From assembly GCF_001535545.1 (NCBI RefSeq), contig NZ_CP014141.1:496001-560000 (forward strand): a DNA stretch of 64,000 bases, in the 5' to 3' direction. The notes below the pieces were generated by a model. It was given only the letters and a program-made list of their open reading frames with translations. It ran no database searches and had not been told where the DNA came from. The translations under genes and the position numbers were made by a program. Positions 1-64,000 of this stretch are shown piece after piece; positions within the stretch are counted from its first letter, which is position 1; each line of letters opens with the position of its first letter. The stretch is from Thermus parvatiensis (lineage in GTDB: Bacteria; Deinococcota; Deinococci; Deinococcales; Thermaceae).

Positions 1-1
1 G

Positions 2-127
2 GAACACCGGGCCATCCTGATGGCCCTCAGGCGCAAGGACCCCGAGGGAGCCAAGAAGGCGGTGGAGGCCCACGTGTACCGCTTCCGCGACCTGGTGGTG
101 GCGAAGCTTCGGAAAGGAGGGGTATGA
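2..127 (+). CDS. GntR-family transcriptional regulator, C-terminal end only
   Basis: Only the last 41 codons are in the window, with the start lying upstream. The residues follow the closing helix of the FCD ligand-binding domain of GntR regulators ([20 protein letters not shown], then a basic helix ending VAKLRKGGV). The TGA stop overlaps the ATG of proline dehydrogenase (ATGA), so the two are probably co-transcribed. By inference this is a local regulator of the proline/glutamate catabolic genes downstream. The family call rests on a short stretch, so another helical protein is possible. Confidence 0.5.
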
Positions 128-1047
128 ACCTAGACCTGGTCTATCGGCAGGCGGTGCTCTCCGTGGCGGGTAATCCCCGGGTGGAGGCCCTCATCAAGGG
201 GCGGGCGAGGGGCCTGGTGCGCCGCTATGTGGCGGGGGAGACCCTGGAGGAGGCCCTTGGGGTGGCGGAGGCCCTCGAGGCCCAAGGCGTTCACGCCATC
301 CTGGCCCTCCTGGGGGAGATGGTGCGCTCGGAGGCGGAGGCCAGGGCCTTCCAGGCGGGCATCCTGGAGCTGGTGCGGGCGGTGGCCAGCCGCCCCTGGC
401 CCAAGTACGTGTCCTTGAAGCTTACCCAGCTGGGCCTGGACCTCTCCGAGGACCTGGCCCTGGAGCTCATGCGGGGGATTCTCCGCGAGGCCGAGCCCAG
501 GGGCGTCTTCGTGCGCCTGGACATGGAGGACTCCCCCCGGGTGGAGGCCACCTTGCGCCTCTACAAGGCCCTGAGGGAGGAGGGCTTCTCCCAGGTGGGG
601 ATCGTCCTGCAAAGCTACCTCTACCGCACGGAGAAGGACCTTTTGGACCTCCTGCCCTACCGGCCCAACCTCCGCCTGGTCAAGGGGGCCTACCGGGAGC
701 CCAAGGAGGTGGCCTTCCCGGACAAGCGCCTCATTGACGCCGAGTACCTGCACCTGGGGAAGCTCGCCCTTAAGGAGGGGCTTTACGTGGCCTTCGCCAC
801 CCACGACCCCAGGATCATCGCCGAACTCAAGCGCTACACCGAGGCCATGGGGATCCCCAGGTCGCGCTTTGAGTTCCAGTTCCTCTACGGGGTGCGCCCC
901 GAGGAGCAAAAGCGGCTCGCCCGGGAGGGGTACACGGTGCGGGCCTACGTGCCCTACGGCAGGGACTGGTACCCCTACCTCACCCGGAGGATTGCGGAGA
1001 GGCCGGAGAACCTTTTCCTCGTCCTAAGGAGCCTGGTCTCCGGCTAA
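124..1047 (+). CDS. Proline dehydrogenase (PRODH)
   Basis: This 307-residue flavoprotein oxidises L-proline to 1-pyrroline-5-carboxylate, passing electrons through FAD to the quinone pool. The length and sequence match the stand-alone monofunctional Thermus PRODH of known structure, a beta/alpha-barrel. The C-terminal part holds the family segment with YLTRRIAE, whose arginines bind the substrate carboxylate. The start is fixed by ATGA overlap with the preceding regulator and by the GGAAAGGAGG stretch just upstream. P5C dehydrogenase follows after about 15 bases behind a strong ribosome site, so the two steps from proline to glutamate form one operon. Confidence 0.95.
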
Positions 1048-1062
1048 AGGAGGTGAATGAGG

Positions 1063-2612
<1,550 letters not shown>

Positions 2613-2615
2613 GGG

Positions 2616-2621
2616 TATAAT
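2616..2621 (+). promoter_or_regulatory. -10 hexamer TATAAT upstream of gdhA
   Basis: A perfect TATAAT sits four bases after the P5C dehydrogenase stop and 16 bases before the gdhA ATG. No convincing -35 is visible at 16-18 bp spacing. It implies a leader of roughly 10 bases and a separate promoter for the glutamate dehydrogenase pair. Confidence 0.55.
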
Positions 2622-2637
2622 CCTCGGCGGTGATGCT

Positions 2638-3896
2638 ATGCCGCTAAAAGCCTACCGGCCCCCGAGGACCCGGGGCTTTGGGACACCTACCTGGAGTGGC
2701 TGGAGCGGGCCCTGAAGGTGGCGGAGGCCCACCCCACCACCCTGGAGTACCTGGCCCACCCCAAGCGCCTGGTCACCCTCTCCCTTCCCGTGGTCATGGA
2801 CGACGGGAAGGTGCGCATCTTCCAGGGCTACCGCGTGGTGCACGACATCGCCCGGGGACCGGCCAAGGGCGGGGTCCGCCTGGACCCCGGGGTCACCCTG
2901 GGCCAGACCGCGGGCCTCGCCGCTTGGATGACTTTGAAGGCGGCCGTCTACGACCTGCCTTTCGGCGGGGCGGCGGGGGGGATCGCCGTGGACCCCAAGG
3001 GGCTTTCCCCGCGGGAGCTGGAGCGCCTGGTGCGCCGCTACACCGCCGAGCTCGTGGGCCTCATCGGGCCCGACAGCGACATCCTGGGGCCCGACCTCGG
3101 GGCGGACCAGCAGGTCATGGCCTGGATCATGGACACCTACTCCATGACCGTGGGCTCCACGGTGCCCGGGGTGGTGACGGGGAAGCCCCACGCCCTGGGA
3201 GGGAGCGAGGGACGGGACGACGCCGCGGGGCTTGGGGCGCTCCTCGTGCTGGAGGCCCTGGCCAAGAGGCGGGGCCTGGACCTTCGGGGCGCCCGGGTGG
3301 TGGTGCAGGGCCTCGGCCAGGTGGGGGCGGCGGTGGCCCTGCACGCCGAGCGCCTGGGGATGCGGGTGGTGGCCGTGGCCACCTCCATGGGGGGCATGTA
3401 CGCCCCCGAGGGGCTGGACGTGGCCGAGGTCCTTTCCGCCTACGAGGCCACGGGGTTGCTGCCCCGGCTGGACCTCGCCCCGGAGGAGGTCTTCGGCCTC
3501 GAGGCCGAGGTCCTCGTCCTGGCAGCCCGGGAAGGGGCCTTGGACGGGGAGATGGCCCGGCAGGTCCAGGCCCAGGCGGTGGTGGAGGTGGCCAACTTCG
3601 GCCTCACCCCCGAGGCCGAGGCCTACCTTTTGGGTAAGGGGGCGTTGGTGGTGCCCGACCTCCTCTCCGGCGGGGGCGGACTCCTCGCCAGCTACCTGGA
3701 GTGGGTGCAGGACCTCAGCATGTTCTTCTGGAGCCCGGAGGAGGTGCGCGAGCGCTTTGAAACCCGTGTGGCCCGGGTGGTGGACGCGGTCTGCCGGCGG
3801 GCGGAGCGGGACGGGCTGGACCTGAGGATGGGCGCCTTGGCCCTCGCCTTGGAGCGGCTGGACGAGGCCACCCGGCTTCGGGGCGTGTACCCATAA
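2638..3896 (+). CDS. gdhA: Glutamate dehydrogenase subunit GdhA (frame broken)
   Basis: GdhA is a paralogue in the Glu/Leu/Phe/Val dehydrogenase family. In T. thermophilus the gdhA product is described as the regulatory partner of GdhB in a leucine-responsive hetero-oligomer. The frame breaks within the first 10 codons: the C run near 2658-2662 needs one more C to read PPEDPGLWDTYLEWLERALK into the main frame. Restored length is 419 residues. The glycine-rich substrate loop reads FGGAAGGIAVD where GdhB has [11 protein letters not shown]. The lysine of that catalytic motif is therefore replaced, which explains a regulatory rather than catalytic role. gdhB follows after 9 bases. Confidence 0.93.
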
Positions 3897-3905
3897 GGAG
3901 CGGCG

Positions 3906-5179
3906 ATGAAGAGCGAACCCCTTTCCTACCTGGGCAAGGACGGAGGCCCCTGGGAGATCTTCACGGAGCAGGTGGACCGGGTCGTTCCCTACCTGGGGCG
4001 GCTCGCCCCCCTGGCGGAAAGCCTCAAGCGGCCCAAGAGAGTCCTCATCGTGGACGTCCCCGTGCGCCTGGACGACGGGAGCGTGGCCTACTTTGAAGGG
4101 TACCGGGTCCACCACAACACCGCCCGGGGGCCCGCCAAGGGCGGGGTGCGCTACCACCCCGAGGTGACCCTCTCCGAGGTCATGGCCTTGGCGGGATGGA
4201 TGACCATCAAGAACGCCGCCGTGGGCCTGCCCTACGGCGGGGGCAAAGGGGGTATCCGGGTGGACCCCAAGAAGCTTTCCCCCCACGAGTTAGAGCGCCT
4301 TACCCGCCGCTACACCTCGGAGATCGGAATCCTCCTCGGCCCTGACCGGGACATTCCCGCCCCCGACGTGAACACCGGAGAGCGGGAGATGGCGTGGATG
4401 ATGGACACCTACTCCATGAACGTGGGCCGCACCGTGCCCGGGGTGGTGACCGGGAAGCCCGTCTCCTTAGGGGGCTCCCTGGGCCGGAGGGACGCCACGG
4501 GGAGGGGGGTCTTCATCACCGCGGCGGCCGCGGCGGAGAAGATCGGGCTTCCGGTGGAGGGGTCTAGGGTGGCCATCCAGGGCTTCGGCAACGTGGGCAA
4601 CGCCGCCGCCCGGGCCTTCCACGACCACGGGGCCCGCGTCGTCGCCGTCCAGGACCACACCGGCACCGTCTACAACGAGGCGGGCATAGACCCCTACGAC
4701 CTCCTCCGCCACGTGCGGGAGTTCGGGGGGTGAGGGGGTACCCCAAGGCGGAGCCCTTGCCGGCGGCGGACTTCTGGGGCCTGCCCGTGGAGTTCCTCGT
4801 ACCGGCGGCCTTGGAGAAGCAGATCACCGAGCAGAACGCCTGGCGCATCCGGGCCCGGATCGTGGCCGAGGGGGCGAACGGCCCCACCACCCCGGCCGCC
4901 GACGACATCCTCTTGGAGAAGGGGGTCCTGGTGGTCCCCGACGTGATCGCCAACGCCGGGGGCGTGACGGTGAGCTACTTTGAGTGGGTCCAGGACTTCA
5001 ACTCCTACTTCTGGACGGAGGAGGAGATCAACGCCCGCTTGGAGCGGGTCCTCCGCAACGCCTTTGAGGCGGTGTGGCAGGTAGCTCAAGAGAAGAAGAT
5101 CCCCTTGCGTACCGCCGCCTACGTGGTGGCGGCGACCCGGGTCCTCGAGGCCCGGGCCCTGCGGGGCCTTTACCCTTAA
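3906..5179 (+). CDS. gdhB: Glutamate dehydrogenase catalytic subunit GdhB (frame broken)
   Basis: GdhB catalyses reversible oxidative deamination of glutamate to 2-oxoglutarate. It retains the full substrate-binding loop [13 protein letters not shown] and the nucleotide-binding [15 protein letters not shown]. The frame breaks in the G run at 4725-4730: read as given, a TGA follows VREFGG, while one more G gives [16 protein letters not shown] and a 424-residue protein of the expected length. Together with GdhA and the two proline enzymes upstream it completes a proline-to-2-oxoglutarate route in one stretch of DNA. The break is almost certainly a base-calling error. Confidence 0.94.
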
Positions 5180-5188
5180 GCTATCCCC

Positions 5189-5716
5189 GTGGACTGGCCC
5201 CGCTTCGGCCGCGTGGCCCTCAAGCCCTTCTCCGCCGGGCTTACCGAGGCGGAGTGGAAGGGTCTCTACGAGACCTTCCGCGACCCTGAGGTGGCCGAGT
5301 GGAACGGCTCTACCCCTTTGCGCTCGCCTTTTTGGCTCTTCAAGCGCTTCGTCCTGGCGGAGGCCCGGAGAAAGGACCGCGTGGCCTTCGTCATCCTGGA
5401 CGAGAAGGGGGAGTATTTGGGGACGCTGGAGCTTTACGACCTCACCCCCGAGGAGGCCACCTTGGGCATCCTGATCGGGAGGAAGGACCGCTGGGGGCAA
5501 GGCTACGGCACCGAGGCGGTGCGGGCGGCCTTGGACTACGCCTTCCGCGTCCTGGGCCTGAGGCGGGTGAAGCTCAGGACCTTCGCCCACAACCTGAGGG
5601 CGCGGCGGGCCTTTGCGAAAGCGGGTTTCCGCGAGGTGGGCGTGGTGCCGGGCCCCAGGGGGAGGGAGGACGTGCACATGGAGGTGCGCCGTGAGGATCT
5701 TGGCCCCGAGGCTTAG
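5189..5716 (+). CDS. GNAT-family N-acetyltransferase (RimJ/RimL type)
   Basis: This 175-residue protein has the GNAT acetyl-CoA-binding core GRKDRWGQGYGTEAVRAAL and the downstream NLRARRAFAKAGF helix typical of RimJ/RimL-like acetyltransferases. These acetylate protein N-termini, amino acids or antibiotics, and the substrate cannot be read from sequence. The GTG start lies 9 bases after the gdhB stop. Its 3' end overlaps the start of the next gene by 26 bases, so it probably belongs to the same transcript. The frame is intact. Confidence 0.85.
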   Translation: MDWPRFGRVALKPFSAGLTEAEWKGLYETFRDPEVAEWNGSTPLRSPFWLFKRFVLAEARRKDRVAFVILDEKGEYLGTLELYDLTPEEATLGILIGRKDRWGQGYGTEAVRAALDYAFRVLGLRRVKLRTFAHNLRARRAFAKAGFREVGVVPGPRGREDVHMEVRREDLGPEA

Positions 5717-6580
5717 GGAAGAGGTGTGGGCCGCCCTGCCCGAGGGGGTGGAGGTGCGCTTTCTGGACGAGCCCTGGCCCAAGGCCTGCGACCTCTTCAT
5801 CCCCCCTTACGGGCAAGAGGAGGTGGTGCGGCAGGTCCTGGAGGAGGTGGAGGTCAAGGTGGTCCAGACCCTCTCCGCGGGGGTGGACTGGATCCTTCCC
5901 CTCGTTCCCGAAGGGGTGGTGCTCTGCGACGGCTCCGGGATCCACGACGCTCCCGTGGCCGAGTGGGTGGTCCTGGCCCTCCTCGCCCTCCTCAAAGACC
6001 TCCCCGGCTTCCTCGAGGCCCAAAAGGAAGGGCGCTGGGCCCCGAGGAGGCTTTCCGACCTGGAGGGGAAGAGGGTCCTCCTCCTGGGCTACGGGTCCAT
6101 CGGGAAGGCGGTGGCGGAAAGGCTTAGGCCTTTTGGGGTGGAGCTTTTCCCCGTGGCCCGCCATGCCCGTCCCGGGGTCTACACCCGGGAGGACCTGCCC
6201 GCCCTCCTGCCCCGGGCGGACGCCGTGGTCCTCCTCCTCCCCCTCACCCCGAGACCCGGGGCATCGTGGACCGGGACTTCCTCGCCCGGATGAAGGAGGG
6301 GGCCCTCCTGGTGAACGCGGGGAGGGGAGGGCTCGTGGACACGGAGGCCCTCCTCGAGGCCCTGGAGGCGGGGCGGGTCCGGGCCTTCTTGGACGTCACC
6401 GACCCCGAGCCCCTTCCCCAGGACCACCCCCTCTGGCGGGCCAAAGGGGCGGTCATCACCCCCCACGTGGCCGGGCTTTCCGAGGGGTTTTCCCGCCGGG
6501 TGGCCCGCTTCCTCGCCGAGCAGGTGGGGCGGTACCTTCGGGGGGAGCCTCTTTTGAACGTGGTGCGGGAGGGGTACTAG
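5691..6580 (+). CDS. D-isomer-specific 2-hydroxyacid dehydrogenase (frame broken)
   Basis: This NAD(P)-dependent oxidoreductase is about 296 residues after repair. The Rossmann motif is LLLGYGSIGKAVAERL. The catalytic Arg, Glu and His regions are recognisable in LVNAGRGGLVD, DVTDPEPLP and ITPHVAGLS. The frame breaks at 6247-6250 in ACCCCGAG, where one more C gives LTPETRGIVDRDF. The family includes phosphoglycerate, hydroxypyruvate and phosphite dehydrogenases. The short N-terminal domain and lack of an ACT domain argue against a canonical SerA. It starts at GTG inside the acetyltransferase gene, and its TAG overlaps the GTG of the next gene. Confidence 0.85.
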
Positions 6581-6788
6581 TGGAGGTGGTGCTTCACGGC
6601 GACCTGCGCCGCTATGGGGAGCGCCTTCGGGTGGGGGCCAAGACCCCCAGGGAGGCCCTGGAGAAGCTGGGGATCCCCCTGGAGGAGGTCTGGCTCTTGG
6701 CGGTGGGGGAGAGGGTGGTGGACCTAGACGAGGCGGTGGAAGGCCCCCTTGAGGTCTACCCCCCCATCGCGGGGGGTGGTATACTTGA
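6580..6788 (+). CDS. ThiS/MoaD-like sulfur-carrier protein (end uncertain)
   Basis: The small beta-grasp protein begins VEVVLHGDLRRYGERL and reaches a PPIAGG motif at residues 61-66, the place where ThiS/MoaD carriers end in a di-glycine. As written, the frame runs past GGG to a stop at 6921, over the start of the next gene. The G run at 6771-6776 is the kind of site that lost a base elsewhere here. One more G gives AGGWYT and a stop at 6788, which is the end used. A carrier with three residues after GG would need trimming or may not be a true carrier. It overlaps the dehydrogenase stop by one base. Confidence 0.5.
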
Positions 6789-6862
6789 AGTCCTGCCCTC
6801 TAAGGCAGGGGGCGCCAAAGGGGGGAGCCGCCCGACGCCCACCCCGCGTAGAAAGGAAAAGC
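6780..6862 (+). promoter_or_regulatory. Promoter and structured 5' leader of the deoxyhypusine-synthase homologue
   Basis: A TATACT -10 hexamer lies at 6780-6785. It is followed by a perfect inverted repeat: CCTGCC (6792-6797), loop CTCTAA, GGCAGG (6804-6809). Further G- and C-rich stretches that can pair fill the remaining leader up to GAAAGG (6851-6856), the ribosome site. A leader near 70 nt is unusual in this window, where most transcripts appear leaderless. I recognise no known riboswitch class in it. Confidence 0.5.
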
Positions 6863-7885
6863 ATGGAGAAGAAGGACCTCCTCTCTACGCCCGTGGTCCC
6901 CATAGACATCAAGGCCTTTGACGCCGGGCCCATCCTCGAGGCCATGGGCAAGACCGCCTTCCAGGCGAGGAACCTCCATAGGGCGGCGGAGATCTACCTC
7001 AAGATGCTCCAAGACGACTGCGCCGTCATCCTCACCCTGGCAGGAAGCCTGGTCTCGGCGGGCCAGGGCCTCATCGTCCACGACCTCATCAGGAAGGGCC
7101 TGGTGGACGTCGTCGTGTCCACCGGGGCCAACATCGTGGACCAGGACTTCTTTGAGGCCTTGGGCCACCGCCACTACCAGGGGGACCCCAAGGCGGACGA
7201 CGAGGCCTTGAGGCAGCTTTGGATTGACCGCATCTACGACACCTACATTGACGAGGAGGAGCTAAGGCACACGGACTACACCATCGCCGAGATCGCCGAC
7301 GGCCTAGAGCCCCGCCCCTATTCCAGCCGGGAGTTCATCTGGCACATGGGCCGCTACCTGGCGGAACGGGGCCTTGGGGAGAAGAGCCTCGTACGGGCGG
7401 CCTACGAGGAGGGGGTGCCCATCTTCGTTCCCGCCTTCTCCGACTCCTCGGCGGGCTTCGGCCTCGTCTACCACCAGGTAAAAAACCCCAAGGCCCACGT
7501 GACCATAGACTCCGTGGCCGACTTCCGCGAGCTCACGGAGATCAAGCTGAAGGCCAAAACCACGGGGCTCGTGATGCTCGGGGGCGGGGTGCCCAAGAAC
7601 TTCGCCCAGGACATCGTGGTGGCCGCCGAGGTCCTGGGCCACCGGGTTGAGATGCACAAGTACGCCATCCAGATCACCGTGGCCGACGAAAGGGACGGGG
7701 GGCTTTCCGGCTCCACCCTTTCGGAGGCGCAAAGCTGGGGCAAGGTGGACGCGCGCCTCTCCCAGATGGTCTTCGCCGAGGCGACCCTCGCCTTCCCCCT
7801 CCTCGCCTCCTACGTCTGGCACCGGGCCCCCGCGCGGGCCAAGCGACGCTACGCCGACCTCTTCCGGCGGGAGGTGCCCGCTTAG
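6863..7885 (+). CDS. Deoxyhypusine synthase homologue (polyamine aminobutyl transferase)
   Basis: This 340-residue member of the deoxyhypusine synthase family transfers an aminobutyl group from spermidine using NAD. The family signature TLAGSLVSAGQG and the C-terminal active-site block are present. The lysine that forms the enzyme-substrate imine is kept in SEAQSWGKVD. Bacteria lack the eIF5A substrate, so bacterial members are thought to make homospermidine or related polyamines, which fits the long and branched polyamines of Thermus. The ATG is preceded by GAAAGG. A strong terminator follows the stop. Confidence 0.88.
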   Translation: MEKKDLLSTPVVPIDIKAFDAGPILEAMGKTAFQARNLHRAAEIYLKMLQDDCAVILTLAGSLVSAGQGLIVHDLIRKGLVDVVVSTGANIVDQDFFEALGHRHYQGDPKADDEALRQLWIDRIYDTYIDEEELRHTDYTIAEIADGLEPRPYSSREFIWHMGRYLAERGLGEKSLVRAAYEEGVPIFVPAFSDSSAGFGLVYHQVKNPKAHVTIDSVADFRELTEIKLKAKTTGLVMLGGGVPKNFAQDIVVAAEVLGHRVEMHKYAIQITVADERDGGLSGSTLSEAQSWGKVDARLSQMVFAEATLAFPLLASYVWHRAPARAKRRYADLFRREVPA

Positions 7886-7901
7886 GCCTTGGGTGCCCCC
7901 A

Positions 7902-7932
7902 GGGGGGTGGCTTTACCACCCCCCGTTTTTTT
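7902..7932 (+). terminator. Rho-independent terminator after the deoxyhypusine-synthase homologue
   Basis: A perfect 9-bp stem GGGGGGTGG / CCACCCCCC (7902-7910 and 7916-7924) with loop CTTTA is followed by G and seven T (7926-7932). It is the best intrinsic terminator in the window. The -35 element of the next gene overlaps its loop. Confidence 0.9.
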
Positions 7933-7940
7933 GGTACACT
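7912..7940 (+). promoter_or_regulatory. Promoter of the methyltransferase/TPR gene
   Basis: TTTACC (7912-7917), a 17-bp spacer and TACACT (7935-7940) lie 8 bases before the ATG at 7949. The spacing predicts transcription starting at or next to the ATG, giving a leaderless mRNA. The -35 lies in the loop and 3' arm of the preceding terminator. Confidence 0.65.
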
Positions 7941-7948
7941 CCCGGCAA

Positions 7949-10696
7949 ATGCCCGATGAGTTGAGGCTTTTCCTGAAGGAGCGCTTCGGCGTCCAGGGGT
8001 CTCTGTCCCCGGGGCGCTTTGAGGCGGAGCTCGCCAAGCGTCTGGGAAGCCCCGCCCGGCGCGCTCCCCTCCTCAAGGCCTGGCGGGCCTATTTGGCCCA
8101 AGGGGGGAGGGAGGCGGTGCGAAGTTTCTACCGGGAGGTCCTCAAGGTTCCCAAGGGGGAGGCCCTAGTTTACGGGATGCACCTCCCCTTCCTTGAGTTC
8201 TACGCCAAGGAGCTCCCCCCCGGGTGGAGGGGCGGGTCCTCGAGGTGGGGGCCTTCACCGGGGCTTTAGTGGGCTTCCTGCAAAGGAAGCGGCCTGACCT
8301 GGAGTGGCACGCCCTGGACGGGGTGGAAGAGGCGGTGGCCCTGGGCAAGAAGCGGGTGCCCGAGGTGGCCTGGCATTTGGGCTGGGCGGAGGAGGTGGAG
8401 CTCTCCCCCTTTGACACCCTGCTCCTCCTCTCCGTCTTCCCCGAGGGGCTCGTGGACCAGGACCTGGAGAGCCGCCTGGCGCCCGAAGCCTTCTGGAAGC
8501 GCTTCGCCTTCTTTGAGCGCCTCCCCCTCTTCGCCCGCCTCCTCCGCCCCGGGGGGCTTCTCGTCTACGGCCACGGGCCTTTTTTGGGCAAAAGCCCCGA
8601 GGGGGTGGAGGAGGGCCTTAGGCGCTTGGGGTTTGACCGGGTGGAGCGGGTGGGGGAGGGGGAGTACTTCCTCGTCCTCGCCCGGAAGCCCGAGGCCCTG
8701 GTGGCGGTGCGGCTGGAGGAGAGGGAAGCCCCGCCTCCAGAGGAGGCGGAGGAGGTGGCCGTGGCCTTGGAGGAGGCCCGGGCCCTCCTGGAGGCGGGCC
8801 GCTACGCCGAGGCCCTCGCGCTCCTGCCGGAGGAGGCGGAAGGGGAGGCGGCCTACCTCCGGGGCCGGGCCCTCTTCGCCCTCTCCCGCCACGCCGAGGC
8901 GGAGGAGGCTCTTAGGCGGGCCCTTTCCGAGGAGGCCGAGGACCTCAGGGCCTTGGCTTTGGTGGAGCTCGGGGAGTACGAGCGGGCGAGGGGACGCCTC
9001 GAGGCCCTGGCGGTGCGGGGCGGGCGGTACCGTCTGGCCCTGGGCCGGGTCTACCTGGCCCAGGGGCGGTACGCCGACGCCCTGCGGCAGTTCGTGGAGT
9101 CGGGCCTTCCCGAGGCCGACCTCTACACCCGGGAGACCCTGGAGCGCATCACCGAGAGGATGCGCCGTTTCGCCCGGGAGGGGGAGTGGGCGGAGGTGAG
9201 CCGCCGGGCGGAGTTCGTGGAGGACCTTTCCCCGGCCCTCCTCACCCGGGAGATGCTGAGGCTTGGCCTTAAGGCCGCCCTCCTTCAGGGGCTTTTCGCC
9301 CGGGCGGAGCGGTACGCCCGGAGGCTTGCCGACCTGGACGAGGCCGAGGGGTTCTTGGGGCTTGCCCTCGCCGCCTTGCGGGTGAAAAGCCCCCTCGAGC
9401 TCCGCGGGGGGAGGACCTGAAGGCGGTGGAGCCCTACCTCACCGAGGCCCTGAGCCGGGCGGAGATCCCCGAGGCCCTCCTCCTCCTTGGGGTCCTGCGG
9501 GAGCGGGAGGGGCGGTTCCGGGAGGCCCTTTACCTTTTGGAGCGGGCCGCCATCCGGGGAGAAGGGGAGGTGGCGGGGATGGCCTACCACCACCTGGCCC
9601 AGGTGAAGCGGGCCCTGCGGCGGCCCCTCAAGGAGGTCCTCGGGGACCACAAGCGGGCCCACGCCCTAAGGGCCTACCCCGCCCCTTACCTCTTCCGCCT
9701 GGCCCAGGAAGCCTTGGCCGGGGGGGAGGAGGTTCTGGCCCGGGAGCTTCTTTCCCGGGCTCGGGATGCGGGGCTGGAAGCGGTGGCCGAGGAGGACCTC
9801 ACGGGTTTCATCCACCTCCTGGAGCGGCTGGAGGGGCCGTGGGCCGCCTTTAGCGTCCTCTACCAGGCCCTCGCCCGCACGGAAAGGCCCCCCTGGAGCT
9901 TCTTGCCTTGGCCTACTGGCTCTCCCGCGCCTTCCGGGAAAGCCCCGAGGCCGAGGCGGCCCGGGGGCAGTACCTGGCGGCCCTCTACGCCGCGGGGCGC
10001 TTGGAGGAGGTGGAAAGCCTCCTCGTGGAGGAGCTAAAGGCCTACCCCCAGGCCCTCGAGGTCCTCTTTGACCTGGCGGAGCATTACGAGGCCCAGGGGC
10101 GCTGGAAAGAGGCGGCGGAGCACTGGCAGAAGGCCCTGGAGGTGGCCCTTTACCGGGAGAAGGACCTGGCCTTGGCCCGGGAGATCCTTAGGAACCTTTT
10201 TTTCCTCCGTCCGCACGACGAGAGCCTGGCCCTCTACCTGGAGGAGTTAAGGGCGGTGGGCGAGGGGCTGAAGGCCTTGGGGGAGGAGGCGCCCCACCTG
10301 CCCGAGGCGCCCCGGGACCTTCTGGAGGAGGACCTGCCCCGCTTCCACGGGGAGCACCTTGTGGTGGTGGGAGGGCACACCCAGCTCAGGAGCCGCCTCG
10401 TGCCCTTCCTGGAGGGGCGGGGCCTTAGGGTGGACTGGTACGACGCGGACACCGTGGGGGTGGGGAAGGAGGCCCTAAGGCGCATCCTGAACCGCCTAGA
10501 GAAGGCCCACGGCCTCATGATCGTTTCCAGCTACGTGGGGCACGACCTCTCCGAGCCCGTGCGCCTCGAGGCGGAGCGGCTTGGGGTGCCCGTCCACGTT
10601 ATCCCTGGCCGGGCCCGGGGGACCACGGGGTTTCTCCGGGCCTTGAAGCAGTTCGCCCCGGAGATCCTCAAACGGGCCCTGAGGGGAGTAGAGTAG
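7949..10696 (+). CDS. Large methyltransferase-TPR-DUF2325-like protein (three frame breaks)
   Basis: Joining four frame segments gives one protein of about 916 residues. An N-terminal region of about 90 residues precedes a SAM-methyltransferase core (RVLEVGAFTGALVGF, then DALDG-like and LLRPGGLLVYGH). A long array of TPR-type helical pairs (repeated LxxGRYxxAL, AxxLLEAGRYAEA) follows. The C-terminal ~110 residues read HLVVVGGHTQL to YVGHDLSEPVRLEAERLGVP and resemble DUF2325. The breaks sit in runs C 8215-8221, G 9406-9411 and C 9888-9893, and one extra base at each restores the frame. The target is unknown. The gene stands just upstream of mqnD with 6 bases between, so the two may share a transcript. 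Confidence 0.75.
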
Positions 10697-10702
10697 GGGG
10701 GT

Positions 10703-11521
10703 ATGGAGGCGCTCAGGCTCGGCTTTTCCCCCTGCCCCAACGACACCTTCATCTTCTACGCCCTGGTCCACGGCCGCGTGGAAAGCCCCGTTCCCTTGGA
10801 GCCCGTCCTGGAGGACGTGGAGACCCTAAACCGCTGGGCCCTGGAGGGGAGGCTTCCCCTCACCAAGCTCTCCTACGCCGCCTACGCTCAGGTGCGGGAC
10901 CGGTACGTGGCCTTAAGGAGCGGGGGGGCCTTGGGCCGGGGCGTGGGGCCCCTCGTGGTGGCCCGAGGCCCCCTCCAGGCTCTGGAGGGCCTGAGGGTGG
11001 CGGTTCCGGGGCGGCACACCACCGCCTACTTCCTCCTCTCCCTCTACGCCCAAGGCTTCGTCCCCGTGGAGGTGCGTTACGACCGCATCCTCCCCATGGT
11101 GGCCCAGGGGGAGGTGGAGGCGGGGCTCATCATTCACGAGAGCCGCTTCACCTACCCCCGCTATGGCCTCGTCCAGGTGGTGGACCTGGGGGCCTGGTGG
11201 GAGGAGCGGACGGGCCTGCCCCTGCCCTTGGGGGTCATCCTCGCCCGGCGCGACCTGGGGGAGGGGCTCGTCCGGGCTTTGGACGAGGCGGTGCGGCGGA
11301 GCGTGGCCTACGCCCTCGCCCACCCCGAGGAAGCCCTGGACTACATGCGGGCCCACGCCCAGGAGCTTTCCGATGAGGTGATCTGGGCCCACGTCCACAC
11401 CTACGTCAACGCCTTTAGCCTGGACGTGGGAGAAGAGGGGGAGCGGGCCGTGGCCCGCCTTTTCGCCGAGGCCGAGGCCCGGGGGCTCGCCGCCCCTAGC
11501 CCCCGGTCCCTTTTCGTGTAA
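10703..11521 (+). CDS. mqnD: 1,4-dihydroxy-6-naphthoate synthase MqnD
   Basis: MqnD is the 272-residue futalosine-pathway enzyme that converts cyclic dehypoxanthinyl futalosine to 1,4-dihydroxy-6-naphthoate in menaquinone synthesis. The fold resembles a periplasmic binding protein. The characteristic start RLGFSPCPNDTFIFYALVHG and the VPGRHTTAYFLL loop are present. I recall the HB8 orthologue as TTHA1568, with a solved structure, and length and sequence agree. The frame is intact. It follows the methyltransferase/TPR gene closely, and the CRP-family gene behind it has its own promoter. Confidence 0.96.
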   Translation: MEALRLGFSPCPNDTFIFYALVHGRVESPVPLEPVLEDVETLNRWALEGRLPLTKLSYAAYAQVRDRYVALRSGGALGRGVGPLVVARGPLQALEGLRVAVPGRHTTAYFLLSLYAQGFVPVEVRYDRILPMVAQGEVEAGLIIHESRFTYPRYGLVQVVDLGAWWEERTGLPLPLGVILARRDLGEGLVRALDEAVRRSVAYALAHPEEALDYMRAHAQELSDEVIWAHVHTYVNAFSLDVGEEGERAVARLFAEAEARGLAAPSPRSLFV

Positions 11522-11530
11522 ACTCGGGCC

Positions 11531-12154
11531 ATGCTCCAAGGGCTGAGCCTCGAGGCCCGTCAAGAGGCCCTCAAGGTCTTCCGTCCTTTGCGCTTGAGGC
11601 GGGGGGCGGTCCTCTTCGCCCCCGGGGACCCCGTGGACGGGGTCTACCTGGTGCGCCAGGGCCTTGTCGGGCTCCACCGGCCGGGGCCAGGCCTGGAGGA
11701 AGGGGTGTTGGACGTGGTGGGGCCGGGGGGGGTCTTTGGGGAGGAGGCCTTGGGGGAGGAGGCGAGGCGGCGCGCCGGGGCCGAGGCCCTCACCTACGCC
11801 GAGCTCTACTTTGCCCCCCGGGAGGGCTTGGCCTCCCTAAGGGCGCGCTTCGCCGAGGTGGAGGCCTTTTTCCTCCAGGCGCTTTACGGGCGGCTTCGCT
11901 CCTTGGAGGAGCGGCTTTGGGAGGCGCGCCACCTCTCCGTGGCCCAGCGCCTGGCCCGCTTCCTTCTCCGGATGGGGGAGGAGGGGGTCGCTCCCTTTTC
12001 CCACCAGGACCTCGCCCGGATGGTGGGGGCCTCCCGGGAGACGGTCACCAAGCTCCTCGGGGAGTGGGCGCTTAAAGGCTGGGTGGACCTGGGCTACCGG
12101 AGGGTGGAGGTCCTGGAGCCCAAGGCCCTTGCCCGCCTCGCCGAGGAACTTTAG
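11531..12154 (+). CDS. CRP/FNR-family transcriptional regulator
   Basis: This 207-residue protein has an N-terminal cyclic-nucleotide-binding-like beta-roll (residues about 10-110, FAPGDPVDGVYLVRQGLVG) and a C-terminal helix-turn-helix (FSHQDLARMVGASRETVTKL). There is no FNR cysteine cluster. The roll lacks an obvious complete cAMP phosphate cassette, so the effector is uncertain. I recall a CRP paralogue directly beside mqnD in HB8 (TTHA1567). TAAACT (11519-11524) ends 6 bases before the ATG, which implies a leaderless transcript. Confidence 0.9.
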   Translation: MLQGLSLEARQEALKVFRPLRLRRGAVLFAPGDPVDGVYLVRQGLVGLHRPGPGLEEGVLDVVGPGGVFGEEALGEEARRRAGAEALTYAELYFAPREGLASLRARFAEVEAFFLQALYGRLRSLEERLWEARHLSVAQRLARFLLRMGEEGVAPFSHQDLARMVGASRETVTKLLGEWALKGWVDLGYRRVEVLEPKALARLAEEL

Positions 12155-12164
12155 GCTCTAAAGC

Positions 12165-13618
12165 ATGGAGGCCACCTGTCTGGTCCGCCGTCTGGGCCTG
12201 CCCCAAGGGGAGGAGGCCCTAAGGGAGCGCCTCCGCCGTCCGGGCCATCCCCGGCTCAAGGAGGCCCTCGCCGCCTACCTGAAGCGCCTTCAGGCTCCCC
12301 AGGAGGCCTTCCGGGCCCTGGAGCGCCTCGAGGTGGGGGCGGTGGTCACGGGGCAGCAGGCGGGGCTTCTGGGAGGGCCCGCCTTCACCTTCTACAAGGC
12401 CCACACCGCCCTTTCCCTAGCGGAGGGGGTAGGCGGGGCGGCGGTCTTTTGGGTGGCCTCCCAGGACCACGACGTGGAGGAGGTGCGCCACCTCCACCTG
12501 CTCCGGGACGAGGTGCCGGAGACCCTCTCCCTGGACCTCCCCCCTTTGCCCTCGGGCAGGATCCCCCTGGCCCCTCACCGCGAGCGCCTCCGCGCCTTCT
12601 TGGGGCCTTGGGCCCAGGACCCCCGCCTGGGCTACGCCCTGGAGGCGGAGACGCTTTCCGAGTTCTTCGCCCGCGTCCTCCTCGCCTTTCTCGGGGAGCG
12701 GGGGCTTGTGCCCTTTGACCCCATGGCGGAGGAGCTCGCCCCCCTCTTCCTCGAGGCCCTGGAGCGGGAGCTTTCCGACCCCTTGGGGAGCGCCGAGGCC
12801 ATCAACCGGGAGGCGGAGAGGATCCGGGCCCTTGGGGGAAGCCTCCCCTTAGGCGCAAGCCCGGGGCCACCAACCTCTTCCTGGAGACGGACCAAAGGCG
12901 CCTTCTCTTCTACGAGGGCGGGGTCTTCACCGACGGGGTGCGGCGGTACACGGCCAAGGAGCTTTGGGAGATCGCCCGGGCCGACCCCTCCCGCCTGACC
13001 CCGGCGGCGGGGCTCAGGCCCGTCTTCCAGGACCTGGTCCTGCCCACGGCGGGCTTCGTGGTGGGGCCCAACGAGCTCCGCTACGTGGCCGAGCTCTCGG
13101 GGGTCTACGCCCGCTACGGCCTCGCCATGCCCGCCCTCTTCCTGCGGGCCTTCGGGGTGGTGGTGGAGCCGCCCGTCCGGCGCATCCTGGAGAAGTACCG
13201 CCTGGACCCCTGGGCCTTCGTGGACGAGGGGGAGGCGGCCTTCCTCCGGGCGGCGGAGGCCTGGCTGGCCCCTTTTCGCGCCTTCCGGGACCGGGTGGAG
13301 GGGCTTTTGCAGGAGGCCTCCCGGCTTGTGGAGGAGGCGGAGGCCCTGGAGCCCAACCTCGTCCGGCCCCTCCGGCGTTTCCGGGCCCGGGTTAGGGGGG
13401 AGGCGGAGCGGCTTAGGCGGAAGCTCCTCGCGGCCCAGGCGGCCCGGGACGAGGTCCTCGCCCGCCACCTCGGGCGGCTTAAGGTCCACCTCCTCCCCTT
13501 TGGGCTTCCCCAGGAGCGGGTCTACCCCTACGCCATGTACGCCCTGCGCCACGGGGAGGCCCTGAGGCGTCTGGCCGAGGCCCCCTGGGAGGGGAGGGTG
13601 GCCCTTTACCTCGGCTGA
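12165..13618 (+). CDS. bshC: Bacillithiol synthase BshC, cysteine-adding (frame broken)
   Basis: BshC ligates cysteine to glucosaminyl malate, the last step of bacillithiol synthesis. The hallmark VVTGQQAGLLGGPAFTFYKA lies near residue 63, and a following FWVASQDHDVEEV matches the HIGH-like active-site region of the family. The frame breaks at the C run 12845-12848; one more C gives LPLRRKPGATNLFLETD and about 484 residues. The C-terminal coiled region RVEGLLQEASRLVEEAEALE is typical. TAGGCT (12152-12157) lies 7 bases before the ATG and overlaps the stop of the upstream gene, so the mRNA is probably leaderless. Confidence 0.9.
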
Positions 13619-13653
13619 AGAAGGGTTAGGATGTTCGGCGAAAGGAGGCGGGG

Positions 13654-14703
13654 TTGAAGCGGCTTTTGGCGTGGGTGGGGCTATTGGCCTTGGTCCTGGC
13701 GGCGCTGGGGCAGAAGGCCCCGGGCCTCCAAGCCCTTCTCGTCCGGGTGCTCCTCAAGGAGGTGGCCCTGGGGGAGGAGGTGCGGCTTGCCCTCCCCACG
13801 GGGGAGGTGGCCCTCTGGGGCCAGGCGGAAGGGGTGGTGGTGGAAGGGCGCCCCCTCCCCTCCTGGGCGGTGGAGGGGCCCTACTTCGCTTTGGAGGGCA
13901 GGCCCTACCGGGGAGGGCTTTTGGCCCGGGTAGAAGGGGGGCGCCTCCTCCTCGTCAACGTCCTTCCCCTGGAGGACTACCTCCTCGGGGTCCTGCCTGC
14001 GGAGATGCCCGCCTCCTTCCCCGAGGAGGCCCTGAAGGCCCAGGCCGTCCTGGCCCGCACCTTCGCCGTGCGCCGGCTCAACCCCTTGGCCCCCTACGAC
14101 CTCTGCGCCACGGAGGCCTGCCAGGTCTACCTGGGGCTTTCCGCGGAGACGCCCCGGCACGAAAGGGCGGTCCGGGCCACGGAGGGGCGGGTGCTGAGCT
14201 ACGCCGGGCAGGTGGCCTCGGCCCTCTATCACGCCGACTCCGGGGGAATGACGGCGGGGAGCGAGGAGGTTTTCCAAAAGGCCCTCCCCTACCTCCGACC
14301 CCGGCCCGACCCCTACGCCAAGGGCCCCAAGAGCGTCTGGCAGCAGGCCGTGCGCCCCGAGGAGGCGGCCCGGGCGCTCCGGGCCTTGGGCTACGCCCCA
14401 AGGGGGGACGACCCGCCCCAGGTCCTGGAGAAAAGCCCCTCGGGGCGGGCCTGGCGGGTGCGCCTCCTGGGGGTGGAGGTCCGGGGCCCCGAGGCCCAGC
14501 GCCTGCTCCGCCTCATGGGCCTGCCCTCCGCCATGGCGGAGTTCCAGGGCTGGCTCGCCCTGGGCCGGGGGGCGGGGCACGGCGTGGGCCTCTCCCAGTG
14601 GGGGGCCAAGGGGATGGCGGAGCGGGGCTACGGCTACCGGGAGATCCTGGGGTACTACTTCCCGGGCACCCTCCTCTCCCCCCTCGAGGTGGCGGCGCGC
14701 TAG
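13654..14703 (+). CDS. Exported SpoIID/LytB-domain protein
   Basis: This protein is 349 residues from a TTG start preceded by AAAGGAGG at 13641-13648. An N-terminal hydrophobic signal (LLAWVGLLALVLAALG) indicates export. The SpoIID domain is clear: PLEDYLLGVLPAEMPASFP, LKAQAVLARTFAV, LYHADSGGMTAGSEEVF and the C-terminal GHGVGLSQWGAKGMAERGY. In Bacillus, SpoIID is a lytic transglycosylase acting on peptidoglycan lacking stem peptides. In a non-sporulating Thermus it is presumably a cell-wall remodelling enzyme in the periplasm. Confidence 0.9.
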   Translation: MKRLLAWVGLLALVLAALGQKAPGLQALLVRVLLKEVALGEEVRLALPTGEVALWGQAEGVVVEGRPLPSWAVEGPYFALEGRPYRGGLLARVEGGRLLLVNVLPLEDYLLGVLPAEMPASFPEEALKAQAVLARTFAVRRLNPLAPYDLCATEACQVYLGLSAETPRHERAVRATEGRVLSYAGQVASALYHADSGGMTAGSEEVFQKALPYLRPRPDPYAKGPKSVWQQAVRPEEAARALRALGYAPRGDDPPQVLEKSPSGRAWRVRLLGVEVRGPEAQRLLRLMGLPSAMAEFQGWLALGRGAGHGVGLSQWGAKGMAERGYGYREILGYYFPGTLLSPLEVAAR

Positions 14704-14707
14704 GGCC

Positions 14708-15150
14708 GTGTGCATCCCCACGCCCTTAGGTCCCCTGTGGCTGGAGGTCTCGCCCCTGGGGGTGCGCCGCCTCGAGCCCGCCCTCTACCCCCGGGGTCCG
14801 GAGGCCGAAGGGGCGCTGGCCCTTAGGGTGCGGGAGGCGGTCCAGGCCTACTTCGCCGGGGAGCGGCCCGACTTCCTGGACCTCCCCCTGGACTACACCG
14901 GCCTCTCCCCGGCCAGGCTCCGCCTCTACGAGCGGGTCCGCCTTGTGCCCTACGGGCGGACCGTGAGCTACGGGGCCTTGGGCCGGGAGCTCGGCCTCTC
15001 CCCCAGGGCGGTGGGGGCGGCCCTTAGGGCCTGCCCCTTTTTCCTCCTCGTCCCCGCCCACCGGGTGATCCACGCCGACGGGCGGCTTGGGGGTTTCAGG
15101 GGCAGGAGGGGCTAAAGCTTTGGCTTTTGCGCTTTGAAGGGGCCCTTTAG
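14708..15150 (+). CDS. Alkyltransferase-like protein (ATL), frame broken near the end
   Basis: This is an O6-alkylguanine-binding protein of the MGMT family in which the reactive PCHR cysteine is alanine: the motif reads VPAHRVIH. Such ATL proteins bind O6-alkylguanine, flip it out and hand the lesion to nucleotide excision repair without dealkylating it. T. thermophilus HB8 has a characterised ATL (TTHA1564 as I recall). The DNA-binding helix is GLSPRAVGAALRACP. The G run at 15089-15093 lacks one G; repaired, the C-terminus reads GGFQGQEGLKLWLLRFEGAL and the protein has 147 residues. The stop overlaps that of the convergent amylase gene. Confidence 0.92.
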
Positions 15151-16572
15151 GCCTCCTTCCAGACCGCCAGGGAGAAGGGCGGGAGCACGGGGCCGCAGAG
15201 CCTCCCCCCTGGGGCGTGCAGACCTCCCCGGAGAGGAGGTCCACCGCCCTTCCCCCCCGGGGGAAGACCCCGTGCAGGGGGAAGTCCTGGCGGAAGGGGT
15301 GGGGAGAGGCGTTCACCACCACCAGGTAGGGCCCCCGGGCGAAGGCCAGGTGGCCGTCCTGGGCGTAGACCCGCAGGTAAGGGGCGGTGCGGAGCTCGGG
15401 GTGTTCCTTCCTGAGCCGGGCCAGGCGCTTGACCGTCTCCAGGAGGTCCTTCTGCCAGCGGGCCTCCTCCCAGACCATCCCGCCCCGGTTTTCCGGGTCC
15501 TTGCCCCCGCCATCCCCACTTCCTCCCCGTAGTAGACGGTGGGGTTCCCCGGGAGGAGGAAGAGGAGGGCCAGGGCCAGCCGGGCCCGCTCCACGCTCCC
15601 CCGCATCAGGCTGAGGAGCCTGGGGGTGTCGTGGGAGGTGAGGAGGTTCATCTGGGCCCGGACCACCTCGGGGCGGTAGCGGCCGAAGAGGTCCTCCAGC
15701 CGATGGCTGAAGGCCAGGGCCTGGAGGGGCTCTATGCGGCCTAGGCCCGTCTGCGCCGCGAGGTCCCGGTCCAGGGCCTCCCCGCCCACGAAGCCCAGGA
15801 CGGCCCGGGCGAGGGGGTAGTTCATCACGGCGTCAAACATGTCTCCCTGGAGCCAAAAGTCCGCTTCCTCCCAGATCTCGCCCACGATGTAGGCCTCGGG
15901 GTTCGCCCCCTTGACCCTTTGGCGGAAGGCCCGCCAAAACTCGGGGTCCTGGATCTCGTTGGGCACGTCCAGGCGCCAGCCGTCTATGCCGAAGCGGATC
16001 CAGTGCTCGGCCACCGATAGGAGGTACTCCCGCACCGCCGGGGTCTCCACCTTGAGCTTGGGGAGCTCGGGGTTGCCCCACCAGGCCTCGTAGTTGGGAT
16101 GGGCGGTGTAGGCCTTTAGGGGAAAGCCTTTCACGTAGTACCAGTCCTGGTAGGGGCTTTGCTCGCCGTTTTCCAGAAGGTGCTGGAAGGCGAAGAAGCC
16201 CCGGCCCGTGTGGTTGAAGACCCCGTCCAGGATGACCCTCACCCCGTGGGCGTGGGCCACCTCCAGGAGGTGCCTTAAGGCCTCGTTTCCCCCCAGGATG
16301 GGGTCTACCTGGAAGTAGTCCACGGTGTGGTAGCGGTGGTTGGCGGTGGAGGCGAAGACGGGGTTGAGGTAGATGGCCTCCACCCCCAGGTCCAGGAGGT
16401 AGGGGAGCTTCTCCGCCACGCCCCAAAGCGTCCCTCCTTTGAAGCCCCTGAGGGTAGGGGGGGCTTCCCAGGGCTCAAAGGGCCCCGCGGGGGCGGGCCT
16501 GCCCGGCGGGCCTGCGCGGAAGAAGCGGTCGGGGAAGATCTGGTAAAAGAAGGCGCCTTCGTACCATGCCAC
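15147..16572 (-). CDS. Alpha-amylase-family glycosidase (neopullulanase/cyclomaltodextrinase type), two frame breaks
   Basis: This GH13 enzyme hydrolyses alpha-glucans or maltodextrins. The family regions are all present: VRVILDGVFNHTG, GWRLDVPNEI with the catalytic Asp, YIVGEIWEEA with the catalytic Glu, and NLLTSHDTPR. After repair it has about 475 residues with no signal peptide, so it is probably cytoplasmic. The frame breaks at 15504-15508 and 15204-15209, each fixed by one more base; the tail then reads GPVLPPFSLAVWKEA. The GTG start has TAGACT 7 bases upstream and a GGAGG only 1 base away, too near for normal ribosome binding, which argues for a leaderless mRNA. Confidence 0.9.
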
Positions 16573-16579
16573 GCCTCCA

Positions 16580-16608
16580 AGTCTAACACCCCGGTCCTGT
16601 GGTATCCT
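16580..16608. promoter_or_regulatory. Divergent -10 elements for amylase (-) and gmk (+)
   Basis: On the minus strand TAGACT (16580-16585) ends 7 bases before the amylase GTG. On the plus strand TATCCT (16603-16608) ends 7 bases before the gmk GTG. Only 43 bases separate the two start codons, so both -35 regions would lie across the opposite gene's start region. Both transcripts are predicted to be leaderless. Confidence 0.6.
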
Positions 16609-16615
16609 CTCCCGG

Positions 16616-17287
16616 GTGAAGGGGATGCGGGGCCGCCTTTTCGTGATGACCGGGGCGAGCGGGGTGGGCAAGGGCACGGTGCGGGCGAAGGTGCTGGAGC
16701 GCACCCGGCTCTTCTACTCCATCTCCATGACCACCCGCCCCCCCCGGCCGGGGGAGGTGGACGGGGTGGACTACTACTTCGTGGACCGCCCCACCTTTGA
16801 GGCCCTCGTCCGCGAGGACGGCTTCTTGGAGTACGCGGAGTACGTGGGCCACCTCTACGGCACCCCCAGGGCCCCGGTGGAGCGGGCCTTGAGCCGGGGG
16901 GAGGACGTCCTCTTGGAGATTGAGGTCCAGGGGGCGCTCCAGGTGAAGCGGGCCGTGCCCGAGGCGGTCCTGATCTTCCTCCTACCCCCCTCCCTCTCCG
17001 AGCTGAAGCGCCGCCTGGTCTACCGGGGCAAGGACAGCCCCGAGAAGATCCAGAAGCGCCTGGAGCAGGCGGAGTGGGAGATAAGGAACGCCCACCTCTT
17101 TGACTACGTGGTGGTGAACGACGTCCTCGAGGAGGCCGTGGCCGACTTCCTCGCCATCCTCACCGCGGAGAGGCGGCGGAGCGGGAGGATGGAGGAGGCC
17201 TTGGAAAGAGCCTTGCGGCGCGATCCGGCCCTCGAGGCCGAACTGGACGAGATCCTAAGGAGGCGGTATGGCGGAACCGGGCATTGA
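16616..17287 (+). CDS. gmk: Guanylate kinase
   Basis: Guanylate kinase phosphorylates GMP to GDP with ATP. The P-loop is [11 protein letters not shown], the GMP-binding region is [20 protein letters not shown], and the lid arginines lie in [17 protein letters not shown]. The start is probably the GTG at 16616, placed 7 bases after TATCCT. An ATG at 16625 (MRGRLFVM) is the alternative. It opens a tightly packed run gmk-rpoZ-coaBC-argR-marC, and its 3' end overlaps rpoZ by 20 bases. Pairing gmk with rpoZ is common in bacteria. Confidence 0.95.
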
Positions 17288-17567
17288 CAAGCTCTTCGGC
17301 ATGGTGGACTCCAAGTACCGGCTCACCGTGGTGGTGGCCAAAAGGGCGCAGCAACTCCTCCGCCACGGCTTCAAGAACACCGTTTTGGAGCCGGAGGAGA
17401 GGCCCAAGATGCAGACCCTCGAGGGGCTCTTTGACGACCCCAACGCCGTGACCTGGGCCATGAAGGAGCTCCTCACGGGCCGGTTGGTCTTCGGCGAGAA
17501 CCTGGTGCCCGAGGACCGGCTCCAGAAGGAGATGGAGCGGCTCTACCCGGTGGAGCGGGAGGAGTAG
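17268..17567 (+). CDS. rpoZ: RNA polymerase omega subunit
   Basis: Omega, 99 residues, helps fold and stabilise the beta-prime subunit in RNA polymerase. It starts [20 protein letters not shown], with the conserved AKRAQQLL helix. The Thermus form is longer than some because of the C-terminal extension ending YPVEREE. It begins inside the gmk 3' end and is followed after 6 bases by coaBC, the usual gmk-rpoZ-coaBC order. Confidence 0.96.
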
Positions 17568-17573
17568 CGCGCC

Positions 17574-18764
17574 GTGGCCCGGGTCCTGGTGGCGGTGACG
17601 GGGGGAGTGGCCGCGGTGAAGGCCCCCCACCTCCTCCGCCTCCTGCGCCGGGAGGGGCACGAGGTGCGGGCCCTCGCCACCAAAAGGGCCCTGGAGTTCA
17701 TCACCCCCCTTTCCCTGGCGGTGGCGGCGGGGGGCGAGGTGGCCACGGAGGAGGCCTGGTTCCGGCCCGACGGGAGGGCCCTCCACATTGAGCTCGCCCG
17801 CTGGGCCGAGGTGGTCCTGGTGGCCCCCGCCACCGCCGACGCCCTGGCCAAGGCCGCTTTGGGGCTCGCCGACGACCTCCTCTCCGCCACCCTCCTCGCC
17901 GGGGCCAAACGGGTGGCCTGGGCCCCGGCCATGAACGAGGCCATGTGGCTCGCCCCCCAGACCCAGGCCCACGTCAGGCGGCTGGAGGAGCTGGGGCACG
18001 CCTTCTTCGGCCCGGCCTACGGCCCCTTGGCCGCCGTGGGGGAGGGGGAGGGATGGGGGCGGATGCTGGAGCCCGAGGAGCTTGTGGAGCGGTTGCGGGC
18101 TTTCCTCGCGCCCAAGGACCTCTCGGGCCTCCGCCTCCTCGTCTCCGCCGGGCCCACCCGGGAGTACCTGGACCCGGTGCGCTTCCTCTCCAACCCCTCC
18201 TCGGGCCGGATGGGCTACGCCGTGGCCGAGGCCGCCCGGGACCGGGGGGCGGAGGTGGTCCTGGTCTCCGGGCCCACCGCGCTTCCCGACCCCTGGGGCG
18301 TGGAGGTGGTCCGGGTGGAGAGCGCCCTGGAGATGCGAAAGGCCCTCCTGGACCGCTACCCCTGGGCCCAGGCGGTGGTCATGGCCGCCGCGGTGGCGGA
18401 CTACCGGCCCGCCGAGACCCTAAAGGACAAGGAGCCCAAGGCCGAGGCGGAAAAGCTCCTCCGCCTCGTGCCCAACCCCGACATCCTCCGCGAGCTCGGG
18501 GAGAGGAAGGAGGGGCGGGTGCTCGTGGGCTTCGCCATGGAGACCCGGGAGGGCCTGGAGCGGGCCCGGGGGAAGCTCGCCCGCAAGAACCTGGACCTGA
18601 TCGCCTTGAACTACGTGGGGCGGGAGGGGGTGGGCTTCGGGAGCCCCGAGAACGAGGTGACCCTGATCCTGCGGGACGGCCGGGTGGTGGAGCTTCCCCG
18701 GCTTTCCAAGCGGGAGGTGGCCCACCGTATACTGGATTTCGTCAAGGAGTTCTGGAAGCGATAG
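17574..18764 (+). CDS. coaBC: Bifunctional CoaBC: phosphopantothenoylcysteine decarboxylase/synthetase
   Basis: This 396-residue enzyme of coenzyme A synthesis carries two activities. The N-terminal flavoprotein decarboxylase (CoaC, about residues 1-175) shows VTGGVAAVKAPHLLR, the active-site HIELARWAEVVLVAPATA and the substrate clamp APAMNEAMW. The C-terminal CTP-dependent synthetase (CoaB) shows LVSAGPTREYLDPVRFLSNP, SSGRMGYAVAEA and AAAVADYRP. It begins at GTG six bases after rpoZ. The frame is intact. Confidence 0.95.
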   Translation: MARVLVAVTGGVAAVKAPHLLRLLRREGHEVRALATKRALEFITPLSLAVAAGGEVATEEAWFRPDGRALHIELARWAEVVLVAPATADALAKAALGLADDLLSATLLAGAKRVAWAPAMNEAMWLAPQTQAHVRRLEELGHAFFGPAYGPLAAVGEGEGWGRMLEPEELVERLRAFLAPKDLSGLRLLVSAGPTREYLDPVRFLSNPSSGRMGYAVAEAARDRGAEVVLVSGPTALPDPWGVEVVRVESALEMRKALLDRYPWAQAVVMAAAVADYRPAETLKDKEPKAEAEKLLRLVPNPDILRELGERKEGRVLVGFAMETREGLERARGKLARKNLDLIALNYVGREGVGFGSPENEVTLILRDGRVVELPRLSKREVAHRILDFVKEFWKR

Positions 18765-18773
18765 GAGCCGCGT

Positions 18774-19268
18774 ATGGGCAACAAGGCGGAACGGCACCGC
18801 GCCATCCAGGAGATCGTCCGCCGGGAGGAGATCGGCACCCAGAAGGAGCTGGTGGAGAGGCTGCGCCAGCTTGGGTTTGAGGTGACCCAGGCCACGGTGA
18901 GCCGGGACATCGCCGAGCTGGGCCTGGCCCGCATCGCCTTGGGCAAGGGGCGGCACCGGTACGTCCTCCCGGCCGCGGACCTTCCCGAGAACGCCTACGA
19001 GGAGCTCAAGCGCCAGTTCGGCCTCTTCGTGCGGGACGTGGACCGGGGAGGAAACCTCCTCGTGGTGAAGACGGCGGAGGGGCACGCCTCCGGCATCGCC
19101 TACCTCCTGGACCGCCTCCGCCGGGACGAGATCGTGGGCACCTTGGCCGGGGACGACACCATCCTCGTGGTGGCCCGGACCGAGGAGGCGGCCCAGGCCC
19201 TCGAGGACGAGTTCGCGGGCCTGCTCGTGGAGGGAAGGGCCCTGCGGCGGGCGCTTTCCGGTTCCTAG
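18774..19268 (+). CDS. argR: Arginine repressor ArgR
   Basis: This 164-residue regulator has an N-terminal winged helix (RHRAIQEIVRREEIGTQKEL, recognition part TQATVSRDIAELGLARI) and a C-terminal hexamerisation and arginine-binding domain (LAGDDTILVVART with the two conserved aspartates). It represses arginine synthesis and may activate catabolism when arginine is bound. An AGGAG lies upstream of the ATG. It is the fourth gene of the gmk run, but its targets lie outside this window. Confidence 0.94.
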   Translation: MGNKAERHRAIQEIVRREEIGTQKELVERLRQLGFEVTQATVSRDIAELGLARIALGKGRHRYVLPAADLPENAYEELKRQFGLFVRDVDRGGNLLVVKTAEGHASGIAYLLDRLRRDEIVGTLAGDDTILVVARTEEAAQALEDEFAGLLVEGRALRRALSGS

Positions 19269-19269
19269 G

Positions 19270-19881
19270 GTGCTGGAGCTCTTTCTCAAGTCCTTCCTGA
19301 CCCTCTTCGTGGTCATGGACCCGGTGGGGCTCGTCCCCGTCTTCGTGGCCTTGGCGGGGGACCGCCCCCACCGGACCCAGGTCCTCATCGCCCGCAAGGC
19401 GGTCCTGGTGGCGGGGGGGCTGCTCACCTTCTTCTACTTTTTCGGGCGGGAGCTTCTGGGGCACCTGGGGATCTCCCTCGAGGCCCTGCGCATTGCGGGC
19501 GGGGTGCTCCTCTTCCGCATCGCCACGGAGATGGTCTTCGCCCACCACGAGCGGGAGACGGAGGAGGAGCGGGACGAGGCCTTGGGCCGGGCGGACATCT
19601 CCGTCTTTCCCCTCGCCATCCCCCTTCTGGTGGGCCCTGGGGCCTTGGCCAGCGTCTTGGTCCTGGGGGCGGAGGCCAAGGGGGTGCCCTACGGCTTTGC
19701 CGTGGTCCTCCTTACCGCCTACCTGGTCCTTTTCCTGGCTTACCTCCTCCTCCGGGGGGCCACGGCGGTGCGCCGGGTCCTGGGGCGGACGGGGGTGAAC
19801 GTGGTGACCCGCGTCCTGGGCCTCCTCCTCGCTGCCCTGGCCGTGCAGTACGTGGCGGACGGGGTGAAGGGCCTCCTTTAG
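19270..19881 (+). CDS. MarC-family integral membrane protein
   Basis: This 203-residue, multi-spanning inner-membrane protein starts at GTG one base after argR. It shows the MarC signature FLTLFVVMDPVGLVPVFVAL in the first segment, ALRIAGGVLLFRIATEMV in the third and FPLAIPLLVGPGALASVL in the fourth. About six transmembrane segments can be counted. The function of MarC proteins is not established; the old link to multiple antibiotic resistance was not confirmed. The stop codon overlaps that of the convergent carboxyltransferase gene. Confidence 0.88.
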   Translation: MLELFLKSFLTLFVVMDPVGLVPVFVALAGDRPHRTQVLIARKAVLVAGGLLTFFYFFGRELLGHLGISLEALRIAGGVLLFRIATEMVFAHHERETEEERDEALGRADISVFPLAIPLLVGPGALASVLVLGAEAKGVPYGFAVVLLTAYLVLFLAYLLLRGATAVRRVLGRTGVNVVTRVLGLLLAALAVQYVADGVKGLL

Positions 19882-21538
19882 ACCTGGAAGACCCCGATGC
19901 GGAGGGGTTCTTTCTCGGGATTCAGGGCGCAGGCCTCGAGGGCCTTGATGAGCCACTTTCGGGTCTCGTGGGGGAAGATCACCCCGTCCACCCAGAGCCT
20001 GGCGGCGGCGTAGCGGGGGTCTAGGGTCTCCTCGTAGCGGCCCTTGATGCGCTCGTAGAGCTCCTTGAGCTCCTCGTCCGAGGGCTCCTTCCCCTCCCGT
20101 TTTAGCTTTTCCACCTCCAGCTCCAAAAGGGTCTTCGCCGCCTGGGCCCCGCCCATCACGGCGTACTTGGCGCTGGGCCAGGCGAAGAGGAACCGGGGGG
20201 CGTAGGCCTTGCCCGCAAGGGCGTAGTTCCCCGCCCCGAAGGACCCCCCGAGGATCAGGGTAATCTTGGGCACCACCGAGTTGGAAACGGCGTTCACCAG
20301 CTTCGCCCCCCGCCTTATGATCCCCGCCTGTTCCGACTCCTTTCCCACCATGAAGCCCGTCACGTCCTGGAGGAAGAGGAGGGGGATCCCCATCTGGTTG
20401 ACCTCGAGGATGAACCGGGCCGCCTTGTCCGCCGCCTCGGCATAGATGACCCCGCCCACTTCAATCCGCCCCCGCTTTTTGAGGACGAGGCGCTGGTTGC
20501 CCACGATGCCCACCGGGTACCCCCCGATCCGGGCGAAGCCGGTGACCAGGGTCTCGCCGTACCCCCCCTTGTACTCCAAAAACTCCGAGCCGTCCACCAG
20601 GCGGGCGATCACCTCCCGCAGGTCGTAGGGGCGGGAACCGTCGGGGGAGACCAGGCCGTAAAGGTCCTCAATGGGGTAAAGGGGTTCCTTGGGCGCTTTG
20701 CGCCCTTCCGCCCAAGGGGCGAGGCGGGGGGGCGGGTAGAGGGCGGCGAGCTCTCTTATGCGCGCCAAAGCCGCCTCGTCCGAGGGCTCGTAGAAGTCCA
20801 CGGTGCCGGAGACCTCGTAGTGCATCTTGGCCCCCCGAGCTCCTCGGAGGAGACCTCCTGGCCGATGGCCGCCTTCACCAGGGCGGGGCCCGCGAGGTAG
20901 AGGCCGCTCCCCTCCGTCATGATGAGGACGTCCGTCATCACGGGCAGGTAGGCCCCCCCGGCCACGCAGTTCCCCATGATGGCGGAGATCTGGGGGATGC
21001 CCAGGGCCGACATGCGGGCGTTCAGGTAGAAGATGCGGCCGAAGTCGTCCTGGTCGGGGAAGACATCGTCCTGGAGGGGGAGGAAGACCCCGGCGGAGTC
21101 CACCAGGTAGACCGTGGGGATGCGGTTTTCCAGGGCGATGGTCTGGGCCCGGATCACCTTCTTGGCAGTGATGGGAAAGAAAGCCCCCGCCTTCACCGTG
21201 GCGTCGTTGGCGATGATCATCCAGTCCCGCCCCTGGATGCGGCCGATCCCCGTGACCACTCCTCCCGAAGGGGCCCCGCCCCATTCCTCGTACATCCCCC
21301 ACCCGGCGAAGGCCATGAGCTCGTAGAACTCCGTGCCGGGGTCTATGAGCTTTTGTATGCGCTCCCTGGCGGTGAGGCGGCCCTTCTTGTGCTGCCGCTC
21401 CACGGCCTTGGGGCCACCTCCCTGGCGCACCCTTTCCAGGCTTTCCCTGAAGTCCCGCACCAGGGCCACCCAGGCGTCCTTGTTGGCCTTGAAGGTGGGG
21501 CTTTCCCGGTCCTCCGGGCGCAGGGCGGTTTCCAGCAT
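19878..21538 (-). CDS. Acyl-CoA carboxylase carboxyltransferase (propionyl/methylcrotonyl type), frame broken
   Basis: Two carboxyltransferase domains make a subunit of about 553 residues that moves the carboxyl group from biotin to an acyl-CoA. The N-terminal half has KKGRLTARERIQKLIDPGTE, NDATVKAGAFFPITAKK and GNCVAGGAYLP. The C-terminal half has FLQDVTGFMVG, GSFGAGNYALAGKAY and FAWPSAKYAVMGG. The last block is typical of methylcrotonyl- and geranyl-CoA carboxylase beta chains. The C run at 20831-20836 lacks one base; repair reads ELGGAKMHYEVSGTVDF. TATAAT lies 6 bases before the ATG, so the mRNA is leaderless. No biotin-carboxylase gene is nearby. The HMG-CoA lyase at 45.5 kb would suit a leucine pathway. 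Confidence 0.88.
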
Positions 21539-21556
21539 GGCCCGATTATAACGCTT

Positions 21557-22057
21557 TTATGCCTCTTCGTGGAAAAGCGTGGGGGCCTGGGGCGGGCAGG
21601 GCGCCTTGGCCTGGGATTGGGCCTGGCGCCTCGCCTCCCGGTCCACCCGTTCGTTCTCCGGGTGGCCTGTGTGCCCCTTCACGAAGTGGAAGCGCACCCG
21701 GTGGGGGGCCATGGCGAGGAGGAGGGCCTCCCAGAGGTCGCGGTTTTTCACGGGCTTGCCCTCCGCCGTCCGCCAGCCCCTTTTCCGCCAGCCTTCCAGC
21801 CAGCCCTCGGTGAAGGCCTTCTTGAGGTAGTGGCTGTCGGTGTAGAGGTCCACCTCGCAAGGCTCCTTGAGGGCCTTTAGGCCCTCTATGGCCGCCTTGA
21901 GCTCCATGCGGTTGTTGGTGGTGCAGGGCTCTCCCCCGGAGAGGAGCTTTTCGTGGGCGTGGAAGCGGAGGAGGGCCGCCCACCCCCCGGGCCCGGGGTT
22001 GCCCAGGCAGGCCCCGTCGGTGAAGAGGGCCACGCGTTTCCTGGGGGAGGGGTTCAC
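21557..22057 (-). CDS. rnhA: Ribonuclease HI
   Basis: This 166-residue RNase HI degrades RNA in RNA-DNA hybrids. The catalytic acidic residues are in [24 protein letters not shown] and NERVDREA. The sequence is that of the well-studied T. thermophilus enzyme as I remember it, with three apparent changes (GGEPC where I recall GGEAC, AKAPC for AKTPC, PPQAP for PPRAP). That is the clearest sign this is not strain HB8. The GTG start overlaps the stop of the glyoxalase gene (GTGA), and the frame is intact. Confidence 0.97.
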
Positions 22058-22439
22058 GTTTCCTCCAGGCCCCAGATCCGCGCCGGGGCGAGCTCCACCA
22101 GGTTGCCGGCGGGGTCCTGGGTGTAGAGGCTCTTTCCCTGGGGCCACTCGGCCCACCACACCGGGTAGCCCGCCGCCTTGAGGCGCGCTTCCCAGGCGGG
22201 AAGCTCCTCCTCCTCCACCCGGAAGGCCACGTGGACGCTGCCTTTGGCCCCGTGGGGAGGGAGGTGGGTTTCCTTTGCCGTGAGCTTTGGGTTGAAGACC
22301 AGGAACACCCCCGCCCGGCGCGGAAGAAGGCGTGCCGGGGCGGTTTGAACTGAAAGCAGGGAAGGCCCAAGACCCCTTCGTAGAAGGCCCGGGCCTTCTC
22401 CAGGTCCTCGGCGTATACGGAAGTCTCCAGAACCTCCAC
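22054..22439 (-). CDS. Glyoxalase/bleomycin-resistance (VOC) family protein, frame broken
   Basis: This single vicinal-oxygen-chelate protein is about 128 residues after repair. It opens [26 protein letters not shown], a standard VOC first betaalphabetabetabeta unit, and closes [20 protein letters not shown], where the glutamate is the usual metal ligand. The C run at 22308-22312 lacks one base; repair reads [16 protein letters not shown]. The substrate is unknown: glyoxalase, dioxygenase and resistance proteins share this fold. The GTG start overlaps the stop of the GYD gene upstream by one base. Confidence 0.82.
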
Positions 22440-22726
22440 TACTTGAGCCGGGCGATGAGGTCGGCCACGGGAATGGCCTCGAGGGTCATCGTCTTCACGC
22501 TTCCCCTCGAGGCCAGGTGGAGCATGGCCCGGGCCACCGCCAGGGCATCCTCTGCCTCCACGATGTTCACGAAGTCATAGGGCCCCAAAACCGCGTACTG
22601 GGCCACCACCTTGACCCCGAAGTCCCGCTCCAGCTCCTGGTTCACTTCCTTGATGCGCTCGGGGTTTTTCACCAGGGTCTCAGCGCCGTCATCCGTGAGG
22701 GTGCTGAGAACGATAAAGGTGGGCAT
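22439..22726 (-). CDS. GYD-domain protein
   Basis: This 95-residue alpha+beta protein starts PTFIVLSTLTDDGAETLVKN and carries the motif GPYDFVNIVEAED that gives the GYD family its name (often GxYD). Such proteins form ferredoxin-like oligomers of unknown function. An AAAGGAGG precedes the ATG, one of the few genes here with both a full promoter (TTGTCA-17-TATCCT) and a ribosome site. Glyoxalase and rnhA follow with one- and four-base overlaps, so the three form an operon. Confidence 0.8.
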   Translation of the reverse strand: MPTFIVLSTLTDDGAETLVKNPERIKEVNQELERDFGVKVVAQYAVLGPYDFVNIVEAEDALAVARAMLHLASRGSVKTMTLEAIPVADLIARLK

Positions 22727-22746
22727 CTTGGCCTCCTTTCCCCCTT

Positions 22747-22775
22747 AGGATAGCCCAGGAGTTCCAGTTTGACAA
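22747..22775 (-). promoter_or_regulatory. Promoter of the GYD-glyoxalase-rnhA operon
   Basis: On the minus strand TTGTCA (22770-22775), a 17-bp spacer and TATCCT (22747-22752) precede the ATG at 22726 by 20 bases, leaving room for the visible AAAGGAGG. It is one of the best two-part promoters in the window. Confidence 0.7.
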
Positions 22776-22780
22776 TCGAG

Positions 22781-23352
22781 CTAGTCTTCCTGAGGCGTTT
22801 CCAGAGAAATACCGCTATAGACCTCCTCCAAGGAGAGGGTTCCTTGGGGCAGGGCAAGGGTACCTCCCCTTCTGTGAAGACCTGATAGAGGATGCCCGTG
22901 GCCTTTTTCTGATAAAGCTCTATTCGCCTTTCTTGGATATCCGCCAATACATACCCTTGCAAGGAAGGCAGGGAAAGATACCGCCAAAGCTTCTCCCGCC
23001 GGTCTATACCTTCGGTACTTGGGGAAAGGACCTCCACCACCAGGCAGGGAGCTTCCTCGTAGTAGGGGTTTTGGGGCGGGGGAGCACAGACCACCATGAG
23101 ATCCGGGTAGTAGACGGTCCTTTCCCCCACCTTGAGCTTCATATCCGCCACGTAGAGGCGGCATCCCTGCCTACGGGCTAAGGGGCCCAGGAGAAGGGCC
23201 AGGTTGGTGGTTAAAAGGGCGTGAGCCCGGCTGGCCCCGGCCATGGCGTAGGGCAGGCCCTCCACCAGCTCATGCTTGGTTTCGGACCGGGCCTCCCATT
23301 CCAGATACTCTTCCAAGGAAAGGGGTTTCAGGGCCTTGGCGGGTTCGCCCAT
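22781..23352 (-). CDS. Uma2-family (DUF820) endonuclease-like protein, frame broken
   Basis: This protein, about 190 residues after repair, has a restriction-endonuclease-like fold. It shows the Uma2 pattern LSLEEYLEWEARSETKHELVEG, TVYYPDLMVV (catalytic Asp) and APCLVVEVLSPST with the E-x-V core. The C run at 22866-22869 lacks one base; the repaired tail reads TLALPQGTLSLEEVYSGISL. Base composition is visibly less GC-rich than the neighbours, as is common for this expanded, mobile family. Its role is unknown. The ATG overlaps the guaA stop (ATGA). Confidence 0.82.
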
Positions 23353-24863
23353 CACTCCCATTCTATGGTGGCGGGAGGCTTGGAGGTGAGGTCGTAGACC
23401 ACCCGGCCGATCTCCGGCACCCTGCGGGTGATGCGCCGGGCTGCCTCGTCCAGGAAGTCCAGGGGCAGCCTGGCCCAGTCGGCGGTCATGAAGTCCTCGG
23501 TGGTCACGGCCCTTAAGGCCAGAACGTAGCCGTACTTCCGCTCGTCCCCTGCCACGCCTACGCTCCGCACGGGGGTGAGGACCGCCAGGGCCTGGGCCAC
23601 CTGGGAATAAAGCCCCCACTCCCTTAGAAGGCTTATGAAGATATCGTCGGCCCGCCGGAGGATGTCCAGTTTTTCCTCCGTGACCTCCCCCAGGATGCGC
23701 ACCGCCAGGCCCGGCCCCGGGAAAGGGTGGCGCAGGCGGATAGGGTCGGGAAGGCCGAGAAGCAGGGCGAGTTCCCGCACCTCATCCTTGAAGAGAAGGC
23801 GGAAGGGCTCGAGGAGCTCGAACTTCAAATCTTCAGGAATACCGCCCACGTTGTGGTGGCTTTTGATCTTGGCCGCTCCCGGTTCCCCGGCGGACTCGAT
23901 CACGTCGGGGTAGAGGGTCCCCTGGGCGAGGAACCGGAAAGGGCCTGCTTCCCGGGCCACCAGGGAGAAGACCTCCACGAACTCCCGCCCGATGATCCGG
24001 CGCTTTTCCTCGGGATCTTCCACCCCCTTGAGAGCTTTAAGGAAGCGCTCCCTGGCGTCCACCACCCGGAGGTTTACCCCGAGGGCTTTAAGGGCTCCTT
24101 CCACCTCCTCCCGTTCCCCCAGGCGCAGGAGGCCGTGGTCCACGAAGACCGCCAGGTGGTTCACCCGGGCCTTGGCCAAGAGGAGGGCCAGGGTGCTGGA
24201 GTCCACCCCGCCGGAAACCGCCAGGAGCACCCGGTCCTCGCCCACCCTTTCCCGCACTTCCTTAACCAGGCTTTCCAGCACGTGCTCCGGAGTCCAGTCC
24301 CGTTTTACCCCAGCGATCTCCAGGAAGTTTTCCAGGATCTGCATCCCCTTGGGGGTATGGGCCACCTCGGGGTGGAACTGGACGGCGAAGGTCTTTCCGT
24401 CGGGGGCTTCCATGGCCGCCACGGGGTTTTCCTCGGTTTCCGCCACCACCCGCCACCCCGGGGGAAGCTCGGTCACCGCGTCCTGGTGGCTCATCCAGAC
24501 CTGGACCTCCCCCTCCAATCCCCGGAAGAGGGAGCCCTCGTGGCGGGTGAGGAGGGCCTTGCCGTACTCGGCCCTACCGGAGCGCTCCACTCTCCCCCCA
24601 AGCTCCTGGGCGAGGAGCTGCATCCCGTAGCAGATCCCCAGGATGGGAAGCCCCAGGGAGAAAAGCCTGGGGTCGGGGCGGGGGGCATCGGGGTCAAAGA
24701 CGCTATTGGGTCCGCCGGAGAGGATTAGGGCTTGGGGCTTGTGCTTAAGGATTTCCTCCAGGCTCGCCCGCCCCGGCAGGATCAGGGAAAAGACCCGAAG
24801 CTCGCGGAGCCTCCTTGCGATGAGCCGCGTGTACTGGGAGCCGAAATCCAGGACCAGGACCAC
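23352..24863 (-). CDS. guaA: GMP synthase (glutamine-hydrolysing)
   Basis: GMP synthase, 503 residues, aminates XMP to GMP. The N-terminal glutamine amidotransferase has [13 protein letters not shown] with the catalytic Cys and [11 protein letters not shown] with the His. The ATP-pyrophosphatase domain has the [11 protein letters not shown]-loop. The C-terminal dimerisation domain ends [11 protein letters not shown], the universal GuaA terminus. The GTG start has TAGACT (24870-24875 on the minus strand) 6 bases upstream and is probably leaderless. The frame is intact. Confidence 0.96.
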
Positions 24864-24875
24864 GCCAAGAGTCTA

Positions 24876-25487
24876 CTACGCCTCCAGGTGGAGCCTGAGC
24901 TGGTGCAGGAGGTCGGCGGGGCTGCGTACCGGGTACTCCAGGCGCTCCAGGAGGGCCTCGGCGGGCTGGTCCAAAAGGCGCAAGCCCTTGAGCCTGGCCA
25001 GGAGGGCCTCCTTGTCCGCGGGGAAGTCTAGGCCCTTCACCGCCTTGAGGACCAGGACGGCCCAGGGGATGCCCATCATCTCCACAAAGCGCTCCAAGAA
25101 GTAGCCCAGGACCCGGGGTTCCTCCTGCCCTTGGCGGATGGCCCGGTAGGCCGCCTTGGCGAGCCCCCCGGCCACGTGCGTCCTGAGCCTTTCCCCTTCC
25201 TCAAGCTCCTGGATTCGCTTCAGGGCCGCCTCGGGGTCGGCCCGGAGGATCTGGCGCACGGCGGCGCTGGAAAGGCCGAGCTCCTTGGCGATGGCCTCCT
25301 CCCCCTTCATCCCCTCCTGGGCGAGGACCACGGCGTAGGCGGCGGTCATGAGGCTTCCCGCCCAGGTGAGGCGCTTCTTCTCCGCCAGGGCCTTGGGCCC
25401 GCCCACCAGGTCAATCACCTTGAGGAAGACGCGGAGGACGGTGGCCTCGAGGTCCCGCTCCTCCAAGGGCCTAGGGGTTAGCACCAT
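24876..25487 (-). CDS. Helical regulatory-domain protein next to the KaiC-like ATPase
   Basis: This protein has about 203 residues and is mostly alpha-helical. A region near residues 60-90 (EEAIAKELGLSSAAVRQILRADP) reads like a helix-turn-helix. It resembles the 'probable regulatory domain' proteins that in thermophilic archaea accompany KaiC-like ATPases; that comparison is from memory. The start is uncertain. The ATG at 25487 has GGAGGTGA before it. An in-frame ATG at 25502 has TAATAT (25509-25514) exactly 6 bases upstream, giving a leaderless form 5 residues longer. It lies 45 bases downstream of the KaiC-like gene on the same strand. Confidence 0.6.
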   Translation of the reverse strand: MVLTPRPLEERDLEATVLRVFLKVIDLVGGPKALAEKKRLTWAGSLMTAAYAVVLAQEGMKGEEAIAKELGLSSAAVRQILRADPEAALKRIQELEEGERLRTHVAGGLAKAAYRAIRQGQEEPRVLGYFLERFVEMMGIPWAVLVLKAVKGLDFPADKEALLARLKGLRLLDQPAEALLERLEYPVRSPADLLHQLRLHLEA

Positions 25488-25531
25488 ACGCTCACCTCCC
25501 ATAGGCCTATATTAGCATGAAATTTGCCTTC

Positions 25532-26359
25532 CTAATGCTCACCCAAGGGCGGGCCCACTTCTAAAAGCCCCTCGGGCCGGATGTAGAGGAGGTGGGTGCG
25601 GGTGTCGTGCCCACTGAGGCGGCAGCCGTCTATGCGGAGGAGGCGGACCAATTCCCCCAGGCCCACCCGGTAGAGCTTGGCCAAGGCGGGGCTCATCACC
25701 AGGACCTTGGCGAGGACTAAGGTGGCGTCCAGGATGTGGCTCACGGCGTAGCCGCCCGCCGCCTCGGCGGAGAGCTCCTCGTGGCCGGAGCGCTTCTGGC
25801 TCACCATGAGGGCAGTGAGGCCGAAGCGCTTGCTGAAGGCGTAGACCTGGCGCACCACCTGGCGGGCGGCGATCTCCTTGGCCTCGTAGAGGCCCGTGAG
25901 GGAGTCCACCACCAGGTGCCGGGCCCCGCTTTGGAGCCCCTCCTCGAGGGTGGCGAAGAGGGTGGGGAGGTCCTCCCGAAGCACGGCGTGGGTGGCGGCG
26001 TCCGCGATGAGGATCCGTTCCAGCACCCTCTCCTTAAGGCCCATGGCCCGGGCCCGAAGCTTCAGCCCCTGGACCAGGAGGGGGGCCGGGGCCTCGGTGG
26101 TGACGAAGAGCACCCCTTCGCCCCGCTCTGCCTGCTTTAGGGCAAACTGCTCGGCGAGGAGGCTTTTCCCCGTGTCCGACACCCCGGTCACGTGGACGGC
26201 CGCCCCCCGGGGGAAGCCTCCCAGGGGTTTGGGCTTCAGGGTCTTGGGGTCCAGGGTGAAGAAGAGCTCGTCCAGGCCCTTCACCCCCGTGGGCACCCCT
26301 TCCAGGGGCGGGGCCTTGGCGGAAAGCTCCATGGCGCTTTGCAGCCTAGGCCGGTCCAT
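25532..26359 (-). CDS. KaiC-like RecA-superfamily ATPase
   Basis: This 275-residue single-domain ATPase of the KaiC/RadA group opens [14 protein letters not shown], the KaiC-type start. Walker A is GVSDTGKS (residues 59-66), followed by the TTEAP strand. Walker B is [11 protein letters not shown], and the LMVSQKRSG and [10 protein letters not shown] strands follow. It is one KaiC domain, not the cyanobacterial clock double domain. Single KaiC-like proteins are frequent in archaea as signalling ATPases, so transfer is possible. TAGGAG precedes the ATG. The partner protein downstream probably works with it. The divergent neighbour is luxS. Confidence 0.82.
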
Positions 26360-26397
26360 ACTCCTATTTTGCCCCAGGGCTTTGGTGTAATAGGGGC

Positions 26398-26864
26398 ATG
26401 GCCGAGGTGGAGAGCTTCAGCCTGGACCACACCAAGGTAAGGGCTCCCTACGTGCGCCTGGCGGGGAGGAAGACCCTCGCGGGGGCGTGGTGGAGAAGTA
26501 CGACCTGAGGCTCGCCCAACCCAACCGGGAAGCCCTGCCCACGGGGGCCCTGCATACCCTGGAACACCTCCTGGCAGGCTACCTGCGGGACCACCTGGAA
26601 GGGGTTATTGACCTCTCCCCCATGGGCTGCCGCACGGGGTTTTACCTGGTGGTGGAAGGCCCCTTGGGCGAGGAAAAGGTATTGGTGGCCTTTGAGCGGG
26701 CCTTAAGGGACGTTCTCTTGCACGAGGGACCGGTCCCGGGGGCCAGCTTCCGGGAGTGCGGCAACTACCGGGACCACGACCTCCCTGGGGCCAAGGCCTG
26801 GGCGGAGCGGCTCCTGCGCCAAGGGCTTAGGGTGCAGGCCACGGTGCCCCTGGAGGGGGCATGA
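26398..26864 (+). CDS. luxS: S-ribosylhomocysteine lyase LuxS (frame broken)
   Basis: LuxS cleaves S-ribosylhomocysteine to homocysteine and the autoinducer-2 precursor DPD. The metal-binding HTLEHLLA motif and [17 protein letters not shown] are clear, and it starts [20 protein letters not shown]. The G run at 26481-26485 lacks one base; repair reads [15 protein letters not shown] and gives 155 residues. TGTAAT ends 6 bases before the ATG. The next gene, the nucleosidase that makes its substrate, overlaps by four bases, so the activated-methyl-cycle pair is translationally coupled. Confidence 0.94.
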
Positions 26865-27523
26865 CCGCCTTCTTCGCCGCCGAGCCCGAGGAGGCGGAAG
26901 CCTTAAGGGAAGCCCTGGCCGCCCAAGAGACTTTAGAAGCCCCCTTTCCCCTTTACCAGGGGGAAGGGCTCCTGGTGGCGGAAACGGGCGTGGGCAAGGT
27001 GGCGGCGGCCATGGCCGTGGCCCACGTCCTCACCCGCTTCCGCCCCTCGGAGAGCTTCTTCCTGGGGGTGGCGGGGGCCTTGGACCCCTCTTTACGGGCT
27101 TTGGACCTCCTTTTGGCTGAGCAGGCGGTCCAATGGGACGTGGACCTCACCCCTTTCGGTCGCGCTCCCGGGGAGACCGCCTTGGGGGTGCGCTTCTTCC
27201 CTTCCGACCCGGGCCTCCTAAAGCGAGCGGAAAGGGCGGCCGAGGCCCTGGGTTTTCCGGCGAGGCGGGGGGTGGTGGCCACCGGGGACCGCTTTTTGGC
27301 GGACCCGAAAGAGGCGGAAAGGCTTCGCGCCCTCCACGGGGCGGACGCGGTGGAGATGGAGGGGGCCGCGGCCCTCATGGTGGCCTGGCGCTTCCGCCAC
27401 CCTATGGCCCTGGTGCGGGCCGTGACCGACGGGGCAGGCGAAGGGGCTACGGGGGACTTCCAGGCCTTTTTAAAGGCGGCCTCGAGGCGGCTCGGCCTCT
27501 TGGCCCGGGCCCTGGTAGAGTAA
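26861..27523 (+). CDS. mtnN: S-adenosylhomocysteine/MTA nucleosidase
   Basis: This 220-residue nucleoside phosphorylase-fold hydrolase supplies S-ribosylhomocysteine to LuxS by removing adenine from S-adenosylhomocysteine, and usually also acts on methylthioadenosine. Key motifs are VAETGVGKVAAAMA, the late GDRFLAD, the substrate-binding AVEMEGAAALMVA and the catalytic Asp in VRAVTDGAG. Thermus uses futalosine, whose hydrolase has the same fold, so MqnB is an alternative; the luxS overlap favours the nucleosidase role. Confidence 0.87.
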   Translation: MTAFFAAEPEEAEALREALAAQETLEAPFPLYQGEGLLVAETGVGKVAAAMAVAHVLTRFRPSESFFLGVAGALDPSLRALDLLLAEQAVQWDVDLTPFGRAPGETALGVRFFPSDPGLLKRAERAAEALGFPARRGVVATGDRFLADPKEAERLRALHGADAVEMEGAAALMVAWRFRHPMALVRAVTDGAGEGATGDFQAFLKAASRRLGLLARALVE

Positions 27524-27538
27524 AGGGGGAGGCTACCC

Positions 27539-28462
27539 ATGGAAATCCGGCTTTTCACGGGGAGCGCCCACCCCCTCCTGGCCCAAAGGATCGCCGAGGC
27601 CCTGGGGGTGCCCTTGGGCAAGGCCCTGGTGGACCGGTTTCCTGACGGCGAGATCCGGGTCAGGCTTCTGGAGAGCGTCCGCGGGGAGGACGTCTACCTC
27701 ATCCAGCCCACCTGCCCCCCGGTGAACGACCACCTGATGGAACTCCTCCTCCTGGCCGACGCCGCCAGGCGAAGCTCCGCCGGGCGCATCAACGCGGTCA
27801 TCCCCTACTTTGGCTACGCCCGGCAGGACAAGCAGACCGAGGGCCGCGAGCCCATCAGCGCCAAGCTGGTGGCGGGGCTTTTGGAGAAGGTGGGGGTGGA
27901 GCGGGTCATCGCCATTGACCTCCACGCCCCCCAGATCCAGGGCTTCTTTGACATCCCTGTGGACCACCTCTCCGCCGTGCGCCTCTTTGCCCGCTACCTC
28001 AAAGAGAAGGGGTATACGGAAAACGCCGTGGTGGTATCCCCGGATGCTGGACGGGCCGAGGAGGCGAGGAGGCTTTCCGAACGCCTTGGCCTTCCCTTCG
28101 CCATGCTGGCCAAAAGGCGCCACGGACCCTGGGAAACCTCGGTCACCTACGTGATTGGGGACGTGGAGGGGAAAAGGCCCCTGATCATAGACGATATCGT
28201 TTCTACCGGGGGGACCATACGGCGAGGAGTGGAAGCCCTTCTCCAGGCGGGAGCCTTGCCTGAAGCGGTGGTCCTGGCCACCCACGCTGTCTTGGCGGGA
28301 GACGCTCGGGAAAACCTTTCCCACTCTGGCATCAAGGAGGTGGTTTTCACCGACACCATCCCCCTAAAGGACGGGGGCTACACGGTGCTTTCCACGGCAG
28401 AGCTTCTGGCGCAGGCCATCCGCCACGTCCACACCAACCAGTCGGTGAGCGCCCTCATCTAA
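27539..28462 (+). CDS. prs: Ribose-phosphate pyrophosphokinase (PRPP synthase)
   Basis: PRPP synthase, 307 residues, makes phosphoribosyl pyrophosphate from ribose-5-phosphate and ATP. It shows the family blocks DRFPDGEIRVRL, INAVIPYFGYARQDK, AIDLHAPQIQGFFDIPVDHL and the PRPP loop PLIIDDIVSTGGTI. AAAGGGGGAGG lies ahead of the ATG. It follows the nucleosidase by 15 bases and supplies PRPP to the purine genes at 50-57 kb, though it is not linked to them. The frame is intact and a hairpin follows. Confidence 0.96.
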   Translation: MEIRLFTGSAHPLLAQRIAEALGVPLGKALVDRFPDGEIRVRLLESVRGEDVYLIQPTCPPVNDHLMELLLLADAARRSSAGRINAVIPYFGYARQDKQTEGREPISAKLVAGLLEKVGVERVIAIDLHAPQIQGFFDIPVDHLSAVRLFARYLKEKGYTENAVVVSPDAGRAEEARRLSERLGLPFAMLAKRRHGPWETSVTYVIGDVEGKRPLIIDDIVSTGGTIRRGVEALLQAGALPEAVVLATHAVLAGDARENLSHSGIKEVVFTDTIPLKDGGYTVLSTAELLAQAIRHVHTNQSVSALI

Positions 28463-28523
28463 GGTGTGTCCGCACCGCCCCAGAGGGCACCCGAACCAAG
28501 GCTTGGGGAGCTCCTTTTGTGGC

Positions 28524-28551
28524 CCCCACCGCGGTGAAAGCTGCGGTGGGG
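28524..28551. terminator. Hairpin between convergent prs and uvrC
   Basis: A perfect 9-bp stem CCCCACCGC / GCGGTGGGG (28524-28532, 28543-28551) with a 10-base loop lies between the stop codons of prs and uvrC. There is no long T run on either side, so as an intrinsic terminator it is weak. It probably serves both directions. Confidence 0.6.
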
Positions 28552-28554
28552 TCC

Positions 28555-30334
28555 TTAGGTGGGCTCTTCCCCGGCCAGAGCCTCCTTGAGGGCCTGGGCC
28601 GCCTTTAGGCTCATCCCCGGCAGGCGGGCGAGCTCCTCCAGGGGGGCTTCCTTAAGGGCCCTTAGCCCCCCGTAGCGCTCCAAAAGAAGCCGCCTCCTCT
28701 TCTCCCCGATCCCCGGGATGCCGGAAAGGACCTTTAGGGCCTCCTCGGTGCGCTTCTTCTGGTGGTAACGGAGGCCGTTTTGGTGAGCCTCGTCCCGCAG
28801 GTGGATGAGGAGTCTTAAGGCCGGGTGGGTGAGGGGGAGGCGGAGCTCCCGCCCTTCCGGCGTGATCAGGACCTCCTCCCCCTTGGCGAGGCCCACCAGG
28901 GGGATCTTGAGCCCGGCCCGTTCCAGGGCCCGCTGGGCCGCCCGCACCTGGCCCAGGCCCCCGTCGATGAGGAGGAGGTCGGGAAGGGGCATCTCCCTTA
29001 GGCTTCCCGTGAAGCGCCTGTAGACCCCCTCCTCCATGGCGGCGTAGTCGTCGTTTCCCGCCTTGAGGCGCATCCTGCGGTATTCGGCCTTTTTGGGCCT
29101 TCCCCCTCCAAGACCGCCACGGAGAAGACCCGCGCCTCGCCCTGGAGGTGGCTTACGTCGTAGCCCTCGAGGCGGAAAGGCCTTGCGGAAAGCCCCAAAA
29201 GGTCTTGAAGGGCCTTAAGGCCCGGATGGTCCCCCCGGCGCTCCCGGGCCTTGAGCTCGGTTTCCAGGGCGAGGCGGGCGTTTCTTTCGGCGAGTTCCAA
29301 GAGCCGCGCCTTCTCCCCCCTCTGGGGCACCCTTAGCTCCACCTTGTGCCCGGCGCGGCGCCTGAGGAGTTCACGCAGGCCCTCGAGGTCCTCCAAGGGG
29401 AAGGGGAGGAGGACGAGGGGGGGGAGGGGGGAGGCCTCCAGGTAGTGGTCCCGGAGGAAGGCCCAGAGGATCTCCTCGTCCGTGGCCTCCTCCTTCTCCA
29501 CCACGCGGCTGATGCGGCCGAGGATCCGCCCGGAGCGCACCTGGTAGAGCTGCACCACGGCGAGGGCCCCGGAGCGGGCGAGGCCCAAGAAGTCCAGGTC
29601 CCCAAGCTCCGGGTCAAAGGCCTGCTGGCTCGTGCCGAAGAAGGCCCGTAGGGCCTCTATCTGGTCGCGGATCTCCGCCGCCCGCTCAAACTCTAGCCTT
29701 CGGGCGGCTTCCCGCATCTTCCCCTCCAGCTCCGCCAAAAGCCCGTCCACCTTCCCCTCCAGGACCGCCTCCACCTGGCGCACCACCTCCTGGTAGGCCT
29801 CGGGGTCCGCCTTCCCCACGCAAGGGGCGAGGCACCGCCCCATGCTGTAGTTCAGGCAGGGGTAGCGCCTTTTCTTCATGGGGTAGCCTGAGTTCTTGCG
29901 CAAAGGGAAGTAGCGGTCAATGAGGGTCTTGATGCGCCTTAGGGCCCCCGCCTCGGGAAAGGGCCCATAGTACTTGGCCCCGTCCTCCTCTACCCGGCGC
30001 ACCACGAGGAGGGTGGGGAAGGGCTCTTGGGTAAGCTTGAGGAAGGGGTAGTGCTTGTCGTCCTTGAGGAGGACGTTGTAGGGGGGCGGTGGGCCTTGAT
30101 GAGGTTGGCCTCGAGGAGAAGGGCCTCCACCTCGTCCCGGGTGGCGATGAAGTCCAGGCCCGTGGCCTCCTCGGCGATGCGCCTGGCCTTGCCCTCGGCG
30201 TGGAAGTAGCTCCTCACCCGGGCGCGGAGGTTCTTGGCCTTGCCCACATAAAGCACCTCCTCCCCCCGCTTCCAGAGGTAGACCCCGGGGGCTTCGGGAA
30301 GGGGAGGAAGGTCCTCAAGCCGCACAAGCCCCAT
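28555..30334 (-). CDS. uvrC: UvrABC system protein C (two frame breaks)
   Basis: UvrC makes the dual incisions of nucleotide excision repair. It has about 593 residues after repair. The N-terminal GIY-YIG nuclease shows PGVYLWKRGEEVLYVGKAK. The cysteine-rich YPCLNYSMGRCLAPCVG, the UVR helix LEFERAAEIRDQIEAL, the RNase-H-like nuclease (GYDVSHLQGE, PDLLLIDGG) and the C-terminal helix-hairpin-helix pair (LSGIPGIGEKRRRLLL) follow. The breaks are at 30081-30086 and 29102-29106, one missing base each. It shares the window with an alkyltransferase-like protein, a known feeder of this pathway. Confidence 0.95.
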
Positions 30335-30348
30335 TGTAGAGTGCCTTT

Positions 30349-31310
30349 ATGGAACCCGTCATGGTGGACGCTCACCTGGACCTGGCCTATAACGCCCGGG
30401 CCCTGGGCCGGGACCTCACCCTGCCCCTGGAGGACCTAAGGGCCCTAGACCCCCACCCCGACACCCCCCTGGTCACCCTGGAAAGCCTTAAGGAGGCGGG
30501 GGTGGCGGTGGCCTTCGCCACCCTCTTCGCCGACCCCCGGGAAGGGGGCAGGAGGACTGGGAGGAGGAGGTTTACGCCCAGCTTGCCCTCTACGAGGCCT
30601 GGGAGGCGAAGGGCCTTGTCCGCATCCTGAGGGAGGGGCAGGACCTAAAGGCCCACCTAAGCCGCTATCCCGAGGACCGGACTTTGGGCCTCGTCCTCCT
30701 CCTGGAAGGGGCCCATCCCTTGGCCTTCCCCGAGGATCTGAGGGCCCTAAGGGCGCGGGGCCTGAGGCTTCTTTCCCTCACCTGGGCCACCCAAAACCCC
30801 TACGCCGGGGGGAACGCCGAGGAGGGCCCCCTCACGGAAAGGGGCCGGGCCCTCCTAAAGGAGATGGAGGCCCTGGGGGTGGCCCTGGACCTTTCCCACC
30901 TGGCGGAGGAGGCGGCCTGGGAGGCCCTGAAGGCTTATCGGGGCCCCGTGTGCGCCACCCACGCCAACTGCCGCGCCCTGGTGCCCTCCGAGAGGCACCT
31001 CTCCGACGGGCTCTTGCGGGCCCTGGCCGGGCGGGAGGGGGTTTTGGGCCTCGTGCCCTTTAACGCCTTTTTAGACCCCGCCTGGAAGCGGGGGATGGCG
31101 CGGCTTCCCCTGGAGGCCTTTTTCCGGCACAAGGCCCACGCCGAGGCCCTCATGGGCGGGGGGCGGGTGGGCCTGGGCACGGACTGGGACGGGGGGTTCG
31201 GCCTCGAGGCCGTGCCCCAGGGCCTGGACCGGCACCGGGACCTCCGCGCCTTAGGGGACGAGGGGTTCTTGGGCGGGAACTGGCTACGCTGGCTCCTTGG
31301 CTGGTTCTAG
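30349..31310 (+). CDS. Membrane-dipeptidase-like peptidase (M19), frame broken
   Basis: This zinc dipeptidase of the renal dipeptidase family has about 320 residues. The metal-binding start is VDAHLDLAYN, followed by EGAHPL, the DLSHLAEEA helix, the CATHANCRAL region with its histidine and GLGTDWDGG at the end. It is predicted to cleave dipeptides, including D-amino-acid-containing ones. The G run at 30544-30548 lacks one base; repair reads REGQEDWEEEVYAQL. TAGAGT (30337-30342) lies 6 bases before the ATG. The 3' end overlaps the convergent thioesterase gene by 27 bases. Confidence 0.88.
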
Positions 31311-31697
31311 GGGGACCACGGCCAGGGTGCAGCGGCTTGCGGCCACGAGGCGCCCCTCCTCGTCGTAGACCTTCACCTCCCAGACCTGGGTGGTGCGGCC
31401 CACGTGGAGGGGACGGCCCACGGCCCGGATCGTCCCTTCCCGCTTCTTGCGGAGGTGGTTGCAGTTGATCTCCAGCCCGAAGGCGGCGTGCCCCGGGGGG
31501 CAGTTCAGAAAGCCCCCCACGCTGGCCACGCTTTCCGCCAGGGCCACCGTGGCCCCCCCGTGGAGGAAGCCGAAGGGCTGGTGGACCTTGGGCGTTACCT
31601 CAAGCTCCGCCACCACCTCGTCCTTCTCCGCCTTGAGGTAGCGGACCCCCAGGGTCCGGTCCAGGGTTTCCCGTTCCAGGAAGGCCTTGACCTCCAT
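31284..31697 (-). CDS. Hotdog-fold thioesterase (PaaI/MenI-like)
   Basis: This 137-residue acyl-CoA thioesterase has the signature PFGFLHGGATVALAESVASVGG, including the HGG turn and the catalytic Glu/Asp-equivalent helix of the PaaI/EntH/MenI group. The substrate cannot be told; hydroxynaphthoyl-CoA is unlikely to be needed because this organism uses the futalosine route. TATACT (31705-31710 on the minus strand) stands 7 bases before the ATG, which implies a leaderless mRNA. That hexamer overlaps the promoter of the divergent gene. Confidence 0.85.
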   Translation of the reverse strand: MEVKAFLERETLDRTLGVRYLKAEKDEVVAELEVTPKVHQPFGFLHGGATVALAESVASVGGFLNCPPGHAAFGLEINCNHLRKKREGTIRAVGRPLHVGRTTQVWEVKVYDEEGRLVAASRCTLAVVPLEPAKEPA

Positions 31698-31704
31698 GCC
31701 CTGG

Positions 31705-31712
31705 AGTATAAA
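31705..31712. promoter_or_regulatory. Overlapping divergent -10 elements, thioesterase (-) and hydrolase-like gene (+)
   Basis: The octamer AGTATAAA serves both strands. Minus-strand TATACT (31705-31710) is 7 bases from the thioesterase ATG. Plus-strand TATAAA (31707-31712) is 6 bases from the GTG at 31719. The two start codons are 21 bases apart, so both polymerases cannot bind at once. Confidence 0.6.
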
Positions 31713-31718
31713 GGGGCC

Positions 31719-32350
31719 GTGGGCGAGATCCGGCTCTTTCCCGGCCTCCTCGCCCCCCGGCGGGGCTGGACTTTCTCTTGGACCTCCCCTCGGAGGAAGG
31801 GCTCCACCTCGTGGCCTTCGCCGAGGGGGCCTTGGACGCGCTGCAAGTGGCCTTCCGGGAGGGGGCAAGAAGCCTCGTCCTCCTCTCTCCGGTCCTCTTC
31901 CAGGACGCATTGCTTTCGGCGCGGCTCGGCGCCTTGCGCTTTGGCCTGGAGCGGGGCGGGGTGGAGGGGTTTGCCCGGGTGGGCCGGGCCCTCTTCTTTG
32001 GGGCCTTGAGCGTGGGAAGCGAGGAGATCTACGAGGCCTGGAAGGAGGGCCTGAGTGAGGCGGGGCTTTGGCGGTGGCTCGGGCGCCTCGAGGCCCTCGC
32101 CGACGAGAGGCGCTGGCTTAGGGGCACCGAGGCCCGGGTCCTCGTGGTCCAGGGAGCCCTGGACGCCTTCACCCCGCCCCTTCACGGGGCCAAGGTGGCC
32201 GACTTCGCCAAGGGGGAGGCCCTCCGCTTCGTGGTGGACGAGGCCGGGCACCTCGTGCCCTGGGAGGCCCAGGGGGAGGTCCGGGATCTGGTGGCGGACT
32301 TCCTTCTGGGGGAGGGGTTCAGGCCCTTGCCTGGGGGGCTCGCCCTATGA
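31719..32350 (+). CDS. Alpha/beta-hydrolase-like protein lacking the nucleophile (frame broken)
   Basis: This protein has about 210 residues after repair. The nucleophile-elbow position reads HLVAFAEGALDALQVA where active enzymes have G-x-S-x-G, so there is no serine nucleophile. The acid (VQGALDAFTPP) and the histidine (VDEAGHLVPWEAQ) are kept. The C run at 31753-31758 lacks one base; repair reads GLLAPPAGLDFLLDLP. Either this is a non-enzymatic member or an unusual residue acts. It overlaps the next hydrolase-like gene by ATGA. The start is GTG with TATAAA 6 bases upstream. Confidence 0.72.
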
Positions 32351-32709
32351 GGCGCACGGGCTACCTCCACCTCTACGGCCTGAACCTGGTCTTTGACCGG
32401 GTGGGGAAGGGCCCCCCGGTGATCCTTCTGGCCGAGGAGGCTTCCCGCTGGCCCGAGGCCCTGCCTGTGGGGCACACCTTCTACCTCCTGGACCTCCCCG
32501 GCTTCGGCCGCACGGGGGGCCCCAGGATGACCCCCGAGGAGCTGGCCGAGTACGTGGCGGGCTTTATGGTTCTCCTCAACCTGGGCTCGCCCCCTATCTT
32601 CACCTTAGGTTTGGGGGAAGCGGTGGGGGCAGTGTTGGCGGAGCGGGGCTACCGGGTGCTCCCGGGGGGTAGCTTGAGGGAAGCCTTGTCAAAGGGGTTT
32701 AGCACGTGA
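32347..32709 (+). CDS. Small alpha/beta-hydrolase-fold protein without nucleophile
   Basis: This 120-residue protein starts RRTGYLHLYGLNLVFDRVGK and contains YLLDLPGFGRTGGP, the strand-loop of the alpha/beta hydrolase fold. The nucleophile position reads FTLGLGEAVGAVL with no serine, and the C-terminal half of the fold is missing. I recall an HB8 structure of a 131-residue homologue (TTHA1544). The N-terminal 80 residues here agree well with it, but the C-terminus is quite different and shorter. It is translationally coupled to the preceding protein and may complement its fold. Confidence 0.7.
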   Translation: MRRTGYLHLYGLNLVFDRVGKGPPVILLAEEASRWPEALPVGHTFYLLDLPGFGRTGGPRMTPEELAEYVAGFMVLLNLGSPPIFTLGLGEAVGAVLAERGYRVLPGGSLREALSKGFST

Positions 32710-32734
32710 TACGCTGGATGGCGGAGGTGGGGTT

Positions 32735-33175
32735 ATGAGGAAGCTTTTGGGCGTTTTGCTGGTGGCCTTTGGCCTGGCTTCGGCCCAGTTTTCCGTGGGG
32801 CACTTGAAGCCCTCCCTGGCGGCGGTGGGGGGCACCCAGGGGTTTGGCGTGGAGCTTTCTTGGCACTGCCTCCTCTTCCAGCCCCCCGTGGGGGAGATCC
32901 GGCCCGCTTTGGATCTGGCCTATACCGTGGGTGGGCAGCTCAATGGGGCCTTCCTCTTCCGCTACCTCTACCCGGTGGCCGAGGGGCTTAGGGCGGGAGT
33001 CGGCCTCGGGGTGGCGCTCCCCGGCTTCGACTTCGCCAACCTGGGTCTCTACTTCCGGGCCGACGCCGAGTACGACCTGGCCCAGTTCCTGAACGCGCCC
33101 GCCTTCGTGGGTGCCGACCTGGGCCTTGCGGGCGGGACGCTCGCCGCCCAGTTCAAGGTGGGCTACCGCTTCTGA
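32735..33175 (+). CDS. Secreted beta-barrel-like envelope protein
   Basis: This 146-residue protein has a clear signal peptide (KLLGVLLVAFGLASA, cleavage before QFSVG). Alternating strands such as IRPALDLAYTVGGQLNGAFLF and AGVGLGVALPG follow, and the terminus FKVGYRF ends in phenylalanine, as in outer-membrane beta-barrels. No family is recognised. It is followed by a strong terminator. The C-terminal aromatic and even glycine spacing support an outer-membrane location. Confidence 0.65.
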   Translation: MRKLLGVLLVAFGLASAQFSVGHLKPSLAAVGGTQGFGVELSWHCLLFQPPVGEIRPALDLAYTVGGQLNGAFLFRYLYPVAEGLRAGVGLGVALPGFDFANLGLYFRADAEYDLAQFLNAPAFVGADLGLAGGTLAAQFKVGYRF

Positions 33176-33239
33176 GTACCGCACCGCGGCGAAAGCCCAA
33201 GCAAGGTCCACCCTTAGGACGGGACGAGAGGGGAAGGAA

Positions 33240-33274
33240 GGAGGGAGGCGGCCCAAAGCCGCCTCCCTCCTTTT
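33240..33274. terminator. Bidirectional terminator between the envelope protein and tRNA-Ser
   Basis: A 13-bp perfect stem GGAGGGAGGCGGC / GCCGCCTCCCTCC (33240-33252, 33258-33270) with loop CCAAA is followed by TTTT on the plus strand. On the minus strand the same stem directly follows the CCA end of tRNA-Ser. It can stop both transcripts. Confidence 0.88.
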
Positions 33275-33365
33275 GGCGGAGGGGGCGGGATTCGAACCCG
33301 CGAGGCCCCGCGAAGGGCCTACCGGTTTTCGAGACCGGCCCGTTCAACCGCTCCGGCACCCCTCC
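33274..33365 (-). tRNA. tRNA-Ser (anticodon CGA)
   Basis: This 92-nt tRNA has acceptor stem GGAGGGG / CCCCTCC and an encoded CCA (33274-33276). Anticodon stem CCGGT / ACCGG closes the loop CTCGAAA with anticodon CGA. The long variable arm is typical of serine tRNA, and the T-arm is GCGGGTTCGAATCCCGC. It reads UCG codons. Its 5' 22 bases overlap the 3' end of the tilS-tadA gene on the same strand. Confidence 0.95.
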
Positions 33366-34866
33366 CTGAGCCGGGCGAAGAAATCCCTTAAGAGCTTAGC
33401 ACACTCCCTTTCCCGCACACCACCCCGGGCCCGAGTGGGGAGGCCGAAGCGGGTGAGGGCCCCTTCCTTGAGGTTTTCCGCCCCGTAGACCACCTCCACC
33501 CCCGCCTGGGCCAGGGCGTGGTGGCACATGAGGCAGGGCTCGAGGGTCACATAAAGCCGCCCGCCCCGGGCCTCGGGCCCCGCCTCCCTGAGGAGAAGCA
33601 TCTCCGCGTGGGCCGTGGGGTCCCTTAGCCCCTCCACCCGGTTGTGGGCCCGGAGGACGCGGTCCGGGAGCACGAGGACCGCCCCCACCGGCACCTCCCC
33701 TTCCCGGAAGGCCGAGGCCGCCTCCGCCAAGGCCTCCGCCATGTGGGCCTCCTCGGGGGGGGCGGGTAAAGGCCCAGGACCTCCACCACCCGGCTACCCT
33801 CGGCGCGCACGGGCCAAAGGGGTTTTAGCTCCCGGGGGACCCCTTTTTCCGCTAGGAAGTCCACAAGGCGCTTCCTCCCGGAAGACCGCTCCAGGTAGTC
33901 CCCGGGCGCGGGGCGGCGGAACCCCGGGGGCAGGGGCAGACGGGGCTTCGGGGGGAGAAGGAAAAGGGTGCCCCCCTTGCGCCGGGCGAGGACGCCCCCC
34001 GGGAGGGTCTGGGGCCGGCCGCGAAGGGCCTCCTCCAGGAGGAGGACGAGGCGGGCCTCCGGCCTAAGGCCGAGCTTTTCCAAAAGGCGCCGGAGGGCCC
34101 GGCGGCGCACCGCCAGGGGGGCCTCGAGGAGGGGCGCCGCCCGGAAGGCGGGGACGAAGAAGCGGGGGTCGGGGAGGAGCCGAGCCTCGGCCTGGCGCTC
34201 CAGGACCCCTTCCTCCTCGGTCCGGGCCTCGGCAAAGCGGGCCAGGGCGCGCTTGGCCGCGGGAAAGCGCTCCTCCAGGAGGGGAAAGACAAAGAGCCGG
34301 AGGAAGTTCCGGTCCAGGGCGGGATCCTGGTTCGTGGGGTCCTCGCGCCAGGTCTCCCCCCGGGCCCGGAGGTAAGCCCGAAGCTCCTCTCGGGTGTGGA
34401 CCAGGAGGGGACGGACCACGAGCCCTTCCCGCTCCCGGATGCCCGTGGCCCGGGCGGTCCCCTGGAGGAGCTGGAGGAGCACGGTCTCCGCCTGGTCGTC
34501 TAGGGTGTGGGCGGTGAGGATGGCCCGGGCCCTTACCTCCCGGGCCACCCGGTGAAGGAAGGCGTAGCGCACCTCCCGGGCCACCGCCTCCAGGTTCTCG
34601 CCCCGGGCCTGGGCGATCCGGGCCACCTCCACCCGCTCGGTGAAAAAGGGAAAGCCCAGCCTTTCCGCCAGGGCCTGGACGAAGGCCTGGTCCAAGGGGC
34701 TCTCCGGGCGCAGGCCGTGGTCCAGGTGGGCCACCACCGCCTGACGCCCCGCCTCCTTCACCAGGTGGGCCAGGGCCACGGAGTCCCCGCCCCCGGAGAC
34801 GGCGAGGACGAGGGGGTCTTTAGGGGCAAGGCGAGAAAGACGCTCGCGGAAGGCCGGGACGTCCAT
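33344..34866 (-). CDS. tilS: Fused tRNA(Ile)-lysidine synthase / tRNA adenosine deaminase (TilS-TadA), frame broken
   Basis: The N-terminal part is TilS, which makes lysidine at C34 of tRNA-Ile(CAU). It has the PP-loop LVLAVSGGGDSVALAHLV, the LTAHTLDDQAETVLLQLL block and a C-terminal domain to about residue 365. The last about 130 residues are a deaminase like TadA (A34 to inosine), with TAHAEMLLL and TLEPCLMCHHAL as zinc sites. The 8-C run at 33755-33762 separates them by frame. One more C joins them as GLYPPPPEEAHMAEAL into 507 residues, the length I recall for Thermus TilS entries. The stop lies inside tRNA-Ser. Confidence 0.88.
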
Positions 34867-34885
34867 GCGCCTTCCATGATGCCAC

Positions 34886-34909
34886 GGCCCCCCGGTTTCC
34901 CGGGGGGCC
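34886..34909 (-). terminator. Hairpin between tRNA-Met and tilS-tadA
   Basis: A perfect 10-bp stem (34886-34895 with 34900-34909) on the minus strand has loop GAAA, a GNRA tetraloop. It begins 3 bases after the tRNA CCA and ends 19 bases before the tilS ATG. There is no T run. It may act as a partial terminator or a processing signal that separates the tRNA from the mRNA. Confidence 0.6.
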
Positions 34910-34912
34910 TCC

Positions 34913-34989
34913 TGGTGGCGGCGGTGGGACTCGAACCCACGACACCACGATTATGAGTCGTGTGCTCTAACCACCTGAGCTACGCCGCC
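34913..34989 (-). tRNA. tRNA with anticodon CAT (probably elongator Met)
   Basis: This 77-nt tRNA has acceptor GGCGGCG / CGCCGCC, discriminator A and encoded CCA (34913-34915). Anticodon stem CACGA / TCGTG closes CTCATAA. The D arm GCTCAGGTGGTTAGAGC resembles elongator tRNA-Met. A CAT anticodon is also that of tRNA-Ile2, the TilS substrate, and the adjacent tilS gene makes that worth testing. The acceptor pairs G4-C69 and G5-C68 fit neither E. coli pattern exactly. Confidence 0.85.
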
Positions 34990-35007
34990 AGGCGCCAGGC
35001 AACCCCC

Positions 35008-35036
35008 ATCATAGGGGAGGCCGGGCCTTCGGTCAA
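35008..35036 (-). promoter_or_regulatory. Consensus promoter of the tRNA(CAT)-tilS-tadA unit
   Basis: On the minus strand TTGACC (35031-35036), a 17-bp spacer and TATGAT (35008-35013) lie 18 bases before the tRNA 5' end. It is among the closest matches to the consensus promoter in the window, as expected for a stable RNA gene. The rest of the 34990-35138 gap holds nothing else I can identify. Confidence 0.75.
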
Positions 35037-35138
35037 TCCGGGTTCGTGCCCTCGTTTCCTGTCCTGCTTTGCTTTATTGGCCCCGGGCGCTGCTTGTACC
35101 GGGACCCTGACGCTCATGCAAGCCCGCATAGGGTGGAG

Positions 35139-36251
35139 TTATACGATGCCCCGCTCCTGCAAGGGCCTTCCTTCTCGGAAACGCCTTAGGCGGAAGGGGG
35201 TGATGTCCTGGCTTCGGGCCTGCCCAAAGGCCACCTCCTCCGCCATGAGGCGGCCCACCATGGCCGCCTGCTGTACCCCGTGCCCCGAGAAGCCCGCGGC
35301 CACCAGAAGCCCCTCCTCCACGAAACCCAGGATGGGGTTGTGGTCCGGGGTGACCTCGTAGTAGCCCCACCAGCTGGCCTTCCGGTCCAGGAAAAGCCCC
35401 TCCAGGAAGGGGAAGCGGGCGAGGCCCGCCTCGAGGGTGGGGCCAAGCCAACGCCAGTCCATCCCCTCCCGGAAGCCCGGGGGCTCCTCGGGGTTGGAGC
35501 GGCCGAAGAGGAGGCGGCTTCCCTCGGAGCGGAAGTAGAAGCCCGTGCCGAGGTCCACGGTGAGGGGAAAAGCGTGGGGAAATGGCGTCGGGGCGGTGGC
35601 GAAGACCATGCGGCGTACCGGATAGATGGGGATCTCCAGGCCCAGGGCCTTTCCCACCTCTCCCGTCCAGGCCCCGGTGCAGAGGAGGAGGTAGGGGGCC
35701 TCGTACCGCCCTTTCAGGGTCTCCACCCGCCACACGCCTTCCCGGCGTTCGGCCCTAAGGAGGGGCTCGGAAAAGCGCACCTCCGCCCCAAGCCGCCTCG
35801 CCTCCCGGAGGTAGAAGGCCGTGGCTCCGTGGGGGTCTATGACCCCATCCATGGGGCCGAAAGTGGCGTAGGCCAGGCCTTCCTCCCGGAAGGGCACCTT
35901 CGTCTTGGCCTCCTCCAGGGAAAGCCTTTCCACGGGGACCCCTAGGGCCTTCTGCACCCTTAGGGCTTCTTCCTGGGCCTCGGCCTGGGCCTCGGGCACC
36001 AGGAAGAGGTAGCCGATGGGCCGGTAGGCGGCCTCGGGGATCTCCCGGTACTCCAGGATGGAACGGTAGGAGAGGAGGACGTTCAAGGGCTCGGAGAACT
36101 GCACCCGCACCCCGGCGGCGCTTTTACCGGTGGACCCTTGGGCGTAGGTGGCCTCCTTCTCCAGGATCAAGACCTTAAGCCCCTTCTCTGCCAGGCGGTA
36201 GGCCGAGGCCGCCCCCACGATTCCTGCCCCCACCACCACGGCATCCGGCAT
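35139..36251 (-). CDS. FAD-dependent amino-acid/sarcosine oxidase-like oxidoreductase
   Basis: This 370-residue protein of the DAO family starts with the dinucleotide-binding VVVGAGIVGAASAYRLAEKG. ARG-like FAD contacts (STGKSAAGVRVQFSEP) follow, and the C-terminal GFVEEGLLVAAGFSGHGVQQAA is typical of glycine oxidase, sarcosine oxidase and proline dehydrogenase beta-like proteins. It oxidises an amine or amino acid; the substrate is unknown. TAGACT is 6 bases before the ATG. It is divergent from icd. The frame is intact. Confidence 0.85.
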   Translation of the reverse strand: MPDAVVVGAGIVGAASAYRLAEKGLKVLILEKEATYAQGSTGKSAAGVRVQFSEPLNVLLSYRSILEYREIPEAAYRPIGYLFLVPEAQAEAQEEALRVQKALGVPVERLSLEEAKTKVPFREEGLAYATFGPMDGVIDPHGATAFYLREARRLGAEVRFSEPLLRAERREGVWRVETLKGRYEAPYLLLCTGAWTGEVGKALGLEIPIYPVRRMVFATAPTPFPHAFPLTVDLGTGFYFRSEGSRLLFGRSNPEEPPGFREGMDWRWLGPTLEAGLARFPFLEGLFLDRKASWWGYYEVTPDHNPILGFVEEGLLVAAGFSGHGVQQAAMVGRLMAEEVAFGQARSQDITPFRLRRFREGRPLQERGIV

Positions 36252-36314
36252 AGGAAGAGTCTAGGACACTTTTCCCCCGAGGAGAGGGTATGCTATCCCC
36301 GGGAGGATTAGGCC

Positions 36315-37592
<1,278 letters not shown>

Positions 37593-39388
37593 CTAAACGA
37601 GGGCGAAGCGGGCCTCGAGGGCCGGAAGGTCCGCCTCCAGGAAGCGGAGGCGGGCCTCGGCGTTCAGGGGAAGGGCCTGGGAGAGGGCCACCTGGGCGGA
37701 AAGCCCGAGCTCGGGGAGGAGGAAGACCCCGTGCGCCCCCCTTCGCTCCACCAGGACCCCAGGCCCCTCGTAGCCCTTTTCCTGGAGGTAAAGGAGGGTC
37801 CAGTGGAGCTTGCTCTTGCGCTCCGCCTCCCGCACAGCATCGGCCACCGCCTCCGCCGCCCCTACCCGCTCCAGGAGCTCCTTCTGGGAAAGGGGCCTTC
37901 CCCCCTTGAGCCAGGCCCTTAGCTGCTGGTGGGCCACCAGGTCCAGGTAGCGCCTTAAGGGGCTCGTCACCTGGGCGTAGAAGGGGAGGCCCAGGCCCTT
38001 GTGGGGGGCGGGGACCGCCTTGAGCTGGGCCCGTTTGAGGGCTTTCCTTTGCTCCCACATGGCGGCAAGCCCCTCCCCCTCCACCCTCCGGCTTGGGGCC
38101 TCTTGGGTGGCGAAGGGGAAGGGAAGCCCTTCCCTAAGGGCCAGGTGGGCGGCGGCGTAGCCCGCGAGGAGCATGGCCTCCCGCACCCAAAGGCGGCTTG
38201 GGTAGGGAGGAAGGGGCGTGATGCGGATCTCCTCCCCCTCCACCCGCACCTTGACCTCGGGCAGAAAGAGGTCCAGGGCCCCTTGGGCCAGGCGCTTCCG
38301 GTGGAAGGCCTCCGCCAACCGCCGCAAAGGGCCGAGCTCGGGCCGGTCCAGAGCCTCCTTGTAGGTGAGGCGCTGGACCCGGACCCAGCTCGGGTAGACC
38401 CGTTCCTCCAGGAGGTCCCCCTCCTCCGAGACCACTAGTTCAAAGGTGAGGGCCGGAGAGACCTCGTTCAGGCCGAGGCCGAGTGCCTCCGTGACCCCAG
38501 GGGGGAGCATGGACACCGTGCCCTCGGGAGGTAGAGGTTCGCCCCCCGGCGCAAAGCCTCCTGGTCCAGGGGGCTTCCGGGGGGGACGAGGGCGGCCACG
38601 TCGGCCACGTGGACGAAGAGGCGGAAGCCCCCCTCCACCCGCTCGGCGAAGACGGCGTCGTCGGGGTCTTGGCTTCCCTCGTCGTCTATGGCGAAGGCGG
38701 GGAGGTGGGTGAGGTCCACCCGGTCCTCCTCGGGGAGGGGGGGGACGGGGAGGTCCGGGGGCTGGAGGGGAAGGCCGAGCCTCCTTGGGTGGGGGTTTTC
38801 CCTCTGCCAAAGCCCCAGGCGGAGGAGGAAGGCGTGGGCCGCCTCGGGGGTTTCGGGGAGGCCCAGGGCCCGGAGGACGGGGCTTTCCTTCCTCTCCCCC
38901 CGGGCCAGGGCCTCCACCTCGGCGAGGAGGGGGCGGTCTTCCTCCTCTGGGGTCCCCCTCCTAAGCCGCTCCACCCCTTCCCGGAAGGTCCTTTCCCGGG
39001 CCTCCTTCTGCCTTTGGGCCTCGAGGAGGGCAGCAAGCTCCTCCCGGGTCCGCGCCCGGACCCTTTCCCCCTCCAAAACGAAGCGCTCCCCCTTTTGGGC
39101 GAGGAGAAAGGCCCCGTAGGCGGCCTCCGGGGTGTAGGCCCCGTAGACCAGCTCGGCGAGCTCCCTAAGGCTCACCGTCTGCCCCTCCAGGAGTTCCCAG
39201 GCGGCCTCCTCCTCCCCCTCGGGCACCTTCAGGCCTAAGGAGGCGGGCCCCGGGTGGAGGAAGAGGACGTCCTTGGGACGCACCCTCAGCTTTGCGCCTC
39301 CTTCCAGCGTGAGTTCCAAGCGGCCCCCCTTCTCCTCGGCGAGGGCGGGTTTGCCTTTGTAGACGACAAGGGCTTGCTTGACGGCCAT
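37593..39388 (-). CDS. RNB-domain exoribonuclease (RNase II/R family), frame broken
   Basis: This 3'-5' exoribonuclease has about 598 residues. The RNB catalytic start AIDDEGSQDPDDAVF carries the metal-binding aspartates. FRLFVHVADVAALVPPGSPLD, VSMLPP and YAQVTSPLRRYLDLVAHQQL follow. The ~190-residue N-terminal part is not a clear cold-shock domain, unlike RNase R. The break at 38526-38528 needs one more base; repair reads NLYLPEGTVSML. AAGGAGG lies before the ATG. The domain resembles the shorter RNB proteins of cyanobacteria and Deinococcus. Confidence 0.88.
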
Positions 39389-39447
39389 GGGTGTCCTCCT
39401 TATAATGAAGCTTGGGTGGCCGGGAACTGCGTAGCGGGTCCCCGGCC

Positions 39448-40200
39448 TCAATCCTTTTGTTGGGGCTTAGGCAGGACGACAAGCCCGTATCCCATGTACC
39501 CTTGGGGACCCCGGCGGAGCTTTTGCTCTATGATCCGCCAGTCTTCTTTTAGGGGTTTCTTGAGGTACCAGCGCCCAATGGGTGTGGCCACCAGGTCTGC
39601 CAACTGGAGCCCCGCTATGTTTTCCCGCTTTTTGCGGAACTCTAACTCCGAGCGATGCAGAGCCCTTCGGAGCCTCTTGGCTGACAGGTAACGGGTTCCC
39701 CTTTGTAGGAGGTCTTCCCAAGCGCGCTTGAGGCTCCCATCCAGGTGGGGGGCGCGGCTTTCCGCAGTGACCTTGGCCTGGCTTCCGCGCTCCTCCACCT
39801 CAAAGACCAGCCTTTCCACCAACACCTTCAGGGAAAGCTCGTAAGGGTCCAGGGCGGCTTCTCCGTAAACCTCCTTGTGGCGCCGCTTATCCACCACCAC
39901 AGCCGCCACAGTGTACTCCCACCTTGCCATGGCCTCGTTAAGCGTTTCGTAGAACTCCAGGCGGAACCGTGGATCTTTTAGACGCTCAAAGCCGTTGCGG
40001 TTACGCGTTATGTCGGCGGTGTGGAAGACGACCCCGTCATGGCCGAATAGCTTTCTCTTGATTTGGGCCATCTCCGGAACGATGACGGTCTCATAGTGCT
40101 CCTCGTCCACGAGTAGCCCCACCAGGACGAAGATGGGGTAGTATGGATCCATTCTGTCTAGGACGTGATCTCCAGACTCGTCCACAAAGCAAAGAAGCAT
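39448..40200 (-). CDS. DUF3800-domain protein
   Basis: This protein has about 250 residues. It opens LLCFVDESGDH, the DUF3800 signature of an RNase-H-like fold, and later has VFHTADITRNRNGF and LQLADLVATPIGRWY, where the aspartates match the family. The function is unknown; members are often in mobile or defence-linked regions. Its sequence is clearly less GC-rich than that of its neighbours, a sign of transfer. I chose the ATG at 40200, 13 bases after TATAAT (40214-40219 on the minus strand). An upstream ATG overlaps that hexamer. Confidence 0.78.
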   Translation of the reverse strand: MLLCFVDESGDHVLDRMDPYYPIFVLVGLLVDEEHYETVIVPEMAQIKRKLFGHDGVVFHTADITRNRNGFERLKDPRFRLEFYETLNEAMARWEYTVAAVVVDKRRHKEVYGEAALDPYELSLKVLVERLVFEVEERGSQAKVTAESRAPHLDGSLKRAWEDLLQRGTRYLSAKRLRRALHRSELEFRKKRENIAGLQLADLVATPIGRWYLKKPLKEDWRIIEQKLRRGPQGYMGYGLVVLPKPQQKD

Positions 40201-40213
40201 TATCCGCCCCGCC

Positions 40214-40221
40214 ATTATACT
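40214..40221. promoter_or_regulatory. Overlapping divergent -10 elements, DUF3800 (-) and pepF (+)
   Basis: The octamer ATTATACT contains minus-strand TATAAT (40214-40219) for the DUF3800 gene and plus-strand TATACT (40216-40221), whose end is 7 bases before the pepF ATG. Transcription in one direction should exclude the other. Confidence 0.62.
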
Positions 40222-40228
40222 GGCTCCC

Positions 40229-41941
40229 ATGGAATGGGACCTCTCCGACCTCTATTCAGGCCCCCAAGACCCGAGGATCCTCCAGGACCTCGAGGCCGCC
40301 CTCGCCCTGGCCCAGGGCCTTGACCCCCAGGGGCTTTTGGACCCGGAAGGGGCCCAGGACCTCTTGGAGCGGTACGAGAAGGCCCTGGAGCTTGCCTACA
40401 AGCCCCTGAACTACGCAAGCCTCTACTTCGCCACCCGCACCCAAGACCCCGAGGCGAAGGCCCTTTTGGACCGGGTGCGGGGCCGCTTCACCGAGGTGAA
40501 AAACCGCCTCGTGCCCCTGGAGGTGGCCTTAAGGAAGCTTCCCGATGAGGCCTTCCAGAGGCTCCTCGCCCACCCGGGCCTCGCCGACCTCGGCCACTTC
40601 CTGAAAAGGCAAAGGGCCTACGCTCCCCACACCCTCTCGGAAAGGGAGGAGGAGCTTCTGAACCTCAAGGCCCTGGTGGGAAGGAGCGCCTGGAGCCAGT
40701 TCTACACGGAGTACACGGGCCGGTTCCGCTTCCGGGTGGGGGAAAGGGAGCTCACGGAGATGGAGGTCCGGGCCCTCCGCCGTGACCCGGACCCCGAGGT
40801 GCGCCGCGAGGCCCACCGGGCGCTTTACGGGAAGCTCCTCGCCGAGGCCCCCACGCTGAGCGCCGTCTTCAACGCGGTTTACCTGGACTACCTCCAGGAC
40901 CTCCGCCTTAGGGGCTACCGCCACCCCTTGGAGCCCGTGGCCCTCCGCGACGAGGTGGAGGTGAGGGAGATTGAGGCCCTCCTGGAGGCCACAAAGGCCC
41001 ACTACCCCCTGGTGGAGCGCTACTACTGCTGGAAGGCGGGGAGGCTCGGCCGGGAGAAGACCCCAAGCGAGGACCTCCTCGCCCCCCTGGGGGAGAAGCC
41101 CAAGGTGCCCTTTGCCGAGGCGCGGGCCCTGGTGCTGGAGGCCTTCCGCCGTTTCTCCCCCGAGCTTGCGGAAATCGCCCGGGAGTTCTTTGAGAAGTGC
41201 TGGATAGACGTCTACCCGAGGCCCGGCAAACGGGGCGGGGCCTTCTGCTCTGGGGGGCTTCCCTCCACCCACCCCTACATCCTCCTCAACCACACGGACG
41301 ACCTGGACAGCGCCCACACCCTCGCCCACGAGCTCGGGCACGGGGTGCACTTCTACCTCGCCCGCAAGCAGCGCCTCCTCAACTTCGGGGCCTCCACGCC
41401 CCTCGCCGAGACCGCCAGCGTCTTCGCCGAGATCCTCCTGGACGACCTCCTCCTGGAGAGGCTTTCCGGGGAGGAAAAGACCCTCCTCCTCGCGGAGAGG
41501 GTGGAGGACGCCATAAACACCCTCTTCCGCCAGGTGATGTACACCTTCTTTGAAAGGCGAAGCCTCGAGGCCCGCAAGGAAGCTGCCCTCTCCCCCGAGG
41601 CCTTCCACGCCCTCTGGGACGAGGAGCAGAGGAGGCTCTACGGGGAGGCCGTGGCCTGGACGGAGCTTGACCGCGCCGCCTGGGCGGGCATCCCCCACTT
41701 CGTCCACTACCGCTTCTACACCTACAGCTACGCCCTGGGCTACCTGGTGGTCCTGGCCCTCTACGGCAAGTACCGGGAGGAGGGGGAGGCCTTCGTGCCC
41801 AAGTACCTGCGGATTTTGGAGGCCGGGGAGAGCGCTAGCCCCAAGGAGATCCTGGCCGAGGCCGGGGTGGAGCTTGGCTCCGAGGCCTTCTTCCGCTACG
41901 GCTTCGGCGTCCTGGAGTCTTGGCTAAAGGCCCTTCCTTAG
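40229..41941 (+). CDS. pepF: Oligoendopeptidase F-type metallopeptidase (M3)
   Basis: This 570-residue zinc endopeptidase of family M3 cleaves oligopeptides in the cytoplasm. The zinc motif is LAHELGHGVHFYLA, with the third ligand in PLAETASVFAEILLDD. The family's Tyr and His near the end appear in HFVHYRFYTYSYALGYLVVL. No signal peptide is present. TATACT lies 7 bases before the ATG, which implies a leaderless mRNA. The frame is intact, and truD follows after 14 bases. Confidence 0.92.
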   Translation: MEWDLSDLYSGPQDPRILQDLEAALALAQGLDPQGLLDPEGAQDLLERYEKALELAYKPLNYASLYFATRTQDPEAKALLDRVRGRFTEVKNRLVPLEVALRKLPDEAFQRLLAHPGLADLGHFLKRQRAYAPHTLSEREEELLNLKALVGRSAWSQFYTEYTGRFRFRVGERELTEMEVRALRRDPDPEVRREAHRALYGKLLAEAPTLSAVFNAVYLDYLQDLRLRGYRHPLEPVALRDEVEVREIEALLEATKAHYPLVERYYCWKAGRLGREKTPSEDLLAPLGEKPKVPFAEARALVLEAFRRFSPELAEIAREFFEKCWIDVYPRPGKRGGAFCSGGLPSTHPYILLNHTDDLDSAHTLAHELGHGVHFYLARKQRLLNFGASTPLAETASVFAEILLDDLLLERLSGEEKTLLLAERVEDAINTLFRQVMYTFFERRSLEARKEAALSPEAFHALWDEEQRRLYGEAVAWTELDRAAWAGIPHFVHYRFYTYSYALGYLVVLALYGKYREEGEAFVPKYLRILEAGESASPKEILAEAGVELGSEAFFRYGFGVLESWLKALP

Positions 41942-41955
41942 GCGAGAATAGGGGG

Positions 41956-43026
41956 ATGGACCTGGTCTTTCGCCCCGAGCGCTACCCCTTCCTCACCCAA
42001 GACCTCCCCGGGGTGGGCGGGGAGATCCGGGTGGAGCCCCAGGACTTCCAGGTGGAGGAGGTGCCCGCCTACCTCCCCAAGGGGGAAGGGGAGCACCTCT
42101 ACCTCCTTCTGGAGAAGGAGGGCCGCACCACCCGGGAGGTCTTGGAGTTCCTGCGGGACGAGGTGGGGGTGCCCGAAAAGGAAATCGGGGTGGCGGGCCT
42201 TAAGGACAAGCACGCCCGCACCCGCCAGTGGTTCTCCATCCCAAGGAGGTACGAGGACGCCCTCTGCCTTCTGGAGAACCTCCAGGGCGTGAGGCTCCTT
42301 GCCGCCGACCTCCACACCAACAAGCTCAGGACGGGGCACCTCAAGGGGAACCGCTTCCATATCCTCATCCGCCGCCCCAAAGGGGGGGTGGCGGAGGCGG
42401 AGGCGGTCCTAAAGCGCCTCGCGGAGAAGGGCGTCCCCAACTACTACGGTCCCCAGCGCTTCGGCCTTGGGGGGCTAAACCCGGTTAGGGGCTACAAGCT
42501 GGTGAAGGAGGGAAAGGGCCGGGGAAGCCCGTGGCTCAAGCGCTTCCTCATCGGAAGCCTCCAGAGCCTCCTCTTCAACGACTGGGTGGCCCTGAGGATG
42601 GCCCTGGGCCTCTACGACCGGGTGGTCCCCGGGGACTGGGCCAAAAAGCACGCCACGGGAGGGGAGTTCCTGGTGGAAGACCCGAAGGAGGCCGAGCGCG
42701 CCCTAAGGCTTGAGATCAGCGCCACGGGCCCCCTCTTCGGCAAGAAGTACCCCGAGGCCCAAGGGGAAGCGAGGGCCATAGAGGACGAGGTCCTCGCCCG
42801 CTACGGCCTCAAGCGGGAGGAGTTCAGGGCGAGGCGGGGCGCCCGGAGGCCCATCCGGGTCCCCCTCTCGGAGTGGAAGGTGGAGGAGGCCCCGGAGGGG
42901 CTTTGGCTTTCCTTCTTCCTGCCCAAGGGGAGCTACGCCACGAGCCTTCTTCGGGAGGTGATGAAGGTGGAAGCCCTAGACCACCTGGAAGCCGAACCAG
43001 CCCCCGAGGACGCCGAGGGCCTCTAG
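41956..43026 (+). CDS. truD: tRNA pseudouridine(13) synthase TruD
   Basis: TruD, 356 residues, isomerises uridine 13 in tRNA-Glu and others. The catalytic aspartate is in VAGLKDKHARTRQ. The conserved KGNRFHILIR and GVPNYYGPQRFG blocks are present, and the insertion domain lies between about residues 190 and 300. I chose the ATG at 41956, preceded by TAGGGGG, which fits the family N-terminus. The 3' end overlaps the convergent cysteine-cluster gene by 51 bases. Confidence 0.93.
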   Translation: MDLVFRPERYPFLTQDLPGVGGEIRVEPQDFQVEEVPAYLPKGEGEHLYLLLEKEGRTTREVLEFLRDEVGVPEKEIGVAGLKDKHARTRQWFSIPRRYEDALCLLENLQGVRLLAADLHTNKLRTGHLKGNRFHILIRRPKGGVAEAEAVLKRLAEKGVPNYYGPQRFGLGGLNPVRGYKLVKEGKGRGSPWLKRFLIGSLQSLLFNDWVALRMALGLYDRVVPGDWAKKHATGGEFLVEDPKEAERALRLEISATGPLFGKKYPEAQGEARAIEDEVLARYGLKREEFRARRGARRPIRVPLSEWKVEEAPEGLWLSFFLPKGSYATSLLREVMKVEALDHLEAEPAPEDAEGL

Positions 43027-43605
43027 CCGGGCCTCCACCTCTTCCCGGTCTTCAGGAAGGCCTGTGAGGAGGAGGTAGAGGAGGCCGGAAAGCTCCCCGA
43101 GGACCAGAAAACCCGTCTGGGCCCGCTCCTCCTCCCAAAGCTCCTCCATCCGCCTGCGGGCCATGCGGTGGGGCACCCGGAGGAAGTGCCCGGGCCCGTG
43201 GTGGGACTTGGGGGCGGGGTGGGGGTTTTCGGGGTCGCAGTAGGCGGGGTCCTCGTCGGTCAGGACCCCCCGGCAGGCCAGGGGGCGGTGGGCGTAGACC
43301 CCGCAAAGCCCCTCCTCCAGGAGGGGGCAGGGGCTGCGGCGTAAGAAGAAGCGGCGGGGAAAGGTGGGGTCGTCCTTTTCGCGGGCGAGAAGGGCGAGGC
43401 GCCTCGGGCCCTTCTCCAGAACGCGGGCCTTCTGTGTCTCGGTGAGGTGGGGGAGGAGGGCCTGGGCCTCGAGGCGGCTCGCCGTTACCCAGCCGTAGCA
43501 GCAGGCGAAGCACCCCGGGCCGCAGGAGGGACGGATCCCTTTTCGGGCGAGGTAGTCGGCGATCCCCTCGTCCAGCGCCCGGAAGGCCCGCTCCACCGCC
43601 TCCAC
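42976..43605 (-). CDS. YkgJ-family cysteine-cluster protein
   Basis: This 209-residue protein has the CxxxCxxCC pattern (PSCGPGCFACCYG) at residues 28-40 and later cysteines in SPCPLLEEGLCGVYAHRPLACRG. These make the zinc- or iron-chelating cluster of the UPF0153/YkgJ family. The function is not established. The GTG start has TATTCT 7 bases upstream, so the mRNA is probably leaderless. That hexamer overlaps the -10 of the divergent DinB-like gene. Confidence 0.85.
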   Translation of the reverse strand: MEAVERAFRALDEGIADYLARKGIRPSCGPGCFACCYGWVTASRLEAQALLPHLTETQKARVLEKGPRRLALLAREKDDPTFPRRFFLRRSPCPLLEEGLCGVYAHRPLACRGVLTDEDPAYCDPENPHPAPKSHHGPGHFLRVPHRMARRRMEELWEEERAQTGFLVLGELSGLLYLLLTGLPEDREEVEARLEALGVLGGWFGFQVV

Positions 43606-43611
43606 GCCCCG

Positions 43612-43618
43612 TAGAATA
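43612..43618. promoter_or_regulatory. Overlapping divergent -10 elements, YkgJ (-) and DinB-like (+)
   Basis: TAGAATA contains plus-strand TAGAAT (43612-43617), 6 bases before the ATG at 43624, and minus-strand TATTCT (43613-43618), 7 bases before the GTG at 43605. The start codons are only 18 bases apart. Confidence 0.62.
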
Positions 43619-43623
43619 CGCCT

Positions 43624-44112
43624 ATGCCCGCGCCCTTTCTAGAACCCCTGGAGCCCGGGGTCTCCCCGGCGGTGTCCGCCTGGATCAAGGGCCTGAAGGA
43701 GGTGGCCCTGCACCTGGACAAGTGGGCCTTTGACCTCCCCGAGGAGCCCTTCTGGCGGCGGCCCAAGGAGGGGGCGAACCCCATCGGCGGCCTGGTGCGG
43801 CACATCGCGGGAAGCTCCTTGCGCCTCGCCCACTACGCCCTGGGCGTGGAACTTCCCGAGTGGGCGAGGAAGGGGAGGGAGTGGGAGCTTTCGGGCGCGC
43901 CCGAGCCCAAGGAGGCGGTGGAGGCCCGCTTCCGGGAGGCCTGGGAGGTCCTCCTCGCCGCCTTCCGCCGGGTGGAGGAGGCCGCCTTGGCGGAGGTGGT
44001 GCGCGTAGGGCACCTGGGCGCCGAGGCGCCCCGGGCCCACGTCCTCCACCACCTGGTGGAGCACGCCCAGCACCACGCCGGCCAGGTGATCTACGCCCGG
44101 AAGCTCCTTTAG
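43624..44112 (+). CDS. DinB/YfiT-family protein
   Basis: This 162-residue four-helix-bundle protein of the DinB superfamily shows metal-binding histidines in LVRHIAGSSLRLAHYA and HHLVEHAQHHAGQVIYAR, near the expected ends of helices 2 and 4. Such proteins are often thiol transferases. In an organism with bshC, a bacillithiol-S-transferase role is a reasonable inference. The frame is intact, and a Thermus-type hypothetical gene follows after 16 bases. Confidence 0.85.
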   Translation: MPAPFLEPLEPGVSPAVSAWIKGLKEVALHLDKWAFDLPEEPFWRRPKEGANPIGGLVRHIAGSSLRLAHYALGVELPEWARKGREWELSGAPEPKEAVEARFREAWEVLLAAFRRVEEAALAEVVRVGHLGAEAPRAHVLHHLVEHAQHHAGQVIYARKLL

Positions 44113-44128
44113 CGCGTAAGATGAGGCC

Positions 44129-44524
44129 ATGGTACGCGTGGGCATGCGCGCCGCGCCCCGGGTGAGCCTCGAGGCCCTGAAGGCGGCCCTGGGCGGCCTG
44201 AAGCTTTCCGAGGCCAAGGTTTACCTCATCACCGACTGGCAGGACAAAAGGGACCAGGCCCGTTACGCCCTCCTCCTCCACACGGGCAAGAAGGACCTCC
44301 TCGTCCCCGACGCCTTCGGCCCCGCCTTTCCCGGGGGAGAGGAGGCCCTCTCCGAGCTTGTGGGGCTCCTCCTCGCCCAGGGGGCGAGGAGGTTCTACGA
44401 GGCCGTGGTCTCCCCCGGGGAGATGACGGCCCTCTTGGACCTGCCCCCGGAGGAGCTCCTCAAGCGGGTCATGGCCATCGCCAACCCCACGGATCCCGGG
44501 ATCTACCTCAAGCGGGCGGCTTAG
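44129..44524 (+). CDS. Conserved hypothetical protein, 131 residues
   Basis: I do not recognise a family. The protein starts VRVGMRAAPRVSLEALKAAL and has a strand KVYLITDWQDKRDQARYALLLHTGKKDLLVPDAFGP that reads like alternating strands, then helices LSELVGLLLAQGARRFYEAV and LLKRVMAIANPTDPG. No signal or membrane segment is visible. Codon use matches the neighbours. TAAGAT (44117-44122) stands 6 bases before the ATG. A terminator follows, so it is a one-gene or DinB-linked transcript. Confidence 0.75.
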   Translation: MVRVGMRAAPRVSLEALKAALGGLKLSEAKVYLITDWQDKRDQARYALLLHTGKKDLLVPDAFGPAFPGGEEALSELVGLLLAQGARRFYEAVVSPGEMTALLDLPPEELLKRVMAIANPTDPGIYLKRAA

Positions 44525-44538
44525 GAAGCTTCTTCACA

Positions 44539-44570
44539 AAAGGGGGCCTAGACCCCCCTTTAAGGTTTTT
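44539..44570 (+). terminator. Rho-independent terminator after the 131-residue protein
   Basis: The stem AAAGGGGG / CCCCCTTT (44539-44546, 44554-44561) is followed within four bases by TTTTT (44566-44570). It separates the small gene from the downstream oxidoreductase. Confidence 0.8.
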
Positions 44571-44585
44571 GAGGGGGGTGAGCCG

Positions 44586-45542
44586 ATGCGCGCGGTGGTG
44601 CTCAAGGGCTTCGGCGGGTTGGAGATGCTGGAGGAGCGGGACCTCCCGGTGCCCGAGCCCGGGCCCGGGGAAGTCCTGGTGAAGAACCTGGCCATCGCCG
44701 TGAACCCCGTGGACGCCAAGATCCGGGCGGCGGGGCGCTGGGCGGGGGTGGAGCCCCCCTTCGTCTTGGGCTACGACGCCGCCGGTGTCGTGGCCAAGGT
44801 GGGCCCCGGGGTGAGGGACCTTAAGGAGGGGGACGAGGTCTACTACACCCCCGAGATCTTCGGGAACCCCCACGGCACCTACGCCGAGTACACCCCCGTG
44901 CCGGCGGAAATCGTGGCCAGGAAGCCCAAGAACCTCTCCTTTGCCGAGGCCGCCGCCATCCCCCTGGCGGGGGGCACCGCCTGGGAGGCGGTGGTGCGCC
45001 GCCTGGCCGTGCGCCCGGGGGAGACGGTGCTGGTGATGGGCGGGGCGGGGGGTGTGGGCTCCTTCGCCGTCCAGTTCGCCAAGGCGGCGGGGGCCTACGT
45101 GATCGCCACGGCGAGCGCGGAAAACCTCTCGGTGCTCAAGGAGCTCGGGGCCGACCTCGCCTTGGACTACCGGGGCCCCTGGCCGGAGGAGGTCCTCAAG
45201 GCCACGGAGGGTCAGGGGGTGGACGCCGCCTTGGAGACCGCCGGGGAGAGCCTGGTGGAGCGGGTCATCCCCGTGGTGCGCCCCTTCGGCCGCATCGCCA
45301 CCATCCTGCCTCCCCAGGGGAACCTGGCCGGGCTTTACACCAAGAACCAGACCCTCTACGGCGTCTTCCTCACGCGGGAGAGGAAGCGCCTTCTGGAGAT
45401 GCGCCCCCTCTTTGAGCGGGGCCTGGCGAGGCCCCTCATCGCCGAGGTCCTCCCCTTCAGCCTGGAGAACCTGAGGAAGGCCCACGCCCGCATGGACTCC
45501 GGGCACGGGCGGGGGAAGATCGTCCTCACCTTTCAGGCGTAA
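44586..45542 (+). CDS. Quinone-oxidoreductase/zinc-type alcohol dehydrogenase-like MDR protein
   Basis: This 318-residue MDR-family NADPH oxidoreductase has a GroES-like N-terminal domain (LVKNLAIAVNPVDAKIRAAG, VLGYDAAGVVAKVGPGV) and a Rossmann domain (VLVMGGAGGVGSFAVQFAKA). The usual zinc-binding Cys/His/Glu set is missing, so it is of the zinc-free quinone-oxidoreductase group. A GAGGGGGGTGA precedes the ATG. The stop overlaps the 3' end of the convergent HMG-CoA lyase by 10 bases. Confidence 0.88.
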   Translation: MRAVVLKGFGGLEMLEERDLPVPEPGPGEVLVKNLAIAVNPVDAKIRAAGRWAGVEPPFVLGYDAAGVVAKVGPGVRDLKEGDEVYYTPEIFGNPHGTYAEYTPVPAEIVARKPKNLSFAEAAAIPLAGGTAWEAVVRRLAVRPGETVLVMGGAGGVGSFAVQFAKAAGAYVIATASAENLSVLKELGADLALDYRGPWPEEVLKATEGQGVDAALETAGESLVERVIPVVRPFGRIATILPPQGNLAGLYTKNQTLYGVFLTRERKRLLEMRPLFERGLARPLIAEVLPFSLENLRKAHARMDSGHGRGKIVLTFQA

Positions 45543-46392
45543 AGGGCCTTAAGCCGCGCCGCCTCCTCCGCGAGAAGGGGGAGGCGGCTTAGGTCTACTC
45601 CCGTGGCGAGGCCCCGCTTCTCCAGGTGGGGGAGGACGACCTCCGTGGGGAGGTTGCCCACGAGCTCGTCTCCGGCGAAGGGGCACCCCCCACCCCTGCC
45701 AGGGCCCCCTCGAGCCAGGTGACCCCCGTCGCAAGGACCGCCTCCACCTTGGCCAAGGCCTCCTCGGGCCGGGCGTGGAGGTGGGCCCCGAGGCCTTCCG
45801 GGCCAAAGCGGGCCACGGCGGCCTTCAAGACCTCATGAATCCGCTTGGGGTCCGCCACCCCGTAGGTGTCGGCGAGGGCGATCTCCCGCACACCCATTTC
45901 CCGCAGGCGGGCGATGGCCTCCAAAACCCCCTCCACGCTCCAGGGGTCCCCGTAGGGGTTGCCGAAGGCCATGGAGAGGTAGACCACAAGGCCAAGCCGC
46001 CCCTCTGTCCTCTCCACCATGGCCGCCACCAGGGGCCAGGAGGCCTCTATGGAGCGGTTGGTGTTCCTCCGCTGGAAGGTCTCGGAGAGGGAGAAGGGGT
46101 AGCCCACGTGGGTGAGGTTGGGGGCGGCGAGGGCCCTTTCCAGGCCCTTCTCGTTGGCCACGATGGCCAGGTAGGTCCTGCCCTCGGGGGGCGGGAGGGC
46201 CTTTAGCACCTCCTCGGCGTCCGCCATCTGGGGTACCCACTTGGGGGAGACGAAGCTGGTGAGGTCCAGGTGGGCGAAGCCCGCTTCTAAAAGCCTTTTC
46301 AGGAAGGCTACCTTCTCCTGGGTGAGAATAAAGCGGGAAAACCCCTGCCAGGCGTCCCTGGGACACTCCACCCACCGCACGCTCGCCTTCAC
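45533..46392 (-). CDS. Hydroxymethylglutaryl-CoA lyase (frame broken)
   Basis: This DRE-TIM metallolyase has about 286 residues and splits HMG-CoA into acetyl-CoA and acetoacetate, the last step of leucine breakdown. It shows GFAHLDLTSFVSPKWVPQMAD, ALADTYGVADPKRI and HLHARPEEALAK. The catalytic-cysteine signature GVGGCPFAGDELVGNLPTE appears only after one base is added to the C run at 45686-45691 (plus strand). The N-terminus reads SVRWVECPRDAWQGF; the first metal ligand motif is CPRDAWQ, where most homologues have VGPRDG-like text. The GTG start is 11 bases after recN. Confidence 0.87.
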
Positions 46393-46403
46393 GCTTCCAC
46401 CCC

Positions 46404-47979
46404 CTAAAGGGCGCCCTGGGCCTCCAGAAGCTCCTGGGCATGGGCCAAAGCCGCCTGGGTGTAGGCCCCGGAGAGGAGGCGGGCAATCTCCTGCACCCGG
46501 GCCTCGCCCGCCAAGGGCTCCACCCGCACGCCCTCCGGGGCCTTGCTCACCCGGAAGTGGCGCTGGGCCACGGCGGCCACCTGGGGTAGGTGGGTCACCA
46601 CCAGGACCTGCCGCTTCTCGGCGAGGCGCCGGAGCCTTTCGGCGAGCCGCCAGGCGGTCTCCCCGCCCACCCCGGCGTCCACCTCGTCAAAGACCACGGT
46701 GGGCGCCTCGGTCCCCGTGAGGAGGGCGAGGGCCAGGGCCACGCGGGAGAGCTCCCCGCCGCTTAGGGCCTCGAGGGGGGCCGGGGGCAGGTTGGGGTTC
46801 GGGGCCACCCGGAAGGCCACCGCCTCGAGGCCCTGGGGGCCGGGCTCGGGGAGGGGCTCCAGGACCACCGCGAAGCGGGCCCCGGCGAGGCCCAGGGCGG
46901 GAAGCTCCTGCACCATCCCCTCCGTAAGCCTTCGCGCCGCCTCCTCCCGGGCCCGCCTCAGGGCCTGCCCCCGGGCCTCTACCTCCTCGTGGAGGGCCTT
47001 GAGGAGGCGCTCCACCTCCGAAAGCCGCTCCTCCCCCCTTCCATCCGGGCGAGCTCCTCCCGGGCCTTCCTGGCGTGGGCCAGGACGTCCTCCAGGGTGG
47101 GGCCGTACTTCCGCTTCAGGCGCTCCAGGAGGCTGAGGCGGGCCTCCACCCGGTCCAGCTCCTCGGGGTCCAGGTCCAGGCCCTCCAGGTGGTCCTCCAG
47201 CTCCCGGGCCACGGCCCGGACCGCTTCGGCCGCCCCCGAAAGCTCCTCGGCCAGGGCCTCGAGGGCCGGGTCGTGCCGGGCCGCCGCCCGCACCTCCTTC
47301 GCCGCCAGGGCCAGGAGGTCCTGGGCTTCCCGCTCCGTGAGGAGGGCGAGGGCCCGGGCGAGCCTTTCCCGGATGGTCTCCAGGTGGCGGAGGCGCTCCG
47401 CCAGGGCCAAAAGCTCCTCCTCCTCCCCGGGCCGCACCCGGGCCTCCTCAATCTCCCGGATCTGGTAGCGGAGGAGGTCCTCCCGCTCCGCCCGGGCCTT
47501 TAGGCTTTCCTCCAGGGCCGCCTTCTCCTTCAGGAGGGCCTCGCGCCGGGCGTAGGCCTCCTGGTAGGCGGCGAGGAGGCCCTCGGGAGGAGGGCGTCCA
47601 GGGCCTCCCGCTGGCGCCTGGGGGAGAGGAGGGCCAAGGCGGTGTGCTGGGCGTGGAGGGAGAGGCGCCTTTCCGCTTCCGCCTGGAGCTCCTTCAGGGT
47701 GACCACCTCCCCGTCCACCCTGGGGGTGGAGCGGGCCCCCACGCGGCGGGAGAGGACCGCCTCCCCGGGGGGGCCCTCAAAGAAGGTGGTCACGAGGAGG
47801 CTTTCCCCGTAGGGCCCGATAAGCCCCTCCGCCCGCCCCCCGAGGAGGAGGGCGAGGGCGTCCACGAGGAGGCTTTTCCCCGCGCCCGTCTCCCCGGTGA
47901 GGACGTTGAGGCCGGGGGCGAAGTCCAAGGCGGCCTCGCGGATGACGGCGAGGTTCTGGACCTCGAGGCGGCGGAGCAT
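46404..47979 (-). CDS. recN: DNA repair protein RecN (two frame breaks)
   Basis: RecN is an SMC-like ATPase of double-strand-break repair, about 525 residues. Walker A is LTGETGAGKSLLVDAL, a long coiled coil fills the middle, the ABC signature is LSGGELSRVALAL and Walker B is TVVFDEVDAGVGG. The breaks are at 47585-47587 (repair ALLPEGLLAAYQEAYA) and 47033-47038 (repair MEGGEERLSEVERLL). I chose the ATG at 47979, which has TAAAAT exactly 7 bases upstream; another ATG at 47988 overlaps that hexamer. HMG-CoA lyase follows in the same transcript. Confidence 0.93.
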
Positions 47980-48012
47980 CCCCCCCATTTTAAGGGGGCC
48001 CCGCGGGGGCCT

Positions 48013-49240
<1,228 letters not shown>

Positions 49241-49539
49241 TTATAGGCCCTGCCGGGCTGTTAAGCTTGGGCTATGAAGGGGAATGCCTTCGCCATTTTG
49301 AAGTGGGGCGTCATCCTCACCCTGGTGGTCCTCATCCTGGCCATCATCCTCATTAACTTCACCAGCAGCCGCGACCTGCCCGAGCTGGTCCGGGTCCAGG
49401 TGGAGCGCTACGCCGTGTGCAGCTACTGGTTCTTCGGCTGGCACCTGGCTTCCACCGGCTCCTTCGCCTTCGCCTTCCTCCTCCTGGGCTTCCTTCTGGG
49501 CCTGGGGGCTGGGTTCTTCCTCAGGCGGGGGTTCCCCGG

Positions 49540-50921
<1,382 letters not shown>

Positions 50922-50929
<8 letters not shown>

Positions 50930-53098
50930 CCAGCACCTCCCTGAGGGGCGCTTTCCAGGCGGAAAGCAGTTCCTCCAGGCTCCACTCTAGGACACCCCCC
51001 GGGGTGAGGACCGTGAGGCTCTTCCCCCCGTCTCCCCCAGGACCCGGTAGGGGAGGCCCCGCTCCTCCAGGAGGAGGGTGGCCTCCTGGAGGCGGGTCTT
51101 CTCCACGGTGAAGAGGACGCGGCTTGGGGCCTCGCCGAAGAGGGCCTCGAGGCCCCCCTCCCGCACCTCCACCGTGGCCCCCACCCCGTAGGGGAAGGTC
51201 ATCTCGGCGAGGGCCACAAGAAGCCCCCCTTCCGCCACGTCGTGGGCCGTTCGGGTGAGGCCCCTTTGGATGAGGTCCCGGATCGCCTCCTGCACCGCCT
51301 TTTCCCGCCCGAGGTCAAGCCTTGGGGGGTGGCCGAACTCCTTTCCCGTGAGGAGGTGGAGGACCTCGCTCGCCCCGAGCTCCCCCTTCTCCTCCCCGAT
51401 GAGGAGGAGGACCTCCCCCGGGCGCCTAAAGCCCATCTCCGCCCGCTTGTCCACCTCCAGGACCCCCACCACCCCCACCATGGCCGTGGGGGGGATGCGC
51501 TTGCCCCCGCTTTCGTTGTAGAGGGAGACGTTCCCCGAGACCACGGGGACGCCCAAGGCCTCGCTCGCCTCCTTGAGCCCGGCGATGGTCTCGGCGAGCT
51601 CGTGGTAGCCCTCCGGGGTCTCCGGGCTTCCCAGGTTGAGGCCGTCGGTGTAGGCGAGGGGCTTCGCCCCCACCACGCTGACGTTCCGGCAGGCCTCCGC
51701 CAAGGCGTGCATGGCCCCAAGGCGGGGGTGGAGGCGGCTATACCGGGGGTTTTGGTCCACCTTGGCGGCGACGCCGAGGCGGGTGCCCTTGATCCAGAGG
51801 ACCGCGGCGTCCCCTTTGCCGGGGAGGAGGGCGGTGCGGGTCCCCACCTGGTGGTCGTACCGCTCGTAGACCGCCTCGCGGCTCGCCAGGTTGGGGGAGG
51901 CGAGGAGCCTCCTTAGGACCTCCTGGGGGTCGGCCTCTAAGGGGGGGATGGGGGTTTCCCTAAGCCTCCGCACCTCGGGGTCCTCCCGCCCCACCCGCAC
52001 GTAGGTGGGGGCTTCGGCCAAGGCCTCCGTGGGCACCTCCGCCACCACCTCGCCCCTAAAGAGGACCCGGAAGACCCTTTCCGGGATGGTCCTGGCCACG
52101 GGTACGCAGTCTAGGCCCCACCTTCCGAAGACCTCCTCCAGGGCCTTTTCCTTCCCCTCCTTGGGAACGAGGACCATCCGCTCCTGGCTTTCCGAGAGAA
52201 GGAGCTCCTCCGGGGTCATCCCCTCCTCCCGGGTGGGGACGAGGTCCAGGTGGAGCTCCACCCCGAGGCCCGACTTGTGGGCGAGCTCCGAGAGGCTACT
52301 GGTGAGCCCCGCCGCCCCCATGTCCTGGACGCCTTCCACCAGGTCCAGTTCTATGGCCTCGAGGGTGGCCTCCATGAGGAGCTTGCCCAGGAAGGGGTCC
52401 CCCACCTGGACCGCGGGCCGGTCCTCGGCCTTCTCCTCCTTGAGCTCCCGGCTCGCGAAGGCCGCCCCGCCGATCCCGTCCCGGCCCGTCTTGGCCCCGG
52501 CGTAGTAGATGGGGCGGCCCAAAGAGGCCCGGCTTCGCTTCAGGTGCTCCTCCCTTAGGAGGCCGAGGCACATGGCGTTCACCAGGGGGTTTTCCCGGTA
52601 GCCCTCGTGGAAGTAAAGGTCCCCGCCCACCGTGGGCACCCCGATGGCGTTGCCGTAAAAGGCGATGCCCGAGACCACCCCCTTGAGGAGGTAGCGGCTT
52701 CTCGCCTCCTCGGGCGGCCCGAAGCGGAGGGAGTCCAGGAGGGCGATGGGGCGGGCTCCCATGCTCATGATGTCCCGGAGGATCCCCCCGACCCCCGTGG
52801 CCGCCCCTTGGAAGGGCTCCACCGCCGAGGGGTGGTTGTGGCTCTCTATCTTGAAGGCCACGGCCCAACCCTCGCCCACCCGCACCACGCCGGCGTTCTC
52901 CCCGGGGCCCTGGAGGACGGCCTCCCCCTCCTTGGGGAGGGCCTTGAGGAGGGGGCGGGAGTTCTTGTAGGCGCAGTGCTCGCTCCACATCACCTTGAAG
53001 AGGAGGAGCTCCACCCGGTTCGGCTCCCGCCCGAGCCTCTGGACGATCTCCCGGTACTCCCCTTCCGGGATCCCGATCTCCTTGGCGAGGGCCTCCAT
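50922..53098 (-). CDS. purL: Phosphoribosylformylglycinamidine synthase PurL (frame broken)
   Basis: This is the synthetase subunit of the small-PurL type that works with PurQ and PurS. It has 725 residues with the ATG at 53098, which overlaps the upstream HAD stop (TGATG). It shows MWSEHCAYKNSRPLL, FKIESHNHPSAVEPFQGAATG and GVQDMGAAGLTSSLSE. The C run at 51024-51029 lacks one base; the repaired tail reads GGKSLTVLTPGGVLEW and ends APLREVLDG. The gene sits between a HAD phosphatase and purF in one transcript. Confidence 0.96.
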
Positions 53099-53811
53099 CA
53101 CGTGAGGAGGGAGAGGAGCTCCCGGTGGTCCTTCACCTTGGCCGTGGGCTTCACCTCCCCGTTCACCTCCCTCAGGCCCACGTACTGGACCGCCCAGGGG
53201 TAGCCCGTCCCGAAGGCCCCCTTGATGTCCGTCTGGGGCAGGTCCCCCACGTGCAGGGCCTCCTCCGGGGCCACGCCCAGGGCCTCGAGGGCCACGCGAA
53301 AGGCCTCGGGCTTAGGCTTCACGAAACCCGTCTCGTCGGAGAAGCTAAAGGCCTGGAAGACGTCCAGGCCCTGCCGCTTCAGGTGCTCCCTGAGGAGGCG
53401 GCCCGGGGTCATGCCGGTGTCGGAGACGATGGCCAGGGGGTACTTCTTGGCGAGGTCCTTCAGGACCTCCACCCCGGGGAGGGGCTTGAGGGGGGCGAGG
53501 AGGGAGCTTTCCTCCAGGCGCCTTGCGGTGAGGGCGATGAGCCCGGGGTCGTGGGGGGCGCCGAGGAGGGCGAAGATCCGGGCCACCCGTTCGTAGACGG
53601 GCATGTGCTCCCCCGCCTTCCAGGCCTCCTCAAAGGCCAAGGAGGCCTGGCGGTAGGCCTCCCGCACCTCGGCCTCGTCCACGGGATGCCCCGCCTCGGA
53701 GAGGGCGTCCAGAAGGATCTCGTACCGGGCGGGCATGACCTTTTCCAAAAACGCCTCCCCCTCGGTGAAGAGGGTGCCCCAGAAGTCAAAGGTGATGGCT
53801 TTGGGTTTCAT
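53098..53811 (-). CDS. HAD-superfamily hydrolase inside the pur operon
   Basis: This 237-residue HAD phosphatase shows motif I ITFDFWGTLF, motif II IVSDTGMTPG, the motif III lysine in DETGFVKPKPEAF and motif IV LHVGDLPQTDIKGA. The cap is a helical C1 type. Both ends overlap neighbours: ATGA with purQ and TGATG with purL. It is therefore translated with the FGAM synthase subunits. A role in removing a purine-pathway by-product or phosphorylated sugar is an inference; the sequence does not show the substrate. Confidence 0.88.
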   Translation of the reverse strand: MKPKAITFDFWGTLFTEGEAFLEKVMPARYEILLDALSEAGHPVDEAEVREAYRQASLAFEEAWKAGEHMPVYERVARIFALLGAPHDPGLIALTARRLEESSLLAPLKPLPGVEVLKDLAKKYPLAIVSDTGMTPGRLLREHLKRQGLDVFQAFSFSDETGFVKPKPEAFRVALEALGVAPEEALHVGDLPQTDIKGAFGTGYPWAVQYVGLREVNGEVKPTAKVKDHRELLSLLT

Positions 53812-54491
53812 CGTGCCACCTCCTTGACGAGCCCCAGGAAGAAGGGAAGCCCGTCGGTGTTGCCCAAGACCTCGTCCACGGCCCTTTCGGGATGGGGCAT
53901 CATGCCGAGGACGTTGCCCTTCTCGCTCACGATGCCCGCGATGTCGTGGAGGCTCCCGTTGGGGTTGTAGTCCGCCTCGTCCTTCAGGGGGGCGTAGCGG
54001 AAGACCACGAGGCCCTCCCCCTCGAGCCGGGCGAGGGTTTCGGGATCGGCGTAGTAGCGGCCCTCGCCGTGGGCGATGGGAAGCCTCAGGACCTGTCCCC
54101 TTGGGTAGAGCCGGGTGAAGGGGAGGTCGTTCCGCTCCACCCGCACCCCCACCTCCTTGCAGGTGAAGTGGAGGTTGAGGTTGGCAAGAAGCGCCCCCGG
54201 CAGGAGGCCCGCCTCGGTGAGGATCTGGAAGCCGTTGCAGACCCCCACCACGTACCGCCCTTCCTCGGCGAAGCGCCGCACCGCTTCCATCACCGGGCTC
54301 TTGGCGGCGAGGGCTCCCGCCCTCAGGTAGTCCCCGTAGCTGAACCCCCCGGGCAGAAAGACCCCGTCAAAGCCCCGGAGGTCCCTTTCCGTGTGCCAGA
54401 CGAACTCCGCCCGGATCCCTGCCTTCTCCAGGGCGAAGCGGGCGTCCTCGTCGCAGTTGGCGCCGGGGAAGCGAACGATGGCCCACCTCAT
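53808..54491 (-). CDS. purQ: FGAM synthase glutaminase subunit PurQ
   Basis: PurQ, 227 residues, is a class I glutamine amidotransferase supplying ammonia to PurL. It shows VRFPGANCDEDAR, FLPGGFSYGDYLRAGA, the nucleophile in VVGVCNGFQIL and the His/Glu pair in MMPHPERAVD. The ATG overlaps the purS stop and the TGA overlaps the HAD start. The frame is intact. Confidence 0.96.
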   Translation of the reverse strand: MRWAIVRFPGANCDEDARFALEKAGIRAEFVWHTERDLRGFDGVFLPGGFSYGDYLRAGALAAKSPVMEAVRRFAEEGRYVVGVCNGFQILTEAGLLPGALLANLNLHFTCKEVGVRVERNDLPFTRLYPRGQVLRLPIAHGEGRYYADPETLARLEGEGLVVFRYAPLKDEADYNPNGSLHDIAGIVSEKGNVLGMMPHPERAVDEVLGNTDGLPFFLGLVKEVAR

Positions 54492-54742
54492 GGGAGTTCC
54501 TTTAGGGCTTCCAGGGCGTAGACCTCCATCACCGGGTTGGCGAGGAGGGCGCCCATGGCCTTGGCCTTCTCCTCGGCCTCCAGGAGGTTTTCCGCCGGGA
54601 AGACGATCTCCAGCACCTTCCCCACCCGCACCTCCTCCACCGGGTGGCCGAGGTCCTTCAGCACCCCCTCCACCGCCCGGCCCTGGGGGTCCAGGATGCC
54701 CTTCTTCAGCTCAATGAGCAGGGTGGCCTGGTAGCGCGGCAT
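54488..54742 (-). CDS. purS: FGAM synthase subunit PurS
   Basis: PurS, 84 residues, bridges PurL and PurQ in the three-part FGAM synthase. It shows QATLLIELKKGILDPQGRAVEGVL and VRVGKVLEIVF, both standard for the family. It begins 11 bases after purC and overlaps purQ by four bases. Confidence 0.94.
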   Translation of the reverse strand: MPRYQATLLIELKKGILDPQGRAVEGVLKDLGHPVEEVRVGKVLEIVFPAENLLEAEEKAKAMGALLANPVMEVYALEALKELP

Positions 54743-54753
54743 ATGGCCCAAGT

Positions 54754-55443
54754 CTACCCCAGGACCCGCCGGAGCACCTCCCGGTAGGCCTCCTCCACGC
54801 CGCCTAGGTCCTTGCGGAAGCGGTCCTTGTCCAAAGGCTCCCCCTTCTCGTCCCAAAGGCGCATGGTGTCGGGGCTGATCTCGTCGGCGAGGAGGATCTC
54901 CCCGCCCACCTTCCCGAACTCCAGCTTGAAGTCCACGAGCTCTAGGCCCCGCTCGGCGAAGAAGGCCTTGAGGAGCTCCCCCACCCGGAGCGTGGCGGCC
55001 TTCACCCCTTCCAGCTCCCCCTCTGTGGTGAGTCCCAGGGCCAGGACGGCGTTTTCGCAGATCAAGGGGTCCCCCAGGGCGTCGTTTTTGAGGGAGAACT
55101 CCAGAAGGGGCATCTTCAGCGGGGTCCCCTCCTTTAGGCCGTAGCGCCGGGCGAAGCTTCCCGCGGCCCTAAAGCGGAGGATCACCTCCAGGGGAAGGAT
55201 CTCCACCCGCCTCACCCGCATCTCCCGGTCGGAGACCTCCTCCAGGAAGTGGGTCTTGACCCCGTGGGCCTCGAGGTAGCGGAAGAGGGCCGCCGAGACC
55301 TTGTTGTTCACCACGCCCTTGCCCGGGATCACCCCCCGTTTTTGCGCGTTGAACGCGGTGGCCTCGTCCTTGAAGTAGACCCTTAAGGTGTCCGGGCCTT
55401 CCCGGTAGAGCACCTTGGCCTTGCCCTCGTAGAGCTTCTCCAT
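54754..55443 (-). CDS. purC: SAICAR synthetase PurC
   Basis: PurC condenses CAIR with aspartate. It has 229 residues from the ATG at 55443 (MEKLYEGKAKVLYREG), which has GGGAGAGG upstream. An ATG 12 codons further up overlaps a TACAAT -10 (55478-55483 on the minus strand), so transcription probably starts after it. Family blocks AFNAQKRGVIPGKGVVNN and LADEISPDTMRLWD are clear. The short leader holds the inverted repeat GGGCCT-C-AGGCCC. It opens the purC-S-Q-HAD-L-F operon. Confidence 0.95.
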   Translation of the reverse strand: MEKLYEGKAKVLYREGPDTLRVYFKDEATAFNAQKRGVIPGKGVVNNKVSAALFRYLEAHGVKTHFLEEVSDREMRVRRVEILPLEVILRFRAAGSFARRYGLKEGTPLKMPLLEFSLKNDALGDPLICENAVLALGLTTEGELEGVKAATLRVGELLKAFFAERGLELVDFKLEFGKVGGEILLADEISPDTMRLWDEKGEPLDKDRFRKDLGGVEEAYREVLRRVLG

Positions 55444-55475
55444 GCCTCTCCCTGTGGGCCTGAGGCCCGTTACCT

Positions 55476-55703
55476 TCATTGTAGCGGCAGGAGGCGAAGC
55501 CGCGTTTTCTCGGGTCCGATCACCGCCAGGGCTCCCCGTTCCAGAGCCTCGGAGAAACGCCTTAAGACCTCCAGCACTGGGGGTAGGGCCTCGTCGGGGG
55601 CGTTAGCCGGGCCCACGTCGCGCCACCATACGGCTTCGTACCCCGAGGCCTCGAGCGCTTCCCGCCAGCGCGGCGAGAGGTTCATGTCCACCAGGATCTT
55701 CAC
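55476..55703 (-). pseudogene. DUF5615 PIN-like toxin with internal deletion
   Basis: The 75-residue product begins KILVDMNLSPRWREALEASGYEAV and WWRDVGPANAPDEA, the usual DUF5615 start. It then jumps directly to VLEVLRRFSEALERGALAVI, which in complete members is the C-terminal part. About 40 residues, including the conserved acidic stretch that would complete the PIN-like active site, are missing in frame. The gene starts at GTG overlapping the DUF433 stop. It is probably non-functional; an in-frame deletion differs from the one-base losses seen elsewhere. Confidence 0.65.
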
Positions 55704-55927
55704 GGGCTTAGGGCGTGCTCTTCCTCCTCCAGCCTCCAAGCGGCGTAGGCTAAGGCTTCCCGGATGTCCTCGAGGGTAAGCTCCGGGTAGTCCCGGAGGA
55801 GGTCCTCGGGGCGTTCTCCGTGGGCCAGCCGCCGGAGCAGGGCCGCCACCGTGAGGCGCAGCCCCCGGATGGTGGCTTTACCGCCGAAGAGGCGAGGGTC
55901 GTGGGTGATCCGGCTAAACCGGGGCAT
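55700..55927 (-). CDS. DUF433-domain protein (antitoxin-like)
   Basis: This 75-residue protein has the DUF433 pattern ITHDPRLFGGKATIRGLRLTVAALLRRL and a following DYPELTLEDIREALAYAAW. DUF433 and DUF5615 genes are usually paired and regarded as an antitoxin-toxin couple. Here they are coupled by GTGA. The partner has lost its middle, so the antitoxin may be a relic. The stretch 55928-56015 toward purB holds no feature I can identify. Confidence 0.78.
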   Translation of the reverse strand: MPRFSRITHDPRLFGGKATIRGLRLTVAALLRRLAHGERPEDLLRDYPELTLEDIREALAYAAWRLEEEEHALSP

Positions 55928-56015
55928 GCCCTCATTCTAAGCTCCGGCTTGCGCCAGAGCGTGGGCCCCAAGAAGGCTTCTGGCCAGGGGACCCCATGTT
56001 GCAAGGTGCGAGCGC

Positions 56016-57325
56016 CTAGAGCCCGAAGCGGGCGTAGATGGCGTCCACGTGCCGGAGGAAGGGCTTGGGATCAAAGAGGGCCCTTAGCTCCTCCCTCTTG
56101 AGGGGGTTTTCGGGGTCGGCCTCCAGGAGCTCCAGGAAGCTCTTCCCCTCTTTCCAGCTCCTCAAGGCGTTCCGCTGGACGAGGGCGTAGGCCTTATCCC
56201 GGGAAAGGCCCCGCGCGATGAGGGCGTTCAGGACCTGCTGGGAGTAGACGAGGCCCCGGGTGAGGTCCAGGTTCCTGGCCAGGTTCTCTTCAAAGACCTC
56301 GAGGCCCTCGAGGATCCCTTTGAGGCGCCTCAGGGCGTAGTGGGCCAGGGTGGTGGCGTCGGGGAGGATGACCCTTTCTACGGAGGAGTGGGAGATGTCC
56401 CGCTCGTGCCAGAGGGCGATGTCCTCCAGGGTGGGCTGGAGGTAACCCCTAAGGAGCCTCGCCACCCCGGTGAGGTTCTCCAGGCCCACGGGGTTCTTCT
56501 TGTGGGGCATGGAGGAGCTCCCCGTCTGCCCTTCGTGGAAGGGCTCCTGGGCCTCGAGGACCTCCGTGCGCTGGAGGTGGCGTAGCTCCACGGCCACCCG
56601 CTCTATGTTCCCCCCCAGGATGGCGAGGGCCGCCATGGCCTCGGCGTGCCGGTCCCGGGGGACGACCTGGGTGGAAATGGGCTCGGGGCGGAGGCCCAGG
56701 CGCCGGGCCACGTGGGCCTCCACCTCGGGGGGACGTGGGCGTAGTTGCCCACGGAGCCCGAGAGCATGGCGACCCCGATGGTCTCCCTCGCCCGCTTAAG
56801 CCTTTCCTCGTCCCTTTGGAAGGCGGCGAGGAAGGAGAGGAAGCGGAGGCCGAAGCTCGTGGGCTCGGCGTGGACCCCGTGGGTGCGGGCGATGGCGGGG
56901 GTGTGCTTGTGGCGGAGGGCGAGGGCCTTTAAGGCCTCCTCCACCCCCTTAAGCTCCTCCAGGACGAGGCTTAGGGCCTCCACCAGGAGGGCGTTTTGCG
57001 CCGTGTCCACGATGTCGGAGCTGGTAAGGCCCAGGTGGAGGTAGCGCCCCACCTCCTCGTCCCCCGTCCACTCGGCGAGGGCCCGGGTGAAGGCCACGAG
57101 GTCGTGGCGGGTTACCGCCTCCAGCTCCGCTACCCTCCGGGCGAAGGCCCCGTCCAGGGGCTTTTCCTCCAGCTTGGCGAGAAGCCTCGCCGAAAGGCCC
57201 TTGGGCACCTCCCCTAAGGCCTCCCAGGCCTCGAGGGCGTAGGCCTCCACCCGGGCCCACATCCGGTAGCGGCTTTCCTCCGACCAGAGGCGGGCCATCT
57301 CCGACGTCTGGTAGCGGGCGATCAT
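56016..57325 (-). CDS. purB: Adenylosuccinate lyase PurB (frame broken)
   Basis: PurB removes fumarate from SAICAR and adenylosuccinate. It has about 436 residues after repair. It shows LHLGLTSSDIVDTAQ, KHTPAIARTHGVHAEP and the signature TGSSSMPHKKNPV. The G run at 56727-56732 lacks one base; repair reads GNYAHVPPEVEAHVA. TACCCT lies 7 bases before the ATG, which implies a leaderless mRNA. It is separated from purC by the DUF433/DUF5615 pair on the same strand. Confidence 0.95.
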
Positions 57326-57420
57326 GCCCTTAAGGGTACCAGGGAAGGGGCAGGGGAGGCGAAGGAAGGGGGTATACTGGAGGCACGGAGGCGCTTCGGC
57401 CCCTTTCGGGGTGGCGGACC

Positions 57421-57716
57421 ATGAGGACCCTGGGCGAGATCCTGAGCATCCTGGCCCGGCACAAGCCGGAGCTTCGGGCCCGCTTCGGCGTGCGGGAGCT
57501 GGCCATCTTCGGTTCCTACGCCCGGGGGAGGCCACCCCCGTAAGCGACGTGGATATCCTGGTAGCGCTAGAACGCCCCCTAGGGTGGGAGATCGTGGACC
57601 TGCGCGATTACTTAGAAGCTCTACTGGGGCTTCCGGTGGACCTGCTGACCGCAGGGGCCTTGCGGCGTAAGCCGCACCTGTGGCAAGCGGTGCGAGAGGA
57701 CCTGGTCCATGTCTAA
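57421..57716 (+). CDS. MNT-type nucleotidyltransferase (antitoxin), frame broken
   Basis: This minimal nucleotidyltransferase has about 98 residues. The catalytic motif is IFGSYARGE with SDVDILVAL. The G run at 57524-57528 lacks one base; repair reads ARGEATPVSDVDIL. Such MNT proteins neutralise HEPN RNase toxins by AMPylation. The HEPN start codon overlaps its stop region, but that gene is cut after 12 codons by an insertion sequence. TATACT at 57373-57378 gives a leader of about 35 nt with a possible GGCCCC/GGGGT hairpin. Confidence 0.82.
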
Positions 57717-57765
57717 GCGGGATGCGCGCCTTCTTCTCCAAGACATGCCTTCGTGTGCTACTTGA
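57709..57765 (+). pseudogene. HEPN (DUF86) toxin gene remnant, cut by the IS
   Basis: ATGTCTAAGCGGGATGCGCG begins inside the last codons of the MNT gene and encodes SKRDARLLLQDM, the standard start of DUF86 HEPN proteins. The IS begins at about 57745 and the frame ends at TGA 57763-57765. No continuation of the HEPN gene is found beyond the IS, so the remaining ~95 codons were lost. Confidence 0.65.
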
Positions 57766-58691
57766 CCCCAACCCCTGGGGTGTGAAAAAAGAGGGGGTGC
57801 TATGCAGCAAGATCGTGAGCACCCCCTTTACTATCTTGACGCGGAAACCCTTCTGGTGGCTACCTACATTTGGGTGGATGACGAACTCAAGGCCTTGCAA
57901 GCTCAGGACTTCAAGCTCCCCCCAAAGCAAAAGCACCAGAAGGCTACCCTGGCCGAGCTCCTAACCCTCGCCATCTTTCTCCTTTTGCAAGGCCAAGACC
58001 TCGCCAAAGGCTACTTGGCCGCCAAGACCACCCTCAAGGCCTACTTCCCCTCCCTCCCCCACCTCTCCCGCTTCTACCGGGTCCTTCAGAAGGCCCAGGG
58101 GTTGTTGGCTCACCTGGCCATGAGGCTCTCTGGGGGACAAGGCCTCCTGCAGGTGGTGGACCTCAAGCCTATCCCCCTGGCCCACGGCCACCGCATCCAC
58201 GGCCTCTCTCTTCCCGAGGCCGCGATGGGGTAGGACCTCTGGGGGCTTTCGCGGGCTACGTCCACAAGCTGTTTCCCTGACGGGAAAGCATCATGCCAGT
58301 GATGAACGAGCGGGGCCTCTTTTTTCGTTGGGCCATTCTCCCCGGTAATGCCCGGGAGACCTGGGGGAGGGACCTGCTGGACGGTCTGCCCGCGGTCCTC
58401 GGGGACCGGGGCTTTCGTTGGGTCCAGGGAGTCAAGACACCACCCTATCGGGTCAGGGGAGGAAGGGTGGTGGAGACGGGGTGGAGAGGGTGGATGGGAA
58501 GGGTACGGAACTGGATAGAGACCCGCTTCAGCGTGATGGTGCGGTCTTTGGGGCTTCATCGGATAGAGGCCCGGTCCTACTGGGGGCTGGTGGCCCGGGT
58601 GAACCTCATCCTGCTTGTTCACAACCTCATACGTAGCCGGGTGCTTCTCAGGATGGCCGGGGTGGAGCTATGAGGTAGCACACGAAGGCAT
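57745..58691 (+). mobile_element. Insertion sequence, about 947 bp
   Basis: Perfect 17-bp inverted ends ATGCCTTCGTGTGCTAC (57745-57761) and its complement (58675-58691) enclose one transposase gene. If the outer AT belongs to the target, the ends are 15 bp from GCC. No longer target duplication is visible: AAGAC on the left and AAATC on the right do not match. The element interrupts a HEPN toxin gene. The transposase has D-D-E features, and the family is probably IS982-like or IS4-like. Confidence 0.82.
57802..58673 (+). pseudogene. Transposase of the IS (frame broken)
   Basis: The first part, 143 codons from ATG 57802, has LKAYFPSLPHLSRFYRVLQK and VVDLKPIPL with a candidate first Asp. The second part has VLGDRGFRWVQG with the second Asp and RNWIETRFSVMVRSLG with the Glu, then LLVHNLIRSRVLLRMAG. 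Between them, about 58225-58292, the frame shifts at least once and a TGA intervenes (…YVHKLFP then stop). Part of this may be the same base loss as elsewhere, but more than one change is needed, so real decay is possible. Confidence 0.7.
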
Positions 58692-58712
58692 AAATCTTGA
58701 CACGACCGGCTT

Positions 58713-58889
58713 GTGCTGCACCGGGTGCGTCCGGTGAGGCCCAAGAAGCACGGGAGGCTGGGACAGAGCCTCTTCCGGGCGGGGCTGGACCTGCTCACCC
58801 TTTGGGCGCTTGCCCTCTGGGGTGCAGGGGGAGGAAGGCGCGGAAGTCCCTTGGGGTTATGCCCTATGGAGGTTTTGACGTGTACATAG
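58713..58889 (+). pseudogene. Possible C-terminal fragment of a second transposase
   Basis: The reading frame gives VLHRVRPVRPKKHGRLGQSL and FRAGLDLLTLWALALWG before a stop at 58887-58889. The KKHGR...SLFRxGLDLL pattern resembles the C-terminus of IS4-type transposases. There is no upstream part, because the intact IS abuts it. Together with the missing HEPN 3' part it marks repeated insertion and deletion here. This is a weak identification. Confidence 0.35.
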
Positions 58890-58922
58890 AGGCTTGGGTT
58901 AGAAGCGGTATAGACTGAGGCC

Positions 58923-59581
58923 ATGGTCCGGGCCCTGACCTTTGACGTGGGGAACACCCTGATCCTGGCGAGCCCCCGCTTCTGGCTCCTGCCCCTTTTG
59001 GAGGCGCGGGGCCTGAGGCCGCGGGGGATGTGCGCAAGGCGGCCCTCGAGGCCTTCCGCTTCTACGAGGAAAACCACCTGAAGGCCCGGGACCTGGAGAC
59101 CGCCTTAGGCCTTTGGCGGGAGTTCCACCGGAGGCTCCTCGTGGGGATGGGCCTCGAGGACCACGCCGAGGCCCTTTCCCGAGAGCTTGTGGCCCGCTGG
59201 AAGGACCCCGCCACCTGGCCCCTCGTCCCCGGGGCGGAGGCCACCCTGAAGGCCCTGAAGGCGAAGGGGTACCCCCTGGCCGTGGTCTCCAACTGGGACG
59301 CCACCCTGCCGGAGATCCTGGAGGTGGTGGGCCTGAGGCGCTACTTTGACCACCTCTCGGTGAGCGCCCTCTCCGGCTACGCCAAGCCCGACCCGAGGCT
59401 CTTCCGGGAGGCCCTGGAGGCCCTCGGGGTTTCCCCGGAGGAGGCGGTGCACGTGGGGGACGCGGAGGCGGACCTTTTGGGGGCGGAGGCCGTGGGGATG
59501 CGGGCCCTCCTCTTTGACCCCCTTGGGGAGAACCCCAAGGCCCTTCCCCGGCTGGAAAGGGTGCTAGACTACCTCCCATGA
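58923..59581 (+). CDS. HAD-superfamily hydrolase (frame broken)
   Basis: This HAD phosphatase has about 219 residues. Motif I is LTFDVGNTLIL, motif II is AVVSNWDAT, the lysine is in SGYAKPDPRLF and motif IV is VHVGDAEADLLGAEA. The G run at 59023-59027 lacks one base; repair reads RGDVRKAALEAFRF. It resembles the REG-2-like/haloacid group. TAGACT (58911-58916) is 6 bases before the ATG. Its stop overlaps the ATG of the next gene, and it heads the haem-linked run. Confidence 0.86.
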
Positions 59582-59943
59582 GCGTCCGGGCCGCCATCTG
59601 GGGGGAGAAGCAGGAGGCCATTGAGGAGAGCCTCAAGGCGGTGGACGAGGACCTCTTCTGCTACATCCGGGACTTCGCCTACGAGGAGGTCCTGGCGAGG
59701 CCGGGCCTGGACCTGAAGACCCGGGAGCTTCTCGCCATCACCGCCCTCATCGCCCTGGGGAGCCCCAAGGAGCTCGCCACCCACCTGGAGGGGGCCTTGA
59801 GGGTGGGGGCCACGGAACGGGAGGTGCGGGAGACCATCCTGCAGTCCGCCCTCTTCCTCGGCTTTCCCCGGGCCCTGGCCGCCATGAAGCTTTTCCAGAA
59901 GGTGCTTAAAGATCGTGGTGCTCCTCACGAGGGGGAAGGATAG
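59578..59943 (+). CDS. Carboxymuconolactone decarboxylase-family protein
   Basis: This 121-residue AhpD/CMD-fold protein contains LDLKTRELLAITALIALGSP and THLEGALRVGATEREVRETI, the two helices of the CMD core. There is no AhpD-type CxxC, so a peroxidase role is unlikely. The function is unknown. It overlaps the HAD gene (ATGA) in front and the hemD-like gene (by 29 bases) behind. Confidence 0.85.
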   Translation: MSVRAAIWGEKQEAIEESLKAVDEDLFCYIRDFAYEEVLARPGLDLKTRELLAITALIALGSPKELATHLEGALRVGATEREVRETILQSALFLGFPRALAAMKLFQKVLKDRGAPHEGEG

Positions 59944-60595
59944 GGCGCTTCTTGCGAGGCTCGCCGCCCTCGGGATAGAGGCGGCGGAGGTGGCCCTTTT
60001 GGAGCAGGTGGACCTTCCCGCCCGCGCCCTCCTCCCCGAAAAGCTCAAGGAGGGGTGGGACTACGTGGCCGTGACCTCCAAGGAGGGGGCAAAGCGCCTC
60101 CTCCTTGCCTGGGAGGAGGCGGGCCGCCCCTTTCTGAGGGTGGCGGCCGTGGGGGAGGGCACGGCGGGGGTCCTGAGGGCAGGGGGGCTTCCCCCGGCCT
60201 TCCTGCCCCCACGGGCCACGGCCAAGGACCTGGCCCAAAGCTTTCCCCAGGCGCAAAGGGTCCTCTTTGTGGCCGGGGACCTGGCGGGAAAGGACCTGGA
60301 GGAGGGGCTTAGGGCGCGGGGGGTGGAGGTGGTGCGCCTTCCGGTCTACGCCACCCGGGAAAGGGCCCTCGCCCCCGAGGAGGTGGCCCTTTTGGAGCGG
60401 GCGGAGGTGGTGGCCTTCTTCAGCCCGAGCGGGGTGCGGGCCTTCGCCCGCTGGACCGCTAAGCGCCCCAAGGCGGCCGCCATCGGCCCGAGCACCGGGG
60501 AGGAGGCCCGGAGGCTTGGCTTTCCCGTGGTGGAGGCGGAAAGCCCAGGGCTAGAAGGGCTTTTTGCCGCCCTTCTCCGGGCCCTCGGGCGGTAG
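59915..60595 (+). CDS. hemD: Uroporphyrinogen-III synthase-like protein
   Basis: This 226-residue protein has two alternating Rossmann-like domains. It shows VAVTSKEGAKRLL, RVLFVAGDLAGKDLEEGLRA and VVAFFSPSGVRAF, the usual low-similarity HemD landmarks (SxxGV and the IGP motif in AAIGPSTGEEARRLG). The GTG start at 59915 could also be the GTG at 59918. The position directly ahead of hemA supports a role closing hydroxymethylbilane to uroporphyrinogen III. I recall another HemD-fold protein elsewhere in T. thermophilus. Confidence 0.8.
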   Translation: MVLLTRGKDRALLARLAALGIEAAEVALLEQVDLPARALLPEKLKEGWDYVAVTSKEGAKRLLLAWEEAGRPFLRVAAVGEGTAGVLRAGGLPPAFLPPRATAKDLAQSFPQAQRVLFVAGDLAGKDLEEGLRARGVEVVRLPVYATRERALAPEEVALLERAEVVAFFSPSGVRAFARWTAKRPKAAAIGPSTGEEARRLGFPVVEAESPGLEGLFAALLRALGR

Positions 60596-60637
60596 GGCAA
60601 ACGTCCCTACCCCGGTGGCGTATACTCAGGGGAGCGT

Positions 60638-61810
60638 ATGGCCTTGCCCCTCTACCTGGTGGGCCTCTCCCACAAGACCGCCCCCCTGGAGGTGCGGGAG
60701 AAGGCCGCCTTGGACCCCGTGGTGGCCCTCCCCGCCGCCCTTTCCGCCCTGGGGAAGGGGGTGGTCCTCTCCACCTGCAACCGCACGGAGCTCTACGGGG
60801 TGGGAAGCCCCGAGAAGGCCAGGGCCCTCCTCCTCTCAAGGGGGGTGGCCCCCCGGCACCTCTACGTGAAGGAGGGGGTGGAGGCCCTGCGCCACCTCTA
60901 CCGGGTGGCCGCCGGGCTGGACTCCCTGGTGGTGGGGGAGGCCCAGATCCTGGGCCAGGTGCGGGAGGCCCTCTTCCTGGCCAGGAGGCAGGGCGCCACG
61001 GAAAGCCTTCTGGAGAAGGCATTTCAGTCGGCCATCGCCTTGGGCAAGCGGGCCCGGAGCGAGACGGGCATCGGCATGGGGGCGGTGAGCGTGGCCTACG
61101 CCGCTTTGGACCTGGCCCTCGCCGTCTACGGGGACCTTTCCGGGCTTTCCGTGGCCGTGCTGGGGGCGGGGGAGATGGCGGAGCTTTTCCTCACCCACCT
61201 GAAGGCCCACGGGGTGGGGCGGATCCTGGTCGTGAACCGGACGGAGGAAAAGGCCCAGGCCCTGGCGGAGCGCTTTGGCGGCGAGGCCTTTGGCCTTCCC
61301 GCCCTTCCCCAGGTCTTGCGCCAGGCGGACCTGGTGGTGGCCTCGGCCGCCGCCCCCCACTACCTGGTGGGCCCCGAGGACCTGCCCAAGCGGGCCAAGC
61401 CCCTTTTCCTCATAGACATCGCCCTTCCCCGGAACATTGACCCCCGGGTGGGGGATCTCCCCCACGCCTACCTCTACAACCTGGACGACCTCAAGCGGGT
61501 GGTGGACCGGAACCTAAGGGCCCGCGCGGGGGAGATCCCCAAGGTGGAAGCCCTCATTGAGAAGGCCTTAGGGGACTACATGGAGTGGTACGCGGGCCAC
61601 CGGGTGCGGGAGGCCATCCGGGCCCTCGAGGCCTGGGCCCGGGTCCAGGCGGCCAAGGCCCAGCCGGAGGCCGGGCCCGTGGAGCTGGAAAAGGCGGCGG
61701 GGCGTCTGGCCCACCCCTTCATCCTGGGGCTGAAGCGCCGCGCCCTGGACCGGGTGGGGGGGCCTCCCTGCCCGGAGGACTGCCTCCTCTACCGGCTTTC
61801 CCGGACATGA
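60638..61810 (+). CDS. hemA: Glutamyl-tRNA reductase
   Basis: Glutamyl-tRNA reductase, 390 residues, makes glutamate-1-semialdehyde for 5-aminolevulinate. It starts LYLVGLSHKTAPLEVREK. The catalytic cysteine is in VVLSTCNRTELYGV, and GEAQILGQVREAL follows. The NADPH domain is VAVLGAGEMAELFLTHL, and the C-terminal dimer helix ends in RLAHPFILGLKRRALD. TATACT (60621-60626) and AGGGGAG precede the ATG. Its stop overlaps the next gene (ATGA). Confidence 0.95.
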   Translation: MALPLYLVGLSHKTAPLEVREKAALDPVVALPAALSALGKGVVLSTCNRTELYGVGSPEKARALLLSRGVAPRHLYVKEGVEALRHLYRVAAGLDSLVVGEAQILGQVREALFLARRQGATESLLEKAFQSAIALGKRARSETGIGMGAVSVAYAALDLALAVYGDLSGLSVAVLGAGEMAELFLTHLKAHGVGRILVVNRTEEKAQALAERFGGEAFGLPALPQVLRQADLVVASAAAPHYLVGPEDLPKRAKPLFLIDIALPRNIDPRVGDLPHAYLYNLDDLKRVVDRNLRARAGEIPKVEALIEKALGDYMEWYAGHRVREAIRALEAWARVQAAKAQPEAGPVELEKAAGRLAHPFILGLKRRALDRVGGPPCPEDCLLYRLSRT

Positions 61811-62553
61811 CCCTGGCCCTGGCCTTTCTCGGGGTGGTGGGGGTGGCCTTTGGGGTCTTTCTCCCCGCGGGGCTTTCCTGGGGCGGGGCCTTCCTGCTCC
61901 TTGGGGCCCTCTTCCACGCCTTGGCCGAAGGGCCCTTCGCCGGGCCCGCCCAGGTGGCCTTGGTCCTGGGGGGGCTCCTCGCCCTCCGGGGAAAGACCCT
62001 TTGGGACCGGCCCCGGCTTAGGCCCCTGGGCCGGTACCTGGCCTTTTTGGCCCTCCTCCTCGGCCTCTTCGCCCTCCGGTCCCTACCCCACCCCGGGGGA
62101 GACCTGCCCCTCCTCCTCACCCTCTTCCACGCCGGGGCCTTCCTCGTGGCCTACCTCGCCCTGAGCGTGGGGGTGGGGGCGGGGGCGATGTGCGCCCTCC
62201 AGGACCTGAGGCTCCGCCTGGCCCCCGAGCGGGCCGTGGCCGCCGCCCCCCTTTGGAGCCTGAGGCGGCTTGAGCGGGGTTACCTCCGGGTGGGGTACGT
62301 GGCGGCCACCCTGGGGCTTGCGAGCGGCATGGCCTGGGCCTTCGGCTACTTCGGGAGCCCTTTGAGCCCGGACCCCAAGGAGGTTTCGGTGGTCCTGGGC
62401 TGGCTTCTCCTCACCCTCTACTTCCTTCTGGACGAGCGGCTGCGGGGCCTTCTTCGGGCGGGCCTCCTCCTCGGGGCCTACGCCCTCTTCCTGTTCGCCC
62501 TTTTGGGGGCCCCCTTCCTGGGTTCCCGGCACCCCTCGGGGCTGGGGTTTTAG
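61807..62553 (+). CDS. HemX/CcsA-like cytochrome assembly membrane protein
   Basis: This 248-residue protein has about seven to eight hydrophobic segments, for example LALAFLGVVGVAFGVFLPAG and LLLTLFHAGAFLVAYLALS. It resembles HemX or the CcsA/CcmC core. The family tryptophan-rich haem motif is not complete: LSWGG and MAWAFGYF are the nearest. HemX regulates the amount of HemA in Bacillus, and its ATGA coupling to hemA fits that role. It could also handle haem export for cytochrome c assembly. Confidence 0.75.
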   Translation: MTLALAFLGVVGVAFGVFLPAGLSWGGAFLLLGALFHALAEGPFAGPAQVALVLGGLLALRGKTLWDRPRLRPLGRYLAFLALLLGLFALRSLPHPGGDLPLLLTLFHAGAFLVAYLALSVGVGAGAMCALQDLRLRLAPERAVAAAPLWSLRRLERGYLRVGYVAATLGLASGMAWAFGYFGSPLSPDPKEVSVVLGWLLLTLYFLLDERLRGLLRAGLLLGAYALFLFALLGAPFLGSRHPSGLGF

Positions 62554-62570
62554 ACTATGCAAGGGTAAGG

Positions 62571-62600
62571 TTGATAAAATGTAAAGCTTGGGTTTAAAAT
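62571..62600 (+). promoter_or_regulatory. Promoter of the SHOCT/DUF2089 operon
   Basis: TTGATA (62571-62576), an 18-bp spacer and TAAAAT (62595-62600) are followed by CAAGGAGG (62607-62614) and the GTG at 62621. It is one of the few AT-rich stretches in the window and a near-consensus promoter with a ribosome site. Confidence 0.72.
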
Positions 62601-62620
62601 CCTCCACAAGGAGGTTAGGC

Positions 62621-62988
62621 GTGGAGGAGAAACGGCGCATACTGGAGATGGTGCGTTCGGGGAGGTCGGGGTGGAGGAGGCCTTGGCCCTCCTCGAGGCG
62701 GTGGAGGCGCGGTCTAGGGCCAAGGGGCCTCTCCAGGTTCTGAGGGTGCGCATCCACGCCTACGACGAGGGCAAGCCCGTGCGGGTGAACGTCAACCTGC
62801 CCCTGGCCTTGGCGGAGCTTGTGGAGGCCTTCTTGCCGCAGGAGGCCAAGGCCACCCTGGCGGGGAAGGGGGTGCACCTCGGGGATCTCCTGTGCCTGGT
62901 GCGGGAGGGGGTGCCCGAGGGGAAGCTCGTGGAGATTGAGGCGGAGGAGGAAGGCCACCCGGTGCAGATTCTGGTGGAGGTGGCGTGA
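62621..62988 (+). CDS. SHOCT-like domain protein (YvlB/LiaX N-terminal type), frame broken
   Basis: This protein has about 122 residues after repair. It begins with a SHOCT-like helix pair (EEKRRILEMVRSGEVGVEEALALLEAV) and then a domain with RVRIHAYDEGKPVRVNVNLPLAL and LVEIEAEEEGHPVQILVEV, like the N-terminal part of Bacillus YvlB/LiaX. The G run at 62659-62662 lacks one base. In Firmicutes these proteins belong to envelope-stress operons with DUF2089 proteins, and the same partner lies downstream here. CAAGGAGG precedes the GTG. Confidence 0.72.
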
Positions 62989-63140
62989 TCCCCTTGCACC
63001 CCCGGTTCCTCTACCTCCGGGTGCGGGGGCCTTTCCCCATCCCCCTTTTCCTGGCGCTTCCCCTCTTGGCTTTGGAGTGGGGCCTTCTCCTCGTCCTCTT
63101 CCTCCACAAGACCCGGGCCCTCCTTCGGGGAAGGCCTTGA
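62985..63140 (+). CDS. Small membrane protein, 51 residues
   Basis: GTG overlaps the SHOCT-protein stop (GTGA). The product starts IPLHPRFLYLRVRGPFPIPL and has one hydrophobic stretch PLFLALPLLALEWGLLLVLF followed by HKTRALLRGRP, a single-span protein with a positive C-terminal tail. It was found by reading the frame between flanking overlaps; length and family are otherwise unsupported. The position between two coupled genes makes it credible. Confidence 0.6.
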   Translation: MIPLHPRFLYLRVRGPFPIPLFLALPLLALEWGLLLVLFLHKTRALLRGRP

Positions 63141-63241
63141 GGACGCCCCTGGGGGCGGTCTTCGCCCTTAGGCGGCTTCCTCCTTTGGTGCTTTTGGAGC
63201 TGGAGGTGGAGAGGATAGGGGTAAAGGTGGGCGTATGGTGA
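63137..63241 (+). CDS. Very small coupled reading frame, 34 residues
   Basis: A TTG start overlapping the previous stop (TTGA) encodes RTPLGAVFALRRLPPLVLL and ELEVERIGVKVGVW, ending in TGA at 63239-63241, just inside the DUF2089 gene start. It fills the space exactly between the membrane protein and DUF2089. I recognise no family. It may be a real micro-protein, or only a coupling stretch whose translation carries ribosomes to the next gene. Confidence 0.4.
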   Translation: MRTPLGAVFALRRLPPLVLLELEVERIGVKVGVW

Positions 63242-63603
63242 TCCGGCCTCTTCCCACGCGGTGTCCGGCCTGCGAGGGGCCCTTGGCGGTGAAGGCCCTC
63301 TTCTGCCCCGCTTGCGGCACCGAGGTGCACGGGCGCTTCGCCTTGAACGAGTTCGCCCTCCTCCCCAAGGAGCACCTGGACTTCCTGCGGCTTTTCGTGA
63401 AGACCCGGGGGAACCTGAAGGAGGTGGAGCGCATCCTGGGGGTCTCCTACCCCACGGTGCGGGCCCGGCTGGACGCTCTCCTGAAGGCCCTGGGGTACGA
63501 GGAGGACGAGGGGAAGGACCGCCTCGAGGTCCTGGAGGCCCTAAGGCAGGGGGAGATCAGCGTGGAGGAGGCGGTGGCCCGCTTGCGGGAAGGGAAAAGC
63601 TGA
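63235..63603 (+). CDS. DUF2089-domain protein with zinc ribbon and HTH
   Basis: This 122-residue protein has an N-terminal zinc ribbon with two Cys pairs (RCPACEGPL and LFCPACGTEVHG). A DUF2089 helix-turn-helix follows (LDFLRLFVKTRGNLKEVERI, then LGVSYPTVRARLDALLKAL), and a SHOCT-like tail ends it (LEALRQGEISVEEAVARL). This suggests a DNA-binding regulator, perhaps of its own operon. Sharing the tail pattern with the first gene of the operon points to interaction. Its 3' end overlaps the convergent sensor kinase gene by 47 bases. Confidence 0.83.
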   Translation: MVIRPLPTRCPACEGPLAVKALFCPACGTEVHGRFALNEFALLPKEHLDFLRLFVKTRGNLKEVERILGVSYPTVRARLDALLKALGYEEDEGKDRLEVLEALRQGEISVEEAVARLREGKS

Positions 63604-64000
63604 AGGCCGTCCCCTTGCCCACCTGGCTCTCCACCCAGACCTCCCCCCCGTGGGCCTCGAGGATGGCCTTCACGATGGCGAGGCCGAGGCCTGACCCGCC
63701 CCGTTCCCGGTCCCGGGCCTTGTCCACCCGGTAGAAGCGCTCAAAGAGGTGGGGAAGGTGCTCCTCGGGGATCCCCTCCCCGTCGTCCTCCACCCGGACC
63801 ACCGCCTTGTCCCCTAGGTCAAAGGCCCTAAGCCACACGTGCCGGGCCCCTGCCTTGAGGGCGTTGGAGACCAGGTTGGCCATGACCTGGTGGAGCCGGT
63901 CGGGATCCCCCAGGACGTAAAGGTCCTCGGGGGCCTCCACCAGGATCTCCCCGTCAAAGCTTTTGGCAAACTCCTCCCGCACCTCTTCCAGGAGGTCCAA
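63557..64000 (-). CDS. Sensor histidine kinase, C-terminal ATPase part (start outside window)
   Basis: The visible 147 residues are the HATPase domain of a two-component sensor. The N box is MANLVSNALKAGA, G1 is VEDDGEGIPE, the F box is HLFERFYRVDKA and G2 is GGSGLGLAIVKAILEAHGG. The sensor and the phospho-acceptor histidine lie beyond 64000. The C-terminus FSLPASGPPPPPR is longer than usual after the final strand, and a missing base in that G-rich end cannot be excluded. Confidence 0.9.
   Translation of the reverse strand: MDLLEEVREEFAKSFDGEILVEAPEDLYVLGDPDRLHQVMANLVSNALKAGARHVWLRAFDLGDKAVVRVEDDGEGIPEEHLPHLFERFYRVDKARDRERGGSGLGLAIVKAILEAHGGEVWVESQVGKGTAFSFSLPASGPPPPPR

Follow-up and report, generated by a model that had tools for sequence, protein, structure and literature searches.

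The KaiC-family ATPase and the helix-turn-helix protein described here have been inherited together, and in some vent bacteria they appear, from gene order, to form one operon with the gene for reverse gyrase. We tentatively propose that the pair acts as a thermophile-specific, ATP-driven regulatory switch for high-temperature survival, a reading that we consider quite possible, if short of probable. Among the genetic marks of high-temperature life, reverse gyrase is the best known, and to our knowledge the control of its expression or action in bacteria is poorly known. Because the ATPase is found only in reverse-gyrase genomes among the sampled Campylobacterota, lies upstream in the operon there, and because the pair is near-core in Aquificota, the conserved two-gene module represents a concrete and testable candidate for such control. 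Some Thermus species are genetically tractable, and the pair could be deleted or added and assayed in them.

That both families exist and tend to be neighbors was already known. New are their co-occurrence in trans, the operon with reverse gyrase together with the nesting of the ATPase-bearing genomes within those encoding this enzyme, and the exchange of the cassette within Thermus; no earlier report of these was found in the literature searched, which was covered in part. With the same partial coverage, a search on the accessions TIGR03878 and TIGR03879 yielded nothing relevant, and reverse gyrase was mentioned together with KaiC only in a paper on the heat shock of Pyrococcus furiosus.

Layout of the cassette in Thermus parvatiensis

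The window, i.e. the whole stretch of 64,000 nucleotides that was analysed, contains the following features.

24876..25487, minus strand: helical partner with helix-turn-helix, 203 aa, with N-domain TIGR03879 and a DUF2795/MTH865-like C-domain (profile scores, start comparison, AlphaFold2)
25242..25301, minus strand: helix-turn-helix predicted at residues 63-82 of the partner (AlphaFold2 helices, orthologue matches)
25488..25531, minus strand: gap of 44 nt between ATPase and partner, with the ribosome-binding site of the partner and no conserved promoter
25532..26359, minus strand: KaiC-family ATPase of one domain, 275 aa, TIGR03878 (thermo_KaiC_2) (NCBIfam and Pfam scores, invariant residues)
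26360..26397, no strand: divergent ATPase/luxS spacer, 38 bp between the start codons, with the inverted repeat CCTATT...AATAGG
24864..26397, no strand: cassette; 17 of 27 Thermus genomes lack it and have luxS directly beside guaA (at about 32 bp in genome G061)

On the minus strand the ATPase gene is followed by the gap, the partner gene and guaA (23352-24863); luxS and pfs point the opposite way beyond the spacer. Both open reading frames, the distance between them and the head-to-head arrangement with luxS agree with the preliminary description, the gap being 44 nt with a partner start at 25487. The list of open reading frames places this start at 25502, giving a longer protein. The ATG at 25487 is the likely start, since the upstream ATG is missing in T. 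arciformis and 25487 is immediately preceded by a GGAGGTGAG ribosome site.

A promoter of its own had been surmised for the partner. A search for sigma-70-type promoters in the gap found none, and T. composti and the T. brockianus group have not retained its TAATAT, so that this suggestion was not upheld. Likewise, a special link to luxS-pfs is not borne out: luxS stands beside guaA without the pair in 17 of the 27 Thermus genomes, and the association is positional only. The arms of the spacer repeat co-vary in the few sequences at hand, reading CCCATT/AATGGG in T. composti and CTCATT/AATGAG in the T. brockianus group. The repeat CCTATT/AATAGG is possibly an operator, a pair of similar leader sequences or a product of chance. 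Downstream of it, luxS (26398-26864) looks frame-split near its start, as about 29 positions at the N-terminus of the model have no counterpart in the open reading frame; uvrC (28555-30334) is likewise broken, into three open reading frames. Together with a completeness of 87%, these splits point to frameshift errors in the assembly.

The ATPase belongs to the TIGR03878 family

The assignment to the single-domain KaiC type was confirmed by a match to Pfam KaiC (1.5e-42) and by a score of 340.1 bits against the NCBIfam model TIGR03878 (cut-off 232.2), which is covered from position 1 to 258 of 259. All other KaiC, RadB, ArlH and RadA/Sms models remained far under their cut-offs. TIGR03878 is presumably the 'AF_0795 family', which according to its curators is confined to thermophiles, and the named matches come mainly from lineages of hot habitats. 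The Thermus ATPase resembles the family in its full-length match, its single KaiC domain and its thermophilic host; no difference was found. The possibility that it nests within bacterial RadA/Sms, with which it has the RecA-superfamily core in common, was rejected: it reaches 23.3 bits against TIGR00416 (cut-off 403), and its 275 residues leave no second domain.

An alignment with 81 relatives revealed 59 invariant positions. The Walker A and B motifs are intact, and D62, T63, G64 and K65 of Walker A, E89, D152 and S153 of Walker B, as well as R242, D244, G245, R247, H251 and D252 are invariant. In addition, a SQKRSGHEE motif (residues 187-195) after Walker B is strictly conserved among the 81 relatives, with G192 near-invariant. 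We take E89 to correspond to the catalytic glutamate of KaiC, the roles of the residues being carried over by analogy from that protein; the predicted catalytic set is complete.

The partner is probably a DNA-binding protein

The partner scores 91 bits against the NCBIfam model TIGR03879 (near_KaiC_dom; cut-off 65.1) over residues 26-119 of its 203 aa. The entry is described as a 'probable regulatory domain', and its name refers to the nearness of KaiC genes. The pair is known but uncharacterised, already catalogued in NCBIfam without assigned function. The earlier designation as 'undescribed' holds in that neither family has been given a function, but not for the families themselves, both of which are named there, the second for its proximity to KaiC. 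The Thermus partner conforms to TIGR03879 in matching the model and adjoining a KaiC gene, and differs in having a second, C-terminal domain. Among 44 orthologues, the latter matches DUF2795 in 13 cases and MTH865 in 14. Short orthologues of 125-147 aa consist of the N-domain alone, e.g. in a Pseudothermotoga MAG (L116) and in Thermomicrobium roseum, where the gene of the hypothetical protein TRD_RS10440 shares 4 nt with its KaiC gene.

The AlphaFold2 model comprises 12 helices (pLDDT 86.6 for the whole protein and 88.7 for the N-domain); the N-domain is confidently all-helical and the second domain mostly helical. The helices at residues 63-70 and 74-82 form the predicted helix-turn-helix. 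With the partner of the window alone, the Pfam matches to helix-turn-helix families are weak; among the orthologues, HTH_23 is matched in 28/44 and sigma-70 region 4 (Sigma70_r4) in 25/44, so that the helix-turn-helix noted previously is conserved. Judged from these profiles, the partner probably binds DNA.

A PDB-wide fold search with the whole partner and with its N-domain returned no significant match, and only weak helix-turn-helix likeness to DeoR, KorA, DnaA domain IV and ParB. A role as a toxin, raised by a weak YdaS match, was rejected, as the match is confined to the helix-turn-helix. Some Aquificota genomes (G173-G179) encode an extra, weaker TIGR03879 protein (62-95 bits) beside the main one, which may be a paralogue serving another KaiC-type ATPase.

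Co-inheritance of ATPase and partner

The two genes, each present in one copy in the T. parvatiensis genome, co-occur in most of the heat-loving lineages examined. Of 27 Thermus genomes, 6 possess both, with the cassette between guaA and luxS, and none possesses just one. Among 136 Aquificota genomes, 106 contain both genes, 8 only the ATPase, 10 only the partner and 12 neither (Fisher p 8.5e-7, a guide only, as it ignores phylogeny); genome incompleteness accounts for some of the singles. The pair is adjacent in 42 of 103 scorable Aquificota pairs and provably far apart on the same contig in 12. The functional coupling proposed earlier thus gains support from co-presence and co-absence in all 27 Thermus genomes and from co-occurrence in Aquificota even when the genes are unlinked. 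That the combination is uncommon in bacteria is not supported, the ATPase being present in 114 of the 136 Aquificota.

Beyond these groups, the partner adjoins the ATPase in 40 of 80 related loci from many phyla, and in 18 of the 22 genomes without a nearby copy it is encoded elsewhere. The ATPase and partner trees, in which MAG names may reflect misbinning, show a distance correlation of 0.58, a value reached in none of 2000 permutations. Both proteins have the same nearest neighbor in 24 of 40 cases, and several groupings across phyla recur in both trees.

The genes surrounding the pair differ between lineages. In WOR-3/Hydrothermota-type loci (L085, L111, L114, L117), the neighborhood of the pair or of the ATPase includes an SDH-family serine proteinase of the Clp fold, together with a 650-aa protein of no assigned family.

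Association with reverse gyrase

Among 347 Campylobacterota genomes, 14 contain the ATPase and 17 reverse gyrase, and all 14 fall within the 17 (p 2e-22, again a guide only that ignores phylogeny). In 9 of the 14, the ATPase gene precedes that of reverse gyrase by 676-770 bp; in the other five the genes are unlinked. In five of the linked loci, which were read closely, the partner fills this interval, and the end of its frame possibly overlaps the reverse gyrase frame by 4 nt. One of these phylum members (G546) encodes two TIGR03878 ATPases, one beside reverse gyrase and the other about 830 kb away.

Across 45 ATPase-bearing genomes, reverse gyrase exceeds the cut-off in 27 and is missing in 18, including most of the pair-bearing Thermus. 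The enzyme is strongly associated with the ATPase, yet is no requirement, and its falling below the cut-off in these 18 genomes argues that it is not an obligate target. Within Thermus, reverse gyrase was found only in T. composti and in the T. parvatiensis genome of the window, both of which carry the pair. In the latter it lies on a 143-kb contig (C2; locus L188, 5971-9311) in two frames of 387 and 816 aa, split at a G run by a frameshift that is either genuine or an error of the assembly.

A putative regulatory switch and its alternatives

In the proposed switch, the ATPase would assemble into a KaiC-like ring or another oligomer, and its ATP state, or phosphotransfer, would control the partner. 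The latter would bind DNA and set how strongly genes required near the top of the growth range are expressed; these would include its own operon and, in genomes where it is linked, reverse gyrase. We infer that the ATPase governs DNA binding by the partner and that the targets help the cell to survive close to its upper temperature limit; in Thermus the pair would act as an accessory regulator of heat survival, in some species only. The co-presence of the two genes, the reverse gyrase operon and nesting, the presence of the pair in both Thermus genomes with reverse gyrase, the helix-turn-helix of the orthologues and the congruent trees speak for the switch, whereas four Thermaceae genomes of one genus, which contain the ATPase without the partner, speak against it. 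A scan for dyads and k-mers shared upstream of the ATPase, partner and reverse gyrase genes gave no clear motif; dyads were in excess upstream of the partner, where some may be terminators.

Related arrangements have been reported elsewhere. In P. furiosus, PF1931, containing a KaiC domain, and PF1932, a predicted regulator, are strongly heat-induced and have Phr heat-shock motifs (PMC10746257); the two are adjacent by number and, likened to our pair by description only, also place a KaiC-domain gene beside a predicted regulator. The KaiC-like CirA of Haloferax has transcriptional effects in common with the regulator CsmR, and for archaeal CirA/CsmR and ArlH it has been proposed that a KaiC-family ATPase acts on a regulator of transcription (PMC13286277). 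The Thermus ATPase differs from these archaeal signaling ATPases in belonging to another subfamily (31 bits against the ArlH model, cut-off 215). Moreover, the reverse gyrase of Nautilia rises more than 100-fold upon heating (PMC2628731), which, like the heat induction of PF1931 and PF1932, counts in favor of the switch.

The main rival is a direct role in DNA maintenance, which we consider rather unlikely. Here the ATPase would be a RecA-fold accessory ATPase, similar to archaeal RadA paralogues, that works beside reverse gyrase, and the partner would recruit it, at high temperature, to DNA that is damaged, nicked or unwound, without any gene regulation. The operon with a DNA enzyme fits this explanation, as do the RecA/KaiC superfamily membership with weak matches to RadB models and the conserved SQKRSGHEE motif, the region after Walker B in RecA-type proteins often contacting DNA. 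It accords less well with a partner helix-turn-helix of the transcription type (HTH_23, sigma-70 region 4) and with the varying neighborhoods, in which reverse gyrase is the sole recurrent repair-type gene.

Alternatively, the pair could be a general regulator of metabolic or energy state that is merely common in thermophiles, linked to reverse gyrase by shared transfer only. The mobility of the cassette in Thermus, evident from mosaic exchange, and the neighbors differing between phyla agree with this reading. We nevertheless regard it as improbable, since all 14 ATPase-bearing Campylobacterota possess reverse gyrase and the five unlinked cases are not easily explained by a single joint transfer. 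A circadian-type clock or timer, suggested by the KaiC family domain, is hardly credible for a protein with one ATPase domain that scores 48 bits (cut-off 408) and 21 bits (cut-off 546) against the clock-KaiC models.

Returning to the regulatory switch, a bolder version appears doubtful to us: a horizontally spread KaiC-type ATPase/helix-turn-helix switch of bacteria and archaea, controlling or assisting reverse gyrase along with further DNA-integrity genes at the upper temperature limit. If true, the single hallmark gene of hyperthermophily would have a companion with a regulatory role.

Mobility of the cassette

The DNA of the pair is 99% identical to that of T. arciformis. In contrast, the adjoining guaA is 98% identical to that of a Thermus lacking the pair and 87% to that of T. 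arciformis. The cassette was probably exchanged recently between Thermus species. Nearby, a mosaic block (22500-24250), 98-100% identical to the pair-less Thermus G061, appears to result from recent recombination; within it, the segment 22750-23250, which by eye seemingly encodes an Uma2-like protein, is without a close counterpart in several further Thermus genomes.

The archaeal origin that had been put forward is unsupported among the sampled relatives: Thermaceae form one supported clade and archaea nest among bacteria, in a set of 80 loci whose only euryarchaeal AF_0795-type sequence is from a Syntrophoarchaeum MAG. A phage origin was rejected, as viral contigs contained no relative. Carriage on a plasmid was observed once, on the megaplasmid of Thermomicrobium roseum.
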